A stretch of DNA of 49,804 nucleotides, taken from positions 1 through 49,804 of the forward strand of contig NZ_RYFD01000033.1 of NCBI RefSeq assembly GCF_004138135.1, given 5' to 3'. A program made the translations under genes and the position numbers. Under the pieces are notes generated by a model. The model had not been told where the DNA came from. It worked only from the letters and a program-made list of their open reading frames with translations, and ran no database searches. Source of the DNA: Candidatus Oscillochloris fontis (GTDB lineage Bacteria > Chloroflexota > Chloroflexia > Chloroflexales > Chloroflexaceae). Of the stretch, positions 1-49,804 are shown piece by piece. Position 1 is the first letter of the stretch. Every line of letters starts with the position of its first letter.

Positions 1-5
1 CTAGG

Positions 6-139
6 TAACTGTTCACACTTGGGGTAAAAGAAACCTCGTGTTGACGCAAAGGCGCAAGGACGCAAAGGTTTTGTTGCAGGCTTTGCGCCTCTGCGTCTTG
101 GCGTCAAAACCTGGAAGCTAGGAGAAGTGTGAACTGTTA
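6..139. repeat. Family A palindromic element, copy 1
   Basis: A 134-bp element bounded by inverted ends: TAACTGTTCACACTT at 6-20 and the near-complement AAGTGTGAACTGTTA at 125-139 (14 of 15 match). The interior is a second inverted repeat built from GACGCAAAGGCGCAAGGACG-like blocks (about 41-68) facing TTTGCGCC..GCGTC..GGCGTCAA (about 80-108). Two further copies lie at 33486 and 44423, and a lone end at 16296. No ORF is inside, so it resembles a MITE or a large REP-like element. Confidence 0.85.
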
Positions 140-173
140 CGATGCTAGGAAAACTGTGAACCGCCACAAAACC

Positions 174-1298
174 ATGCGCCTACTCTATATTGCGTCCGGC
201 ATTCCCGTCCCCGGCGCGCTCGGTGGCAGCACCCACGCCTACGAAGTTGCACGTGGCCTCGCCCGGTTGGGCCACGCGGTACACTTGGTGGCGGCGGGGC
301 CAGTGCGCCAACCGCGCCAACTCGATGGCTTTACGCTCTACCAGCGCCGCACGCCCAAGGCGCTCAGCCTGGCCGACACGCCGTTTGTGCTCGGTCTGGC
401 GCGCCGCTTGCGCCCGGACGCGATCATCGAGCGCTACTACAACTTTGCCGGGGCCGGGATGCTGGCCGCCCGGTGGCTGGGCATCCCCAGTCTCCTCGAA
501 GTCAACGCGCTGATGGTGGATCCACCCGCCGTGCGCAAGCGCCGCCTCGATGACCGGCTGGGCGGCCCGATGCGGCGCTACGCCGAACGCCAATGCGACT
601 GGGCAGCGCGCATTGTCACCCCACTCCACACCACCGTTCCGGCACGCATCGCCCGCAGCAAGATCATCGAGATGCCCTGGGGAGCCGACGTAGATCGCTT
701 CGATCCCACTGCCCGCCCGCCCCAGAACGGTGCGCCCAACATCGTCTTTATGGGCAGCTTCCGCGCATGGCATGGCGTCACCGACGGGGTGCGGGCAGTG
801 TTACGCCTGCTCGACGCAGGCCACGATCTGCGTATGACCCTGATCGGTGACGGGCCGGAGCGCGGCGCAGCCGAAGAACTGGCCGCACCGCACCGCGAGC
901 GTTTCCACTTCAGCGGAGCCATCCCCTACACCCAGATCCCCAGCGAACTCGCCCGCGCCGATCTGGGCATCGCACCCTTCAACACCGCCCCGCACCCAGC
1001 GCTGCGTAGCGCCGGATTCTTCTGGTCGCCGCTGAAGATCTACGAGTACATGGCGGCGGGGCTGCCGGTCGTCACCGCCGCGATCCCGCCCCTGGACACG
1101 ATCATCCGCGAGGGGCAAGAGGGCGCACTCTACCCAGAGGGGGATGTGGACGCCCTGGCTGCCGCGATAGCGCGGGTGGTTGCCGACCGCGCCGCTGCGC
1201 AGGCGATGGGCCAACGCGCTCGCGAGCGGGTGGTGGCGCACTATTCGTGGCAGCAGCACTGCCGCGAGTTGGAGCGCGTGCTAGGGGAGATGCTCTAG
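174..1298 (+). CDS. Glycosyltransferase family 4 (GT-B)
   Basis: A 374-aa GT-B glycosyltransferase that would transfer a sugar from an activated donor, probably for a surface glycan or glycolipid; the substrate cannot be read from sequence. The N-terminal Rossmann half opens MRLLYIASGIPVPGALGGS, the usual acceptor-side glycine-rich start. The C-terminal half carries LIGDGPER and the donor-binding segment SPLKIYEYMAAGLPVV, typical of GT4. I place the start at the ATG at 174. An in-frame GTG at 129 would add residues encoded by the right end of repeat A, which is unlikely. No strong Shine-Dalgarno is visible. The gene converges on the threonine ammonia-lyase gene, and the two stop codons share the palindrome CTAG at 1295-1298. 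Confidence 0.88.
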   Translation: MRLLYIASGIPVPGALGGSTHAYEVARGLARLGHAVHLVAAGPVRQPRQLDGFTLYQRRTPKALSLADTPFVLGLARRLRPDAIIERYYNFAGAGMLAARWLGIPSLLEVNALMVDPPAVRKRRLDDRLGGPMRRYAERQCDWAARIVTPLHTTVPARIARSKIIEMPWGADVDRFDPTARPPQNGAPNIVFMGSFRAWHGVTDGVRAVLRLLDAGHDLRMTLIGDGPERGAAEELAAPHRERFHFSGAIPYTQIPSELARADLGIAPFNTAPHPALRSAGFFWSPLKIYEYMAAGLPVVTAAIPPLDTIIREGQEGALYPEGDVDALAAAIARVVADRAAAQAMGQRARERVVAHYSWQQHCRELERVLGEML

Positions 1299-2266
1299 CC
1301 CTGCCCCCACAGCAGCGCCATCAGGCTCGGATCGAGGTTGCCGCCACTGATCACCACCCCCACGCGCTGACAGTCGCTGGGCAGCATACTGCCCAAGACG
1401 GCGGCAAGGCCGACGGCACCGGTTGGCTCGACGACCATCTTGAGGCGCAGGAGGAGGATGCGCAGCGTATCGAGGACGGCGGTATCGCTCACCACCAACG
1501 CTTGTTCGAGATGGCGCTTGAGGATCGGGAAGGTGAGTTTGCCGGTGGTTGGGGTGCGAATACCGTCGGCGATAGTGGAGGGAGGTGGTACAGTGACCCG
1601 ATGACCCTGCGCGAGGGACTGACGCAGATCGTCGGCACCCTCTGTCTCGACGGCAAAGATACGCAGGTTGGGGTTGATGGCGTGGGCCGCCACGGCACAG
1701 CCCGCGAGCAACCCACCCCCACCGACCGGGGCTACCAGGCTATCGAGATCGGGTACCTGATCGAGCAGTTCGAGTGCAGCAGTGCCCTGACCAGCGATAA
1801 TATCGGGATGATCATAAGGCGGGATGAGCGTCATAGCACGCTCGAAGGCCGCATCACGCGCAAACGCCTCGCGGTCGGTGGTTTGGCGCGGGTAGGTCAG
1901 CACCTCAGCCCCGTAGCCACGGGTCGCGACGATCTTCACCGGTGGGGCATCGTCAGGCATACAGATCAGCGAAGGAACGCCGAGGAGTTGTGCGGCGAGG
2001 GCCACGCCCTGGGCGTGGTTGCCACTGCTGAACGCCACCACGCCCGCGCTGCGCTGGAGCGGACTGAGTTGGCTAATTGCGTTATACGCCCCGCGAAATT
2101 TGAAGGCACCACCGCGCTGGAAATTCTCACACTTGAGGTAGACTTCGCGCCCGGCGAGTGCATTTAGGGTGCGGCTGGTATAGATTGGGGTACGGTGGGC
2201 TACGCCATGTAGCCGTGCCGCCGCCCGGCGAACATCCTCCATGCAGATCGCTTGGGTTTCGCGCAT
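1295..2266 (-). CDS. ilvA: Threonine ammonia-lyase (threonine/serine dehydratase), short form
   Basis: A 323-aa fold-type II PLP enzyme deaminating threonine to 2-oxobutyrate, or serine to pyruvate. The PLP lysine is K56 in RGGAFKFRGA, the substrate loop is SSGNHAQG (80-87), and the phosphate-binding glycine loop is GGGGLLAG (182-188). There is no C-terminal ACT regulatory domain, so this is the short TdcB-like form. It could be catabolic, supply isoleucine synthesis, or act as a serine racemase; sequence alone does not decide. The start at 2266 has GAGGAAAC just upstream. An in-frame extension to 2512 would translate repeat DNA and is rejected. It stands alone on the minus strand, with family B repeats upstream. 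Confidence 0.88.
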   Translation of the reverse strand: MRETQAICMEDVRRAAARLHGVAHRTPIYTSRTLNALAGREVYLKCENFQRGGAFKFRGAYNAISQLSPLQRSAGVVAFSSGNHAQGVALAAQLLGVPSLICMPDDAPPVKIVATRGYGAEVLTYPRQTTDREAFARDAAFERAMTLIPPYDHPDIIAGQGTAALELLDQVPDLDSLVAPVGGGGLLAGCAVAAHAINPNLRIFAVETEGADDLRQSLAQGHRVTVPPPSTIADGIRTPTTGKLTFPILKRHLEQALVVSDTAVLDTLRILLLRLKMVVEPTGAVGLAAVLGSMLPSDCQRVGVVISGGNLDPSLMALLWGQG

Positions 2267-2368
2267 AGTCGTTTCCTCATAGGGGTGGGTAGATGGTTGT
2301 GCTTTTTCTCCTACACAAGATAATAGCATATCGCGCTGGTTAGAGCATGCCTCCGGCTGGGGTTCGCA

Positions 2369-2516
2369 GGGCATGTGCAAAGTCACCTCCGGTGGGGGTG
2401 CGGGGGCGGTTGCGCCGCCCCCGCAGAATTTTTTTGTGGTGTTTTGGCGGCGAAGCCGCCAAAACACCACAAAAAATGAGGCTTGGGGTTCAGCCCCAAG
2501 GACTTTGCCCATGCCC
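2369..2516. repeat. Family B cloverleaf-like hairpin element, copy 1
   Basis: Nested inverted repeats. An outer stem pairs GGGCATGTGCAAAGTC (2369-2384) with GACTTTGCCCATGCCC (2501-2516). Inside are three hairpins: GGGGGCGG/CCGCCCCC near 2402-2422, a 22-bp stem with GAA loop at 2430-2476, and CTTGGGG/CCCCAAG near 2481-2500. The middle stem has the family core TTTTGGCGGC-gaa-GCCGCCAAAA preceded by a copy-specific arm containing GTGGTG with matching CACCAC. Confidence 0.85.
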
Positions 2517-2520
2517 TGCT

Positions 2521-2647
2521 GGGGTTCGGAGGAGGCGAAGCCTCCCCCGAAGAGCTTTTTTCTCTGATTTTGGCGGCGAAGCCGCCAAAATCAGAGAAAA
2601 AAGAGGGTTTGGGGCGCTGCCCCAAGAACTTTGGGTATAATGGGCAT
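2521..2647. repeat. Family B hairpin element, copy 2 (tandem with copy 1)
   Basis: Follows copy 1 directly. Hairpin I is GGAGGC-gaa-GCCTCC. Hairpin II is a perfect 23-bp stem (2555-2577 with 2581-2603) with GAA loop, the same core as copy 1 but a different arm (CTCTGA paired with TCAGAG). Hairpin III is TTGGGGC-gct-GCCCCAA. It ends at the putative promoter of the next gene. Confidence 0.85.
2634..2641 (+). promoter_or_regulatory. Candidate extended -10 promoter (GGTATAAT)
   Basis: TATAAT at 2636-2641 is preceded by GGG, 37 bp before the YcxB-like start codon. No good -35 lies 16-18 bp upstream, because that stretch is repeat DNA. The same GGTATAAT string precedes dnaX (13111) and the small gene at 43918. 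Confidence 0.4.
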
Positions 2648-2677
2648 CTGTACCGCCACACCCTGAGGAGTCATCTC

Positions 2678-3142
2678 ATGATCGTTATCGAGGCGCACCT
2701 GCAACCGGGCCATTTTTTTCGTGTCTCGCTCCTGCGTCATATCCAGCGCACCAGTTTCTACTTCTATGCACTTACTGCTGCCGGCTTGAGCGCCCTAGCC
2801 TATACGATGACAGTCAGTTATTTGGTGTTGCTGGTAGCCTGGATTCCCTTCGTCATCTACTTGGTTTTGGGCCTCGTGAATGCCATTGTTGGGAGTCGGC
2901 GCGCCGATCAGCCCTACTTTCTGCCCACGCGCTATGAGTTTGGCGACCATGCGCTCAAGTTGCGCACCATCCAAGGGGCGAGTGAGGTGGCATGGGACGA
3001 TTTTCGTGAGTGGCGCAAGGTGGTGGGCTGTTATGTCCTCTATTTGAATGCCGGAGCGGTGATCGCTATTCCATTGGAGGATGTGACTAAGGGGCGCGAA
3101 TCGGCAATTGAGGGTTTTTTGAAACAAAAAATTCCGGTGTAG
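2678..3142 (+). CDS. YcxB-like small membrane protein
   Basis: A 154-aa protein with two adjacent hydrophobic segments at about residues 26-70 (FYFYALTAAGLSALAY, then SYLVLLVAWIPFVIYLVLGL). A soluble C-terminal part follows with the pattern YEFGDHALKLRT..G.SEVAWDDFREWRKV, which fits the YcxB-like C-terminal domain. The family's function is unknown. The start at 2678 has GAGGAG ten bases upstream. The stop TAG (3140-3142) is the first triplet of the tandem family D repeat, so the C-terminus ends exactly where the repeat begins. Family assignment rests on pattern memory only. Confidence 0.75.
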   Translation: MIVIEAHLQPGHFFRVSLLRHIQRTSFYFYALTAAGLSALAYTMTVSYLVLLVAWIPFVIYLVLGLVNAIVGSRRADQPYFLPTRYEFGDHALKLRTIQGASEVAWDDFREWRKVVGCYVLYLNAGAVIAIPLEDVTKGRESAIEGFLKQKIPV

Positions 3143-3249
3143 AGACGCAAGATATGGCGTAGTAGAGACGCAAGATATTGCGTAGAGACGCAAGATATGG
3201 CGTAGAGACGCAAGATATGGCGTAGTAGAGACGCAATATCTTGCGTCTC
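3140..3249. repeat. Family D tandem array of TAGAGACGCAAGATAT units
   Basis: Five units begin with TAGAGACGCAA at 3140, 3163, 3183, 3203 and 3226, separated by 20 or 23 bp. The last forms a hairpin, GAGACGCAA-tatc-TTGCGTCTC (3228-3249). A single copy of that hairpin follows cysK at 46256. A 20-bp period places TAG in all three frames. Confidence 0.9.
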
Positions 3250-3271
3250 CACACCATATTGCATGGCGACG

Positions 3272-4591
3272 TTATTCATACCGCAACGCCACAATCGGAT
3301 CGAGGCGGGCCGCGCTACGCGCCGGGGCGATGCCAAAGAAGAGGCCGACTGCTAGGGCAAAGCCAAAGGCTAACAGCGCCACATCCCAACTTAGAACGGC
3401 GGTCATGAGTCCGGTCATGCTGACGGCAAGGGCGATCCCGGAGCCGATCAGCAACCCGACTATCCCCCCCACCCCGCTGAGTGCCAGCGACTCACACAGG
3501 AATTGGAGTAGGATGTCCTGCTCGCGGGCACCGAGCGCTTTGCGTAGCCCGATCTCGCGGGTGCGTTCGCGTACCGAGACGAGCATGATGTTCATGATCC
3601 CGATTCCTCCAACAAGGAGCGAGATCCCCGCAATCGCCGCCAGGAAGAAGGTGAGCATCTGGGTGGTCGAGGTCACTGTTTCGAGGATCTCTTGTTGGTT
3701 GATCACGCTGAAGTCATCGTCACTGCCATCAAATGCAAGATCATGCTCCTCGCGCATGGTGCTCTCGATCTGCGACTGGGCCGCATCAACCTCCTCGGCG
3801 CTGCCCGCTTGCACCACGATGGTCGAGACGCTCCAACTGCCCCCGACGGCCCGCGCCCCGAAGAGGCTGCGCTGGGCGGTGCTCAGCGGGACGATCACCC
3901 CGTCATCCACCGATCCAAACCCGGTGCCGCCACTGCTCGCCAACACTCCGATGACGCGGTATTGGCTGCCGTTGACCCGCACGTGTTGGCCAATCGCCCC
4001 GCCCTCCGCAAAGAGGCTTTCGGCTACATTGGCCCCCAGCACGATCACCTTGGCGGTCGCACTCACATCGGCGGCGCTGATGAATTCGCCCTCCGCCAGT
4101 GTGTTGTTGTGAACCTCGGCGTAGACCTCGGTGGCTCCGGTGACACGGGCGCTCATGTTGGCGCTGCTCGCCACGAGTTGGGCGTTGCCGCTATATTCGG
4201 GTGAAACCAGGGCGATGGCCGGGTTGTGGCTCGTGTCGGCTAAGGCGTCGGCATCGGCCATGGTGAGGCTGGCCCCCTCGCCAATCGCGCCGCGTACCCC
4301 CGCGCTGCTGGCGGCTCCGGCGCGGATGGTGAGCAGGTTGGCCCCGTTGGCGGTGATCGAGGCGGTGATCGATTCTTGTGAGCCGCGCCCGATGGCGAGT
4401 AGCGCCACTACCGCCGCCACGCCGATCAGCACCCCCAACGTGGTGAGCAGCGTCCGCATGGGGTTGGCACGCAGCGTCGCCAGCGCAAAACCTAGCGTCT
4501 CACCCCAACTGATGCCGTCGCTGAGCAGAGTGTCAATCTCGGTCTCCAACTCGGCATCACTGGGCGCAATCTCAATGGCTGCGGGCTGCAT
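3272..4591 (-). CDS. MacB-type ABC transporter permease
   Basis: A 439-aa integral membrane permease of the MacB/FtsX type. An N-terminal membrane segment (about residues 45-66, [19 protein letters not shown]) is followed by a large extracytoplasmic domain (about 70-310) and three C-terminal membrane segments. It closes with the typical tail [20 protein letters not shown]. MacB permeases couple cytoplasmic ATP hydrolysis to movement of periplasmic cargo through an adaptor. The start at 4591 has GGAGG five bases upstream and overlaps the end of the ATPase gene by 20 bp, indicating translational coupling. It is the last gene of the pspC/adaptor/ATPase/permease run. Cargo is unknown; peptides, lipids or antibiotics are all possible. 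Confidence 0.9.
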
Positions 4592-5333
4592 AGTACCTCC
4601 GCTTGCCGACAGAGCGGCGCTGCTGGCTCGGCTCAGTGCCGAGGCTAGGTGTGGGATGATCGCGCACCAACGCACCGTCGCGGATCTCCAAGAGCCGCCG
4701 CGTCTGGTGCGCCACGTCGGGTTCGTGGGTCACGATCAGCACCGTCATGCCGGAGTGGTTGAGGTCGCTGAAGAGTTGCATAATCTCCTGGCTCGTGCGG
4801 GTATCCAGCGCCCCGGTTGGCTCGTCGGCCAAGAGCAACGCCGGGTCGCTGACGAGGGCGCGCGCAATCGCCACGCGCTGCTGCTGGCCACCCGAAAGTT
4901 CCTGTGGGCGGTGGTGCATGCGGTCGCCCAACCCGACCCGTTCGAGCGCGGCGGCGGCGCGGTCGAGCCGCTCATGGGCTGCGATGCCGCCCCGGTAGGC
5001 CAGCGGCAGCGCCACATTCTCCAAGGCACTGCTGCGTGCCAACAGGTGGAACTGCTGAAAGACAAAGCCGATCTTGCGATTGCGCACCGCCGCCAAGAGC
5101 GCCGGATCGAGCCGTTCCACCGGCAACCCATCCAGGTCGTAGCGCCCCGCCGTGGGCGTATCGAGGCAACCGATCAGGTTCATCAGGGTTGATTTCCCCG
5201 ACCCCGACGGCCCCATGATCGCCACAAACTCACCGCGCTGGATCTGGAAACTGACCCCACGCAGCGCGTGGACTTCAAACTCGCCCATCATGTAGGTGCG
5301 GCACAGATCCTGAACCGTGATCATCGCGTTCAT
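4572..5333 (-). CDS. MacB-type ABC transporter ATP-binding protein
   Basis: A 253-aa nucleotide-binding subunit of the LolD/MacB class. Walker A is GPSGSGKST (about 41-49), the Q-loop is FVFQQFH, the signature is [15 protein letters not shown], Walker B is [12 protein letters not shown], and the switch histidine is in IVTHEPD. It powers the permease encoded just downstream. The start ATG at 5333 has GGAGG seven bases upstream and overlaps the stop of the adaptor gene in an ATGA arrangement. The last 40 residues after the conserved core ([20 protein letters not shown]) are a low-complexity tail. Confidence 0.93.
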
Positions 5334-7186
5334 GGGCGGCCTCCGCCATCGGGCGGCGGGCCACCCATGCCACCACTAAAGAGGCTGCTCTGCCGGGTTG
5401 TGCTACTACTGCTGCTGCTCGAACTGACGATCAGCACCGTATCGCCCGCCTGGAGGCATGTCGCCTCGCCTTCAGCACAACCAACAATCTCGGTCATCCC
5501 ATCACTACTCAACCCGGTCTGCACCTGCACCACCCGTGGTGGCTGGCCACTCTGCTGCACACGCACCACCTTGGTATCATTCACCGTCTGAATGGCGCGG
5601 GTAGGTACGAGCAGCACATCGCGATGCTCCACCGTCTGGATGTCACCCGTGGCGCTCATCCCGGCCTTAATCGGCGCATCAGCAGCACGGAAACTGACCC
5701 GCACGGTATAGGTGGCCACATTCGAGGTAACAGTCGCAACCGGGGCGACACTTTGCACCTCGCCGGTAAGGCTGAGATCGCTCAGGGCATCGAAGCTGAG
5801 CGTCACCGGCTGCCCCACTGCAACCGTACCAATGTCGCTCTCACTTAGGCTGAGGTCAATCACAAACGCACTGGCATCAATCAGGGTGATCGTGGCCGCC
5901 GAGGCCGCATCACCGGGATCAGCGGCAACCTCGGCCACCACCCCGGCGAAGGGCGCGGTCAGGCTGGCGTTCGCGAGATCCAGTTTGGCCTGCGCGTAGG
6001 CCACCTGGGCCTGGGCCAGATTCGCCTCGGCACTGGCCAGTGTACTCGCCGAGCCGGGGCTACTCAGGTTCTCCAGGTTGAGTCGCGCCTGTTCCAAACT
6101 CGCCCGCGCCATAGCCAGATCCTGGGCACTAGCCGGGTGTTGCAGATTGGCCAAGTTGGACTTAGCCGAGGCCAAGGAAGCCCGCGCACTCGCAATCTCA
6201 CTCGCGGTTACCCCATTTTGCACCTCGGCCAACTGCTGCTCGGCATCACTCAGATTGGCCTCGGCCTGCTGAATCCCAATCGTCTCGGCCTGTTGCGCCT
6301 GCTCATAGGCCAACTCAGCTTGGCGCAGATTCTCCTGCGCATTCTCAACCGCCCGCAGCGCCGCCGCCTCATCATCCTTGGCGCTCTGGGTCAGTTCGCC
6401 ACGCGCACGCTCCTGCTCACGGTTGTTCCAGTAGATCGTACTGTAACTCTCCTGGGCATCGCGCAGCGTATTCGCCGCCGTCGTCAACCCACTCTCGGCC
6501 TTGGTCTTGGCCGCCGAGAGGCTGATGCGTTGCGATTCGAGGCTCAAACGGGCCTGCTCAACGCTACTCTGCGCATTGGCCAGATCAGTGCTACTCGGCC
6601 CATCCAAGAGATCATCGAGTTGCGCCTGGGCGCTCGCCACCTGCGCCTGTGCTGCCGCCACCTCCGCTGCGGTCACATCACCCGTGCGGGTCTTCTCATA
6701 CGAAGCCTGGGCACTCGTCAGTTGCACCTGGGCCAGCGCCACCTCATTGGCGGTGGCCCCTTCACCCTGTGCCGCTGCGACATTGGCCTGCGCCGACTTC
6801 AGATTCGCCTCCGCCTGAAGCAACGCCATCTGCAAATCCTGCGTGTCCAGGCGGGCGAGCGGCTGCCCTTGCACAACCGTATCCCCTACCTGCACCAGCA
6901 CCTCACTCACCGTCCCCGCCACCGCAAAGGTGAGGTTGCGCGTCTGGATGGGCTGCACCGTACCACTCCCCGAAACACTCAGGCTGAGCGTTCCAGTCGT
7001 AGCTGTCGCGGTAGTGATCGTCACCGCCGGGGTGGCGGGGGTACTCATACTGCGCCAGAGCCAAAAACCTGCACCGAGTAACAGCACAAGCGGAAGAAGG
7101 AGCCAGGGCGAGAAACGTCGCCGTGCCTTATGGCGCCCCAAACGACCAACAACCCGTTGTTCGACGGGTGGAGAAGAGACACTCAT
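5330..7186 (-). CDS. HlyD/MacA-like efflux adaptor with extended coiled coil
   Basis: A 618-aa membrane-anchored adaptor. A basic N-terminus leads into one membrane segment (about 27-45). Then come half of a biotinyl-lipoyl domain ([15 protein letters not shown]), a long alanine- and glutamine-rich helical hairpin (about 110-390) with repeated [13 protein letters not shown]-like heptads, the second lipoyl half ([14 protein letters not shown]), beta-barrel segments, and a Ser-rich, Gly/Pro-rich tail. The hairpin is much longer than in E. coli MacA (371 aa in total). The start at 7186 has AAGGAGG eight bases upstream, but that RBS lies in a strong hairpin (see 7194-7232). It overlaps the ATPase gene by 4 bp. 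The role is to couple the MacB-like pump to the outside layer. Confidence 0.9.
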
Positions 7187-7193
7187 AACAAAA

Positions 7194-7232
7194 CCTCCTT
7201 GGTAGGCGTTAGCGGTCGCCTACCTAAGGAGG
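7194..7232 (-). promoter_or_regulatory. Hairpin sequestering the RBS of the adaptor gene
   Basis: On the minus strand the adaptor RBS AAGGAGG (complement of 7194-7200) is the 3' arm of a hairpin. CCTCCTT-A-GGTAGGCG (7232 down to 7217) pairs with CGCCTACCAAGGAGG (7208 down to 7194). That is 15 base pairs, one bulged A and an 8-nt loop. An exact anti-Shine-Dalgarno faces the RBS. The hairpin starts about 40 bases after the pspC stop, so it could also be an attenuator within the operon. Confidence 0.7.
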
Positions 7233-7273
7233 GTACTGCGCAGATGTTTAGTTTTTGCGAAGATCTGGGGTAC

Positions 7274-7894
7274 TTAGCGCTTGCGTCGCAGCAAGAAGAA
7301 CCCCGCAAAGATCAACAGCGCCGGGAAGATCAAGCTCATATCCAAGCCGACCTGCTCAAGGAAGATCAGCCCACCGATGCCGATCAGGATCATGCCCAGT
7401 GTGCGCCAGTTGCGGGTGGGCTGCTGGGGCATCGGATTGTAGGGGGTGGACATGTTCAGGTTGACCGTCTCACCCGTTGCGGAGCGCTCCGGGTTAATCG
7501 GCTGGCCAGTGACGGGATCGAAGCGGTAATCGGGCGGCAATGGCGCTTGGGTTGCCACACCACTGCGCGCATGGCCCTGACTCTGGCCGCCTTGCCGCAG
7601 CACCTCACGCCCAATTCGCGCCGCCTCCTGACTTACCTCCTGGCCAAAGCGCGATGCTTCGCGGCTAAACTGCTCAACCCCTTGTTGGAATGTGTGTGAT
7701 GTGGTGGTTGCATTGGGGCGCGGCATCACAATCCAGAGCAGCAGATAGACCGGCAGGCCAATCCCGCTCGTCAGTGTCACGAGGACAAAGATCAGCCGCA
7801 CAATCACCGGATCAATATTGAAGTATTCAGCCAGACCGCCACAGACACCGGCGATCATCGTCTCAGTTGCACTACGGGTCAATCGGGGTTGCAT
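7274..7894 (-). CDS. PspC-domain membrane protein
   Basis: A 206-aa protein. The N-terminal PspC domain (1-60) reads RSATETMIAGVCGGLAEYFNIDPVIVRLIFVL, followed by GLPVYLLLWIVMP. The middle (about 65-155) is hydrophilic, and two hydrophobic C-terminal segments (about 163-200) precede a basic end. PspC proteins respond to envelope stress. The start at 7894 has AAGGAGAA upstream. The gene lies 87 bp upstream of the adaptor gene on the same strand, so it may share the transcript and report stress to, or co-express with, the efflux system; that is inference from position. Confidence 0.87.
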   Translation of the reverse strand: MQPRLTRSATETMIAGVCGGLAEYFNIDPVIVRLIFVLVTLTSGIGLPVYLLLWIVMPRPNATTTSHTFQQGVEQFSREASRFGQEVSQEAARIGREVLRQGGQSQGHARSGVATQAPLPPDYRFDPVTGQPINPERSATGETVNLNMSTPYNPMPQQPTRNWRTLGMILIGIGGLIFLEQVGLDMSLIFPALLIFAGFFLLRRKR

Positions 7895-7930
7895 GGTTCT
7901 TCTCCTTGGAACTCTGCTTGGATTCCTTGG

Positions 7931-8087
7931 GCCATGTCAATGTGATTGGGGCTGCGCCCCAATCCCCATGGTTGGGATTATGTGGCGGCTTCGCCGCCCC
8001 TGAAGATCGTTGTTTAATATCTTTTGGCGACGAAGCCGCCAAAAGATATTAAACATGAAGGTTTGGGGCGTAGCCCTGTTGGCATGG
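7931..8087. repeat. Family B hairpin element, copy 3
   Basis: Contains GATTGGGGC-tgc-GCCCCAATC (7944-7964), AATCCC..GGGATT, GGCGGC-ttc-GCCGCC (7984-7998), and the variable hairpin II at 8012-8054 (19 of 20 pairs, loop GAA). The copy-specific arm contains TTTAATATC paired with GATATTAAA. GGGGC-gta-GCCC follows. Weak outer pairing is CCATG/CATGG. It fills most of the 357-bp gap between pspC and the TPR gene. Confidence 0.8.
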
Positions 8088-8168
8088 TAACGGCGATCAA
8101 CATGGCCCGTTCGTTCTGTGCATTCGACGGTCACACATTCCTGAATGTTGCATTTGTGTTAACAGATA

Positions 8169-8189
8169 TTGTGACAGTAGATGTCACAA
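8169..8189. promoter_or_regulatory. Inverted repeat TTGTGAC-N7-GTCACAA, candidate operator
   Basis: A perfect 7-bp inverted repeat with a 7-bp spacer, 63 bp upstream of the TPR gene and just ahead of TAGAAT (8198-8203), a possible -10. It fits a dimeric repressor or activator site. The spacing does not match a CRP/FNR site. The regulator is unknown. Confidence 0.4.
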
Positions 8190-8251
8190 GTACGATCTAG
8201 AATAGTTGTATCAAGAAGATTATCATCGCGAGTATCTAGGAGATCCTCTTT

Positions 8252-9124
8252 ATGGCCAGCCAGACTGACTCCTCAGCCACACCGGGTGCATCGTGGCCAG
8301 CCAACGGACTCGCCTGGATCGGGCGGCAACTGCTCCTCGTTCCTGAGGCAATCCTCTTTGTTACGCTGCTCTGCATGCATAGCCTCTACGGGCCAAACCC
8401 CTTGCTGGCATTCCTCGGCATTATGCTGATGTTCTGGTTTTTGTTGCGGATTGGCCTCCTCGCCCTCGCCCGCCGCGCCGTTGATGCAGCCCACTATCAG
8501 CGCGGCTTGCAACTGGCGCAGATCGCCTTACGCCTCTACCCGCTCTCGGCAGATGCGCACGCACTCTTGGGCAGTATCTATTTGGGCATGGGCAAGCCGA
8601 GTGCAGCGATCAGCGCACTGCGCCAAGCGGTACGCTACTATCCGTTGCAAGCTGGGCTGTATGTGGCGTTGAGCGCGGCACTCTTAGAAGACGAGCAACC
8701 CCAAGCCGCACTCGAAGCGGCCAGCCTCGCGCTACGGCTCGACCCGCGCTACGCCCCGGCCTATCTGCACCACGCCAGCGCCTCCGAGGCGTTACGCAAC
8801 AACCCGATCCTGATCGAATCCTACCTGCGCCATGGCCTCGCCCACCCGGCCACCCCCGCCGACGAAGCCGCATTGCGCTGTGCCTTAGCGCGGGTCTTGT
8901 TGCACCAGGGGCATATGAGCGAAGCCCGGCACATGCTAGAACATGCCGAAACATTGCTCCCAGCCAGCCCCACCCCGCAGCGGGCCGAACTCCACTTCCA
9001 GATCGGCGAGATCCTGCGCATGAGTGGCCAACCCGATGCCGCCCGCGACCATTTCCGCGCCAGCGAGCAGATTGATCCGCGTGGGCCATATGCCGCCGCC
9101 GCGTGGCGCGCCGCTCGGTTGTAG
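8252..9124 (+). CDS. Membrane-anchored TPR protein
   Basis: A 290-aa protein. Residues 1-25 are polar, two hydrophobic segments follow (about 29-48 and 50-72), and the rest (about 80-290) is tetratricopeptide-like helices such as ADAHALLGSIYLGMGKPSAAISALRQAVRYYPL and AELHFQIGEILRMSGQPDAARDHFRASEQIDP. TPR domains bind other proteins; no partner can be named. AGGAGAT lies about nine bases before the ATG. The gene converges on the penicillin-binding protein gene, with 47 bp between their ends, and may be controlled from the inverted repeat at 8169. Confidence 0.85.
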   Translation: MASQTDSSATPGASWPANGLAWIGRQLLLVPEAILFVTLLCMHSLYGPNPLLAFLGIMLMFWFLLRIGLLALARRAVDAAHYQRGLQLAQIALRLYPLSADAHALLGSIYLGMGKPSAAISALRQAVRYYPLQAGLYVALSAALLEDEQPQAALEAASLALRLDPRYAPAYLHHASASEALRNNPILIESYLRHGLAHPATPADEAALRCALARVLLHQGHMSEARHMLEHAETLLPASPTPQRAELHFQIGEILRMSGQPDAARDHFRASEQIDPRGPYAAAAWRAARL

Positions 9125-9171
9125 AATCGTCTGGCCCGATGGGCCTCAGGGGGAGAGCAGAACGCCTCGCG

Positions 9172-11706
9172 CTACTCCACCTGCACCATCTGCTGCGCAC
9201 TCACCGTGGCTCCGCTGGGGCCAATGACGCGCAGGCGGATGCTGTAGGGGCCGGGTGGCAATCCGCCCAGCGACCAGACCCCCAACAGGCCGTTCTCTAC
9301 TGGGGTGGCCCCTTGGCTGATCGGTTTCCATACCTCCGGGTTGCTGCCTGCCCCGTACTCTACGCTAAAGGGGCCACGCGCTGTCCCACTGATGAAGATC
9401 TGGCTGCCCCGCACCCGTCCAGCATCCCCGATGGGGTTGAGCAGCGCCACGGCTTGGGTCGGGTCGAGTGGTGGTGGGCAGGGCTTGGTGGGCGGTTGCG
9501 GCACATTCCGCGCCGCCCATTCGCGGAACTCCGGCGGGTAGATCGCATACTGCACCTCACGCACCTGATCCGTTGGGGTGTAGGGCTGCGCTAGGCACGT
9601 CCCGTCGCCACCCACGCGCACCATCTGGTAGACCACATCCACCGTCGTGGGGGCAGTTCCGGCCACAAACAGTTCGCTGATCGGACGTGGGCACGCCTCG
9701 CCCGCCCGCCCGCCCGTATCGCCACAGATCAGAACCTCCTCGATGCTCGGTGGACGGCTGAAGGGATGCGTCGGGCGTTGCTGGTGGTAGGCGAGCATCA
9801 GATCGCGCCAAATGAACCCGGCACCATTCGAGCCGGCCACTTCGGTCATCGGTGAGCCATCGTTATTGCCCACCCACACCCCCATCGTCACCTCGCTGGT
9901 ATAGCCCAACGCCCACGAGTCGCGCCAATCGTTGCTGGTGCCGGTCTTCGCGGCGACGATCATGTCGGGGAGTTCGAGGACATTATTGCGCCCGAACATG
10001 AACCAGCGCGCCTGATTATCGCTGAGAATGTGCGAGATCAGGTAGGCAATCGCCTCGCTCGAAGGGCCAAGCAGCGCCGGGCCGCGCTGGGGCGTCCAGC
10101 GTTCAAGCACCGCCCCCCGGCTATTGGTGACGTTGAGGATCGCTACTGGTGGGGTGGCGTGGCCAGCGTTGCGCAGCCCATTGTAGGCTCCGGTCAGTTC
10201 GAGCAGGCGTACCTCGTTACTACCCAACGCCATCGCCAGCCCATACCGGCTAGGGTCATCAAAGGTCGTAACGCCGAGGCGACTCATCAGTTCAATGAAG
10301 TTACCCACGCCCACAAACTCCAACGCCTTCACAGCGGGAATATTGAGCGAATTGGCCAGACTCATCCGCAGGCTGAGCGGGCCGTGGAACGTGTCATCAT
10401 AATTACGCGGCGCATAGAGCACCCCGTCGGGCATCCGCCACTCACTGGGCGTATCCCAGATCACCGTCGCCGGGGTCCAGCCGCGCTGAAGCGCCAGCGC
10501 ATACACAAACGGCTTGAGCGCCGAACCGGGCTGACGGCGCGCCAGCGTCACATTGACCTGCCCATCGGGGGCGCTGTAATCCACACTGCCCACCATCGCC
10601 AGAATCTGGCCGTCGGGGGTAAGAATGACCACCCCGGCGTTCGAGACATTCCGCTCGCGCAGTTCGGCGACACGTTGCTGGGCCACCTGTTGTGCGGTGG
10701 TCTGCCAGGTGAGATCGAGGCTCGTCACAACACGCAGGCCAGCGCGGTAGAGCAGATCGGGGCCATAGCGTTGCTCAAGAATGTCGCGCACATAGAAGGC
10801 GAAGTGCGGGGCAAGCAGGTTGGTCTGGGGCGGGTTGAGCGTGATCGGGGTCGCAGCGATCTCTTCAGCCTGAGCCGCGCTGAGATAGCCCGCCTCCACC
10901 ATCAGATTGAGCGTGACCCGTTGGCGCGCCTTGGCGGCCTCCATATTCTCAAACGGGTTGTAGGTGGTTGGCGACTGGGGCAAGCCCGCGATCAGGGTTG
11001 CCTCGGCAGCGCTCAGTTCCCCGACATGTTTGTTGAAGTAGGCTTGCGCGGCGGCCTCGACCCCATAGGCTTGGGCACCATAGTAGACCTCATTCAGATA
11101 GATCGTGAGGATCTGGTCTTTACTATACTCACGGCTCACCCGATAGGCTAGAATCGCCTCGCGCAGTTTACGCTCGTAGCTACGCTCGCTCCGTTCGCTC
11201 GGATCGAGCAGGATCGTGCGTACCAACTGCTGCGTGATCGTACTCGCCCCGCTGACAATCTCGCCACTCTGATAATTCTGCCATGCTGCACGCACAATCC
11301 CGCGCAGATCGACACCGGGATTCTCATAAAACCCCGCATCCTCTACCGCCACCGTCGCTTGGCGCAAAATCAGCGGAATCTGCTCGAAGGGCACCGGCGT
11401 GCGCCGCCCCGCATCGGGGCCAACCAACTCATAGAGCAACGTCGTCCCATCCCGCGCATAGATACGGGTGGTCTCGAAGTTACGATACTCACTGATCTGA
11501 TCAGGATTGGGCAGATCGCTGCCATAGTGGTGGTAGAGCCAGGCTCCAAAAGCGACCAGCGCGAGTGCGGCCAAGAGACTCAGCTTGAGCAAGGCCAGCA
11601 CGAGGCGACCCAAAAAAGCAAGCAGCGGGTAACGTTGACGGAAGGTGCCCTCCCGACGTGGTTGCGGGCGGCGGATAAAATGGGGAGGTGAGGGACGCTG
11701 GCGCAC
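9172..11706 (-). CDS. Class A penicillin-binding protein (transglycosylase/transpeptidase)
   Basis: An 844-aa bifunctional peptidoglycan synthase. A basic N-terminus and one membrane anchor (about 34-58) precede a GT51 glycosyltransferase (about 75-250) with EDAGFYENPG (122-131) and TITQQLVR. The transpeptidase (about 355-660) has the nucleophile motif SALK (395-398), SLN (453-455) and KTGT (587-590). A C-terminal domain (about 690-844) may bind substrate or partners. In the GT motif an N stands where EDxxFxxHxG usually has H. It polymerises and crosslinks glycan outside the membrane. No clear RBS is visible. The upstream 700 bp hold only repeats and a leader RNA of the opposite strand. Confidence 0.92.
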   Translation of the reverse strand: MRQRPSPPHFIRRPQPRREGTFRQRYPLLAFLGRLVLALLKLSLLAALALVAFGAWLYHHYGSDLPNPDQISEYRNFETTRIYARDGTTLLYELVGPDAGRRTPVPFEQIPLILRQATVAVEDAGFYENPGVDLRGIVRAAWQNYQSGEIVSGASTITQQLVRTILLDPSERSERSYERKLREAILAYRVSREYSKDQILTIYLNEVYYGAQAYGVEAAAQAYFNKHVGELSAAEATLIAGLPQSPTTYNPFENMEAAKARQRVTLNLMVEAGYLSAAQAEEIAATPITLNPPQTNLLAPHFAFYVRDILEQRYGPDLLYRAGLRVVTSLDLTWQTTAQQVAQQRVAELRERNVSNAGVVILTPDGQILAMVGSVDYSAPDGQVNVTLARRQPGSALKPFVYALALQRGWTPATVIWDTPSEWRMPDGVLYAPRNYDDTFHGPLSLRMSLANSLNIPAVKALEFVGVGNFIELMSRLGVTTFDDPSRYGLAMALGSNEVRLLELTGAYNGLRNAGHATPPVAILNVTNSRGAVLERWTPQRGPALLGPSSEAIAYLISHILSDNQARWFMFGRNNVLELPDMIVAAKTGTSNDWRDSWALGYTSEVTMGVWVGNNDGSPMTEVAGSNGAGFIWRDLMLAYHQQRPTHPFSRPPSIEEVLICGDTGGRAGEACPRPISELFVAGTAPTTVDVVYQMVRVGGDGTCLAQPYTPTDQVREVQYAIYPPEFREWAARNVPQPPTKPCPPPLDPTQAVALLNPIGDAGRVRGSQIFISGTARGPFSVEYGAGSNPEVWKPISQGATPVENGLLGVWSLGGLPPGPYSIRLRVIGPSGATVSAQQMVQVE

Positions 11707-11750
11707 ATGGGGATTATAGCATAACGAACTTTGTGGGTATGAAGATGTAG

Positions 11751-12110
11751 GGGCGAAGCATCGCCTGCGGGTGCATCACGGAGGTGGGGGTTCATGGGGG
11801 CGAAGTGCCCGCCGGGGTGGGGCGGGATACCCGGTGGCATCCCGCGTGATGCCCGTAGGGGCGAAGCATCGCCCCCACCGACAACGGACGATCCTCCCAG
11901 GGGGCGCTGGGGCGATGCTTCGCCCCCATGAACCCGCCGGGGCGAAGCATCGCCTGCGGGTTCATGGGGCGAAGTGCCCGCCGGGGCGGGGCGGGATACC
12001 CGGTGGCATCCCGCGTGATGCCCGTAGGGGCGAAGCATCGCCCCCACCGACAACAGACGATCCTCCCAGAGGGCGCTGGGGCGATGCTTCGCCCCCATGA
12101 ACCCGCCGGG
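11751..12110. repeat. Family C repeat cluster with a near-identical 170-bp tandem duplication
   Basis: Dense copies of GGGGCGAAGCATCGCC and its complement GGCGATGCTTCGCCCC. Two long units starting TTCATGGGG at 11791 and 11961 are about 148 bp each, 170 bp apart, and differ at only about four positions. Each contains GGATACCCGGTGGCATCC and a large hairpin between GGGGCGAAGCATCGCC and GGCGATGCTTCGCCCC. Open frames crossing it have repetitive, Arg- and Pro-rich products and are not genes. Confidence 0.9.
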
Positions 12111-12174
12111 GCGGGGCGTGAGATGTTGCATGTGCGCGATTTGGTGGCATACCCTGAGGTTGCGGTTTTCTCTC

Positions 12175-12203
12175 TTGCATCCCACCTAGGTGCATAGTAC
12201 AAT
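12175..12203 (+). promoter_or_regulatory. Promoter of the hpf leader (TTGCAT-17-TACAAT)
   Basis: TTGCAT (12175-12180), a 17-bp spacer and TACAAT (12198-12203) form a good sigma-70-type promoter. Transcription would start near 12210, about 230 bases before the hpf start codon. Confidence 0.65.
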
Positions 12204-12209
12204 TTAACC

Positions 12210-12370
12210 AAGGTTCGATGATTTATCTTCTCGCGTCACGACGTGGTGGCGCAGCGCGAGGAGAAGTGAGAAGCGATGGATAACCCTAATCGCTACCACA
12301 CTTCAGATCGCGGAGCTTTGTGATAGTACGCAGAGCCCCTAGACACAGTGCGTGTTTAGGGGCTTTGCAT
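12210..12370 (+). ncRNA. Structured leader or small RNA upstream of hpf
   Basis: About 160 bases between the promoter at 12175 and a terminator-like hairpin contain three stems: CTTCT/AGAAG with CGCG/CGCG (12227-12235 with 12255-12266), AGCGAT/ATCGCT (12272-12294), and AGCCCCTA..TAGGGGCT extended by ACAC/GTGT (12334-12364) followed by TT. No ORF with an RBS is inside. Position ahead of hpf (raiA) recalls the known raiA and raiA-hairpin RNA motifs, but I cannot confirm homology. Confidence 0.4.
12334..12368 (+). terminator. Hairpin with short T-run, terminator or attenuator before hpf
   Basis: AGCCCCTA (12334-12341) pairs with TAGGGGCT (12357-12364), extended inward by ACAC/GTGT. A short TTT overlaps the end. 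Because hpf begins only 70 bases later, it could attenuate hpf or end an independent small RNA. Confidence 0.5.
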
Positions 12371-12437
12371 ACTCAGTGACCGCTCTGGGGCGACGGTTAT
12401 CGTGTGTAACGCCCCTTTACCCGGATGGAGGACCGTA

Positions 12438-13022
12438 ATGGATCTCACCGTCAAAAGCCGTAATGGAAAGATCACCGAGCGTCAGCGGCAACACATCGAA
12501 GAAAAGCTCGGCAAACTTGGGCGCTACATGGATCAGATCACCAGCGTGACGGTGGAAATACGCACCGAACAGCAACGTCAAGCGGGTGAGGTACATCGCG
12601 TTCAAGTCACTCTCACCGGCGACCGTGGGGTCATTCTGCGCGCTGAAGAGCAAGCCTCGGATCTCTACGGCGCGATTGACGAAGTACAGAGCGTACTCCA
12701 GCGACAAATTCAGCGCTATAAGGAGAAATATTGGCGGCGTGAACGCCAGCGTCGGCAGCCTGACAAGCTGGCCGTGGTTGATATGCCGGCTGTGGCGGTT
12801 GAAGAGCCACCACCGGTTGAGGAGCACGAGAGCCACGATATTGAGATCATCCGCACTAAGCAGCTCACCTTGCGCCCGATGTTCGTTGATGATGCCATCG
12901 AGCAGATGGAGTTGCTCGGTCACAGCTTCTTTGTCTTCCATGACGCTGAGAATGAGCGGATGAGTGTCCTCTACCGTCGCCGCGATGGGAACTATGGAAT
13001 ACTCGTTCCTGATCCGGTCTAG
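12438..13022 (+). CDS. hpf: Ribosome hibernation promoting factor, long form
   Basis: A 194-aa long-form HPF/RaiA that dimerises 70S ribosomes into inactive 100S particles in stationary phase. The N-terminal S30AE domain (1-100) starts MDLTVKSRNGKITERQRQHI and contains VTLTGDRGVILRAEEQASDLYGAID. A charged linker (100-135) leads to the C-terminal dimerisation domain (about 138-194: IIRTKQLTLRPMFVDDAIEQ, then LYRRRDGNYGILVP). The start at 12438 has GGAGG seven bases upstream. An in-frame start at 12402 is less likely. It has a long structured leader and is followed by a strong terminator, so it is a single-gene unit. Confidence 0.95.
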   Translation: MDLTVKSRNGKITERQRQHIEEKLGKLGRYMDQITSVTVEIRTEQQRQAGEVHRVQVTLTGDRGVILRAEEQASDLYGAIDEVQSVLQRQIQRYKEKYWRRERQRRQPDKLAVVDMPAVAVEEPPPVEEHESHDIEIIRTKQLTLRPMFVDDAIEQMELLGHSFFVFHDAENERMSVLYRRRDGNYGILVPDPV

Positions 13023-13038
13023 GTCGGTTCTCTCTAGT

Positions 13039-13079
13039 ATCTATGGGGGTGGGCGACTGTGTCGCCCACCCCCATAGAT
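13039..13079. terminator. Perfect 19-bp hairpin after hpf
   Basis: ATCTATGGGGGTGGGCGAC (13039-13057), loop TGT, and its exact complement (13061-13079), followed by TTTG. The length and lack of mismatches suit transcription termination. No other copy is in the window. Confidence 0.7.
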
Positions 13080-13108
13080 TTGTCGAATACACCCGCTCTT
13101 ATGGGTCG

Positions 13109-13116
13109 GGTATAAT
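13109..13116 (+). promoter_or_regulatory. Candidate extended -10 promoter of dnaX
   Basis: GGTATAAT ending at 13116, 33 bp before the dnaX start. No convincing -35 is visible at the usual distance, so the extended GG element may compensate. Confidence 0.4.
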
Positions 13117-13148
13117 ACAGCCTCAGGCTCCCCAGGAAAGAGGCATCC

Positions 13149-14861
13149 ATGGCATCCCAATCGCTCTACCGCAAATGGCGTTCACAAACCTTTGCCGAAC
13201 TGATCGGCCAAGAACATGTCGTCCAGACGCTGCGCAATGCGATCATTGAGGAGCGGGTGGCGCATGCCTATCTCTTCACCGGCCCGCGTGGGGTGGGCAA
13301 GACAACGATGGCGCGCCTGTTGGCGAAGGCGGTCAACTGTACTGACCCCAACCCCGCCGCACGGCCCTGTGGCCAGTGTGCGGCGTGTGTGGCGATTGCC
13401 GAGGGGCGTGCGGTGGATGTGATCGAGATGGATGCCGCTTCGCATACGTCGGTCGAGGATGCGCGTGAGATTATCGAGCGGGTGCAGTTCCGCCCGGCGG
13501 AGATGCGCTCGAAGGTCTATATTATTGACGAGACCCACATGCTCTCCACGGCGGCCTTCAATGCGCTGCTGAAGACGTTGGAGGAGCCACCCGACCACGC
13601 GATCTTTATTCTGGCCACCACCGAGGTGCATAAGGTTCCTGCAACGATCCTCTCGCGCTGCCAGCGCTTCACCTTCACCCGCCACGGCATCGCGGCCACC
13701 AGTAGCCACCTGCACCAGATCGCCAGCGCCGAGGGGCTGCGCCTGGAGGCGGGGGTTGCCGAGGCGATTGCGCGCGCCGCTACCGGCAGTATGCGCGATG
13801 CGTTGGGCGTGTTGGAGCAACTCGCCTCGTTTGGGCAGGGCGCGATCACACTCGAACAGGTGCATAGCCTCTTGGGCATGACCGCCGCTGCCGAGGTGAG
13901 TGCGCTGATCGAGGCGCTGCTCAATGCAGATGTCGGTGCCGCCCTGCGCGCCGTGAATGGGGTCGCCGAGCAGGGTGCCGATGTGCGCCAGTTCACCCGC
14001 GATGTCGTTGAGCGCTTGCGCACGCTGCTGCTCTTTCGCGCTACCAATGATCGTTCGCTGCTCGATGTGGGCGAGGACGAACTGCGCAACCTAGAGGTGT
14101 GGGCGCAACACGCTGATACCGGCGATCTGGTCGAGTGGATCAAACTGCTGAGTGGGCTGGACTATCAGTTGCGCACGACCCCCTATGGCCACTTGCCGTT
14201 GGAGTTGGCCGTAGTCGAGGCGCTGGTGGCTCCCAAGCGCCCAGAGGTGAGCGTGGCCCCGCGCACTGCCTCCAAACGCACAGAGCCAGTGCGGCGCTCA
14301 GAGGCCGGTGTGTTAGCGTGGCACCCAGAGGCCGGTGTGCCAGTGGTGGCACCAGCGCAACCGCCCCCCCCAGATGTCGTAGTGGCTCCGATGCTTAGAC
14401 CCGTCGATCTCGATGATTTTGCACCGTCCCCACGCGCATCGCGTGGACTAAGCGCCAGTCCAGAGGAGTTCCAGGCCGCCAATGCCGAACTGAGCCTCTT
14501 GGAGCGCATCGAGGCCGAATGGGACACGATCAAGCGTAATGTTCGCCCGCATAGCCCCACTGTGCAGGCACTCCTCAACAGCATCCGCCCGATTGATGTT
14601 GAAGGTAACACCATCGTTCTGTTGGCCACCTCATCATTCCATAAAGATAATCTCGAACGCGCCTCAAATACCAAACTGGTCGAGCAGGTGATCAACAAAC
14701 AGTTGGGTGGCACGTTTGCCATCCGTTGCACTATCGAAACCAAAGCCGAAGCGCGCGATATTCGCGGCCAGATCCGGCATGCCCGTAATGACGAACATGT
14801 GCGGTTTGCCCTTAACATTTTTGATGCCCATATCGTTGATATTGAGGAAGAAGATGCGTAA
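13149..14861 (+). CDS. dnaX: DNA polymerase III subunit gamma/tau
   Basis: A 570-aa clamp-loader ATPase. Walker A is GPRGVGKT (45-52). The zinc-binding cysteines C74, C77 and C80 lie in CGQCAAC, with C64 the likely fourth ligand. The Walker B-like motif is IIDETH (125-130; T replaces the usual V of DEVH). Sensor 1/SRC is TILSRCQRF. Domain III spans about 225-345, a Pro-rich linker about 355-450, and a C-terminal domain about 450-570 is suited to tau-type contacts. I see no obvious slippery run for a programmed frameshift. AGGAAAG lies eight bases upstream of the ATG. It heads the conserved dnaX-ybaB-recR order. Confidence 0.97.
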   Translation: MASQSLYRKWRSQTFAELIGQEHVVQTLRNAIIEERVAHAYLFTGPRGVGKTTMARLLAKAVNCTDPNPAARPCGQCAACVAIAEGRAVDVIEMDAASHTSVEDAREIIERVQFRPAEMRSKVYIIDETHMLSTAAFNALLKTLEEPPDHAIFILATTEVHKVPATILSRCQRFTFTRHGIAATSSHLHQIASAEGLRLEAGVAEAIARAATGSMRDALGVLEQLASFGQGAITLEQVHSLLGMTAAAEVSALIEALLNADVGAALRAVNGVAEQGADVRQFTRDVVERLRTLLLFRATNDRSLLDVGEDELRNLEVWAQHADTGDLVEWIKLLSGLDYQLRTTPYGHLPLELAVVEALVAPKRPEVSVAPRTASKRTEPVRRSEAGVLAWHPEAGVPVVAPAQPPPPDVVVAPMLRPVDLDDFAPSPRASRGLSASPEEFQAANAELSLLERIEAEWDTIKRNVRPHSPTVQALLNSIRPIDVEGNTIVLLATSSFHKDNLERASNTKLVEQVINKQLGGTFAIRCTIETKAEARDIRGQIRHARNDEHVRFALNIFDAHIVDIEEEDA

Positions 14862-14930
14862 ACCTTGTCGAAATATCTTGCTTTGTGGTAAGCTATCCAA
14901 ATTCGGCTAGATAGCGCAAGGAGCGATTCC

Positions 14931-15242
14931 ATGAACCCACGTCAACTACAACAGATGGCCCAGCAGATGCAGCGCCAGATGCAGCAGATCCAGGAAGAAC
15001 TTGCCGTTGCAGAGGTTGAGGGCAGCGCTGGTGGTGGCGCGATCACAGTCAAGATGAACGGGCACCGCGAACTCAAGGCCATCAGCATTTCGCCCGATGC
15101 GATTGATCCTGATGACGTGGAGCTGCTTCAGGATATGTTGATGGCAGCGTTTAATGACGCCTCGAAGAAGGCTCAAGAGATGGCCGAAAAGCGGCTTGGC
15201 CCGCTGACGGGTGGTATGAAGGGGATTCCGGGGCTGTTTTAA
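14931..15242 (+). CDS. ybaB: Nucleoid-associated protein YbaB/EbfC
   Basis: A 103-aa dimeric DNA-binding protein. The Gln- and Met-rich helix 1 (MNPRQLQQMAQQMQRQMQQI) is followed by the beta sheet GGGAITVKMNGHRELKAISI and the helix LLQDMLMAAFNDASKKAQEM. A Gly-rich end (GPLTGGMKGIPGLF) closes it, matching family length. AAGGAGCG precedes the ATG. It lies 69 bp after dnaX. TTGTCG and TAAGCT in that gap might form a weak internal promoter. Confidence 0.96.
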   Translation: MNPRQLQQMAQQMQRQMQQIQEELAVAEVEGSAGGGAITVKMNGHRELKAISISPDAIDPDDVELLQDMLMAAFNDASKKAQEMAEKRLGPLTGGMKGIPGLF

Positions 15243-15250
15243 TAATACAG

Positions 15251-15283
15251 AGCTTCCGGGAAGCTAACAGCTTCTCGGAAGCT
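15251..15283 (+). terminator. Intercistronic hairpin between ybaB and recR
   Basis: AGCTTCCGGGAAGCT (15251-15265) and AGCTTCTCGGAAGCT (15269-15283) are each near-palindromes and pair with each other at 14 of 15 positions. No T-run follows, so an attenuator or mRNA-stabilising hairpin is as likely as a terminator. Confidence 0.45.
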
Positions 15284-15300
15284 GCCTACGGGTAAGACGT

Positions 15301-15912
15301 ATGCGTCCAGAGAGCGCCATTATCGTTGAGCCGGTCGCCCGGCTGATCGAGGAACTGAGTAAGTTGCCGGGGATCGGTCCCAAGACCGCCTCGCGACTCA
15401 CCTTCTTCTTGTTACGCGCCGAAGAGGGCCAGGTGCAAGCATTAGCCCAGGCGCTCCTCGCGATGAAGGAGCAGGTGCATTTTTGTAGCCGCTGCTTCAA
15501 TATTACGGTGGCTGCGCTCTGCCCGATCTGCCAGGATACCAACCGCGATCAGAGTAAGATCTGTGTGGTTGAGGAACCCCTTGATGTGCTGGCCATCGAA
15601 CGCACCGCTGCCTATCGCGGCCTCTACCATGTCTTGCACGGCCATATTGCTCCCTTAGAGGGGATCTACCGTGAACATCTGAAGATTGATGAACTCTTAG
15701 CCCGTGTGCGTAGCGAACCTGTTGATGAGGTCGTCTTGGCGATGAACCCCAACACCGAAGGCGAGGCGACTGCCTTTCTCCTGCTGCGCGATCTGGTTCC
15801 CCTCGGTGTGCGGGTGACCCGTCCGGCACGCGGCTTGCCGACGGGTGGTGATCTGGAATGGGCCGACCCGGAGACGCTTGGATCCGCCATACACGGTCGG
15901 CGTGAGCTATAG
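15301..15912 (+). CDS. recR: Recombination mediator protein RecR
   Basis: A 203-aa RecR that loads RecA with RecF/RecO at gaps. The helix-hairpin-helix is LPGIGPKTASRL (about 22-33). The zinc finger has C62, C65, C74 and C77. The Toprim domain (about 86-180) holds CVVEEPLDVLAIERT and the acidic stretch NPNTEGEAT. The C-terminal RPARGLPTGGDLEWADPETL is characteristic. The ATG at 15301 follows GGTAAGACGT, a weak RBS. The Roadblock gene starts 18 bp after the stop, so the two are probably cotranscribed. Confidence 0.97.
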   Translation: MRPESAIIVEPVARLIEELSKLPGIGPKTASRLTFFLLRAEEGQVQALAQALLAMKEQVHFCSRCFNITVAALCPICQDTNRDQSKICVVEEPLDVLAIERTAAYRGLYHVLHGHIAPLEGIYREHLKIDELLARVRSEPVDEVVLAMNPNTEGEATAFLLLRDLVPLGVRVTRPARGLPTGGDLEWADPETLGSAIHGRREL

Positions 15913-15929
15913 ACCAAGGAATCATTCCT

Positions 15930-16292
15930 ATGAGCCTAAACGAGATTATCAATGAGGCGATCAGTACGACATCGGGCGCGCTCTTTGCCGGCGTAATCAG
16001 TACCGACGGACTAGGGGTGGAGATGGTCTTCACCGAGAGTGATGATCACTTGGATTTGGAGTTGGCGGATCTGGAACTGAGTAACCTCGCCGCAGCCGCA
16101 GCGGCCGCTTCCGAGCGGATTGGATCGGGCCAATTGCTCGATCTGATGCTGGAGACGGAGGATGTGACCTACTTGACTAGTGCGATTACGCCTGGTTACT
16201 ATGCTTTGATGGGGGTTGACCCCGATGCGAGTTTGGGCAATGCGCGCTTTGCGGTGCGGCATATGGTGAGTCGGATTAAGAAGGAATTGTAG
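15930..16292 (+). CDS. Roadblock/LC7 domain protein
   Basis: A 120-aa protein with the Roadblock/LC7 fold. Helix 1 is LNEIINEAISTTSGALFAGVI with STDGLGVEMVF, an Ala-rich second helix is AAAAAAASERI, and LMLETEDVTYLTSAITPGYYALMGVDPDASLGNARFAVRHM is typical. Such proteins (MglB-like) regulate small GTPases or act as dimeric scaffolds. No MglA-like GTPase lies in this window. The stop TAG at 16290-16292 begins TAGGGGAACTG, running into a lone end of repeat A at 16296. Confidence 0.87.
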   Translation: MSLNEIINEAISTTSGALFAGVISTDGLGVEMVFTESDDHLDLELADLELSNLAAAAAAASERIGSGQLLDLMLETEDVTYLTSAITPGYYALMGVDPDASLGNARFAVRHMVSRIKKEL

Positions 16293-16295
16293 GGG

Positions 16296-16309
16296 AACTG
16301 TTCACACTT
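16296..16309. repeat. Solo end of family A element
   Basis: AACTGTTCACACTT matches the terminus of the 125-142-bp family A elements, but the body is missing. The sequence passes directly into a family C element. It is a truncated copy or the scar of one. Confidence 0.7.
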
Positions 16310-16314
16310 CATCC

Positions 16315-16387
16315 CGTAAGGGCGAAGCATCGCCCGCCATGGATCAGGGGAACCCGAACGAGGTTGGCGGGCGATGCTTCGCCCCTA
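16315..16387. repeat. Family C hairpin element, orientation 1
   Basis: GGCGAAGCATCGCCCGCC (from 16321) and GGCGGGCGATGCTTCGCC (from 16367) enclose a loop of about 27 bases containing AGGGG-ACCCGAAC-AGGTT. The same loop, inverted, is in the copy at 18871. The right end supplies the stop TAG of the DUF3037 gene (complement of 16385-16387). Confidence 0.85.
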
Positions 16388-16768
16388 CGGCGTAATACTG
16401 GTAGCCAGCCGCTCCAGTGCAACACCAGGGTCATCACAGAGGCCGACATGCACTTCCGAGGGTTGGATGACGGCGCTGCGGGGGGCACTCAGCCAGCGGA
16501 AGCGTTCGTGAGCGGGGAGTTCGCCAATTGGGCCTGCTGCTCGCCCTCCGGCGCAGATGATCGGGATGTGTTCGAGCTGCGTGTGCAGGGTTTCGAGATC
16601 CAGATTGGGCGCCAGTGCCGCTAGTCGGGTCGGCTCGAAGATGAGACGGGAAGCCAAAAAGCGGCGCTCGCGGCAGAAGAGCACCACCCCAACATTGATG
16701 AACTCATCGCGCTCGACGCGGGGGACGGCGCGGATGAGGGTGTACTCATAGGCGCTGCGTGCGAGCAT
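16385..16768 (-). CDS. DUF3037 family protein
   Basis: A 127-aa cytoplasmic protein beginning MLARSAYEYTLIRAVPRVER and continuing DEFINVGVVLFC, a pattern I associate with DUF3037. The function is unknown. The start at 16768 has GAGGAGG eight bases upstream and overlaps the HipA-like gene by 23 bp, so the two are translationally coupled. The stop TAG is the terminal triplet of a family C repeat. Homologues are often next to HipA-like kinases, so it may be a partner, regulator or substrate; that is inference. Confidence 0.75.
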   Translation of the reverse strand: MLARSAYEYTLIRAVPRVERDEFINVGVVLFCRERRFLASRLIFEPTRLAALAPNLDLETLHTQLEHIPIICAGGRAAGPIGELPAHERFRWLSAPRSAVIQPSEVHVGLCDDPGVALERLATSITP

Positions 16769-17507
16769 GGGCCGCCTCCTCAACAAAGAGTCGCGGGGCT
16801 TCAATGCGCTGGGTGAGGTACGCGCCATACGCGGCGCGGTCACTTGCAGCCTCCAACCAAGTATCAGGGATGGCGGCGATAATCGTGGCGATCAACTCCG
16901 GCGTGATCAGTGGGGCGAGTGCGGCATCGGCAGCAAAAAGATCACCGGCCCCGGCGAGCAGGATGTGGTCACGGATGGGCGCGAAACGCCCCGTCGCACG
17001 GGTATGCCAATCGGCCCCGCTGTGGTGGGTATAGAGCGCCGCCCCGTGGTCAATCAGCCAGAGTTTGCGGTGCCAGAGCAGCATGTTGGGGTTGCGCGGC
17101 GTGCGATCCACATTGGTGATGTAGGCATCAAACCAGACAATCTGCGCGGCTACGTCGGGGGCGACCTGGGCGGTATTTAGCGGATCGAAGTTGAACGACC
17201 CCGGCAGGTAGTCGAGCGCCAGATTGAGTCCCGCACTACGCACCACCAACTCCTGAATCTCAGCGTGGGGTTCGTTCCGCCCCAGCGCCCCATCAAAATC
17301 CACCAGCACCAACTCAGGTACCGGCAGACCCAGGGCACGCCCGATCAGCCCGCCGATTAGTTCGGCGATCAGCGCCTTGGGGCCTTGGGCTGCGCCGCGA
17401 AATTTGAGGACATACATCCCGTCATCATCGGCCTCGATGATGGCCGGGAGCGAGCCGCCTTCGCGCAGCGGGCGCACGTAGCGGGTAGCGGTTACGGTGC
17501 GGATCAT
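16746..17507 (-). CDS. HipA-like kinase (HipA_2 type)
   Basis: A 253-aa protein resembling HipA-family kinases. ATP-lobe features are MYVLKFRGAAQGPKALIAELIGGLIGRALGL. The catalytic-type segment is IVWFDAYITNVDRTPRNPNML (D in WFDAYITNVDR, N in PRNPN) and the metal-binding segment is LWLIDHGAALY. It lacks the HipB-type HTH partner of true hipBA modules and is about half the length of E. coli HipA. The start at 17507 has a weak ACAGGT upstream. It overlaps and precedes the DUF3037 gene and is divergent from serB. Its target, and whether it acts on growth, are unknown. Confidence 0.72.
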   Translation of the reverse strand: MIRTVTATRYVRPLREGGSLPAIIEADDDGMYVLKFRGAAQGPKALIAELIGGLIGRALGLPVPELVLVDFDGALGRNEPHAEIQELVVRSAGLNLALDYLPGSFNFDPLNTAQVAPDVAAQIVWFDAYITNVDRTPRNPNMLLWHRKLWLIDHGAALYTHHSGADWHTRATGRFAPIRDHILLAGAGDLFAADAALAPLITPELIATIIAAIPDTWLEAASDRAAYGAYLTQRIEAPRLFVEEAAHARTQRL

Positions 17508-17649
17508 GGGAATACCTGTCTGAATATGTAGAGTCTCGCAGCGCAGTATAGCATGCCGAGATGGATGGATCGCGCTTCGTCCCTGCTGGATCTCAGGTAT
17601 ACTCAGAGGGCTGAACCCGTCACGTATTCCTGTGCAGGAACGAGATACT

Positions 17650-18873
17650 ATGTCTGAAATCATCCTGATCAATATCACCGGCAAAGACCGCCCTGGGCTG
17701 CTGACGCGCATCACCGGCGTACTGGCCGAGCACGATCTGAATGTCCTCGACATCGGGCAGGCGGTCATCCATGATTATATCTCGCTGGGCTTGTTGGTGG
17801 AGATCCCGGCCCCCCAACATGTCTCTTCCATGATCAAGGATCTCCTCTTTACCGGCCATGAGATGGGGATTGAGGTGCGTTTTCGCCCCACGACCCTCGA
17901 AGACTACGAGGCGTGGGTGCATGAACAGGGCAAGTCGCGCCATGTGATCACGCTCTTGGGGCGCAACCTGAGCGCGGCCCAGATCTCGCGGGTGGCGGCG
18001 GTCTGTGCTGCCAACCACCTGAATATTGATGTGATCACCCGCTTAACCGGACGCTCCTCGCTCCGCAACCCGGTGCGGCTACCCAAAGCCTGTGTGCAGA
18101 TGACGGTCAGTGGACATCTCGCCGATGAAGCCGCCATGCGTCGCCAGTTATTGCCGCTCTCGCTGGAAATCGGGGTGGACATCTCCTTCCACGCCGATGA
18201 CATCTACCGCCGCAATCGGCGCCTGGTGGTCTTCGATATGGACTCGACCTTGATCCAGGCCGAGGTGATTGACGAGTTGGCCAAGGAGGCCGGGGTTGGC
18301 GCGGAGGTCGCGGCGATCACGTCGGCGGCGATGCGCGGCGAACTCGATTTTTGCCAGAGCCTCACCCGGCGGGTCGCGCTGCTGGCCGGGTTGCCCGCAA
18401 CGACTCTGGAGACAGTGGCGGCGCGCCTGCGCCTAACCGACGGGGCCGAACTGGTGGCCAGTACGCTCAAGCGGCTGGGCTATAAGATCGGGATTATCTC
18501 TGGTGGCTTCGACTATTTCGGGCGGCGTTTGCAGCAACAACTTGGCTTTGATTACATGCACGCCAATCAGTTGGAGATCATTGATGGGCAACTGACCGGG
18601 CGGGTGCTGGGGGAGATTATTGATGGGCCGCGCAAGGCGGCGCTGCTGCGCGAGATTGCCGCCGCCGAGGGCTTGCACCTTGAGCAGACGATTGCGGTTG
18701 GCGATGGGGCCAATGATCTGCCGATGCTCAGTATTGCGGGTTTGGGCGTGGCCTTTCATGCCAAACCTGTGGTGCGCCAACAGGCCAGCAGCGCCATCTC
18801 TGACATGGGCCTCGATGGCTTACTCTTTCTGATCGGTATTCGTGAGCGCGAATGGGTGTATCCGGAAGGGTAG
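17650..18873 (+). CDS. serB: Phosphoserine phosphatase with tandem ACT domains
   Basis: A 407-aa enzyme for the last step of serine synthesis. Two N-terminal ACT domains (about 5-80, opening ILINITGKDRPGLLTRITGVL, and 98-175) suggest amino-acid feedback. The HAD domain starts at VVFDMDSTL with D196 and D198. Motif II is IISGGFDYF, the lysine motif is GPRKAALL, and motif IV is VGDGANDLPML. The ATG at 17650 has AGGAACGAG upstream, and TATACT (17597-17602) may be its -10. It diverges from the HipA-like gene. Its stop TAG (18871-18873) is the first triplet of a family C hairpin element. Confidence 0.95.
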   Translation: MSEIILINITGKDRPGLLTRITGVLAEHDLNVLDIGQAVIHDYISLGLLVEIPAPQHVSSMIKDLLFTGHEMGIEVRFRPTTLEDYEAWVHEQGKSRHVITLLGRNLSAAQISRVAAVCAANHLNIDVITRLTGRSSLRNPVRLPKACVQMTVSGHLADEAAMRRQLLPLSLEIGVDISFHADDIYRRNRRLVVFDMDSTLIQAEVIDELAKEAGVGAEVAAITSAAMRGELDFCQSLTRRVALLAGLPATTLETVAARLRLTDGAELVASTLKRLGYKIGIISGGFDYFGRRLQQQLGFDYMHANQLEIIDGQLTGRVLGEIIDGPRKAALLREIAAAEGLHLEQTIAVGDGANDLPMLSIAGLGVAFHAKPVVRQQASSAISDMGLDGLLFLIGIREREWVYPEG

Positions 18874-18941
18874 GGGCGAAGCATCGCTCGCCAACCTTGT
18901 TCGGGTGCCCCTACCACATGGCGGGCGATGCTTCGCCCCTA
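18871..18941. repeat. Family C hairpin element, orientation 2
   Basis: TAGGGGCGAAGCATCGCTCG (18871 on) pairs with the segment ending TTCGCCCCTA at 18941, with one mismatch. The loop is the reverse complement of the 16315 copy's loop with a few changes. It starts with the serB stop codon. Confidence 0.88.
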
Positions 18942-19005
18942 CGCGGGCTTGGACAAGCCCGCGTAGGTGGGCTTTGCATTACCTAGCCGGGGGCTTCAGC
19001 CCCAC
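18941..19005. repeat. Family E hairpins
   Basis: ACGCGGGCTT-ggac-AAGCCCGCGT (18941-18964) is a perfect 10-bp stem. GGGCTTTGC..ACCTAGCC then leads to a second hairpin, GGGGCT-tc-AGCCCC. The same GGGCTTTGC..ACCTAGCC core is in the element at 25708. From here to 19129 I see no gene. Confidence 0.7.
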
Positions 19006-19129
19006 GGCAACCCGGCAAGGGAATAATGACGTGGCCCTGACCGCATCCCTATCTGGTATAGCCATTGTTCCCCCACTATGCTATAGTTCCCTACACTTCC
19101 CGTCACATAATCATGCTATCGCCACAATT

Positions 19130-22096
19130 ATGACAATCAATCTGCGCTCCCTACGTGTACGCACGCTCCTCGCCATGCTGGCCATGTTGGTCGCGTTGGT
19201 GGCTGGCCTGCTCTTTCTGGCCGAGCGTATCATTGGGGAGAGCTTTGTCGAACTTGAAGAACGTACCACATTCATACGTGTAGAACAAGCAATAAATGCT
19301 ATTGATAATAGTGTATTTAACCTGAGTCGTAGTACCCGCGATTATGCGTTTTGGGACAACACCTATGCATTTGTCGAAGCACCGAATGACGAATATATTG
19401 GAGAAAACCTAAACGATAGTGTCTTTATTGGCCTCAATATCTCATTGATGGCCATTATCAATCCTGCTGGTGAAGTGGTGCATGCACGCGCCTTTGATCT
19501 GATCACTGAAACAGAGATCGCCGTCCCCACCGAACTGCAAGATTTTACTGGCCCCATGGCGATCTTGTTGCAGCACGATTACGCTGGGAATGTGGAGCGT
19601 GAGCGCTCTGGATTGGTGCTCTTGCGCGATGGCCCCTGGCTGATCGCGGCACGCCCCATCCTCACCAATGAGATCCAAGGCCCCGCCGCCGGTACCTTGA
19701 TCATGGGGCGGCGCTTGGATGCCCACGAGATTGAGCGACTGAGCGAGGTGACGCGCTTGCCGATGGTGATCACCCGTAGTGATGATCCCAATCTGGCTCC
19801 GACGTTGCAGCAGGCATTGAACCAGATCAATGCGGGTGCTGCGGTTGCGGTCATCCCACTTGATGACCAGCAGATTAGGGGTGTCAGTGGTATCCGTGAT
19901 CTGTGGGGCGAGCCGAAGGTGCTGCTTTCGCTCGATCTGCCACGTGAGGTGTCGCTACTGGGTCGCCAAGCTACCGGCCAGTATACGCTGGCCCTGCTAC
20001 TCGTTGGCCTGATCTTTGGTGCCTTGATCTTTGCAATGCTCGAACGCACCGTGTTGGCGCGTATCATCTCGTTGAGTAATCAGGTCGCTGCGATTGAGGC
20101 CAACCAAGTCGGGAGCCAGGTGATGCTGGTTGGCCGTGATGAGCTTGGGCATTTAGCCACCACGATCAACCAGATGCTGGGGCGCTTGGCCCAGGCTCAG
20201 CGCCGGATCGCCGAGAATGAGCGTCGCTATCGCCAATTGATCGAACTGACCCCCGATGCGATCATTGTGCATGATGGCCAGCAGATTCGCTACATCAACA
20301 GTGCGGGGCATCAATTGCTTGGTGCCGAGGTGCAGGTCGGGCAAGCGCTCGAACCCGCACTGGCGGCGGTGCTGCCCCAACCCGATGGGACTCCGATTCT
20401 GAAGGAGCAACGCATTACCCGCGCCGATGGGAGTGTGATCGAGGCCGAATTGCTGGCGCTCTCCTTCCTTGATGATGATACCGTGGCGACCGAACTGATC
20501 GTGCGCAATATCACCGAACGGAAAGAGGTGGAACGTACCCTGCGTGAGGCCAAAGAGGCCGCCGATTCGGCGAACCGCGCCAAGAGCCAGTTCTTGGCCA
20601 CCATGAGCCACGAACTGCGCACGCCACTGACCTCGATCATCGGTTATGCCGAGTTGCTCAATCGCGCCCTCACTCCCATCGCCAACGATGAAGTCATGCA
20701 CGATCTGCGCCGCATCCAAGTGGCCGGGGCGCATCTGTTGGCGATCATCAATGATGTGCTCGATCTCTCCAAGATCGAGGCCGGTCAGATGCATGTGCAT
20801 TCCGCTCCGGTGCATCTCGATAAGCTCATCCAAACGGTAGTGGATAGTGTGCAGCCGCTGATTGCCCGCAATGGTAATCAGTTGACGGTGCAGGGTGTGG
20901 ACGCTGCTGGCCTTATGGTGACGGACGAGGTGCATGTGCGCCAGATCCTGCTCAATCTGTTGAGTAATGCGGGGAAATTCACCGACCACGGTCAGATTAC
21001 GCTGCGGGTCTTTGATGACGCGGCACGGGTGCATTTTGAGGTGCGTGATACGGGCATCGGTATCCATCCGAACCAAGCCCAACACCTCTTCCGCGATTTT
21101 GTGCAGGCCGATGCCTCGACTACCCGCAGATATGGTGGTACGGGCTTGGGTCTGGCGCTTAGCCGTCGTTTGGCGCGCTTGTTGGGTGGCGATATTACGC
21201 TGGAGAGTGCTTTAGGTGCGGGTTCGACCTTTACGCTGAGTCTGCCGCGTACCATGGAACTGGCGGAGAGTGAAGCGCCAGCGCAAATAACGGATTCGCG
21301 CCGCACGAGTGAGGCGATAACTGAGGATAGAACCCTGCAAACCCGGATCATCCTCGTGATTGACGATGATCCGGCGGTGCTCGATCTGGTGCCGCGTGTG
21401 CTGGCGCACCCCGGCTTGCACTTCGAGACGGCAACGAGTGGCGCGGAGGGCTTGGAGTTGGCAACTGCGCTCCTGCCCGATCTGATCATTCTTGATGTGT
21501 TGCTGCCCGAACTTGATGGCTGGGATGTCTTGCGTCAGTTGAAGGCCAATCCCGAAACGACCAACATCCCAGTGCTGATGCAGAGTATTGACCCCAACGC
21601 GGATCATGGCTTGGTGTTGGGAGCCGCTGGGGTGTTACACAAACCAGTAGATATGTTACGATTAGCCCAGGAGATGCGTACCCTCCTCAACCCCTCAACA
21701 TCCCCCATGCATGTGCTCCTCGTTGAGGATGATGCCGAATTACGTGAATATCTGCAACGAACCCTGGAACAGCATGGCTGGCAGGTCAGGGTTGCTGGTG
21801 ATGGGCCAACTGCCCTGAACCTCTTTGACCAACAACAGCCCAATTTAGCGATTGTTGATCTCATGTTACCGGGTATGGATGGGATTAGCCTGATCGCCGC
21901 GCTCCGTGAGCGCCCAGGAGGGGAAAGCCTCCCGATTCTGGTGGTGACGGCGAAGGATTTGACGGTTGCTGAACAGGATCATCTAAGCCGCTCGGTTGAG
22001 CAGGTTTTACATAAAGGGGCCTTCCGTGGTGATGATCTGGTGCGCTGTGCGCGCTCATTGGTGCAGATCAATCATGATGAGGGTTCCCGTCCATGA
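19130..22096 (+). CDS. CHASE4-type hybrid histidine kinase with two receiver domains
   Basis: A 988-aa membrane sensor kinase. TM1 is at about 10-32. An extracellular CHASE4-like domain (about 50-270, with RDYAFWDNTYAFV) is followed by TM2 (about 283-304), HAMP (about 305-360) and PAS (about 368-480). The dimerisation domain has the phospho-acceptor H494 in MSHELRTPL. The ATPase has LLNLLSNAGKFT, DTGIGI and GTGLGLAL. Two receivers carry D789 (LDVLLPELDGW) and D910 (VDLMLPGMDG). Multiple receivers suggest a phosphorelay. The ATG at 19130 is the only sensible start, but no clear RBS precedes it. A CheY-like gene follows at 22106. The signal is unknown. Confidence 0.92.
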   Translation: MTINLRSLRVRTLLAMLAMLVALVAGLLFLAERIIGESFVELEERTTFIRVEQAINAIDNSVFNLSRSTRDYAFWDNTYAFVEAPNDEYIGENLNDSVFIGLNISLMAIINPAGEVVHARAFDLITETEIAVPTELQDFTGPMAILLQHDYAGNVERERSGLVLLRDGPWLIAARPILTNEIQGPAAGTLIMGRRLDAHEIERLSEVTRLPMVITRSDDPNLAPTLQQALNQINAGAAVAVIPLDDQQIRGVSGIRDLWGEPKVLLSLDLPREVSLLGRQATGQYTLALLLVGLIFGALIFAMLERTVLARIISLSNQVAAIEANQVGSQVMLVGRDELGHLATTINQMLGRLAQAQRRIAENERRYRQLIELTPDAIIVHDGQQIRYINSAGHQLLGAEVQVGQALEPALAAVLPQPDGTPILKEQRITRADGSVIEAELLALSFLDDDTVATELIVRNITERKEVERTLREAKEAADSANRAKSQFLATMSHELRTPLTSIIGYAELLNRALTPIANDEVMHDLRRIQVAGAHLLAIINDVLDLSKIEAGQMHVHSAPVHLDKLIQTVVDSVQPLIARNGNQLTVQGVDAAGLMVTDEVHVRQILLNLLSNAGKFTDHGQITLRVFDDAARVHFEVRDTGIGIHPNQAQHLFRDFVQADASTTRRYGGTGLGLALSRRLARLLGGDITLESALGAGSTFTLSLPRTMELAESEAPAQITDSRRTSEAITEDRTLQTRIILVIDDDPAVLDLVPRVLAHPGLHFETATSGAEGLELATALLPDLIILDVLLPELDGWDVLRQLKANPETTNIPVLMQSIDPNADHGLVLGAAGVLHKPVDMLRLAQEMRTLLNPSTSPMHVLLVEDDAELREYLQRTLEQHGWQVRVAGDGPTALNLFDQQQPNLAIVDLMLPGMDGISLIAALRERPGGESLPILVVTAKDLTVAEQDHLSRSVEQVLHKGAFRGDDLVRCARSLVQINHDEGSRP

Positions 22097-22105
22097 GGTA
22101 CGCCT

Positions 22106-22486
22106 ATGCCGCGTATTTTAGTTGTTGAAGATGACGAAACTATCCGCGAGATGGTGGCGACCTATCTGCGCCTCTCAGGGTTTACTGTAGAACTGGCCGT
22201 TGATGGGATTGATGCGCTGACGAAGGTACGTGGTACACAGCCCGAATTGATTATTATGGATATGGGGATTCCCAAGCTGAATGGCTGGCAAACAACCCAG
22301 CGCCTGCGCGCCCGTAAGGAGACGGCCCAGACGCCGATTATTGCGCTGACGGCCTATGCCTTGGATGAGGATCGCGAACGTGCCTTCAATGTGGGGTGTG
22401 ATGCGTTTGAGAGTAAGCCGATTGATTTCAATAGCCTGATCGGGAAGATTCATACGCTGCTGGCACGTTCGAATACGCCGGTATGA
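22106..22486 (+). CDS. Single-domain response regulator (CheY-like)
   Basis: A 126-aa receiver without an output domain. The acidic pocket is EDDE (8-11), the phospho-acceptor is D52 in IIMDMGIPKLNGW, T82 is in ALTAY, and K104 is in ESKP. It follows the hybrid kinase by 9 bp and is very likely cotranscribed with it. It may receive phosphate from the kinase or shuttle it to a distant phosphotransferase. Confidence 0.94.
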   Translation: MPRILVVEDDETIREMVATYLRLSGFTVELAVDGIDALTKVRGTQPELIIMDMGIPKLNGWQTTQRLRARKETAQTPIIALTAYALDEDRERAFNVGCDAFESKPIDFNSLIGKIHTLLARSNTPV

Positions 22487-22553
22487 TACACGCCCTGTAC
22501 CCTACGCTGCTATACTAGCTATGAAGACTCGTGCCTAGCACCACGGGCTAGAG

Positions 22554-23930
22554 ATGTCTGTGGGGTATCTAGAAAGTAGCAGCTATACCGTGACAACGGA
22601 TAACAAACTCATTCAATCCGACCTCGCCCACCTTATCCATCCGCTCTACCACCCAAGCGGCCACCAGTCGCCGAAGATCTGGGTCGAGGGGAAGGGTTCG
22701 ATCATCAAAGATAGCGAGGGTCATACCTACCTTGATGGTCTCAGTTCGCTCTGGAATGTGAATGTGGGCCACGGGCGTGAAGAGTTGGCCGAGGTGGCCT
22801 ACAATCAGATGAAGCAACTGGCCTACTATTCGACCTACACTGGTTCGACGAATCTGCCAGTTATTCAGTTGGCCGAAAAGCTGAGCGAGTTGATCTACCC
22901 CAGCATTAACCACTTTTTCTTTACGAGTGGTGGTGGTGAGAGTACCGAGTCGTCCATCAAGACCGCACGCTTCTACTGGAAGGTCAAGGGGAAGCCTGAG
23001 AAGGTCAAGTTCATTTCGCGCATGCGCGGCTACCACGGGGTGACGCTGGCGGCGATGAGTGCAACTGGCCTGACGGCCTATTGGCCCATGTTTGAGCCGC
23101 GTGTGCCCGGTTTCATGCATATTGAGTCGCCCTATCCCTACCGCTTCGTCAATCCTACTCCCGAACTGAGTGATGGGGTGGCCGCCGCGAATCTGCTTGA
23201 GGAGGCGATTCTGCGCGAGGGGCCAGAGACGGTGGCGGGTTTTATTGCCGAGCCGATCCAGGGGGCGGGTGGGGTGATCCCACCGCAGGACGACTACTTC
23301 AAGCGTATCCGCGAGATCTGCGATCAGTATGAGGTGTTGCTGATCTCGGACGAGGTGATCACCGGCTTTGGCCGCACCGGGCGCTGGTTTGGGCTAGAGC
23401 ATTATGGTATCGAACCCGATATTGCCCAGTTCGCCAAAGGCATCACCTCCGGCTACATCCCGCTCGGTGGGATTGGTGTCTCCGATGCGATCAGCGAGGC
23501 GATCAATACCGTCGCCCCCGATAAGCGCTGGATGCACGCCTTCACCTACTCTGGCCACCCGACCGCCTGTGCGGTGGCGTTGGCGAATATCGCGATCATT
23601 GAGCGCGAGGGCATGGTGGAGCACGCCGCCGTGCAGGGGGCGCGGCTGATGGCCGGGTTGCAGGAGCTTGAGGAGATGCCCCATGTCGGTAATGTGCGCG
23701 GCAAGGGACTGATGGCGGGGGTAGAGTTGGTGGCCGATAAGACGACCAAGGAACTCTTCCCGGCCTCGGCCAATATTACCGTGCGCCTAGGCAACGAATT
23801 GATGCAGCGCGGCCTCTTCACCCGCGTCTTCAATGATACCGTGCTGCTGGCACCGCCGCTCTGCACCACCCCCGAACAGATCGATCAGATCGTGCAGATC
23901 GTTGGCGAATCGATAGCGGCACTGGGGTAA
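22554..23930 (+). CDS. Class III PLP-dependent aminotransferase
   Basis: A 458-aa fold-type I aminotransferase. The cofactor-binding segment is TSGGGESTESSIK (about 124-136), LISDEVITGFGRTG holds D266, and the Schiff-base lysine is K295 in QFAKGITSGY. It resembles omega-amino acid-pyruvate, taurine-pyruvate and putrescine aminotransferases; the donor cannot be assigned. The ATG at 22554 lacks a strong RBS, and the GTG at 22560 is a close alternative. It stands alone between the two-component genes and a family B repeat. Confidence 0.9.
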   Translation: MSVGYLESSSYTVTTDNKLIQSDLAHLIHPLYHPSGHQSPKIWVEGKGSIIKDSEGHTYLDGLSSLWNVNVGHGREELAEVAYNQMKQLAYYSTYTGSTNLPVIQLAEKLSELIYPSINHFFFTSGGGESTESSIKTARFYWKVKGKPEKVKFISRMRGYHGVTLAAMSATGLTAYWPMFEPRVPGFMHIESPYPYRFVNPTPELSDGVAAANLLEEAILREGPETVAGFIAEPIQGAGGVIPPQDDYFKRIREICDQYEVLLISDEVITGFGRTGRWFGLEHYGIEPDIAQFAKGITSGYIPLGGIGVSDAISEAINTVAPDKRWMHAFTYSGHPTACAVALANIAIIEREGMVEHAAVQGARLMAGLQELEEMPHVGNVRGKGLMAGVELVADKTTKELFPASANITVRLGNELMQRGLFTRVFNDTVLLAPPLCTTPEQIDQIVQIVGESIAALG

Positions 23931-23936
23931 TTGTAG

Positions 23937-24030
23937 GTTGCAAACGCCCCAAATTCTTTTGTTGTTGTTTACAACAACAAAAATCTTCGGGGGCGGCGTA
24001 GCCGCCTCCGAACCCCCACCAGAGGTAACA
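23937..24030. repeat. Family B hairpin element, copy 4 (inverted, coreless)
   Basis: In the opposite orientation to the other copies. Hairpin II is TTTTGTTGTTG-ttta-CAACAACAAAA (23957-23982) and lacks the GGCGGC core. Hairpin I is GGGGGCGGC-gta-GCCGCCTCC (about 23989-24009). The flank AACCCCCACCAGAGGTAAC is the complement of the usual CACCTCCGGTGGGGGTT leader. Confidence 0.75.
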
Positions 24031-24063
24031 TTGCCCATTCCTTGAGGTTGAGTATCGCCGACT

Positions 24064-24387
24064 ATGCAGATCACCATACAACTGGCTTGGCTGGGTGAAG
24101 GCATTGATCGCTGGTTGCCTACGGTCGCCTTGATTGGCTTACTGGCGACGTTAGCAACCCTGATTGGGTTTGCGATCAGTGATTGGCGTGCCCATCGGCA
24201 GCGTAAGCCGCGCACTGGCTATCGTTACCGGCGCAGTGCGTATGATCGCTTTGCCTCTGGGGTAAGCTACCAGCGCCAGCATACTACCCCACCCGCACAG
24301 GAACCCCCTCCGCCCGTGCCTCCCCGCACTACCCTGCCCGCGCAGGATGATTCCGATGATCTGCTGCGCCAGTTGTTGGATATGTAG
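24064..24387 (+). CDS. Small single-pass membrane protein, hypothetical
   Basis: A 107-aa protein I do not recognise. A hydrophobic segment at about 18-39 (LPTVALIGLLATLATLIGFAI) is followed by an Arg-rich stretch (WRAHRQRKPRTGYRYRR), a Pro-rich linker (QEPPPPVPPRTTLP) and an acidic C-terminus (DDSDDLLRQLLDM). The basic-after-TM layout suggests the C-terminal part is cytoplasmic. GAGG lies rather far (about 17 bases) before the ATG. The stop TAG (24385-24387) opens TAGGGGCGGGG, a degenerate repeat remnant. Confidence 0.65.
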   Translation: MQITIQLAWLGEGIDRWLPTVALIGLLATLATLIGFAISDWRAHRQRKPRTGYRYRRSAYDRFASGVSYQRQHTTPPAQEPPPPVPPRTTLPAQDDSDDLLRQLLDM

Positions 24388-24442
24388 GGGCGGGGTCTGG
24401 GGCGTAGCCCTAAAGTTCATGTCAATGGGCGATGTGTCGCTC

Positions 24443-25615
24443 CTACAAGTTCCGCCCAGCGCGGAGGGTCGCCTCAGCGACCCATGCTTCGGCATTGATC
24501 GGGAGTTTCGTTGGGCCAATAATGGCACGTACCTGATCCACACTCGTCTCGGCGAGTTGGGCGAAGGTGGTAATACCAGCATCACCGAGGCGGCGGGCAT
24601 AGGCTGGGCCAACCCCGTTGATCAGGGCTAGATCTTCACCCCGGTTATGCTTTGTAGACGCTTCGGTGCAGATCGCTCCTCCGCCAATCATCTGACTCCA
24701 GGCATACTCTTTGGGCTGGTTACGCCCAGCAAGGGCCATACTGATCGTCACATCGGCCATTGTCTTGACCACCCAATCGAAGTAGTGGGGCGTCAGGGCA
24801 TTGACATCAAAGTTAGGGGCCGGATTCGTGAGATCAATCGCGAAGGGAATACCATCTTTGATCGCAAACTCGACGGTATTCATTTCATAGCCTAGCGCAC
24901 GATTGATTCTGAGGGCGTTATCAACAACCAGATAGCCCTCTTCAAGCGTGAGGTAGTGGTCATCGCGGAAGTAGCGATTGGGCCAAGCGGCATTGGCATC
25001 GAACTTAATCGTCATCACATGCTCTTGGCCGATCACAATGCAGCGCACATACTTTTCCCAGGCGATATACTCCTGGAGCATCATACACTCAGCACCGGTA
25101 TCGTTATAGGCGCGCCATAGTTCATCAAAGTTGTTGATCTTATAGACGCGCTTGAAGTCACCGTTGGTGATCGGCTTGAGGATCGCTGGGAAGCCGCCAA
25201 CATACTCGACATGATCCTGCCAAGGGATGGGATAGCGCAGGTTGCGGAGTGCTTCCTCGGTAATACCGTCGGTGTAGGAATGGGAGGGCAGCGCGATAGT
25301 TTTGGGATGGGGAATACCGAGATTCGTGCAGAGACTTGCGCCGAAGAACTTATCATCAGCGCTCCACCAGAAGGGGTTATTGATCACCCGTGTGCCACTC
25401 AGGGCGGCAGTCTTGAGGAAGGTGCGGTAGTAGGGGATCTCGTGGCTGATGCGGTCAATGATCACATCATACTCGCACACCTCAGCCATGCGGGTTCCAC
25501 CGATTTTGATAAACTCGGCGATCACCCCAGCATTGCGGCGGTTGACCTCCTCGATGAAGGCAGGCGGCCACGACCACTCACGACCAACCAACACGCCGAT
25601 CTTTTTGGTGCTCAC
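24443..25615 (-). CDS. ATP-grasp protein with C-terminal helix-hairpin-helix
   Basis: A 390-aa protein. Residues 1-300 look like an ATP-grasp enzyme: a pre-ATP-grasp part starts KKIGVLVGREWSWPPAFIEEVN, then FPAILKPITNGDFKRVYKI (ATP lysine), MMLQEYIAWEKYVRCIVI, and the Mg-binding AIDLTNPAPNFDVNAL. Residues about 325-390 form a helix-hairpin-helix module (LALINGVGPAYARRLGDAGITTFAQLAE). The ligase part would join a carboxylate to an amine or thiol; the substrate is unknown. A GTG start at 25615 has only a weak RBS. It stands alone, with repeats on both sides. Confidence 0.8.
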   Translation of the reverse strand: MSTKKIGVLVGREWSWPPAFIEEVNRRNAGVIAEFIKIGGTRMAEVCEYDVIIDRISHEIPYYRTFLKTAALSGTRVINNPFWWSADDKFFGASLCTNLGIPHPKTIALPSHSYTDGITEEALRNLRYPIPWQDHVEYVGGFPAILKPITNGDFKRVYKINNFDELWRAYNDTGAECMMLQEYIAWEKYVRCIVIGQEHVMTIKFDANAAWPNRYFRDDHYLTLEEGYLVVDNALRINRALGYEMNTVEFAIKDGIPFAIDLTNPAPNFDVNALTPHYFDWVVKTMADVTISMALAGRNQPKEYAWSQMIGGGAICTEASTKHNRGEDLALINGVGPAYARRLGDAGITTFAQLAETSVDQVRAIIGPTKLPINAEAWVAEATLRAGRNL

Positions 25616-25707
25616 AGGCGTTCTCAGAATCTGCTCCGTCGTATACGCAGGTGGGGAGGAACCTACATCAGCATTAGGGCTACGTCAAAGTTGTCGGCAT
25701 ACCATCA

Positions 25708-25815
25708 CCCAGCCCGTAAACGGGCGAGCTATCACGGCGAAGGCCGCCGACGCGGCCTAAGTTTAGCCCGCGTCGGCGGGCTTTGCGAACCTAGCCCGCC
25801 CGTTTACGGGCTGGG
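25708..25815. repeat. Family E nested palindrome
   Basis: Outer arms CCCAGCCCGTAAACGGGC (25708-25725) and its exact complement (25798-25815). Inner arms AAGGCCGCCGACGCGGCCTA and TAGCCCGCGTCGGCGGGCTT differ at two symmetric sites. It shares GGGCTTTGC..ACCTAGCC with the element at 18941. It occupies the gap between the ATP-grasp gene and the tnpB element, where I see no gene. Confidence 0.8.
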
Positions 25816-25884
25816 TAAAGAACGTTGACGCGGCCCCCCCCCATCAGCATGGATTGTACCATACCGATCATAGATATATCCTGC

Positions 25885-27118
25885 CTTTAGGCGCGGAAAC
25901 CCACGAGCTTTAGCCGTGGGAGGAGCGCCCCGCTTGAGCGGCTTTAATCCAGAGTTGTACGGATGTTCGATATGTGGTAGAATGCTCATGGTATGAGACT
26001 TACCGCACAGCTCAAATTGCAGCCCACTCCTGAACAGGCCGATGCGCTGCTGCGCACACTGGTTCGGGCGAATGAGGCGTGCGACTATATCAGTCAGGTT
26101 GCCTGGGAGACGAAAACCTTTCGTCAGTTCCCCATCCACCGACTGACCTATACGGCAGTGCGTGAGACGTTCGGGCTTGCCGCCCAACTCACGGTGCGCT
26201 GCATCGCGAAAGTGGCCGATGCCTACAAGCTGGATACGAAGGCCCAGCGCACCTTTGCCTCGCATGGTGCGATTGCCTACGATGACCGCATTCTCTCGTT
26301 TGCCCTGCCCAATGCGCACGTGTCGATCTGGACCCTGGATGGCCGGCAGCGCATTCCGTTTGTCTGCGGTGCGCGGCAGCGCCAGTTGCTCGCCGCGCAG
26401 CACGGCGAGACCGATCTGGCCCTGGTCAACGGCGCGTGGTACCTGTTCGCCGTGTGTGAGGCCGAAACCCCAGAGTTGATCGACGTAGAAGGCGTGCTGG
26501 GCATTGACATGGGCGTCACGAATATTGCCGTCGATAACGATGGGGAGACGCATTCGGGCAAGGCGATCAAGAACATTCGCTATCGGCATCGAAGCCTGCG
26601 AAACAAGCTTCAACGCAAGCGCACCCATGGCGCCCGCCGCCGCTTGCGAAAGCTGGCGGGGCAGGAACGTCGCTTCGCTACCTGGGTGAACCATAACCTC
26701 TCCAAACGGGTTGTCGCGAAGGCCGAACGCACGAAGCGGGCGATAGCGTTGGAAGATCTGACGCACATTCGCACGCGGGTCAGGGCTCGCAGGTCTCAGC
26801 GTGCGACGCTCCATAGCTGGGCATTCGCTCAACTGCGTGCCTTTATTGCCTATAAAGCTGCGCTGGCGGGCGTTCCTGTCCATGCGGTTGACCCGCGGAA
26901 TACTTCTCGTACCTGCCCCGCGTGCGGTTGTATCGACAAGGCCAACCGCAAAACCCAGGCTTCGTTTCTCTGCACATCTTGTGGCTTCGCTGGGCCAGCA
27001 GATGTGATCGCGGCGGTGACTATTTCCCGCCGGGCGCCTGTAAGTGCGCCACACTACCCGGTTGCCGACTCGTCGGTAGTGCAGGGTAAAGCCCACCAGC
27101 TTTAGCGGTGGGTAGCTT
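25885..27118 (+). mobile_element. IS200/IS605-type element carrying only tnpB
   Basis: tnpB is flanked by matching subterminal hairpins. The left is CCCACG-agctttagc-CGTGGG (25900-25920) and the right is CCCACC-agctttagc-GGTGGG (27092-27112). No tnpA is present, so movement would need a transposase in trans. The exact ends are estimated because these elements make no target duplication. The right end abuts the purF promoter region. Confidence 0.75.
25993..27105 (+). CDS. tnpB: TnpB, RNA-guided RuvC-like nuclease of an IS605-type element
   Basis: A 370-aa TnpB. The N-terminal wedge and helical part spans 1-165. RuvC-I is GIDMGVTNIAVD (D172), the Arg-rich bridge-like region is 196-230, RuvC-II is ALEDLTHIR (E254), and the zinc ribbon has C308, C311, C327 and C330. 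RuvC-III is PADVIAA (D337), where the usual N two residues later is I. All three catalytic acids remain, so it may be active. The stop codon TAG (27103-27105) lies in the loop of the right-end hairpin, as expected if the 3' end overlaps a guide (omega) RNA. A long antisense frame over the same DNA is a shadow. Confidence 0.92.
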   Translation: MRLTAQLKLQPTPEQADALLRTLVRANEACDYISQVAWETKTFRQFPIHRLTYTAVRETFGLAAQLTVRCIAKVADAYKLDTKAQRTFASHGAIAYDDRILSFALPNAHVSIWTLDGRQRIPFVCGARQRQLLAAQHGETDLALVNGAWYLFAVCEAETPELIDVEGVLGIDMGVTNIAVDNDGETHSGKAIKNIRYRHRSLRNKLQRKRTHGARRRLRKLAGQERRFATWVNHNLSKRVVAKAERTKRAIALEDLTHIRTRVRARRSQRATLHSWAFAQLRAFIAYKAALAGVPVHAVDPRNTSRTCPACGCIDKANRKTQASFLCTSCGFAGPADVIAAVTISRRAPVSAPHYPVADSSVVQGKAHQL

Positions 27119-27209
27119 ACACTATCTGTGCTATACTTTCCTTTAACGGTTGAATTATTTGTCCAAGGCAAGGTTGCGGGCGCCATGCGCCTGCGGAGGA
27201 TCACGTATC

Positions 27210-28661
27210 ATGGAGAGCTCCCGCATGCGGGATGCGCTGCCCGATGTAGACCCATTCGCGCGCGACGACAAACCCGCGCATGAGTGTGGTGTCTTTGGGA
27301 TTGTCGCTCCCGACGCTGATGTCGCCCGTCTGACCTTCTTTGGTCTCTACGCCCTCCAACATCGCGGTCAGGAGAGCGCTGGTATTGCTGTCTCCAACGG
27401 GCGCGGGCTACGCTATTTCAAGGAGATGGGGCTGGTGTCGCAGGTCTTCAACGAGGAGAAGTTGCGCCCACTGGTGGGCCACATGGCGATTGGACACACG
27501 CGCTATTCCACCACTGGCTCCTCCAAACTTGAGAATGCCCAGCCATTTGTGGTTGAGAGTGTGCTTGGCCCATTAGCCGTGGGGCATAATGGGAATTTGA
27601 CCAATGCGGCCGCGCTGCGTCGCGAACTGCTCCAACGTGGGGTGGGGTTGACCGGAACGAGTGACTCGGAGGTGATCACCCAGATGCTCGCCGGTGGCGA
27701 CGGGCGCACCTGGGAGGAGAAGTTCAAGGTCTTTATGGTGCGTGCCCAAGGGGCGTATTGTCTGACGGTTCTGACCCGCACTGCGCTCTTTGCGGTGCGT
27801 GATCCGTGGGGCTTACACCCGCTCTGTTTGGGGCGCTTGGGTGATACGGGTTGGGTGGTGGCTTCGGAGAGTTGTGCGTTGGGCACGATTGGGGCCGAGT
27901 TTGTGCGCGAGATTGATCCGGGTGAGATCCTCATGATTACGGAGGAGGATGGCCCGCAGACAATTGCGCGCATGCCAGCGGCGCACCCAGCGGGATGCCT
28001 CTTCGAGTATATCTACTTTGCCCGCCCGGACAGTGTTTTGTATGGGGCGACCCTGCATGCGGTTCGGGTTGCGCAGGGGCGGGAATTGGCCCGTGAGTCA
28101 CCCTGCGAGGCCGATGTGGTCATTCCGGTGCCCGATAGTGCCGTACCAGCAGCGATTGGGTATGCGCAGCAGTCGGGGATTCCCTACTCCGAGGGTTTGA
28201 TCAAGAATCGCTACATTGGGCGAACCTTCATCCAGCCCGATGATCGTCTGCGTAAGTTGGGTATTTCGCTCAAGTTTAACGCCCTGACAGAGAATCTGGC
28301 CAATAAGCGCGTGGTGCTGATTGATGATAGCATCGTGCGCGGCAATACCTCTGGCCCGATTCTGCGGCTGTTGCGCGATGCCGGGGCAACCGAAGTGCAT
28401 GTGCGTGTTTCGTCACCTCCTATTCGCCACCCGTGTTTCCTTGGGGTGGACATGGCTACCTACCCGGAACTGATTGCCCACCGTCTCAGCATTCCAGAGA
28501 TTCAGGCCCATCTTGGCGCGGATAGCCTTGCCTACCTGAGTCTGGAGGGGTTGATCCGTTCAACCCGCCGCGAACCGGACAGTTTCTGTCGGGGCTGTTT
28601 TACCGGTGAGTACCCTGTGGATATTGAGGTGGTTGACAAGGAAGTCTTTGAGGTGCGGTAG
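27210..28661 (+). CDS. purF: Amidophosphoribosyltransferase (PurF)
   Basis: A 483-aa enzyme making phosphoribosylamine, the first step of purine synthesis. A propeptide of about 25 residues precedes the N-terminal nucleophile C26 in HECGVFGIV. The glutaminase continues with LYALQHRGQESAGI and the PRPP motif is VVLIDDSIVRGNT. Cysteines in RHPCFLGVD and SFCRGCFTGEYP fit the B. subtilis-type enzyme with an Fe4S4 cluster. GGAGG lies about ten bases before the ATG at 27210. A TATACT at 27132 between the tnpB element and purF may be its -10. A perfect terminator follows. Confidence 0.96.
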   Translation: MESSRMRDALPDVDPFARDDKPAHECGVFGIVAPDADVARLTFFGLYALQHRGQESAGIAVSNGRGLRYFKEMGLVSQVFNEEKLRPLVGHMAIGHTRYSTTGSSKLENAQPFVVESVLGPLAVGHNGNLTNAAALRRELLQRGVGLTGTSDSEVITQMLAGGDGRTWEEKFKVFMVRAQGAYCLTVLTRTALFAVRDPWGLHPLCLGRLGDTGWVVASESCALGTIGAEFVREIDPGEILMITEEDGPQTIARMPAAHPAGCLFEYIYFARPDSVLYGATLHAVRVAQGRELARESPCEADVVIPVPDSAVPAAIGYAQQSGIPYSEGLIKNRYIGRTFIQPDDRLRKLGISLKFNALTENLANKRVVLIDDSIVRGNTSGPILRLLRDAGATEVHVRVSSPPIRHPCFLGVDMATYPELIAHRLSIPEIQAHLGADSLAYLSLEGLIRSTRREPDSFCRGCFTGEYPVDIEVVDKEVFEVR

Positions 28662-28691
28662 ATTAGTCTCTCTATCCGTTATCTGTATATC

Positions 28692-28729
28692 ATAATCTGC
28701 ACATAATATTCTATGTGCAGATTATTTTT
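28692..28729 (+). terminator. Rho-independent terminator after purF
   Basis: ATAATCTGCACATA (28692-28705), 6-nt loop, TATGTGCAGATTAT (28712-28725) then TTTT. A perfect 14-bp stem, 31 bases after the purF stop. It marks the boundary to the AT-rich gene. Confidence 0.85.
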
Positions 28730-28746
28730 AGCCGAAAGTAATATAA

Positions 28747-30345
28747 ATGAAAATTAAACTCCTCAATCGTTATACTACAAATTTAACATCTGGAATAGTA
28801 AAAGTTGTTGTCATGTCAATTTTATTTATTTTTGGGATTATTATATTCTTCAGTCCGACTGATAACTGGATTTGGGATCCTTCTTTCTATTATGCACAAA
28901 TGCGATCACCTATTGTTGAACATGATCTTGATTTGCGCAATGAAACACTTACTGGAAATTATGTATTTGAGTATACCAAAACCGGATTACAAGAGAGTCC
29001 CTGGCCAATTGGGCCAAGTATATTATGGTCGCCCTCTTTTCTTATGACCCATACTATTATGCGTTGGGTCAATTCTTCGCAAGCAAATGGCTTTGATCTA
29101 CTCTCTTTGACAAGTGTTGCGCTAAGTTCTATTGGGTATGGGGCCGCAGGATTGATACTTATCTATGCGATTTGTCGTTACTCAACAGATCTATACACGT
29201 CATTATTGATAACTACTCTGAGTCTATTCGCAACACCACTCTTCTATTATATGTTTCGTCAGCCAATTATGGCACATACTGCTAGTTTGTTTGCATTTTC
29301 CTTAGTAGTATGGATATATCTTCATCTGAATCAACATGATGGTGTTGACCCGCTCAGCGGTTTGCTCTTTGGGGTCGCTCTGGGTTTGTGTTTTCTTACG
29401 CGCTGGACTGGTTTTGTGATGGCAATCATTCCTGGGGTCTATTTTGTACCACGGATGTTCTATGCACTCAAAGAGCGTTCTTTCACTCTAGCAAAACAGA
29501 CAATACTTCAAATTATCATTTTATCGTTACTTGCCTTTATTACGATAATGCCACAACTCTCTTTCTGGTACCGATTACATCTTGATTTCTTTGTTATGCC
29601 ACAAAGCAAAGATGCGTTTGTTGATAGTATTTTACCTATAAATACATTGAGTATATTCTTTCATTCCAATCGTGGAATTTTCTTTTGGGCACCATTTATT
29701 CTACTAGGCATGTTCGGTCTTTGGTTTATTCCTGATACACCAATTCGATTTGCTGCTATTTCGATTATAATATTACAAATTATTTTAATCGGTTATCGGG
29801 TTGATTGGTATAGTGGTGGTGGTTTTGGTGTTCGCTATATGATTGAGAATTTACCATTATTGGTCTTAGGTGTGGTTGCTCTGTTTAATGAAATCAAACA
29901 AAAGGTTTCTTTTATACCGAAAATCGGTTTAAGGTTTATTTCCGTGTTTTTTTGTACTGTTCTGATTATACACCAATGTGTGCTTATCGCTTCATATCAT
30001 AATATAGGTATTGGATGGATTGATCCGGGTTATGGAAAAGGTGCTGATATAGGTGTTGCGTGGCAGTGGGAGAATTTTTTACGTTTATGGCACGATCCAA
30101 GCTTCTGGATGGCACCACGCCTATTTGTTGGCCAAAATCGTCAAGCCGCGATTGTCAACTATCTTGCAGGTATCCGTGAACCGCAAGCGTATGTGATACC
30201 ATATGTGAGTAGTATTCTTACTCCATTGCTGGTTAGCGCACTTTTTGTCTTTGCTCACTTGTTGGATAGGCGTAGGTTGGCAGTTTTACTCAGCGTGATA
30301 GCTTGTTATTGCATTGCTTGGGCTGGGTTTTTATACCTTGTGTAA
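28747..30345 (+). CDS. Polytopic membrane protein, glycosyltransferase-39-like, AT-rich
   Basis: A 532-aa protein with about ten hydrophobic segments, starting near 20-37 (VVVMSILFIFGIIIFF). A first extracytoplasmic loop holds paired acidic residues (VEHDLDLRNE), and further blocks such as FLTRWTGFVMAIIPGVYF and GGGFGVRYMIENLPLLVLG recall membrane glycosyltransferases of the PMT/GT39 type that use lipid-linked sugars. I cannot assign a substrate. Base use is strikingly different from every neighbour: A/T-rich third positions and many TTT, ATT and AAT codons. There is no good RBS. It fits recent horizontal transfer between the purF terminator and the methyltransferase gene. Confidence 0.75.
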   Translation: MKIKLLNRYTTNLTSGIVKVVVMSILFIFGIIIFFSPTDNWIWDPSFYYAQMRSPIVEHDLDLRNETLTGNYVFEYTKTGLQESPWPIGPSILWSPSFLMTHTIMRWVNSSQANGFDLLSLTSVALSSIGYGAAGLILIYAICRYSTDLYTSLLITTLSLFATPLFYYMFRQPIMAHTASLFAFSLVVWIYLHLNQHDGVDPLSGLLFGVALGLCFLTRWTGFVMAIIPGVYFVPRMFYALKERSFTLAKQTILQIIILSLLAFITIMPQLSFWYRLHLDFFVMPQSKDAFVDSILPINTLSIFFHSNRGIFFWAPFILLGMFGLWFIPDTPIRFAAISIIILQIILIGYRVDWYSGGGFGVRYMIENLPLLVLGVVALFNEIKQKVSFIPKIGLRFISVFFCTVLIIHQCVLIASYHNIGIGWIDPGYGKGADIGVAWQWENFLRLWHDPSFWMAPRLFVGQNRQAAIVNYLAGIREPQAYVIPYVSSILTPLLVSALFVFAHLLDRRRLAVLLSVIACYCIAWAGFLYLV

Positions 30346-30398
30346 ACAAGTCATGGCTCATTTGGCACATCCGAGTTTATCAAGTACTATGATCTATT

Positions 30399-31652
30399 AT
30401 GGAAGAACTACTCTTGGAGATCCACGGCATCGCTCAGGGCGGTGACGGGGTTGGTCGTTTGGATGGGATGGTGGTGTTTGTGACCGGGGCGCTGCCGGGT
30501 GAGGTGGTGCGTATCCGGGTGAGCGAGCGCCGCCAGACCTATATTCGTGGCATGGTGCTGGAGGTGGTGACGCCTTCGCCGGATCGGATCGCGCCGATCA
30601 CTAGCGATGATGGCCACGCGCCATGGCAGCATGTGGATTACTCAGCCCAACTGCGGCTGAAGGAACAGATCGTGCGCGAGCAGTTGGCGAAGCTGGCGGG
30701 GCTGGAAGCGCCGCCTCTTGCGCCGATTATCGCGGCTCCGCAGCCGTGGGGCTACCGCAATACGGCGCGCTTTCATGTGGATGGTGCGAAGATTGGCTAC
30801 CACTATTCGGGTAGCCGTCATGTCTCTGATCTGACCAGCGATCCGCTGCTGTTGCCGGTGTTGAATACGGCGTTGGCCGGGTTGCGTGTGGTTTTACCGC
30901 CCTTCAAACACGCGATTGAGGGTGTGACGCTGCGCGCCAGTGCGAGCTATGGGTATGCGATTGGCTTGCTGCACGGCCATGCACGTTCCGCACCCGCCGA
31001 TCTGGCTGACCTTGGGGTGGCATGGTGTGCGCAGACGCCTAATCTGGCGGGGGTGGCGGCGGAAGCGCCGGGTTATATTCAGCCGACGCCGGTGCAGTTG
31101 CATGATGATCTGGGTGGTGTGACCTTCATGCTCAGCCCGGAGAGTTTCTTTCAGGTGAATACGCCTCAGGCGGAGCGTATGCTCGATCTGATCCGCCACG
31201 AACTCGATCTTCAGCCGGGCGAGCGCTTGCTGGATGCCTATAGTGGGGTGGGCAGTTTTGCCTTGCCGCTGGCGTATGGGTTGACAGAGGTGGTGGCGGT
31301 TGAGGAGAACCCGAAGGCGGTTGCCGATGGGGTGAGTTGTTTGCCCTACAACGGGATCACCAATGTGTCGTTTGTGCAGGGCAGCGCCGAGCGCTTGCTG
31401 TCGCGCATAGAGGGCCAGTTTGATGCGGCGATCCTCGATCCACCCCGGCGCGGTTGCCACCCCGCCGTGATTGAGGAGCTTGCCCGGTTGGCTCCGGCGC
31501 GCTTGGCGTATATCTCGTGCCACCCCGGTATCCTCGCCCGTGATCTGGGGGCGTTCCTGCGCATCGGCTACTGCTTGGACCTGGTGCAGCCGATTGATCT
31601 CTTCCCGCAAACACCGCATATCGAGTGTCTGGTGGTGTTGCGGAAAGGGTAG
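30399..31652 (+). CDS. TrmA/RlmD-family RNA uracil-C5 methyltransferase with TRAM domain, no Fe-S cysteines
   Basis: A 417-aa SAM-dependent RNA methyltransferase. An N-terminal TRAM domain (1-60: LEIHGIAQGGDGVGRLDGMVVFV) is followed by a linker reading DDGHAPWQHVDYSAQLRLK, where homologues have the CxxxxxCGGCxxQH cluster. The Rossmann motif is LLDAYSGVGSFALPLA, DPPRRG is present, and the catalytic Cys is in YISCHPGIL. It would make m5U in rRNA or tRNA. The missing cysteines mean no Fe4S4 cluster. A paralogue at 38648 has the cluster but no TRAM. A perfect palindrome follows the stop. Confidence 0.9.
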   Translation: MEELLLEIHGIAQGGDGVGRLDGMVVFVTGALPGEVVRIRVSERRQTYIRGMVLEVVTPSPDRIAPITSDDGHAPWQHVDYSAQLRLKEQIVREQLAKLAGLEAPPLAPIIAAPQPWGYRNTARFHVDGAKIGYHYSGSRHVSDLTSDPLLLPVLNTALAGLRVVLPPFKHAIEGVTLRASASYGYAIGLLHGHARSAPADLADLGVAWCAQTPNLAGVAAEAPGYIQPTPVQLHDDLGGVTFMLSPESFFQVNTPQAERMLDLIRHELDLQPGERLLDAYSGVGSFALPLAYGLTEVVAVEENPKAVADGVSCLPYNGITNVSFVQGSAERLLSRIEGQFDAAILDPPRRGCHPAVIEELARLAPARLAYISCHPGILARDLGAFLRIGYCLDLVQPIDLFPQTPHIECLVVLRKG

Positions 31653-31658
31653 GGTCGT

Positions 31659-31682
31659 AGGGGCGCATCGCGATGCGCCCCT
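31659..31682. terminator. Perfect 24-bp palindrome between convergent genes
   Basis: AGGGGCGCATCG followed directly by its complement CGATGCGCCCCT, in the 41-bp space between the methyltransferase and purC ends. It is short, GC-rich and family C-like. It may serve as a bidirectional terminator. Confidence 0.55.
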
Positions 31683-31693
31683 GCAATCGATCA

Positions 31694-32434
31694 TCAGAAT
31701 GTGGCGGTCATGTCGGCGACCACCGCGTAGCGATCTTTGATCGCTGCGAGGAGGTTGGCGTCTACCTCGGCGGCGTTGCGGTAGACTTGCTTGTCGAGCA
31801 TGCGCGTCTTGTCGCCGCCGGGCCAGATGCGCCACGAGTCGTTATCAATCACGTCGGCGAGGATGAGTTGGCCCGTGGCGCTGCGGCCAAACTCGATCTT
31901 GATGTCCACCAGGGTTACGTCTTGGGCGGCCCAGGCGCGGGCGAGTGCCTCGCAGACGGCGCGCCCGGTGTGGATCATCTGCGCGACCTCGGCGGGGCTG
32001 GCGAGGCCGCGCTCGACAATCTCGGCTTCGCTGATCTGCGGGTCGTGGGCGGCGTCGTCCTTGAAGAAGAACTCGACCAGCGGCGGCGTGAAGGTGTGCC
32101 CCTCGCTCACCTCTGGGTGGCGGCGCAGATAGGAGCCGGTGGCGAGGCGGCGCATGACCACTTCCAGTGGGAGCATGGTGCAGCGCTGGGCCACGGTTAT
32201 GTCGTCGGCGGGGGCGCTGACGAAGTGGGTGGCGATGCCTTCGCGTTCCAGGTAGGCAAAGACGTTGGCGGTAGTGCGCCCCGCCAGTGCGCCCTTACCG
32301 GGGATCTCGTTGCGGCGTGCGCCATCTCCGGCGGTGATGCCGTCTTTGTGGCAGATCACCACTAGGTTCGGATCGTGGGGGTGCAGGTAGATGATTTTGG
32401 TCTTGCCCTCGGCGATGGGTGCTCCGAGTTGCAT
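31694..32434 (-). CDS. purC: Phosphoribosylaminoimidazole-succinocarboxamide synthase
   Basis: A 246-aa SAICAR synthetase joining aspartate to CAIR. The opening GAPIAEGKTKIIYLHPHDPNLVVICHKD carries the ATP loop. RRLATGSYLRRHPEVSEG and LVDIKIEFGR, with DVIDNDSWRIWPGGDK as the metal and substrate segment, are characteristic. The start at 32434 has AAGGAAGGAAC upstream. It lies 15 bp after purM on the same strand, a two-gene purine operon. Length is normal for bacterial single-domain PurC. Confidence 0.96.
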   Translation of the reverse strand: MQLGAPIAEGKTKIIYLHPHDPNLVVICHKDGITAGDGARRNEIPGKGALAGRTTANVFAYLEREGIATHFVSAPADDITVAQRCTMLPLEVVMRRLATGSYLRRHPEVSEGHTFTPPLVEFFFKDDAAHDPQISEAEIVERGLASPAEVAQMIHTGRAVCEALARAWAAQDVTLVDIKIEFGRSATGQLILADVIDNDSWRIWPGGDKTRMLDKQVYRNAAEVDANLLAAIKDRYAVVADMTATF

Positions 32435-32449
32435 ATAATGTTCCTTCCT

Positions 32450-33466
32450 TTAAACCAACCGCACGCCAGATTGATCGCTGATGCTGCCCACATGGCGCGC
32501 ATCAGGCACCGCTGCTAGGGCGGCCTCGACCGCATCTGCTGGGATGACTACGAGCATGCCCAGGCCCATGTTGAGCGCGTGGTAGGCTTCGTGCTCGGCG
32601 ATCTGGCCCTGCTCGACTAGGTAGGTGAAGATCGGCGGGATTCCCCACGTACCGCGCCGGATGTCGGCCCCCAAGCCCTCCGGCAAGATACGCGGCAGAT
32701 TGTCGAAGATGCCGCCGCCGGTGATGTGGGCGAGACCCTTTACCGTGACCGCCTTGCGTAGCGCGGCGACCTCGTCCAAGTAGCAGCGGTGGATGGCCAG
32801 CAGCGCTTCGCCGAGGCTCTGGCCGCCCAGGATGGCCGGACGAGCGGCGTAGCCTTCACCCGCCTCGACAATCCGGCGTGCCAGCGAGTAGCCGTTGGTG
32901 TGGAGGCCGGTGGCGGGTAGGGCGAGTACGGCATCCCCGGCGGCGATGTTGGGCAGCGGTAGCATCGCATCGCGCTCCACCACCCCCACAATCGTCCCGG
33001 CGAGATCGAACGCCCCCGCCACATAGACAGCGGGCATCTCGGCGGTTTCGCCACCCAGCAGGGCGCAGCCGACCGCCTGACAGGCTTGGGCCGCACCGCC
33101 GACGACCGCCGCGATCTGTTCGGGGTCGAGTTTGGCCGAGGCGACATAATCGAGGAAGAAGAGCGGGCGTGCGCCCTGGACGAGAATATCGTTGACACAG
33201 TGGTTGACGAGATCCTGGCCGACGGTATCGTAGCGGCCTAGTGCGGCGGCCACCAGGGTTTTGGTGCCCACCCCATCGCTACTGGCCACCAAGACCGGCG
33301 CATTCAGCCCAGCCAGGGCCAGTGTGGCATCGAAACAGCCGCCAAACGCGCCCATCCCGGCCAGCACTGCCGGGCCGTGGGTGGCGCGCACAGCCGCCGC
33401 CATCAGATCTTTCGCACGAGTGGCGGCGGCGATATTCACGCCCGCCGCCGAATACGAATCGGTCAT
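32450..33466 (-). CDS. purM: Phosphoribosylformylglycinamidine cyclo-ligase (AIR synthase)
   Basis: A 338-aa PurM-fold ATPase forming aminoimidazole ribotide. It opens YSAAGVNIAAATRAKDLM. The ATP/Mg segment is LVASSDGVGTKTLVA, followed by GQDLVNHCVNDILVQGARPLFFLDY. LLGGETAEMP and GLHTNGYSLARRIV are signature motifs, and AHITGGGIFDNLPRILP follows. The start at 33466 has AAGGAG seven bases upstream. It is followed by purC. A family A element sits just upstream of the operon and may limit its promoter space to about 20 bp. Confidence 0.97.
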   Translation of the reverse strand: MTDSYSAAGVNIAAATRAKDLMAAAVRATHGPAVLAGMGAFGGCFDATLALAGLNAPVLVASSDGVGTKTLVAAALGRYDTVGQDLVNHCVNDILVQGARPLFFLDYVASAKLDPEQIAAVVGGAAQACQAVGCALLGGETAEMPAVYVAGAFDLAGTIVGVVERDAMLPLPNIAAGDAVLALPATGLHTNGYSLARRIVEAGEGYAARPAILGGQSLGEALLAIHRCYLDEVAALRKAVTVKGLAHITGGGIFDNLPRILPEGLGADIRRGTWGIPPIFTYLVEQGQIAEHEAYHALNMGLGMLVVIPADAVEAALAAVPDARHVGSISDQSGVRLV

Positions 33467-33485
33467 AAAAACTCCTTGTTATTCG

Positions 33486-33627
33486 TAACTGTTCACACTT
33501 GGGGTAAATTGAAGCCTTGTGTTGACGCCAAGACGCAAAGGTTGCGATGAGCGCCTCTATGATGAAAGCTTTGCGCCTTGGCGTCTTTGCGTCAAAATCG
33601 GGATGCTCGGAGAACGGTGAACAGTTA
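33486..33627. repeat. Family A palindromic element, copy 2
   Basis: 142 bp with TAACTGTTCACACTT at 33486 and GAACGGTGAACAGTTA ending at 33627. The interior has the same GACGC-AAAG inverted blocks as copy 1. The final TTA is the complement of the hisG stop codon TAA. It separates purM and hisG. Confidence 0.88.
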
Positions 33628-34632
33628 TTCTAATGCAGTCAGCAGGCGCTCAAACGCCTCGCTCTGCGAGCGGAAGACATGCTGCACCTGGAGGGTGGTA
33701 ATACTAAAGGCTCCGATACTGCGCAGGTGATCAATTGCGGGCAAGAGTTCTTCCTGGGGAACAACCACATTCACCGCGTACCAGGGAGTTGTCACATCGT
33801 CTGCCGTTGAGAACTTACTCCACACCGAAGCGATGGTCGGGCCTTGCAGCCCCGCCAACTCCTGCTTGGCCGTCACCTTGCGCCCGACCACCTCGACCGA
33901 CTCGCCGGGGATGTTGGCGGTGAGCGAATAGAAGAGGCGTCCCCGACGGCGGGCCTCGATCAGTTCGAGCAGTTGGCGGATCAGGGCCAGTTTGGCCTGA
34001 TCCCCGCGCAGGCTACGCCGCGAGCCAATCAGGACAGCCTGGGAGCGCAGCAATGGCCCGCCGACGATCTTCAACTTATTCTCGCGGATGGCCGTACCGG
34101 TCTCGGTAATATCGGCGATGATGTCGGCATAGCCGAGGCTAGGTGCGGCTTCGGTAGCCCCGTGGGATTCGACCAACTCGAAATCGTTGATCCCCTGGCG
34201 GTAGCAGAAATTGCGTACCGTATCAATATACTTGGTGGCGATACGCAAGCGGCGACCTCGTGCCTTCATCTCGACGGCGAGATCGGCCAAATCGGCCCAC
34301 GAGTCGACATCCACCCAGCCCTGGGGCACGGCGAAGACCAACTCGACGCGCCAGAAACCGAGATCATCGAAGATGACGAGCAGATCCTCATCATCGCCGC
34401 GCTGTTCGTGTACCAGATCGAGGCCACTGACGCCAATATCAATAGTGCCGGTGGCCACCTTCTCGACAATATCGGCGGGGCGGTGGAGCAACACCTCCGT
34501 ATCGGGCAGACCGCGCAGGGTGGCCGTATACTGGCGTGGATTGGCACGAGTGACCCGCAGGCCACAACTCTCTAACAGTGCCAGGGTTGCATCATAGCCG
34601 CCACCCTTGGATGGGATACCAAAACGTAACAT
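33625..34632 (-). CDS. hisG: ATP phosphoribosyltransferase-like protein
   Basis: A 335-aa protein that fits HisG, the first enzyme of histidine synthesis (ATP plus PRPP). The start LRFGIPSKGGGYDATLALLESCGL, the segment ADIVEKVATGTIDIGVSGLDLV, and the PRPP-type loop GATEAAPSLGYADIIADITETGTAI are typical. A long C-terminal part (about 230-335) corresponds to the extended form, which normally needs no HisZ. The gap to the upstream creatininase gene is 3 bp, so they are cotranscribed. The stop TAA is contributed by the end of a family A element. Confidence 0.9.
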   Translation of the reverse strand: MLRFGIPSKGGGYDATLALLESCGLRVTRANPRQYTATLRGLPDTEVLLHRPADIVEKVATGTIDIGVSGLDLVHEQRGDDEDLLVIFDDLGFWRVELVFAVPQGWVDVDSWADLADLAVEMKARGRRLRIATKYIDTVRNFCYRQGINDFELVESHGATEAAPSLGYADIIADITETGTAIRENKLKIVGGPLLRSQAVLIGSRRSLRGDQAKLALIRQLLELIEARRRGRLFYSLTANIPGESVEVVGRKVTAKQELAGLQGPTIASVWSKFSTADDVTTPWYAVNVVVPQEELLPAIDHLRSIGAFSITTLQVQHVFRSQSEAFERLLTALE

Positions 34633-34635
34633 AGA

Positions 34636-35451
34636 TCAACTCTCCGCCGGTGTGTCGTGAATAAGATCGGCCCACCACGCCTGGGTCGCCTGATCAAGAT
34701 CAGTGCCGAAACGCTCAAGGAAGGCGTGGCAGCGGGCGCGGCGTTCGGTATAGAGTGCCTGAAGCGGTGCGACATTGTTGGCGATCAAGAGCTCGTTGAC
34801 CGCAGCGGCGAGGCGTTCGCCAGCCAGATTGAGCGCACTATTCCCCAACGAGGCCGAGGCGGTATCGCGGGGATCACGCCCAATCACGCCACTGGTTTCG
34901 GGGCGGAGGGGAGCGGAACCGAGGCTCTGGAGGTGAACCAGTTCGGGCCGCAGTGCGAGGGCGACCGAGGACTCCCAGAGGGCGGCGCGATCATGCATTG
35001 CTTCATCAACCAGGGCGAAGCATGGCGCGGCGAGTACCAACAGCCCGTGCTGCTGAATAGCACGCTCAGCGGCCGCGATCATGGTCAACTCGTGGGCGTG
35101 GCCATAGTGGCCGCTGGTGAGTGCGACGACGCGCCAGCCCGCTGCGGCGAGTTGGGCCAAGATGGTATCGAGCAACTGCGCCAAGAGCGAGCTAGAGATA
35201 CTAATCGAGTCGGGATGTGGTAGCAGACTGGACGCTAACCAGACCGTGGGCAGCAATACCCCACCCGTGCGCCGCACCGCCCGTAGCGAGACTGCTTCGG
35301 CGACAATCCCATCCACCCCAAGGGGAAGGTGCGGCCCGTGCCACTCCATTCCACCCCACGGCACATAGGCCACCGGGGTGTGGCTGCGGATAGCCGCGAG
35401 TTTGTCCGGGCGTAATTCAAGGTAGCGTCCCCAGATCGGCGCTTCGCTCAT
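34636..35451 (-). CDS. Creatininase-family amidohydrolase
   Basis: A 271-aa metal-dependent hydrolase. Metal ligands are in VPWGGMEWHGPHLPLGVDG (E, H, D), then VVALTSGHYGHAHE (H and E), and a Glu in RAALWESSVAL. The family includes creatinine amidohydrolase, the archaeal FAPy deformylase ArfB and peptide-trimming MftE, so the substrate is open. The start at 35451 has AGGAGAAG upstream. It is 3 bp before hisG and after the HisRS/HisZ-like gene on the same strand, suggesting a link to histidine or nucleotide-derived metabolites; that is inference. Confidence 0.85.
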   Translation of the reverse strand: MSEAPIWGRYLELRPDKLAAIRSHTPVAYVPWGGMEWHGPHLPLGVDGIVAEAVSLRAVRRTGGVLLPTVWLASSLLPHPDSISISSSLLAQLLDTILAQLAAAGWRVVALTSGHYGHAHELTMIAAAERAIQQHGLLVLAAPCFALVDEAMHDRAALWESSVALALRPELVHLQSLGSAPLRPETSGVIGRDPRDTASASLGNSALNLAGERLAAAVNELLIANNVAPLQALYTERRARCHAFLERFGTDLDQATQAWWADLIHDTPAES

Positions 35452-35474
35452 AGTCTTCTCCTGGCCTGAACCCT

Positions 35475-35583
35475 GTTTGATGCAGGCGTTGGCTTCGACA
35501 AGCTCAGCCAACCTCAACTCTAGTGGACAACGCGCAAATAGCCTCGTTTGATGCAGGCGTTGGCTTCGACAAGCTCAGCCAAC
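35475..35583. repeat. Direct repeats containing TTGGCTTCGACAAGC
   Basis: Two identical 38-bp copies at 35475-35512 and 35546-35583, 71 bp apart. Each contains the imperfect hairpin TTGGCTt-cgacaagc-tcAGCCAA. A fainter third trace (GCGTTGGCTTTGCC) follows. They fill the space between the creatininase and HisRS-like genes. Confidence 0.85.
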
Positions 35584-35636
35584 GGCTGCCCAACGCCGCC
35601 TGCCTGCGTTGGCTTTGCCTCTACCCTAGCAGCGTT

Positions 35637-37073
35637 TCACACCAGTGTATCCAGTTCTGTCATCCGCATCTGCTGCTGCTGCCCGGTCTTGAGATCGTGC
35701 CACACCAGCCCTGAATCACCCACCAGGGCTAGGTGGGTCGCTCCGTGTTGCCGCGCAGTTTCGGGTGTGGCGGTACCAGGCACGCCAACATCCATGATCG
35801 CCACCAAGCCTTGTTGGCGCAACTGATGGGCCACCTCGATGGCCAGCGGGTAGGTGATTGCCTCTTCGGCGGCGACCAAGACCAGTGCTGGCTGGGCGGG
35901 GGGCGGTAGTGTGGCTCCGCGTGCGACGCATTCGAGCACATAGCTGAATCCGACGGCGGGGGTTGGGGCTGATCCGCCCAGCGTTTGTACCAGATCATCA
36001 TAGCGCCCACCGCCACCGAGGTGCTGACCATCGGCGGTGTAGATCTCAAAGATCAGGCCGGTGTAGTAGTGCAAGCCGCGCCCTAAGCCGAGATCGATCT
36101 CGACCCGTTGTTGATCGATCCCATGGGCGGCGAGCAGGGTGAGGATGGTTTCGAGTTCGTTGGCTGCGGGAGAAGTGAGCGCATACTCAGCCAACAGGGT
36201 ACTGATCTGGGGCAACACCTCAACGGGGGGGCCGTGCAACTCCACCAGGCGCGCCAGCAGTTCCAGGGCACGATCTATTGTGGGTTGCGGATCACCTCGG
36301 CGGAGCTTGCGCAGCAGACGTTGGATGACCTCGTGCGGACTGCGGGTGCCGGTGCTCAGATCGATCTGCATCGCATCGAGCATCCGTAATAACCACGCAG
36401 CAGCCTGCTCATCATCGAGGCCACTCGGCAAGGCCATATCATCCGGGGGGGTGCTGATCGTCTCGCTGATGCGCTCGCGCACCGCCGCCAAGCCCTCGCT
36501 GCGTAGGCGCTCCATACTCCATGCCAGGATGCCCTGGGTGCGCTCTTCTAGACCCAGCCCGGCCAGCACCTCGCGGATCATGCCGATGTGGCCTACCACC
36601 AGCCGGTAGTTGTGGAGACCAGCCGCCTCCAACCCGGTGCAGGCCAACGCCAGTACCTCGGCATCGGCGCGGGGGGCGGCGCAGCCCACCAACTCCACCC
36701 CCACCTGGGTGAATTGGCGCGTGGCTCCCACTTGGGGTTGCTCGTAGCGGAAGACCGGCCCGGCATAGGCGAGGCGCAACGGGAGCGGTTGGCCCTGCAT
36801 GTGGGCGATATAGGCACGCAGTACCGAGGCGGTCCATTCGGGCCGCAGGGCGAGGTGGCGCTCACCAAAATTGAACTCGTAGACCTTGCCGACCAACTCC
36901 TCGCCCAGTTTGCGTAGGTAGAGTTCGCGCTGCTCAAGTACTGGCAGATCGATCATACGATAGCCGTGCCGATCCAGCGTCTGCTCTAGGCTCCGGCGTA
37001 CCTGAACCAGCCTGCATTGCTCATCAGGGAGCACATCGTGCATCCCACGCACCGCCTCTATCGGACTGCTCAC
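35637..37073 (-). CDS. Histidyl-tRNA synthetase-like protein (HisS or HisZ-type)
   Basis: A 478-aa class II synthetase fold. Motif 1/2 parts are RPEWTASVLRAYIAH and GPVFRYEQPQVGATRQFTQVGVELVG. A long insertion spans about 165-320. The HisA-like motif is LGRGLHYYTGLIFEIY, with H where active HisRS has D (RGLDYYT). The HisB-like motif is GGGGRYDDL. An anticodon-binding-like C-terminal domain (about 385-478) ends it. The linked hisG favours a HisZ-like role, while the C-terminal domain favours HisRS. I choose the GTG at 37073, which has GGGAGAGG six bases upstream, over the ATG at 37091, which lacks an RBS. Confidence 0.75.
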   Translation of the reverse strand: MSSPIEAVRGMHDVLPDEQCRLVQVRRSLEQTLDRHGYRMIDLPVLEQRELYLRKLGEELVGKVYEFNFGERHLALRPEWTASVLRAYIAHMQGQPLPLRLAYAGPVFRYEQPQVGATRQFTQVGVELVGCAAPRADAEVLALACTGLEAAGLHNYRLVVGHIGMIREVLAGLGLEERTQGILAWSMERLRSEGLAAVRERISETISTPPDDMALPSGLDDEQAAAWLLRMLDAMQIDLSTGTRSPHEVIQRLLRKLRRGDPQPTIDRALELLARLVELHGPPVEVLPQISTLLAEYALTSPAANELETILTLLAAHGIDQQRVEIDLGLGRGLHYYTGLIFEIYTADGQHLGGGGRYDDLVQTLGGSAPTPAVGFSYVLECVARGATLPPPAQPALVLVAAEEAITYPLAIEVAHQLRQQGLVAIMDVGVPGTATPETARQHGATHLALVGDSGLVWHDLKTGQQQQMRMTELDTLV

Positions 37074-37312
37074 CTGCCACCTCTCCCTCATGACGCCATT
37101 TGTTCAACCGCGCCGCAATTGTACCCGATGCAACCATCGGCGACAAGGAAGATGTGCTAGGCTTTTGGGGCGAGCGAGTGAGACAATGCGACAGGTTGCA
37201 CGATATTTGGTATAACAGGATACAGAATATCATCTTGAATCTGGCTGCACCCGTCTATTGGTGTACCGAAGCCGTACAACAGACAGATCGAACAGTTGAG
37301 GAGTGACCTTCT

Positions 37313-38638
37313 ATGAATTACAGCGCATGGTTTGCCGCGCAGGACGATCCGAGTGAGCGCTATCCACTAACGGACGTGGTCTACTATTCCAAGTCGGGTG
37401 GGTTGTTGGAGGTGCAGCACAACATGGACGCGCTGCGCCAGCTTAGTGCCGCTGAGTGGAAGCAGCTCTTCGAGAGCCGTTGGATGCGTACCAGTTGGCC
37501 CTATGGCAGTGGCGTTTGGGGCAAGAAGGAGTGGGTCTGCCCGGAGATCGAGGATAAGAACATCGTCAGTATGTTCGAGGGCGGCACCAATCTCTTCTGG
37601 GCCGACCGCCTCGGTCAGGAGATCGGGGTGGACGAGCTCTGGATCAAGATGTGTGGCAATAGCCACACCGGCAGCTTCAAAGACCTCGGCATGACCGTGC
37701 TGGTGAGCGTGGTCAAGCAGATGATCAGCGATGGCAAGCCGATCCGTGCGGTGGCCTGCGCCTCGACCGGCGACACCTCGGCGGCCCTGGCGGCCTACGG
37801 CGCGGCAGCGGGCATTCCCACCATCGTCTTCCTGCCCAAGGGCAAGGTCAGCATTGCCCAACTCGTCCAGCCCGTGGCGCACGGGGCGTTGGTGTTGGCG
37901 CTCGACACCGACTTCGACGGCTGTATGCGTGTGGTACGCGAAGTGACCTCGCACCCCGATAGCGGGATCTACCTGGCCAATTCGCTCAACTCATTGCGCG
38001 TCGAGGGCCAGAAGACCGTCGGAATCGAGATCGTCCAGCAGTTTGACTGGGACGTACCGGACTGGATCATCATTCCGGGCGGCAACCTCGGCAACACCTT
38101 TGCGCTCGGCAAGGGCATGCAGATGATGTACGACCTGGGCATGATCAACCGTCTGCCGCGCATTGTCTGTGCGCAGGCCGAACGCGCCAACCCGCTCTAC
38201 CGCGCCTACCGCAACAACTGGAACTACGAGCCTATCGCGGCCCAAAGTACCGCCGCCAGCGCCATCCAGATCGGCGACCCAATCAGTATCAGCCGCGCCA
38301 TCAGCACCCTGACCCGCTTCAACGGCGTGGTCGAGCAGGCCAGCGAGCAGGAACTGGCCGATGCGGCGGCGCGGGCGGATCGCACCGGAGCCTATGCTTG
38401 CCCACACACCGGCGTGGCGCTGGCCGCCCTTACCAAACTGGTTGCGCGGGGCGAGATCAAAAAGAGCGACCGCGTGGTGGTCATCTCAACTGCCCACGGC
38501 CTCAAATTCAGCCGCTTCAAGGTGGACTACCACGAGGGCAAACTGAACGGGGTACAGAGTAACCACGCCAACCCACCCATCGAGCTACCCGCCGATGTGG
38601 ATGCCGTGCGCCGGGTGATCGCCGAGCGGATGGGATAA
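37313..38638 (+). CDS. thrC: Threonine synthase
   Basis: A 441-aa fold-type II PLP enzyme converting O-phosphohomoserine to threonine. The PLP lysine is K123 in [12 protein letters not shown]. The phosphate-binding and substrate loops are [15 protein letters not shown] and [15 protein letters not shown]. The N-terminal extension ([18 protein letters not shown], then [19 protein letters not shown]) fits ThrC. The start has GAGGAG upstream. A TATAAC at 37211 may be its -10. It leaves 9 bp before the next methyltransferase gene, so the two may be cotranscribed. Confidence 0.93.
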
Positions 38639-38647
38639 AGGATCGGC

Positions 38648-39832
38648 ATGCGTTCTAAAGAATTTCGTAACCTCGTGGGCGATCTGCTGCGTGCCGGTGA
38701 AACCATTGCGCCACGCTGCCCGCACGCCCACGAGTGTGGCGGTTGCGCCTACCAAGATCGCGCCTATAGCGCCCAGATCGCGGCCAAGACCGAGGCGCTG
38801 ATGCGCCTCTTTGACGCATCAGATCTGGGTGGCATCGGGTATGACCCGGCCACCTTTCAGGTGGTCGGGTCGCCCGACCCGTACACCTACCGCACGCGCA
38901 TGGACTACGTGGCCACCAAGGGGCGTTTCGGGCTGCGGGCGCGTGGCAAATTCAACTACATCATCGAACTGAGCACCTGCCACCTCATCCCCCCGGCGGC
39001 CTTCGCCGCCGCGCATGCGGTCTGGGTACGCGCCAACGAGTTGGGTCTCCCTGACTACAACATCCGCAGCCACGCGGGGTTCCTGCGCTATGTGGTAGTG
39101 CGGCGCAACCCCGACGATCAGGTGCTCATCGCCATCGTCACCGCCGAAGGCCCCTACGCCGACGAGGTGGAAGAACTGGCCCGCACCGCCCTCGCGCAAC
39201 CGGGGGTGGTCGGGTTCCACTGGCTGCTCAACAACACCCGCACCGATCTCTCATTTGGCAGCCCGCTACGCCACTGGGGAGCCGAAACCCTCGCCATGCG
39301 CGTCGGGGCCACCCACCTGATGATCGGCCCCAACACCTTCTTCCAGAATAACGTCCACCTGCTCGATCAACTCCTGGCCGCCGTGGGCGACGCGGTCGGG
39401 CCAGTAGCGAGCGTCGCCGATCTCTACGGTGGCGTGGGCACCATCGGCATGCACCTCGCACCCCAGGTCGGCCAGGTCATCAGTGTCGAGGAGGTGGCCG
39501 AGAGCGCCGCGCTGGCCGCGCAACACAGTGCGGCCCAGGGCGTAACGAACCTCCAGGCAATCAACCAGGACGTGCTGAGCTACCTGCGCACGCAAGCCCC
39601 GGCGGCGTGGCCGGTGGCAGTGGTAGATCCACCGCGCATCGGATTGGGGCCGGAGGTGTGCGCCGAACTGCTGCGCATCGCCCCGCAGCGCCTCGTCTAC
39701 GTCTCGTGCAACCCGATCACCCTGGTTGAGGATCTGCGCCTCTTGGGGGCGCACTACCGGCTGCGCCACCTCACCGGCTACGACATGTTCCCGCACACGC
39801 CACATGTGGAGGTGCTGGCGGTGTTGGAGTAA
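38648..39832 (+). CDS. TrmA/RlmD-family RNA methyltransferase with Fe-S cysteines, no TRAM
   Basis: A 394-aa SAM-dependent RNA methyltransferase. The N-terminal cluster motif CPHAHECGGCAYQD supplies three cysteines, and the fourth would be in ELSTCHL (about residue 111). The Rossmann motif is VADLYGGVGTIGMHLA, DPPRIG is present, and the catalytic Cys is in YVSCNPITL. A TRAM domain is absent at the N-terminus. It would methylate uracil C5 in rRNA. It overlaps in role with the 30399 paralogue, and together they cover both TRAM and Fe-S features. It sits 9 bp after thrC. Confidence 0.9.
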   Translation: MRSKEFRNLVGDLLRAGETIAPRCPHAHECGGCAYQDRAYSAQIAAKTEALMRLFDASDLGGIGYDPATFQVVGSPDPYTYRTRMDYVATKGRFGLRARGKFNYIIELSTCHLIPPAAFAAAHAVWVRANELGLPDYNIRSHAGFLRYVVVRRNPDDQVLIAIVTAEGPYADEVEELARTALAQPGVVGFHWLLNNTRTDLSFGSPLRHWGAETLAMRVGATHLMIGPNTFFQNNVHLLDQLLAAVGDAVGPVASVADLYGGVGTIGMHLAPQVGQVISVEEVAESAALAAQHSAAQGVTNLQAINQDVLSYLRTQAPAAWPVAVVDPPRIGLGPEVCAELLRIAPQRLVYVSCNPITLVEDLRLLGAHYRLRHLTGYDMFPHTPHVEVLAVLE

Positions 39833-39885
39833 TCATAAACTACAGACGATCATAGGCTCGCTCGGATCATCGAAGGAGAAGACAC

Positions 39886-42800
39886 ATGGAACCCAAACTC
39901 TCCCGTGGTACACTCCTCGGTTCTAATGGGCGTTACCAGGTTGAACGCTGGTTGAGTCAGGGCCGTTTTGGCCAGACATACCGAGCCTATGATCGTCGGC
40001 TAGGCCACACAGTGGTGGTGAAGCGGTTGAAACACGATCCGAACTGGAATAGCGATGCGCAGCACCAAGCACAACAACATTTCAAGGCCGAGGCACACCT
40101 CTTACTTCAACTCAATTTTCCGGGTTTTCATGGCATCCCTGAAATCTACGACTACCTTGAGGATGAAGCGTGTCTGGTTCTGCGCTATATCGAAGGCCAA
40201 ACCCTCTTTACCCTCGTTAATGCCCAACCTGAAGGCCGCCTAGCAACGAACGACGCTCTGCGTTACATCCGCGATGCATGTGCGGCGTTGGTCTATATGC
40301 ACCTACACACACCCAACCCCATACTGCACCGCGACATCAAGCCCGACAACATCATCCGTGATCTGCGTGGGCGTGCCTGGTTGATTGACTTTGGGATTTC
40401 CCACGCCTTTCAATCAAGCGACACCTTCCGTACCGCCATTCCAACCGCCGGAACCCGTGGCTACATGCCACCCGAACAGGAGCGCGGTCAGGCCGAGCCA
40501 CGTTCAGATGTCTACGCGCTTGCAGCCACTCTCTACACCCTCATTACGGGTGAAGAAGTAGGAGTGCGCGAGAATCGCTGGGAACTCGTAGTGCAGGGGC
40601 AGATTGCGGTTCAACCAGAAGTCATGGCACTGGTAGATGCTGGTTTGAGCGTGGATGTGAATGAGCGCCCAGACGCACAATCATTCCTGGCCGCGCTTGA
40701 TAGCATGATCGAACATTGCCCGATCTCCCTCCCGCCACCAAGATTCCCCCTCCCCCAGCCAGCAGGCTTGGTATGGAGACCAGACCGAGTGCGCCAGATC
40801 ATTGATCAGGTGCAGACACACCACCGCGCACTCTTAACCGGAATCAGTGGCACGGGCAAGCGCATGTTCATGGCCGAGATCGCCCAACACTGGCCCACAT
40901 CCCAGATCTTCTGGTACCGTTGTGATCGTGGCTCAGGGTTTGATCTCCTGGTGAGTGAACTTGCGCTCTTTCTTGCCCACCATGGATCACCCGAATTGTG
41001 GCATCAGTTTCAGATGACCGAAGAGAGCAAGAATCTGCCCTTGCCTCCCGATCTGATCAATACCTATCTCATAGAACACATAATCAATCACGGCTATCTG
41101 CTTTGCCTTGATGATCTCGATCTCCTTGATCTTGGTGATTTGCGTAGTAAGCAGTTACTCGTGAATCTGGTACACAAGGCAACCCAAGGCCAGGTAACCA
41201 TTTTGGCCAGTGCGCGTGGCATGCTCACGGAGTTTGCCGCAGAGGCGTCAATCAGGCTCGACGCAAATCCGGTTGTAGATGGGAGGCAATTCCTTCAGAT
41301 CCATGCGCCGGGGCTTGCGCCAACACAAATAGAGCGCCTGCATAGAGCCGTGGGCGACAACCTCTTCTCACTCAAACAAGCCATTGCGGCATGCAAACGG
41401 GGGGCCGACCTCGAAACCATGTTGGCACAATTAGCCACTCCGCAACCTATTAGCCTGACTCTCGTGCGTGTGATTGATGGATTGTTGCATCAACATGAGC
41501 GCCTCGTCATCCATGCCTTGGTGCTGCTCCCTGATCGTTATAGTCGGGCTACGATCCTTGCTGCGATGATCAACAATCCGCAGCTTGATCTCGCTGCGAT
41601 TCTCACCAATCTGGAAACGTTAGACCTGCTGGAGCGCAGAGAGAGCCCATTAGGGCCAGCGTACACCCTCCACGCAGCCGTGCAAGACCTCTACGCTGAC
41701 CAGATTATGCTACGGCGACGCCTGCTCTGGAATCGGTGGGCTGCCGAATACTACCGCACCGATGAGCCTGATCCGATGCGGGCGGCGCTGCACTATCTCG
41801 TAGCAGGGGCCATTACCAAGGCCATCGGGCTGATCATGAGCGAGATAGATAGCTTGCTCAGTCAGGGTTATGCTCCGCTACTCGCGCGCCTAATCGATAG
41901 ATTAGAAGCCCACCCTCCTCGCCTTGAGCCGAGCCAGTGGGTGCAGCTCCTTATTGTGCGTGGTGAGTTGTATGCGCGAGCCGATAATAGTGAAGCTGCC
42001 CTGAATGCCTTACGTGCGGCACATGAACAGATGGATGCCCTACCCGCAAGCGAAGATCTGTGGCGCTGGAAGATACGTATCTGTCGCGATTTTGCCAACC
42101 TGCTCGAATATACCGATCCCAGACAAGCCTTGCACTGGATAGATAACGGACTGGAGCTAAGTAATGGGCAATCAGTGGCCGATGAAGCAGCCCTCCATAT
42201 TCGGGCTGGTTCGATCTATATTGGCAATAATGTCCATGATAAAGGGTTAACCCACCTTCACCGTGCTATGCCGCTTGCGCCTGAAGACGAACAACCGCAC
42301 TTGCGCAATACGCAGATCCCGCTCCAACTACGCATCAAGGCGCTCAATAATTTTGGGATCGCCTACTGCAAGTTGGGTGATATGGAGCGCGGGGTGGGGT
42401 ATTACCAGGCAGCGCTCAAACTCGCTCGTGACACCCATGACATGTGGCAGATGGTGGCTATTCGGCACAATTTCAGCATCTCACGTGAGGATGCGGGGGA
42501 TTGGCACGGCGCACTCGCCGATTACCACGAAGTCCTTGGTTTGGCACAGCAGTATGGCAGTGTTAGTACCCAGGTGCAGATTGAACTCAGTATTGCACTT
42601 CAGGAGATGGCACGCGGCCAGACAGCACGGGCAGAAGAGCGATTTGAGCATCTGCTGGAGCGAACCTGCACATGTGCTCTGCATGAGCATCAGATCTATA
42701 TCCTCACGAGTTATGCGGATCTCGCCTTACGCCTGAAACGCTATGCGCAGGCCAGAAATCTCTTCAGCCAAGCGCAAACCCTGAGTGTAGAGATTGAGGT

Positions 42801-43179
42801 AGATGGCCAACTCTCCGAGATTGAGCGTGGCTATGCCCAGATCTGGCTGGCTCAAGGCGATTCCAGCATGGCGCACTCGGCGGCTGAGGCAGCCCTGGCC
42901 TTCGCCATAGAACAAGAATCTCCCCTTGATGAAGCTGAGAGTCGGCGGGTCTTGGCGCGTGTCCATTACATGAGTGGTGATCACGCCGCTGCCTGGAATG
43001 CGTTTGCACAGAGCCGCGCTATCCTTGCCGAGCATCATTTTACGTACCCTCTCGCACGTACATGCCTCTGGTATGGCCAGGCGCTTGTGGCTGCTGGTGA
43101 TACCGATGCTGGCCAGCGACTCTGCGCAGAGGCTCATGCGAGTCTTGCTACACTAGGTGCCGATCCAGCAATGGCATGA
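39886..43179 (+). CDS. Ser/Thr kinase fused to STAND-type NTPase and TPR repeats
   Basis: A 1097-aa multi-domain signalling protein. The kinase (about 17-275) has the ATP lysine K46 in VVVKRL, HRDIKPDN (149-156, D150 catalytic), DFG (168-170) and a PPE loop. A STAND-like NTPase follows with Walker A GISGTGKR (319-326) and Walker B LLCLDD (405-410), then a helical region, then TPR-like repeats (about 690-1090; for example ALNNFGIAYCKLGDMERGVGYYQAALKLA). No membrane segment is seen, so it is probably cytoplasmic. Such proteins integrate signals by oligomerisation. AGGAGAAG precedes the ATG. Confidence 0.9.
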   Translation: MEPKLSRGTLLGSNGRYQVERWLSQGRFGQTYRAYDRRLGHTVVVKRLKHDPNWNSDAQHQAQQHFKAEAHLLLQLNFPGFHGIPEIYDYLEDEACLVLRYIEGQTLFTLVNAQPEGRLATNDALRYIRDACAALVYMHLHTPNPILHRDIKPDNIIRDLRGRAWLIDFGISHAFQSSDTFRTAIPTAGTRGYMPPEQERGQAEPRSDVYALAATLYTLITGEEVGVRENRWELVVQGQIAVQPEVMALVDAGLSVDVNERPDAQSFLAALDSMIEHCPISLPPPRFPLPQPAGLVWRPDRVRQIIDQVQTHHRALLTGISGTGKRMFMAEIAQHWPTSQIFWYRCDRGSGFDLLVSELALFLAHHGSPELWHQFQMTEESKNLPLPPDLINTYLIEHIINHGYLLCLDDLDLLDLGDLRSKQLLVNLVHKATQGQVTILASARGMLTEFAAEASIRLDANPVVDGRQFLQIHAPGLAPTQIERLHRAVGDNLFSLKQAIAACKRGADLETMLAQLATPQPISLTLVRVIDGLLHQHERLVIHALVLLPDRYSRATILAAMINNPQLDLAAILTNLETLDLLERRESPLGPAYTLHAAVQDLYADQIMLRRRLLWNRWAAEYYRTDEPDPMRAALHYLVAGAITKAIGLIMSEIDSLLSQGYAPLLARLIDRLEAHPPRLEPSQWVQLLIVRGELYARADNSEAALNALRAAHEQMDALPASEDLWRWKIRICRDFANLLEYTDPRQALHWIDNGLELSNGQSVADEAALHIRAGSIYIGNNVHDKGLTHLHRAMPLAPEDEQPHLRNTQIPLQLRIKALNNFGIAYCKLGDMERGVGYYQAALKLARDTHDMWQMVAIRHNFSISREDAGDWHGALADYHEVLGLAQQYGSVSTQVQIELSIALQEMARGQTARAEERFEHLLERTCTCALHEHQIYILTSYADLALRLKRYAQARNLFSQAQTLSVEIEVDGQLSEIERGYAQIWLAQGDSSMAHSAAEAALAFAIEQESPLDEAESRRVLARVHYMSGDHAAAWNAFAQSRAILAEHHFTYPLARTCLWYGQALVAAGDTDAGQRLCAEAHASLATLGADPAMA

Positions 43180-43330
43180 GATCATGCTGAACTAACAGAG
43201 CAGATACCCAGAGAACTCTGAGATTTCCCACCTTCTCACACGATCTCCTAGCCACCACCGATGCCTTTGATGGGTATCTGCATATCTGGATGAAGATCTG
43301 CTTGAAAGTTGAAATCGCAGCAATACTCAT

Positions 43331-43848
43331 CCACATGTACGTGGACATATTACCATCACTGGCGGCGAGCCTTTCGTCTACAAGGATCTCTTTCAACTCC
43401 TTAAGATCATTGCGGCCAAGAGAGAGCGCTACAGTTTTGCCCTACTCTCCAATGGCACACTGATTGATGCCACACTTACCCAGCGCCTGCAAGCCCTCCA
43501 CCCCAGGTTTGTCCAAGTCAGTATTGAAGGCACACCTTCTTAGTCGGCGGCGGCACACCCTACCACTGCACCGCTGGCGATAGTTTGCTCACCGTGCAAC
43601 CGAATGGCGATCTCTATCCATGTCGGCGTATGCCCATAGTTGTGGGGAACCTATGCAAGACACCCCTGGCCGAACTCTACTATCAGAGTGAAATCCTCAG
43701 TAGCTTGCGGGATCGTCAGCGGATAAGCACCGAGTGCCAAGGGTGTTACTTTGCCCAGCACTGCCGGGGCGGGTTGCATTGCTTGGCCTATGCCACAACC
43801 GGCGATCCCTTCCGTGCCGATCCTGGCTGCTGGGTCCATTCGGTATAA
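43331..43848 (+). pseudogene. Radical SAM/SPASM protein, decayed
   Basis: Two fragments in different frames. Frame 2 (43331-43543) encodes HITITGGEPFVYKDLFQLLK, then LLSNGTLID and VQVSIEG, and stops at TAG 43541. Frame 1 (from about 43543) encodes GGGTPYHC, a SPASM-type tail YPCRRMPIVVGNL, and a cluster pattern CQGCYFAQHCRGG ending DPGCW, stopping at 43848. The N-terminal CxxxCxxC part and about 100 middle residues are gone, so the gene suffered at least one deletion and a frameshift. The intact enzyme probably modified peptides or matured an enzyme; its substrate gene is not visible. Confidence 0.88.
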
Positions 43849-43849
43849 T
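43842..43849 (+). promoter_or_regulatory. Candidate extended -10 (GGTATAAT)
   Basis: TATAAT at 43844-43849 overlaps the pseudogene stop codon and lies about 70 bp before the small gene at 43918. It is the same GGTATAAT form as at 2636 and 13111. Confidence 0.4.
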
Positions 43850-43917
43850 ATTATAGATGTGGGACATCACCCATGACAATGCATACCTTGTCTCGGAACA
43901 GGAAAAAGGTATCCACA

Positions 43918-44193
43918 ATGCCCCCCACCCGCCCCGTGCTGATCGCCCTCAGCCTCGGTCTTGTGCTGCTGCTCAGCCTGTGCGGGCTGAGCGGCTTCCT
44001 GATCACCCGCAACCCCAACGGGCGTCACCTGAGTTTCGATACCCCCCCGATTGCGGGGCACGTCTACTCGATCTGGCTCCTTCCCTGCGACGCCTACAAC
44101 CCCGGTCAGATCATCCTGGGGCGCGATCTGATGATCTATAGCCGCTATCCCCCGCCGGGCTTCAGCATCCCGCTGGCTCCGATGTGCCCGTAG
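43918..44193 (+). CDS. Small secreted or membrane-anchored protein, hypothetical
   Basis: A 91-aa protein I do not recognise. A signal-like hydrophobic N-terminus (PPTRPVLIALSLGLVLLLSLCGLSGFL) precedes a short polar mature part (NPNGRHLSFDTPPIAGHVYSIW, then PCDAYNPGQIILGRDLMIYS) ending in Pro-rich PPPGFSIPLAPMCP. The mature part has two Cys (PCDAY and MCP) that could form a disulfide. The start at 43918 has an AAAAAGG-type RBS; an ATG at 43873 is possible. It is followed by a strong terminator. It lies between the radical-SAM pseudogene and tRNA-Glu. Confidence 0.55.
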   Translation: MPPTRPVLIALSLGLVLLLSLCGLSGFLITRNPNGRHLSFDTPPIAGHVYSIWLLPCDAYNPGQIILGRDLMIYSRYPPPGFSIPLAPMCP

Positions 44194-44215
44194 GAGGAGC
44201 CTGTTCGCAGAAACA

Positions 44216-44249
44216 CGAACGGCGGCTCTCAGATGAGAGCCGCCGTTCG
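44216..44249. terminator. Perfect 16-bp hairpin terminator
   Basis: CGAACGGCGGCTCTCA (44216-44231), loop GA, and the exact complement (44234-44249). It lies just after the small gene and ahead of the oppositely oriented tRNA, and may serve both strands. Confidence 0.7.
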
Positions 44250-44292
44250 CGTGGAGTATGGGGCAACAGCCGCGCCACACTACCAAATCATC

Positions 44293-44366
44293 TACCCCCA
44301 GCGGGATTCGAACCCGCGATCTTCACCTTGAAAGGGTGACGTCCTAGGCCGCTAGACTATGGGGGC
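44293..44366 (-). tRNA. tRNA-Glu (anticodon UUC)
   Basis: The minus strand gives a 74-nt cloverleaf. The acceptor stem pairs GCCCCCA with TGGGGGT. The D arm is GTCTAGCGGCCTAGGAC, the anticodon stem-loop is TCACC-CTTTCAA-GGTGA with anticodon TTC, and the T arm is GCGGGTTCGAATCCCGC. The 3' CCA is not encoded. It closely follows bacterial tRNA-Glu. Confidence 0.96.
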
Positions 44367-44422
44367 GCAACGTGGGATATTATAGCAGGGGTTGCGATTC
44401 CTATCAAGTTGGCGATTCGCCG

Positions 44423-44547
44423 AAATTGTTCACACTTGGGGTAAAAGAAACCTCGTTTTGACGCAAAGGCGCGAAGACGCAAAGGGTTGTTGCAGGCTTT
44501 GCGCCTTTGCGTCAAAATCGGAATGCTAGGAGAACTGTGAACAGTTA
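44423..44547. repeat. Family A palindromic element, copy 3
   Basis: 125 bp with AATTGTTCACACTT near 44424 and GAACTGTGAACAGTTA ending at 44547. The interior is shorter than in copies 1 and 2 but has the same GACGCAAAGGCGC blocks. The final TTA is the complement of the stop codon TAA of the 44545 gene. Confidence 0.88.
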
Positions 44548-45117
44548 CGATTCGGCAGCCTCGATCACATCATAATAGTCGGCGAGGCCAGCCAGAGTCA
44601 TCTGGGCCAGGAAGGGGGTCACTTCGTGGCCGAGTGAGGTTCGGAAGGTGTTGGAGTCGATGGCGATGGCCTCGTGCCAACGTTCAGCTTGGGTGTAGAT
44701 CGGCAGGGTGCGCCGCAGTTGGGTGGCGAGGAAGCGGCGGTTGTTGGGGGTGGCGATGCAGTGAACCGCATGGCGCAGGTAGTCGCTGAAGCTGGCTTCA
44801 TCCTCAGCCGACTCGACCACGGGCGGTTCGCCATATTTGGCAATGATCTTGCCAATGAGCGTTGCGCTGATGTGGAGCGGGGCAAAGGTTGCTTCACGGA
44901 AGAGTTCAAGGCAGAAGGTGTTGAAGGCGGCTTCGTCTTGGTGCAATGCGTGCGCGAGGCTGCGTTGCTCGCTGAGGATCTGGGTGGCAGCGGCAATCCG
45001 CGCTTGCTCCGCATCGTCGGGTGGGGTGGCTAGCCACGTGTCGGCACAACGGGTCAGCCGCAGGGCAAGCTCGCCGCCGCCCGCAAGGTGGCTCTTGTAG
45101 ATGATTGGTCTGCGCAT
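44545..45117 (-). CDS. Hypothetical protein, unrecognised
   Basis: A 190-aa protein with no family I recognise. It is cytoplasmic in character (no membrane segment) and mostly helical. It begins MRRPIIYKSHLAGGGELALRLTRCADTWL and has a Cys/His-poor, Arg/Glu-rich body (ARIAAATQILSEQRSLAHAL, then NNRRFLATQLRRTLPIYTQAERW). The stop TAA is the end of a family A element, so the last residues may have been altered by its insertion. It diverges from cysK, and the promoter region between them is AT-rich. No strong RBS is seen. Conservation elsewhere could not be checked. Confidence 0.6.
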   Translation of the reverse strand: MRRPIIYKSHLAGGGELALRLTRCADTWLATPPDDAEQARIAAATQILSEQRSLAHALHQDEAAFNTFCLELFREATFAPLHISATLIGKIIAKYGEPPVVESAEDEASFSDYLRHAVHCIATPNNRRFLATQLRRTLPIYTQAERWHEAIAIDSNTFRTSLGHEVTPFLAQMTLAGLADYYDVIEAAES

Positions 45118-45204
45118 CCGGTACTCCGCTGGGATTTGTGCTGTGGGTATTCCAAGCGGTTAGTATACCGCACCCCTTTAAACTGAACTATTTCTATTAA
45201 GAAC

Positions 45205-45233
45205 TTGACTTTATATCTAATTTGCGCTACAAT
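45205..45233 (+). promoter_or_regulatory. Promoter of cysK (TTGACT-17-TACAAT)
   Basis: TTGACT (45205-45210), 17 bp, TACAAT (45228-45233). This is the best sigma-70-like promoter in the window, in an AT-rich patch. It leaves a leader of about 90 bases with GGGG-ctacg-CCCC and other short stems. Confidence 0.75.
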
Positions 45234-45328
45234 AATGCAAGACATGAGCAATAGCACTTGGGGCTACGCCCCCCACCACAGGTGGCTCGATGTGATGACC
45301 TAGCCTGTAATGAAAGGAGCGCGACCCT

Positions 45329-46258
45329 ATGGCGCGGATCTATCAGGATATTACCGAGTTGATTGGCAATACGCCCTTAGTACGCCTGAATCGGCTCAAC
45401 ACGACTGAGGCCACCGTCTTGGCCAAGCTGGAGTTCTTTAACCCGGCGGGGAGCGTCAAGGATCGGATCGGGTTGGCGATGATCGAGACGGCGGAACGTG
45501 AGGGTAAGATCCGGCCAGATGAGACGATCCTTGTCGAGCCAACCAGCGGCAATACGGGGATCGGATTGGCGTTGGTCGCGGCGGCCAAGGGCTATCGTCT
45601 GATCCTCACCATGCCGGAGACGATGAGTATTGAACGCCGCAAGCTGCTGCGCGCCTATGGGGCGGAGATCGAACTGACGCCTGGTGCCGAGGGAATGCGC
45701 GGGGCGATTGCGCGTGCCGAGGCGCTGGTGGCCGATCTGCCGAATGGCTTTATGCCCCAGCAGTTCAAGAACCCGGCTAACCCGGAGATTCACCGCAAGA
45801 CCACGGCAGAGGAGATCTGGAACGATACCGATGGCACGGTGGATATTCTGGTGGGTGGGGTCGGCACGGGTGGCACGATCACCGGGGTGGGTGAGGTGTT
45901 GAAGGCGCGCAAGCCCGGTTTGCAGGTGATTGCGGTTGAACCCGAAGCCTCGCCGGTGCTCTCTGGGGGTGCTCCGGGGCCGCATAAGATTCAGGGTATT
46001 GGGGCTGGGTTTGTGCCCGATGTGCTCAATACCGGGATTATTGATGAGATCGTTCTCGTCAATAATGATGATGCCTTTAGTATGGCACGCCGTTTGGCGA
46101 AAGAAGAGGGCTTATTGGTGGGCATTAGTAGCGGAGCAGCCGCTACCGCCGCGCTGTGGGTAGCGGCGCGCCCTGAGAATGCTGGGAAAGTGATTGTGTT
46201 TGTGGTACCATCGAATGGCGAACGCTACCTCTCGACGCCGTTGTATAACGAGGAGTAG
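45329..46258 (+). CDS. cysK: Cysteine synthase A (O-acetylserine sulfhydrylase)
   Basis: A 309-aa fold-type II PLP enzyme making cysteine from O-acetylserine and sulfide. The PLP lysine is K44 in AGSVKDRIG. Substrate binding is in [16 protein letters not shown], and [17 protein letters not shown] binds phosphate. AAGGAGCG precedes the ATG. It has its own promoter at 45205. Its stop TAG (46256-46258) is the first triplet of a family D hairpin. Length and motifs are normal, so it is expected to be active. Confidence 0.96.
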
Positions 46259-46281
46259 AGACGCAATATCTTGTGTCTCTA
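46256..46281. repeat. Family D hairpin element, single copy
   Basis: TAGAGACGCAA-tatc-TTGTGTCTCTA is a near-perfect 11-bp inverted repeat that begins with the cysK stop codon. It is the same element as the last unit of the array at 3226. Confidence 0.85.
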
Positions 46282-46355
46282 TATGGCATATGTGCAACAC
46301 TGGCTCCATTCCCCACGTCACATGGCTAGAATGACTGGATGGAAGGAGTCGCCCA

Positions 46356-47360
46356 ATGTCTACCGATGCCCCTCCGCGCACACCAATGCCCGATGAACCC
46401 TTCTACCGTGGGGCGCAGTCGCGGCGTTGGGGTGGCTTACTGTTGCTGCTCGGTCTGGTCTGGTTGGTGTTTGAGCTGACTAGCCGCAGCGCGATTTTTG
46501 CCTTTGCGCTGGTGGAAGAAGAAGCCAGCACGCTGCCCCAGTCGTTTAGTGCGACCCACTTGGTGGTGCGGGGGGGTGATGATCAGATCAGTCTGCACGA
46601 TGAAGATGGTGATCAGGTGACGGTGACGGCGGTGCGCCATGGCTTTGGCTGGAATAGTAGTTCCGCTCGCTCGGCATTGCAGCGGGTTGATCTCCATATC
46701 ACCCAGCAGGGCGAGACGCTTAGTGTGGAGGTGCGCCATAATGGGGGTGTCCCGTTCCTCTTTGGTCGTTCGCCCTATGCTGATGTGCAAATCGGTGTGC
46801 CTGAAGGGATGAATCTTGATGTGCAGACGATCAGTGGCGATCTGGCGGGCGAAGGCATACGTAGCACCGGGATTCTCCAGACCGTCAGCGGTCAACTGAC
46901 CCTGGTTGATGTGGCGGGCGATCTTCAACTCAGAACCACCAGTGGCGATCTTCAGCTCCGTGATGCTGGCCCAGGATTGAAGATCGAGACGATCAGTGGG
47001 GATGTGCGTATTGAGGGGGGCAGCGGGGCGCTGCGGGTTGAATCCATCTCTGGCGACCTTGATCTGCGCGATCTGCGTGAGGCGTTGTTGGATCTCGACA
47101 CCACCAGTGGGGATATAGAGGTGGTTGGGGTGTTCAGCGGTCAGATTCATACGACTTCGGGCGATGTTGATCTGCGGTTTAGCCCTAGCGCCAATCTGAA
47201 GCTGAGTGTTACTACAATGAGTGGCGCGATTGAATATGATCTGCAACTGCGTGAGGTTCAGCAGGATTGGCGTAGTTTGCAGGCGGTGGTGGGGGCTGGA
47301 CAGGCGCAGTTGCAGGTGAGTACGGCGAGCGGGGATGTGGAGCTACGCTCGGATTCTTGA
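46356..47360 (+). CDS. DUF4097-type beta-repeat protein with N-terminal membrane anchor
   Basis: A 334-aa protein. A short polar N-terminus and one membrane segment (about 25-48: WGGLLLLLGLVWLVFELT) lead to an extracytoplasmic beta-helix-like domain. From about 150 the repeat is a roughly 20-residue unit with (T/I)(T/I)SGD(L/I/V) (TISGDLAGEGI, TTSGDLQLRD, TISGDVRIEG, SISGDLDLRD, TTSGDIEVVG, TTSGDVDLRF), the pattern of DUF4097/GIN-type putative adhesins. GGAAGGAG precedes the ATG. DUF4097 and PspC proteins are often linked in genomes, and here pspC is in the same window but 39 kb away. Its ligand is unknown. Confidence 0.82.
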   Translation: MSTDAPPRTPMPDEPFYRGAQSRRWGGLLLLLGLVWLVFELTSRSAIFAFALVEEEASTLPQSFSATHLVVRGGDDQISLHDEDGDQVTVTAVRHGFGWNSSSARSALQRVDLHITQQGETLSVEVRHNGGVPFLFGRSPYADVQIGVPEGMNLDVQTISGDLAGEGIRSTGILQTVSGQLTLVDVAGDLQLRTTSGDLQLRDAGPGLKIETISGDVRIEGGSGALRVESISGDLDLRDLREALLDLDTTSGDIEVVGVFSGQIHTTSGDVDLRFSPSANLKLSVTTMSGAIEYDLQLREVQQDWRSLQAVVGAGQAQLQVSTASGDVELRSDS

Positions 47361-47370
47361 TTTATCCTCT

Positions 47371-47485
47371 CACCTCCGGTGGGGGTTCGGGGGCGGCGCA
47401 GCCGCCCCTGAAGATATTTTTTTGGTGTGTTTTGGCGGCGTAGCCGCCAAAACACACCAAAAATGGGGTTTGGGGCGTAGCCCGT
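47371..47485. repeat. Family B hairpin element, copy 5
   Basis: CACCTCCGGTGGGGGTTCGG leads into hairpin I GGGGCGGC-gca-GCCGCCCC (47390-47408). The 21-bp variable hairpin II (47419-47439 with 47443-47463, loop GTA; arm GGTGTG paired with CACACC) and GGGGC-gta-GCCC follow. It runs into the palindrome at 47476. Confidence 0.88.
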
Positions 47486-47520
47486 AGAGACGGCCCGCCG
47501 GGCCGTCTCTACGGGCTACG
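47476..47520. repeat. Perfect 22-bp-arm palindrome (family G)
   Basis: An arm beginning CGTAGCCCGTAGAGACGG, one central base, and the exact complement. It contains TAGAGACG as in family D. The right arm holds the stop TAG of the usp gene (complement of 47516-47518). It probably also serves as terminator. Confidence 0.88.
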
Positions 47521-48316
47521 CTACTTCCTCGCGCTTGCCCACCAAGACCGGGATGGGGCTAAGATCGAGAATATCACCGGCCAGATCCTCCAACAAGATC
47601 CGATCTAGTCGGCTAGAGATGCGGTGCGCCCCGATCATCAAGAGATCGTGCTCGCGGGCCGCATCCACCACCGCATCCACCACCGAGCCGATCTGGACAA
47701 CCACCTCGGTCTCAACCTCCTGCGCCCGCAACAACGCGGCGGCCTCGCGCAGTACCGCCGCTTCGGGGCTTGGCCCGTTGAGGAACTCATCTGCATGGGG
47801 CGGGGCGTTCTCGAAGATGAGCGGTTGGGCTGAGATGGCGTGCAGCAGGGTGATGCTGGCACCGAGTGGTTTGGCGATCCGCAGCAGGTAGCGGGCATGC
47901 GCGATGGTGCCTGCATCACCGCCGCTGGCGAGCAGGATGCGCCGGATCGGGCCGATACGCCCTTGCACCCGCAGCACCGCCACGTCAAGCCGCTGGGCCA
48001 GCCGCTTGCTGCGTCGCCCCAGGATGATCCGTTGCAGACTCGGCTGGAGCCGCCCAATGATCACGAGGTCGGCTGCGTGTAGCCCCGCCTCCCACGTCAG
48101 CGCGCCCACGGCATCGCCCGCGTGGATGCGTAGGATACTCGGTATGGTGGGGGGTAGATCCAACTCGGCCTGGGCAGTCCGCAACAGCGCTTCGTTGCCC
48201 GCACCACCACCACTCACCAGCGTGACTGCACGCGCAACTTGGTGTAGGAGCGGGGCGGAGAAGGCGATCACCGCGCCATACGAGGGCGCTGGGCCAGCAT
48301 AGATCACAATACGCAT
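47516..48316 (-). CDS. Tandem universal stress protein (two Usp domains)
   Basis: A 266-aa protein of two Usp-like halves. The first (1-120) opens MRIVIYAGPAPSYGAVIAFSAPLL. The second (about 125-266) opens RRILLASGGDAGTIAHARYLLRIAKPLGASITLLHA and ends DLLMIGAHRISSRLDRILLEDLAGDILDLSPIPVLV. The usual GxxGx9G(S/T) nucleotide motif is incomplete in both halves, so ATP binding is doubtful. The start ATG at 48316 lies 21 bp after the transporter gene and is probably cotranscribed with it. The stop lies inside a perfect palindrome. Confidence 0.85.
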   Translation of the reverse strand: MRIVIYAGPAPSYGAVIAFSAPLLHQVARAVTLVSGGGAGNEALLRTAQAELDLPPTIPSILRIHAGDAVGALTWEAGLHAADLVIIGRLQPSLQRIILGRRSKRLAQRLDVAVLRVQGRIGPIRRILLASGGDAGTIAHARYLLRIAKPLGASITLLHAISAQPLIFENAPPHADEFLNGPSPEAAVLREAAALLRAQEVETEVVVQIGSVVDAVVDAAREHDLLMIGAHRISSRLDRILLEDLAGDILDLSPIPVLVGKREEVA

Positions 48317-48337
48317 GCAAGATTAACCTCAATGGGA

Positions 48338-49495
48338 TTAAAAACGAAACAGTAGCAGCAGCAGCGGAATCAACAACATGACCCCCAGGAAACTCGCCAA
48401 AGTACGGTTATCGCGGATGATAAACTCTTGTAATCGCAGCACCCCACTGGCGAAGGGACGGTAGGCGAAGATGAGGACGACAAATGAGAGTAGCGCCACA
48501 CTCACCATTTCAACCAATACAATCGTGAAGGCTGCCGCGCCCCCCACGATCAGCGCCGCGACCAGCGTATCAATAAAGGTGGTAATGTTGGCTCCCATGA
48601 TATAGGGGAGTGTATTTTCGCGGCGCACCATCCCCTTGGCCGAGAGTGGCACCAGGATCGAGAGCGACACCGAGACCGAGAGGGTAACGGAGGTGATCGC
48701 GGCTCCCAGCAGGAACATCGAGACGGGCCGATAGACAACCCGCCCAATCCGGCGGAAGGCGCTGCGTTCAGCGTTCATCTCCGGCAAGGCACGGTCGAGC
48801 AGCGCGAAGGCTGCGAGGAGCGCCCCAATCCCGATCAGAAAGAGCGACCATGCGGGAACCCAGGTGGTGATCAGGGTGACAACGGGATCGATCAGCAGGT
48901 CTATCACCGAGGCGAGGGGGCTGCTCGCGCTGGCGTGAATGATCGTCACTGGTTGCGTGCTGAGGAACCAATAGCCTAGCAGCAGCGCGGGCAGATAGAT
49001 TGCGGCGGTGACGAGCAGCGCCAGCACCCCAATTGCGATGCTGGAGCCGCGTTGGTGACCGCGTAGGTAGTAGATGAAGCCGACCACCAGCACGATCAGC
49101 GACGCACCTAGGCGCGAGCCGGTGATCATTGTGAAGGTCTGCAAGGCATCGAGCGTGCCGGAGGAGAAGAGCGAGACCGCAATCGCCGCGACGGGCGAGC
49201 CACTCAGGAAGATGTAGGCCAGCAGCCAGCCGAAACCGAGCGCATTGGCGGGGCTGGTAACATTCAGCAGCCCGATGACTTGGCGACCATAGCCCGCCGC
49301 ACCTCTTTTCAGCAACTCCAGCGCCAAGGCGAAGAGCAGCAAACCCAAGAGGAGCGCGGCAATGCGCGCCAAAGCCACACGAATCCGACTCAGGGTGAGT
49401 GGTTCTACCGGCGTCGTCGGATCAACATTGGTTGGAACTGGTTCACTCACCTCTACCTCGGTTGATAGGTTGATGCAGCGATCTGCGTCGATCAT
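48338..49495 (-). CDS. Na/Pi cotransporter-family membrane protein
   Basis: A 385-aa polytopic protein with about eight hydrophobic segments. Two inverted-topology repeats carry the family motifs SGSPVAAIAVSLFSSGTL (about 103-120) and the second copy GANITTFIDTLVAALIVGGAA. The family (NptA/PNaS) imports phosphate with sodium. The polar N-terminus (about 1-35) is cytoplasmic. The start at 49495 has AAAGGAGG six bases upstream. An in-frame extension to 49789 would translate repeat DNA and is rejected. It precedes usp on the same strand. No PhoU domain is fused. Confidence 0.87.
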   Translation of the reverse strand: MIDADRCINLSTEVEVSEPVPTNVDPTTPVEPLTLSRIRVALARIAALLLGLLLFALALELLKRGAAGYGRQVIGLLNVTSPANALGFGWLLAYIFLSGSPVAAIAVSLFSSGTLDALQTFTMITGSRLGASLIVLVVGFIYYLRGHQRGSSIAIGVLALLVTAAIYLPALLLGYWFLSTQPVTIIHASASSPLASVIDLLIDPVVTLITTWVPAWSLFLIGIGALLAAFALLDRALPEMNAERSAFRRIGRVVYRPVSMFLLGAAITSVTLSVSVSLSILVPLSAKGMVRRENTLPYIMGANITTFIDTLVAALIVGGAAAFTIVLVEMVSVALLSFVVLIFAYRPFASGVLRLQEFIIRDNRTLASFLGVMLLIPLLLLLFRF

Positions 49496-49639
49496 GCTGG
49501 CCTCCTTTGTGGCGACGTTGCCAAGCCAGTTGTACACCCCGGAAAAGGTCATTATATCTGGCTGGGAGCGCGGTTGTCTAGCTTCATACTCCAGCTCTCC
49601 AGCTTTCAGGGTATGTGCAACATCACTTCCGGTGGGGGT

Positions 49640-49786
49640 TATGGAGGGCGATGCTTCGCCCCTACGACGGGCGGGGTGGGGGTTCATGGAGGGCTTCGAG
49701 GGCGAAGCATCGCCTGTGGGCGACCCACCGAGGTGGGGGTTTATGGCGGGCGATGCTTCGCCCCTACGACGGGCGGGGTGGGAGGC
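49640..49786. repeat. Family C repeat cluster at the window end
   Basis: GGGCGATGCTTCGCCCCTAC occurs at about 49657 and 49749, with GGGCGAAGCATCGCC between them at about 49700. CGACGGGCGGGGTGGG follows both outer copies. It fills the space upstream of the transporter gene. No other gene is seen after 49495. Confidence 0.85.
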
Positions 49787-49804
49787 CACCGGTATGCCGC
49801 GATG

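Follow-up and report, generated by a model that had tools for sequence, protein, structure and literature searches.

Variable but paired arms and two-way loops in the hairpins of an ISAs1-type MITE of Candidatus Oscillochloris fontis: a case for fold-back copying

MITEs and template switching are each already known. Dispersed structured repeats such as bcr1 occur in bacteria, and small inversions of chloroplast genomes are associated with hairpins. The element described here is closest to the insertion sequences and MITEs of the ISAs1 family, with which it shares its ends (18 of 18 bases identical to those of L155, an element of a related genome), its 10-bp target duplications and the lack of room for a transposase gene. 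It differs from ISAs1 systems in that no partner transposase was found in the draft genome and in its internal hairpins, one of which evolves as an exact palindrome.

Template switching has been proposed for the hairpins of RNA genes; the accessible part of that work calls compensatory change plus loop inversion extremely rare, treats a role in stem maintenance as less clear and derives a GC/TA bias of the 5' arm for template switching within one strand (PMC8794818). Coordinated changes of both arms, loop inversion and a G-C/T-A bias of the 5' arm are found here as well, but, as far as that partial text allows the comparison, the present family differs: about 100 copies carry two hairpins whose loops are commonly found either way round, and the central hairpin, P3, is almost fully paired. 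Imperfect inverted repeats have also been described to gain arm identity, attributed to template switching, although the available extract of that study concerns mutations of quasi-palindromes in yeast and not a dispersed natural family (PMC3820800). Long perfect inverted repeats are preserved beside another constraint in nematomorph mitochondrial genes, that is, according to the section at hand, in coding mitochondrial DNA and not in a mobile element (PMC6649704). Chloroplast inversions concern organelle loci, and no rapidly changing paired arms are noted in the accessible portion of PMC6824564. REP elements are likewise dispersed palindromic or structured bacterial repeats, but the excerpt available presents them as palindromes of 20-40 bp (PMC3733652), whereas the element described here ends in inverted repeats and is flanked by target duplications; for the REP-type transposase Y1_Tnp, the genome holds a single weak partial match at C6:31561. 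Within the openly licensed PubMed Central literature, as far as titles and the openings of abstracts tell, we found no description of such an element.

The window, that is, the whole stretch of DNA that was analyzed (49,804 nucleotides, contig NZ_RYFD01000033.1), belongs to a 4.46-Mb draft genome assembled in 139 contigs, in which the core palindrome of the repeat, TTTTGGCGGC-NNN-GCCGCCAAAA, occurs 110 times and its reversed control not once. Loci were fetched for cores with a GNA loop or its reverse complement (106 in all) and for copies detected by BLAST or by the terminal repeat, some of them being chosen among the matches listed for core and terminal repeat and not from full lists. Searching these loci with a profile yielded 136 non-overlapping matches, sister-subfamily and hybrid elements included, in which hairpins P3, P2 and P4 were located in 128, 105 and 110 cases, respectively. 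Distances and tree rest on 79 copies (above 100 bits, three hairpins located), of which the 51 matching end to end were used for the pair counts. Most loci were fetched for an exact 10-bp core and a GNA loop, which biases the sample towards well-preserved copies, but no selection was applied to the outer arms.

The element measures about 152 bp and carries at its ends 18-bp terminal inverted repeats, YAGGGCATGNGCAAAGTC and its inverse. Among 61 end-to-end pairings (40-400 bp considered), 47 measure 150-154 bp, which leaves no space for a transposase gene, and 36 show 10-bp target duplications, 26 exact and 10 with one mismatch; the scan covered lengths from 4 to 13, and every accepted duplication was of 10 bp. 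Deletions with junctions at hairpin loops account for the shorter forms of 73-76, 83 and 111 bp. Exact target duplications flank the short forms L091, L099, L100, L101 and L102, the first four being P3-less derivatives of 73-76 bp at different sites.

In L155, CAGGGCATGTGCAAAGTC flanks an ISAs1 transposase gene on both sides. Matching ends were found at four of the 10 PF13808 loci examined in related genomes (identical in L155, close in L154, L156 and L159), the remaining loci having another end sequence or none recognized, and the proteins of L155 and L159 reach 210 and 203 bits against NF033564 (cutoff 70). Exact 10-bp duplications flank the PF13808 elements L151, L153 and L157; no target duplication was seen at the L154 and L155 elements. 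The repeat is accordingly a MITE of ISAs1 type. Searches of its own draft genome with PF13808 and with the transposase protein gave 0 matches in the 139 contigs, and a partner transposon was found neither at the PF01609 loci of this genome nor in 20 regions around further terminal-repeat matches, among the matches listed. The MITE is possibly orphaned, i.e., without a partner transposon in its own genome.

Two elements of 196 bp (L104, 484-679; L105, 497-692) have the same 18-bp ends around a different interior made of one long imperfect hairpin, and therefore more than one cargo has been mobilized by these ends. In addition, a 76-bp derivative (L091, 431-506) is apparently inserted in the P3 arm of another element.

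A single strand of the element is predicted to fold into a cloverleaf with an outer stem, formed by the terminal repeats, and hairpins P1 to P4, P1 appearing in the RNA prediction only; for the complete copy of the window (copy 1) the folding z-score is -12.8 as DNA and -12.6 as RNA. A cloverleaf with an outer stem had been proposed by the initial annotation and is confirmed by fold and covariation, the outer stem being the terminal inverted repeat of the transposon. The check suggested there, an alignment of genomic copies scored for covariation of the central stem, gave a clear outcome in the 51 aligned copies: each of five measures lies above all 500 shuffles and six slid controls, with 96.8% of cells paired vs. 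92.9% in shuffles and 19 pairs changed on both sides vs. 8.9, the slid controls being far below. At gathering thresholds, Rfam gives no curated family at the repeats and, in the window, only a tRNA (44293-44366).

Repeats were indeed present at all five places previously listed (2369, 2521, 7931, 23937 and 47371; Table 1). The span 2369-2647 appears from its sequence to be a nested pair: copy 1, which in fact covers 2367-2518 and has a target duplication, would sit inside copy 2, because the duplication CTGGGGTTCG reads as part of the latter. No 18-bp ends were seen for copy 2 (2521-2633). The core had been assigned to four of the five copies; copy 4 has lost it, and in copy 3 an A·C mismatch interrupts it (TTTTGGCGAC/GCCGCCAAAA). 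That the repeat is a transposon, that one copy is nested in another and that loops are inverted had all been overlooked.

Table 1. Copies of the element and their parts in the window.
Feature	Coordinates	Strand	Basis or remark
Left 10-bp target duplication, CTGGGGTTCG	2357..2366	.	Exact match to 2519-2528; reads as left part of copy 2
Copy 1, complete 152-bp MITE	2367..2518	+	End-to-end pairing, exact 10-bp duplication; BLAST match across whole consensus
Copy 1, left terminal inverted repeat (5' side of outer stem P0)	2367..2384	+	End pairing, fold; 18-bp end of L155 (ISAs1) identical
Copy 1, hairpin P1 (short)	2385..2393	+	RNA fold only, absent from DNA fold; pair counts
Copy 1, hairpin P2, loop TGC at 2411-2413	2399..2425	+	Fold, pair counts, loop tally
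Copy 1, hairpin P3, 21-bp stem, GTGGTG-type arm and TTTTGGCGGC core, loop GAA at 2452-2454	2431..2475	+	Sequence, fold, pair counts
Copy 1, hairpin P4	2483..2499	+	Fold, pair counts
Copy 1, right terminal inverted repeat (3' side of P0)	2501..2518	+	End pairing, fold
Right 10-bp target duplication of copy 1	2519..2528	.	Exact match to 2357-2366
Copy 2, sister subfamily, CTCTGA-type arms	2521..2633	+	P3 perfect; apparently split by copy 1
Copy 3, diverged	7956..8081 (model match; near 7931)	+	P3 arm TTTAATATC/GATATTAAA perfect
Copy 4, P3 core lost	23937..24030	-	Arms TTTTGTTGTTG/CAACAACAAAA enclosing a 4-nt loop
Copy 5, GGTGTG arms, loop GTA	47370..47484	+	Model positions 17 to 132 only, ends not covered
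Left end and P1 of copy-1 type fused to unrelated repeat-rich interior	49607..49639	+	Repeat family D20

The outer arm of P3 is among the most variable parts of the element in the 51 end-to-end copies, four of its positions having a minority pair in 9 to 22 copies, and yet 560 of the 561 cells in its outer 11 pairs are Watson-Crick, with one mismatch and no G·T. In the same copies, pairs other than Watson-Crick amount to 108/918 (11.8%) in the terminal repeats, 47/612 (7.7%) in P2 and 26/357 (7.3%) in P4, with 16 G·T pairs in P2 and 14 in P4. The P3 helix contains 66 cells with both sides changed, one with a single side changed and five unpaired. The two variable 8-bp arms complement each other exactly in 114/128 copies, while shuffling of the arms gives a mean of 11.2 and a maximum of 23 (2000 shuffles). 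Complementarity of differing arms, first noticed in the window, thus holds both there (CTCTGA-type arms and TTTAATATC/GATATTAAA are perfect) and genome-wide, and the independent decay of arms that would have refuted it is largely absent here: asymmetry is confined to 14/128 rows, most of them P2/P3 hybrids or edge-truncated stems, and these include hybrids found twice (L086, L090 and L102, two rows each) that were kept in the 128.

One locus, L074 (696-935), is a partial tandem duplication with a hybrid P3 that joins a GGTATG-type left arm to a GGTGTT-type right arm and whose loop is reversed with respect to the neighboring unit.

Forty distinct symmetric arm types were recorded for P3, 28 of them seen once and 18 one pair away from a commoner type; T-A to G-C is the most frequent of the inferred single-pair changes (8/18). 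The 5' arm is G/T-rich, GC or TA pairs summing to 915 over positions 11-18 vs. 73 CG or AT pairs. When the 51 copies are compared with their nearest neighbors, 331 of 5408 sites differ outside P3, and the 1071 pairs within P3 include 49 with both partners changed and 12 with a single one.

Pairing in P3 extends to incomplete copies. In 27 exact-core copies with one recognizable end (one of them, L076, truncated by a contig end), the P3 arm has 214/216 Watson-Crick pairs, P2 246/288 and P4 145/168; in 31 exact-core copies with neither end recognized, which partly belong to other families, P3 has 242/248. We rely on the 27 one-ended copies because the broader set of 58 copies with an exact core that do not match end to end (P3, 456/464 pairs; P2, 466/564; P4, 245/294) mixes truncated copies with sister families that possibly have other ends. 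A further 26 rows have a located P3 and a core that is not exact: 12 of these show 18/18 pairs (e.g., GGCGGC changed to GGCCGC, both arms), seven are P2/P3 or similar hybrids and seven have one to three imperfect pairs. The main selection bias is lessened by these rows, since they were not picked for an exact core.

With regard to loops, 106 of the 110 exact cores have GNA or its reverse complement TNC. The P2 loops (n = 105) comprise 29 GNA, 62 TNC and 14 others, with no TNA or GNC, and the P3 loops (n = 128) 71 GNA, 54 TNC and three others, a count biased by fetching on GNA. A change from GNA to TNC by point mutation would go via TNA or GNC. In P4, with its 7-bp stem (n = 110), loops are mostly of one orientation and intermediates are present (70 GNA, 10 TNC, 10 TNA, 1 GNC and 19 others). 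Although the middle base varies fast, no P2 or P3 loop of this genome was GGA or TCC. Even near-identical copies may differ in this respect: L092 and L008 have 2 differences over 142 sites, yet their P2 loops are GCA and TGC.

In a tree that leaves out P3 and the loops, orientation changes are as many as with shuffled labels (P2, 20 vs. 20.7; P3, 26 vs. 25.3), i.e., there is no signal. Signal is present for the P3 arms (22 vs. 32.2 shuffled), the middle base of the P2 loop (22 vs. 33.2) and two of four control sites. P2 and P3 orientation are not alone in lacking tree signal: it is also absent from the other two controls (terminal-repeat T/G, 20 vs. 19.1; right linker, 6 vs. 5.8) and from P4 orientation (8 vs. 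7.8); the middle bases of the P3 and P4 loops have none either. The orientations of P2 and P3 are weakly associated (p = 0.04). Loop orientation showed no relation to local GC skew, and replication strand was rejected as its cause. As assembled, P2 and P3 loops occur in both orientations; these are draft assemblies and long reads are needed, but the arm result is unaffected.

Seventeen of the 41 genomes in the family carry the core; G002 has 62 copies and G052, which belongs to another genus, 139. The architecture in G052 is the same with different sequences, and 26 of the 35 distinct P3 examined there (of 139) are symmetric, in 14 arm types; symmetric P3 number 13/17 in G002, and across eight related genomes 33 of 43 evaluable ones. 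Our genome is the most symmetric of the three with more than 10 copies examined (114/128), and relatives show more one-sided changes, so maintenance of P3 is not absolute. In element orientation, P3 loops in G002 (n = 18) are 11 GAA, six TTC and one TCC, and in G052 (n = 35) 14 GAA, 14 TTC, five others and two not orientable. P2 loops are nearly one-directional in G002 (AAA 6, AAC 3, TTT 1; n = 10), and in G052 eight of 19 are GAA and six TTC. The fourth P2 pair is mainly C-G in our genome, T-A in G002 and A-T in G052. In G018, the same P3 core lies in three elements (L175, L176 and L177) with other ends, GTAACCGTTCAGG...CCTGAACGGTTAC, and the hairpin is therefore not bound to one transposon type. 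Orthologous copies were sought in relatives: L122 and L052 share an intergenic region, where L122 has its own 10-bp duplication (one mismatch), but a shared insertion was not demonstrated for them, nor for L119 and L028.

Fold-back copying in place, a form of template switching that perfects the P3 arms and flips the loop, is in our opinion the best explanation of these findings; it is inferred, with a probability of roughly 0.6. The hairpin would fold back during replication or repair, and the polymerase would switch template so that one arm is copied from the other. Copying within the strand would match both arms in one event, and if the opposite strand served as template, or the folded palindrome were reversed, the loop would be reverse-complemented too. 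A long perfect stem could thereby stay perfect while its sequence drifts, without selection on each copy. The elements themselves would have been moved in trans by an ISAs1-family transposase, as we infer, and whole P3 hairpins would probably be exchanged between dispersed copies, which would spread arm types.

Fold-back copying forecasts joint arm changes, Watson-Crick pairs only, reversed loops, a GC/TA bias and action in immobile copies, and each of these is observed, with limits. That both arms change together and pair only as Watson-Crick is met in P3; that the loop is reversed without intermediates is met in P2 and P3, in draft assemblies, whereas P4 has intermediates (10 TNA/110). The initial annotation had left selection on structure and the copying of one arm onto the other as possible causes. 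The evidence favors copying, because the variable arm has no G·T, one-ended copies remain paired, loops are reversed and P3-less derivatives have target duplications. On the other side, with one genome per species compared, no before-and-after pair was seen at one locus and no insertion is proven to be shared with relatives, so that an event at one locus is not demonstrated. Moreover, P2 loops occur both ways round as freely as those of P3 while the outer stem of P2 is imperfect; flipping and arm repair are therefore not tightly coupled. In G002, P2 flips little. The larger share of asymmetric stems in relatives and the two tree controls without signal also weigh against fold-back copying.

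Among the alternatives, ectopic exchange fares best, although as the main cause we consider it rather unlikely. Here P3 would be a palindromic cassette swapped by recombination in either orientation, by which loops flip and arms change jointly. This agrees with similar backgrounds whose arms differ at two or three pairs at once (the multi-pair jumps of L063/L007 and L029/L008 resemble cassette exchange and speak against fold-back copying), with GTGGTG arms on more than one background, with the GGCGGC-NNN-GCCGCC shared by P2 and P3 and with 111-bp hybrids joined at loops. Nevertheless, exchange creates no new arms, and 40 symmetric types are found, 28 as singletons and 18 one pair from a commoner type; breakpoints inside P3 should also give many hybrid stems, whereas one clear arm-type hybrid was seen (L074_848), P2/P3 deletion hybrids being left out of this count. 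Exchange of whole hairpins between copies probably contributes and explains the multi-pair jumps.

It is less plausible that the loop reversals come from assembly, a palindrome longer than the k-mer letting the assembler join the loop either way. The assembly is indeed in 139 contigs, and reversal, as such an artifact would predict, is frequent in P2 (27 nt) and P3 (45 nt) but infrequent in P4 (10 TNC vs. 70 GNA; pairwise comparison of copies agrees). However, the P2 palindrome is short and its orientations stand at 62:29, which is not even, the separate assemblies of other genomes (also drafts) show both orientations, and arm symmetry cannot be accounted for by such an artifact.

Selection on an RNA from the element (regulator, stabilizer or terminator), with compensation in two steps, would be consistent with the strong covariation, the stable RNA fold and the differing stem sequences of like architecture in other genomes. 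On the sequence evidence alone we regard it as very improbable: G-T is absent from 561 P3 arm cells, although these copies have 16 such pairs in P2 and 14 in P4, the commonest inferred single-pair change, T-A to G-C, has no wobble intermediate, about 100 dispersed copies, truncated ones included, would each need selecting, and no Rfam family lies at these places. Selection at transposition, under which only elements with a perfect P3 move and all copies start perfect and are young, has in its favor the recent activity seen in exact duplications and near-identical copies, but is hardly tenable given that P3-less derivatives of 73-76 bp have exact duplications at different sites, that end mismatches and differences outside P3 are common in the same copies and that copies with one recognizable end still keep P3.

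If fold-back copying does act here, the repeats could form a natural family of self-perfecting palindromes, in which such copying outpaces point mutation and covariation over about 100 copies arises without selection on RNA or movement; we give this broader proposal even odds. Paired changes in a stem are commonly read as proof of a functional RNA, and the covariation of this MITE appears to come from the mutation process instead. If this is true, caution is due before covariation in intergenic repeats is taken for RNA function. The 110 cores of this genome, together with 62 and 139 in two relatives, would allow the maintenance of stems by template switching to be tested in nature.

Other repeats were observed in the window. 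At positions 3113-3260, GTAGAGACGCAAGATATGGC-type units form an imperfect tandem array that has an inverted partner, and three copies of another repeat (4-139, 33484-33627 and 44421-44547), with ends resembling AACTGTTCAC...GTGAACAGTT inverted repeats, are possibly a second MITE. A GGGCGAAGCATCGCCC hairpin family occurs in both orientations (11744-12113, 16313-16398, 18870-18957 and 49634-49782) and includes a 148-bp direct pair, 98% identical, within 11797-12113. Finally, a long inverted repeat lies at 25707-25816 (arms of 54 nt, 83% complementary, spaced by 2 nt), and an exact 38-bp direct repeat, with starts 71 bp apart, at 35475-35583.
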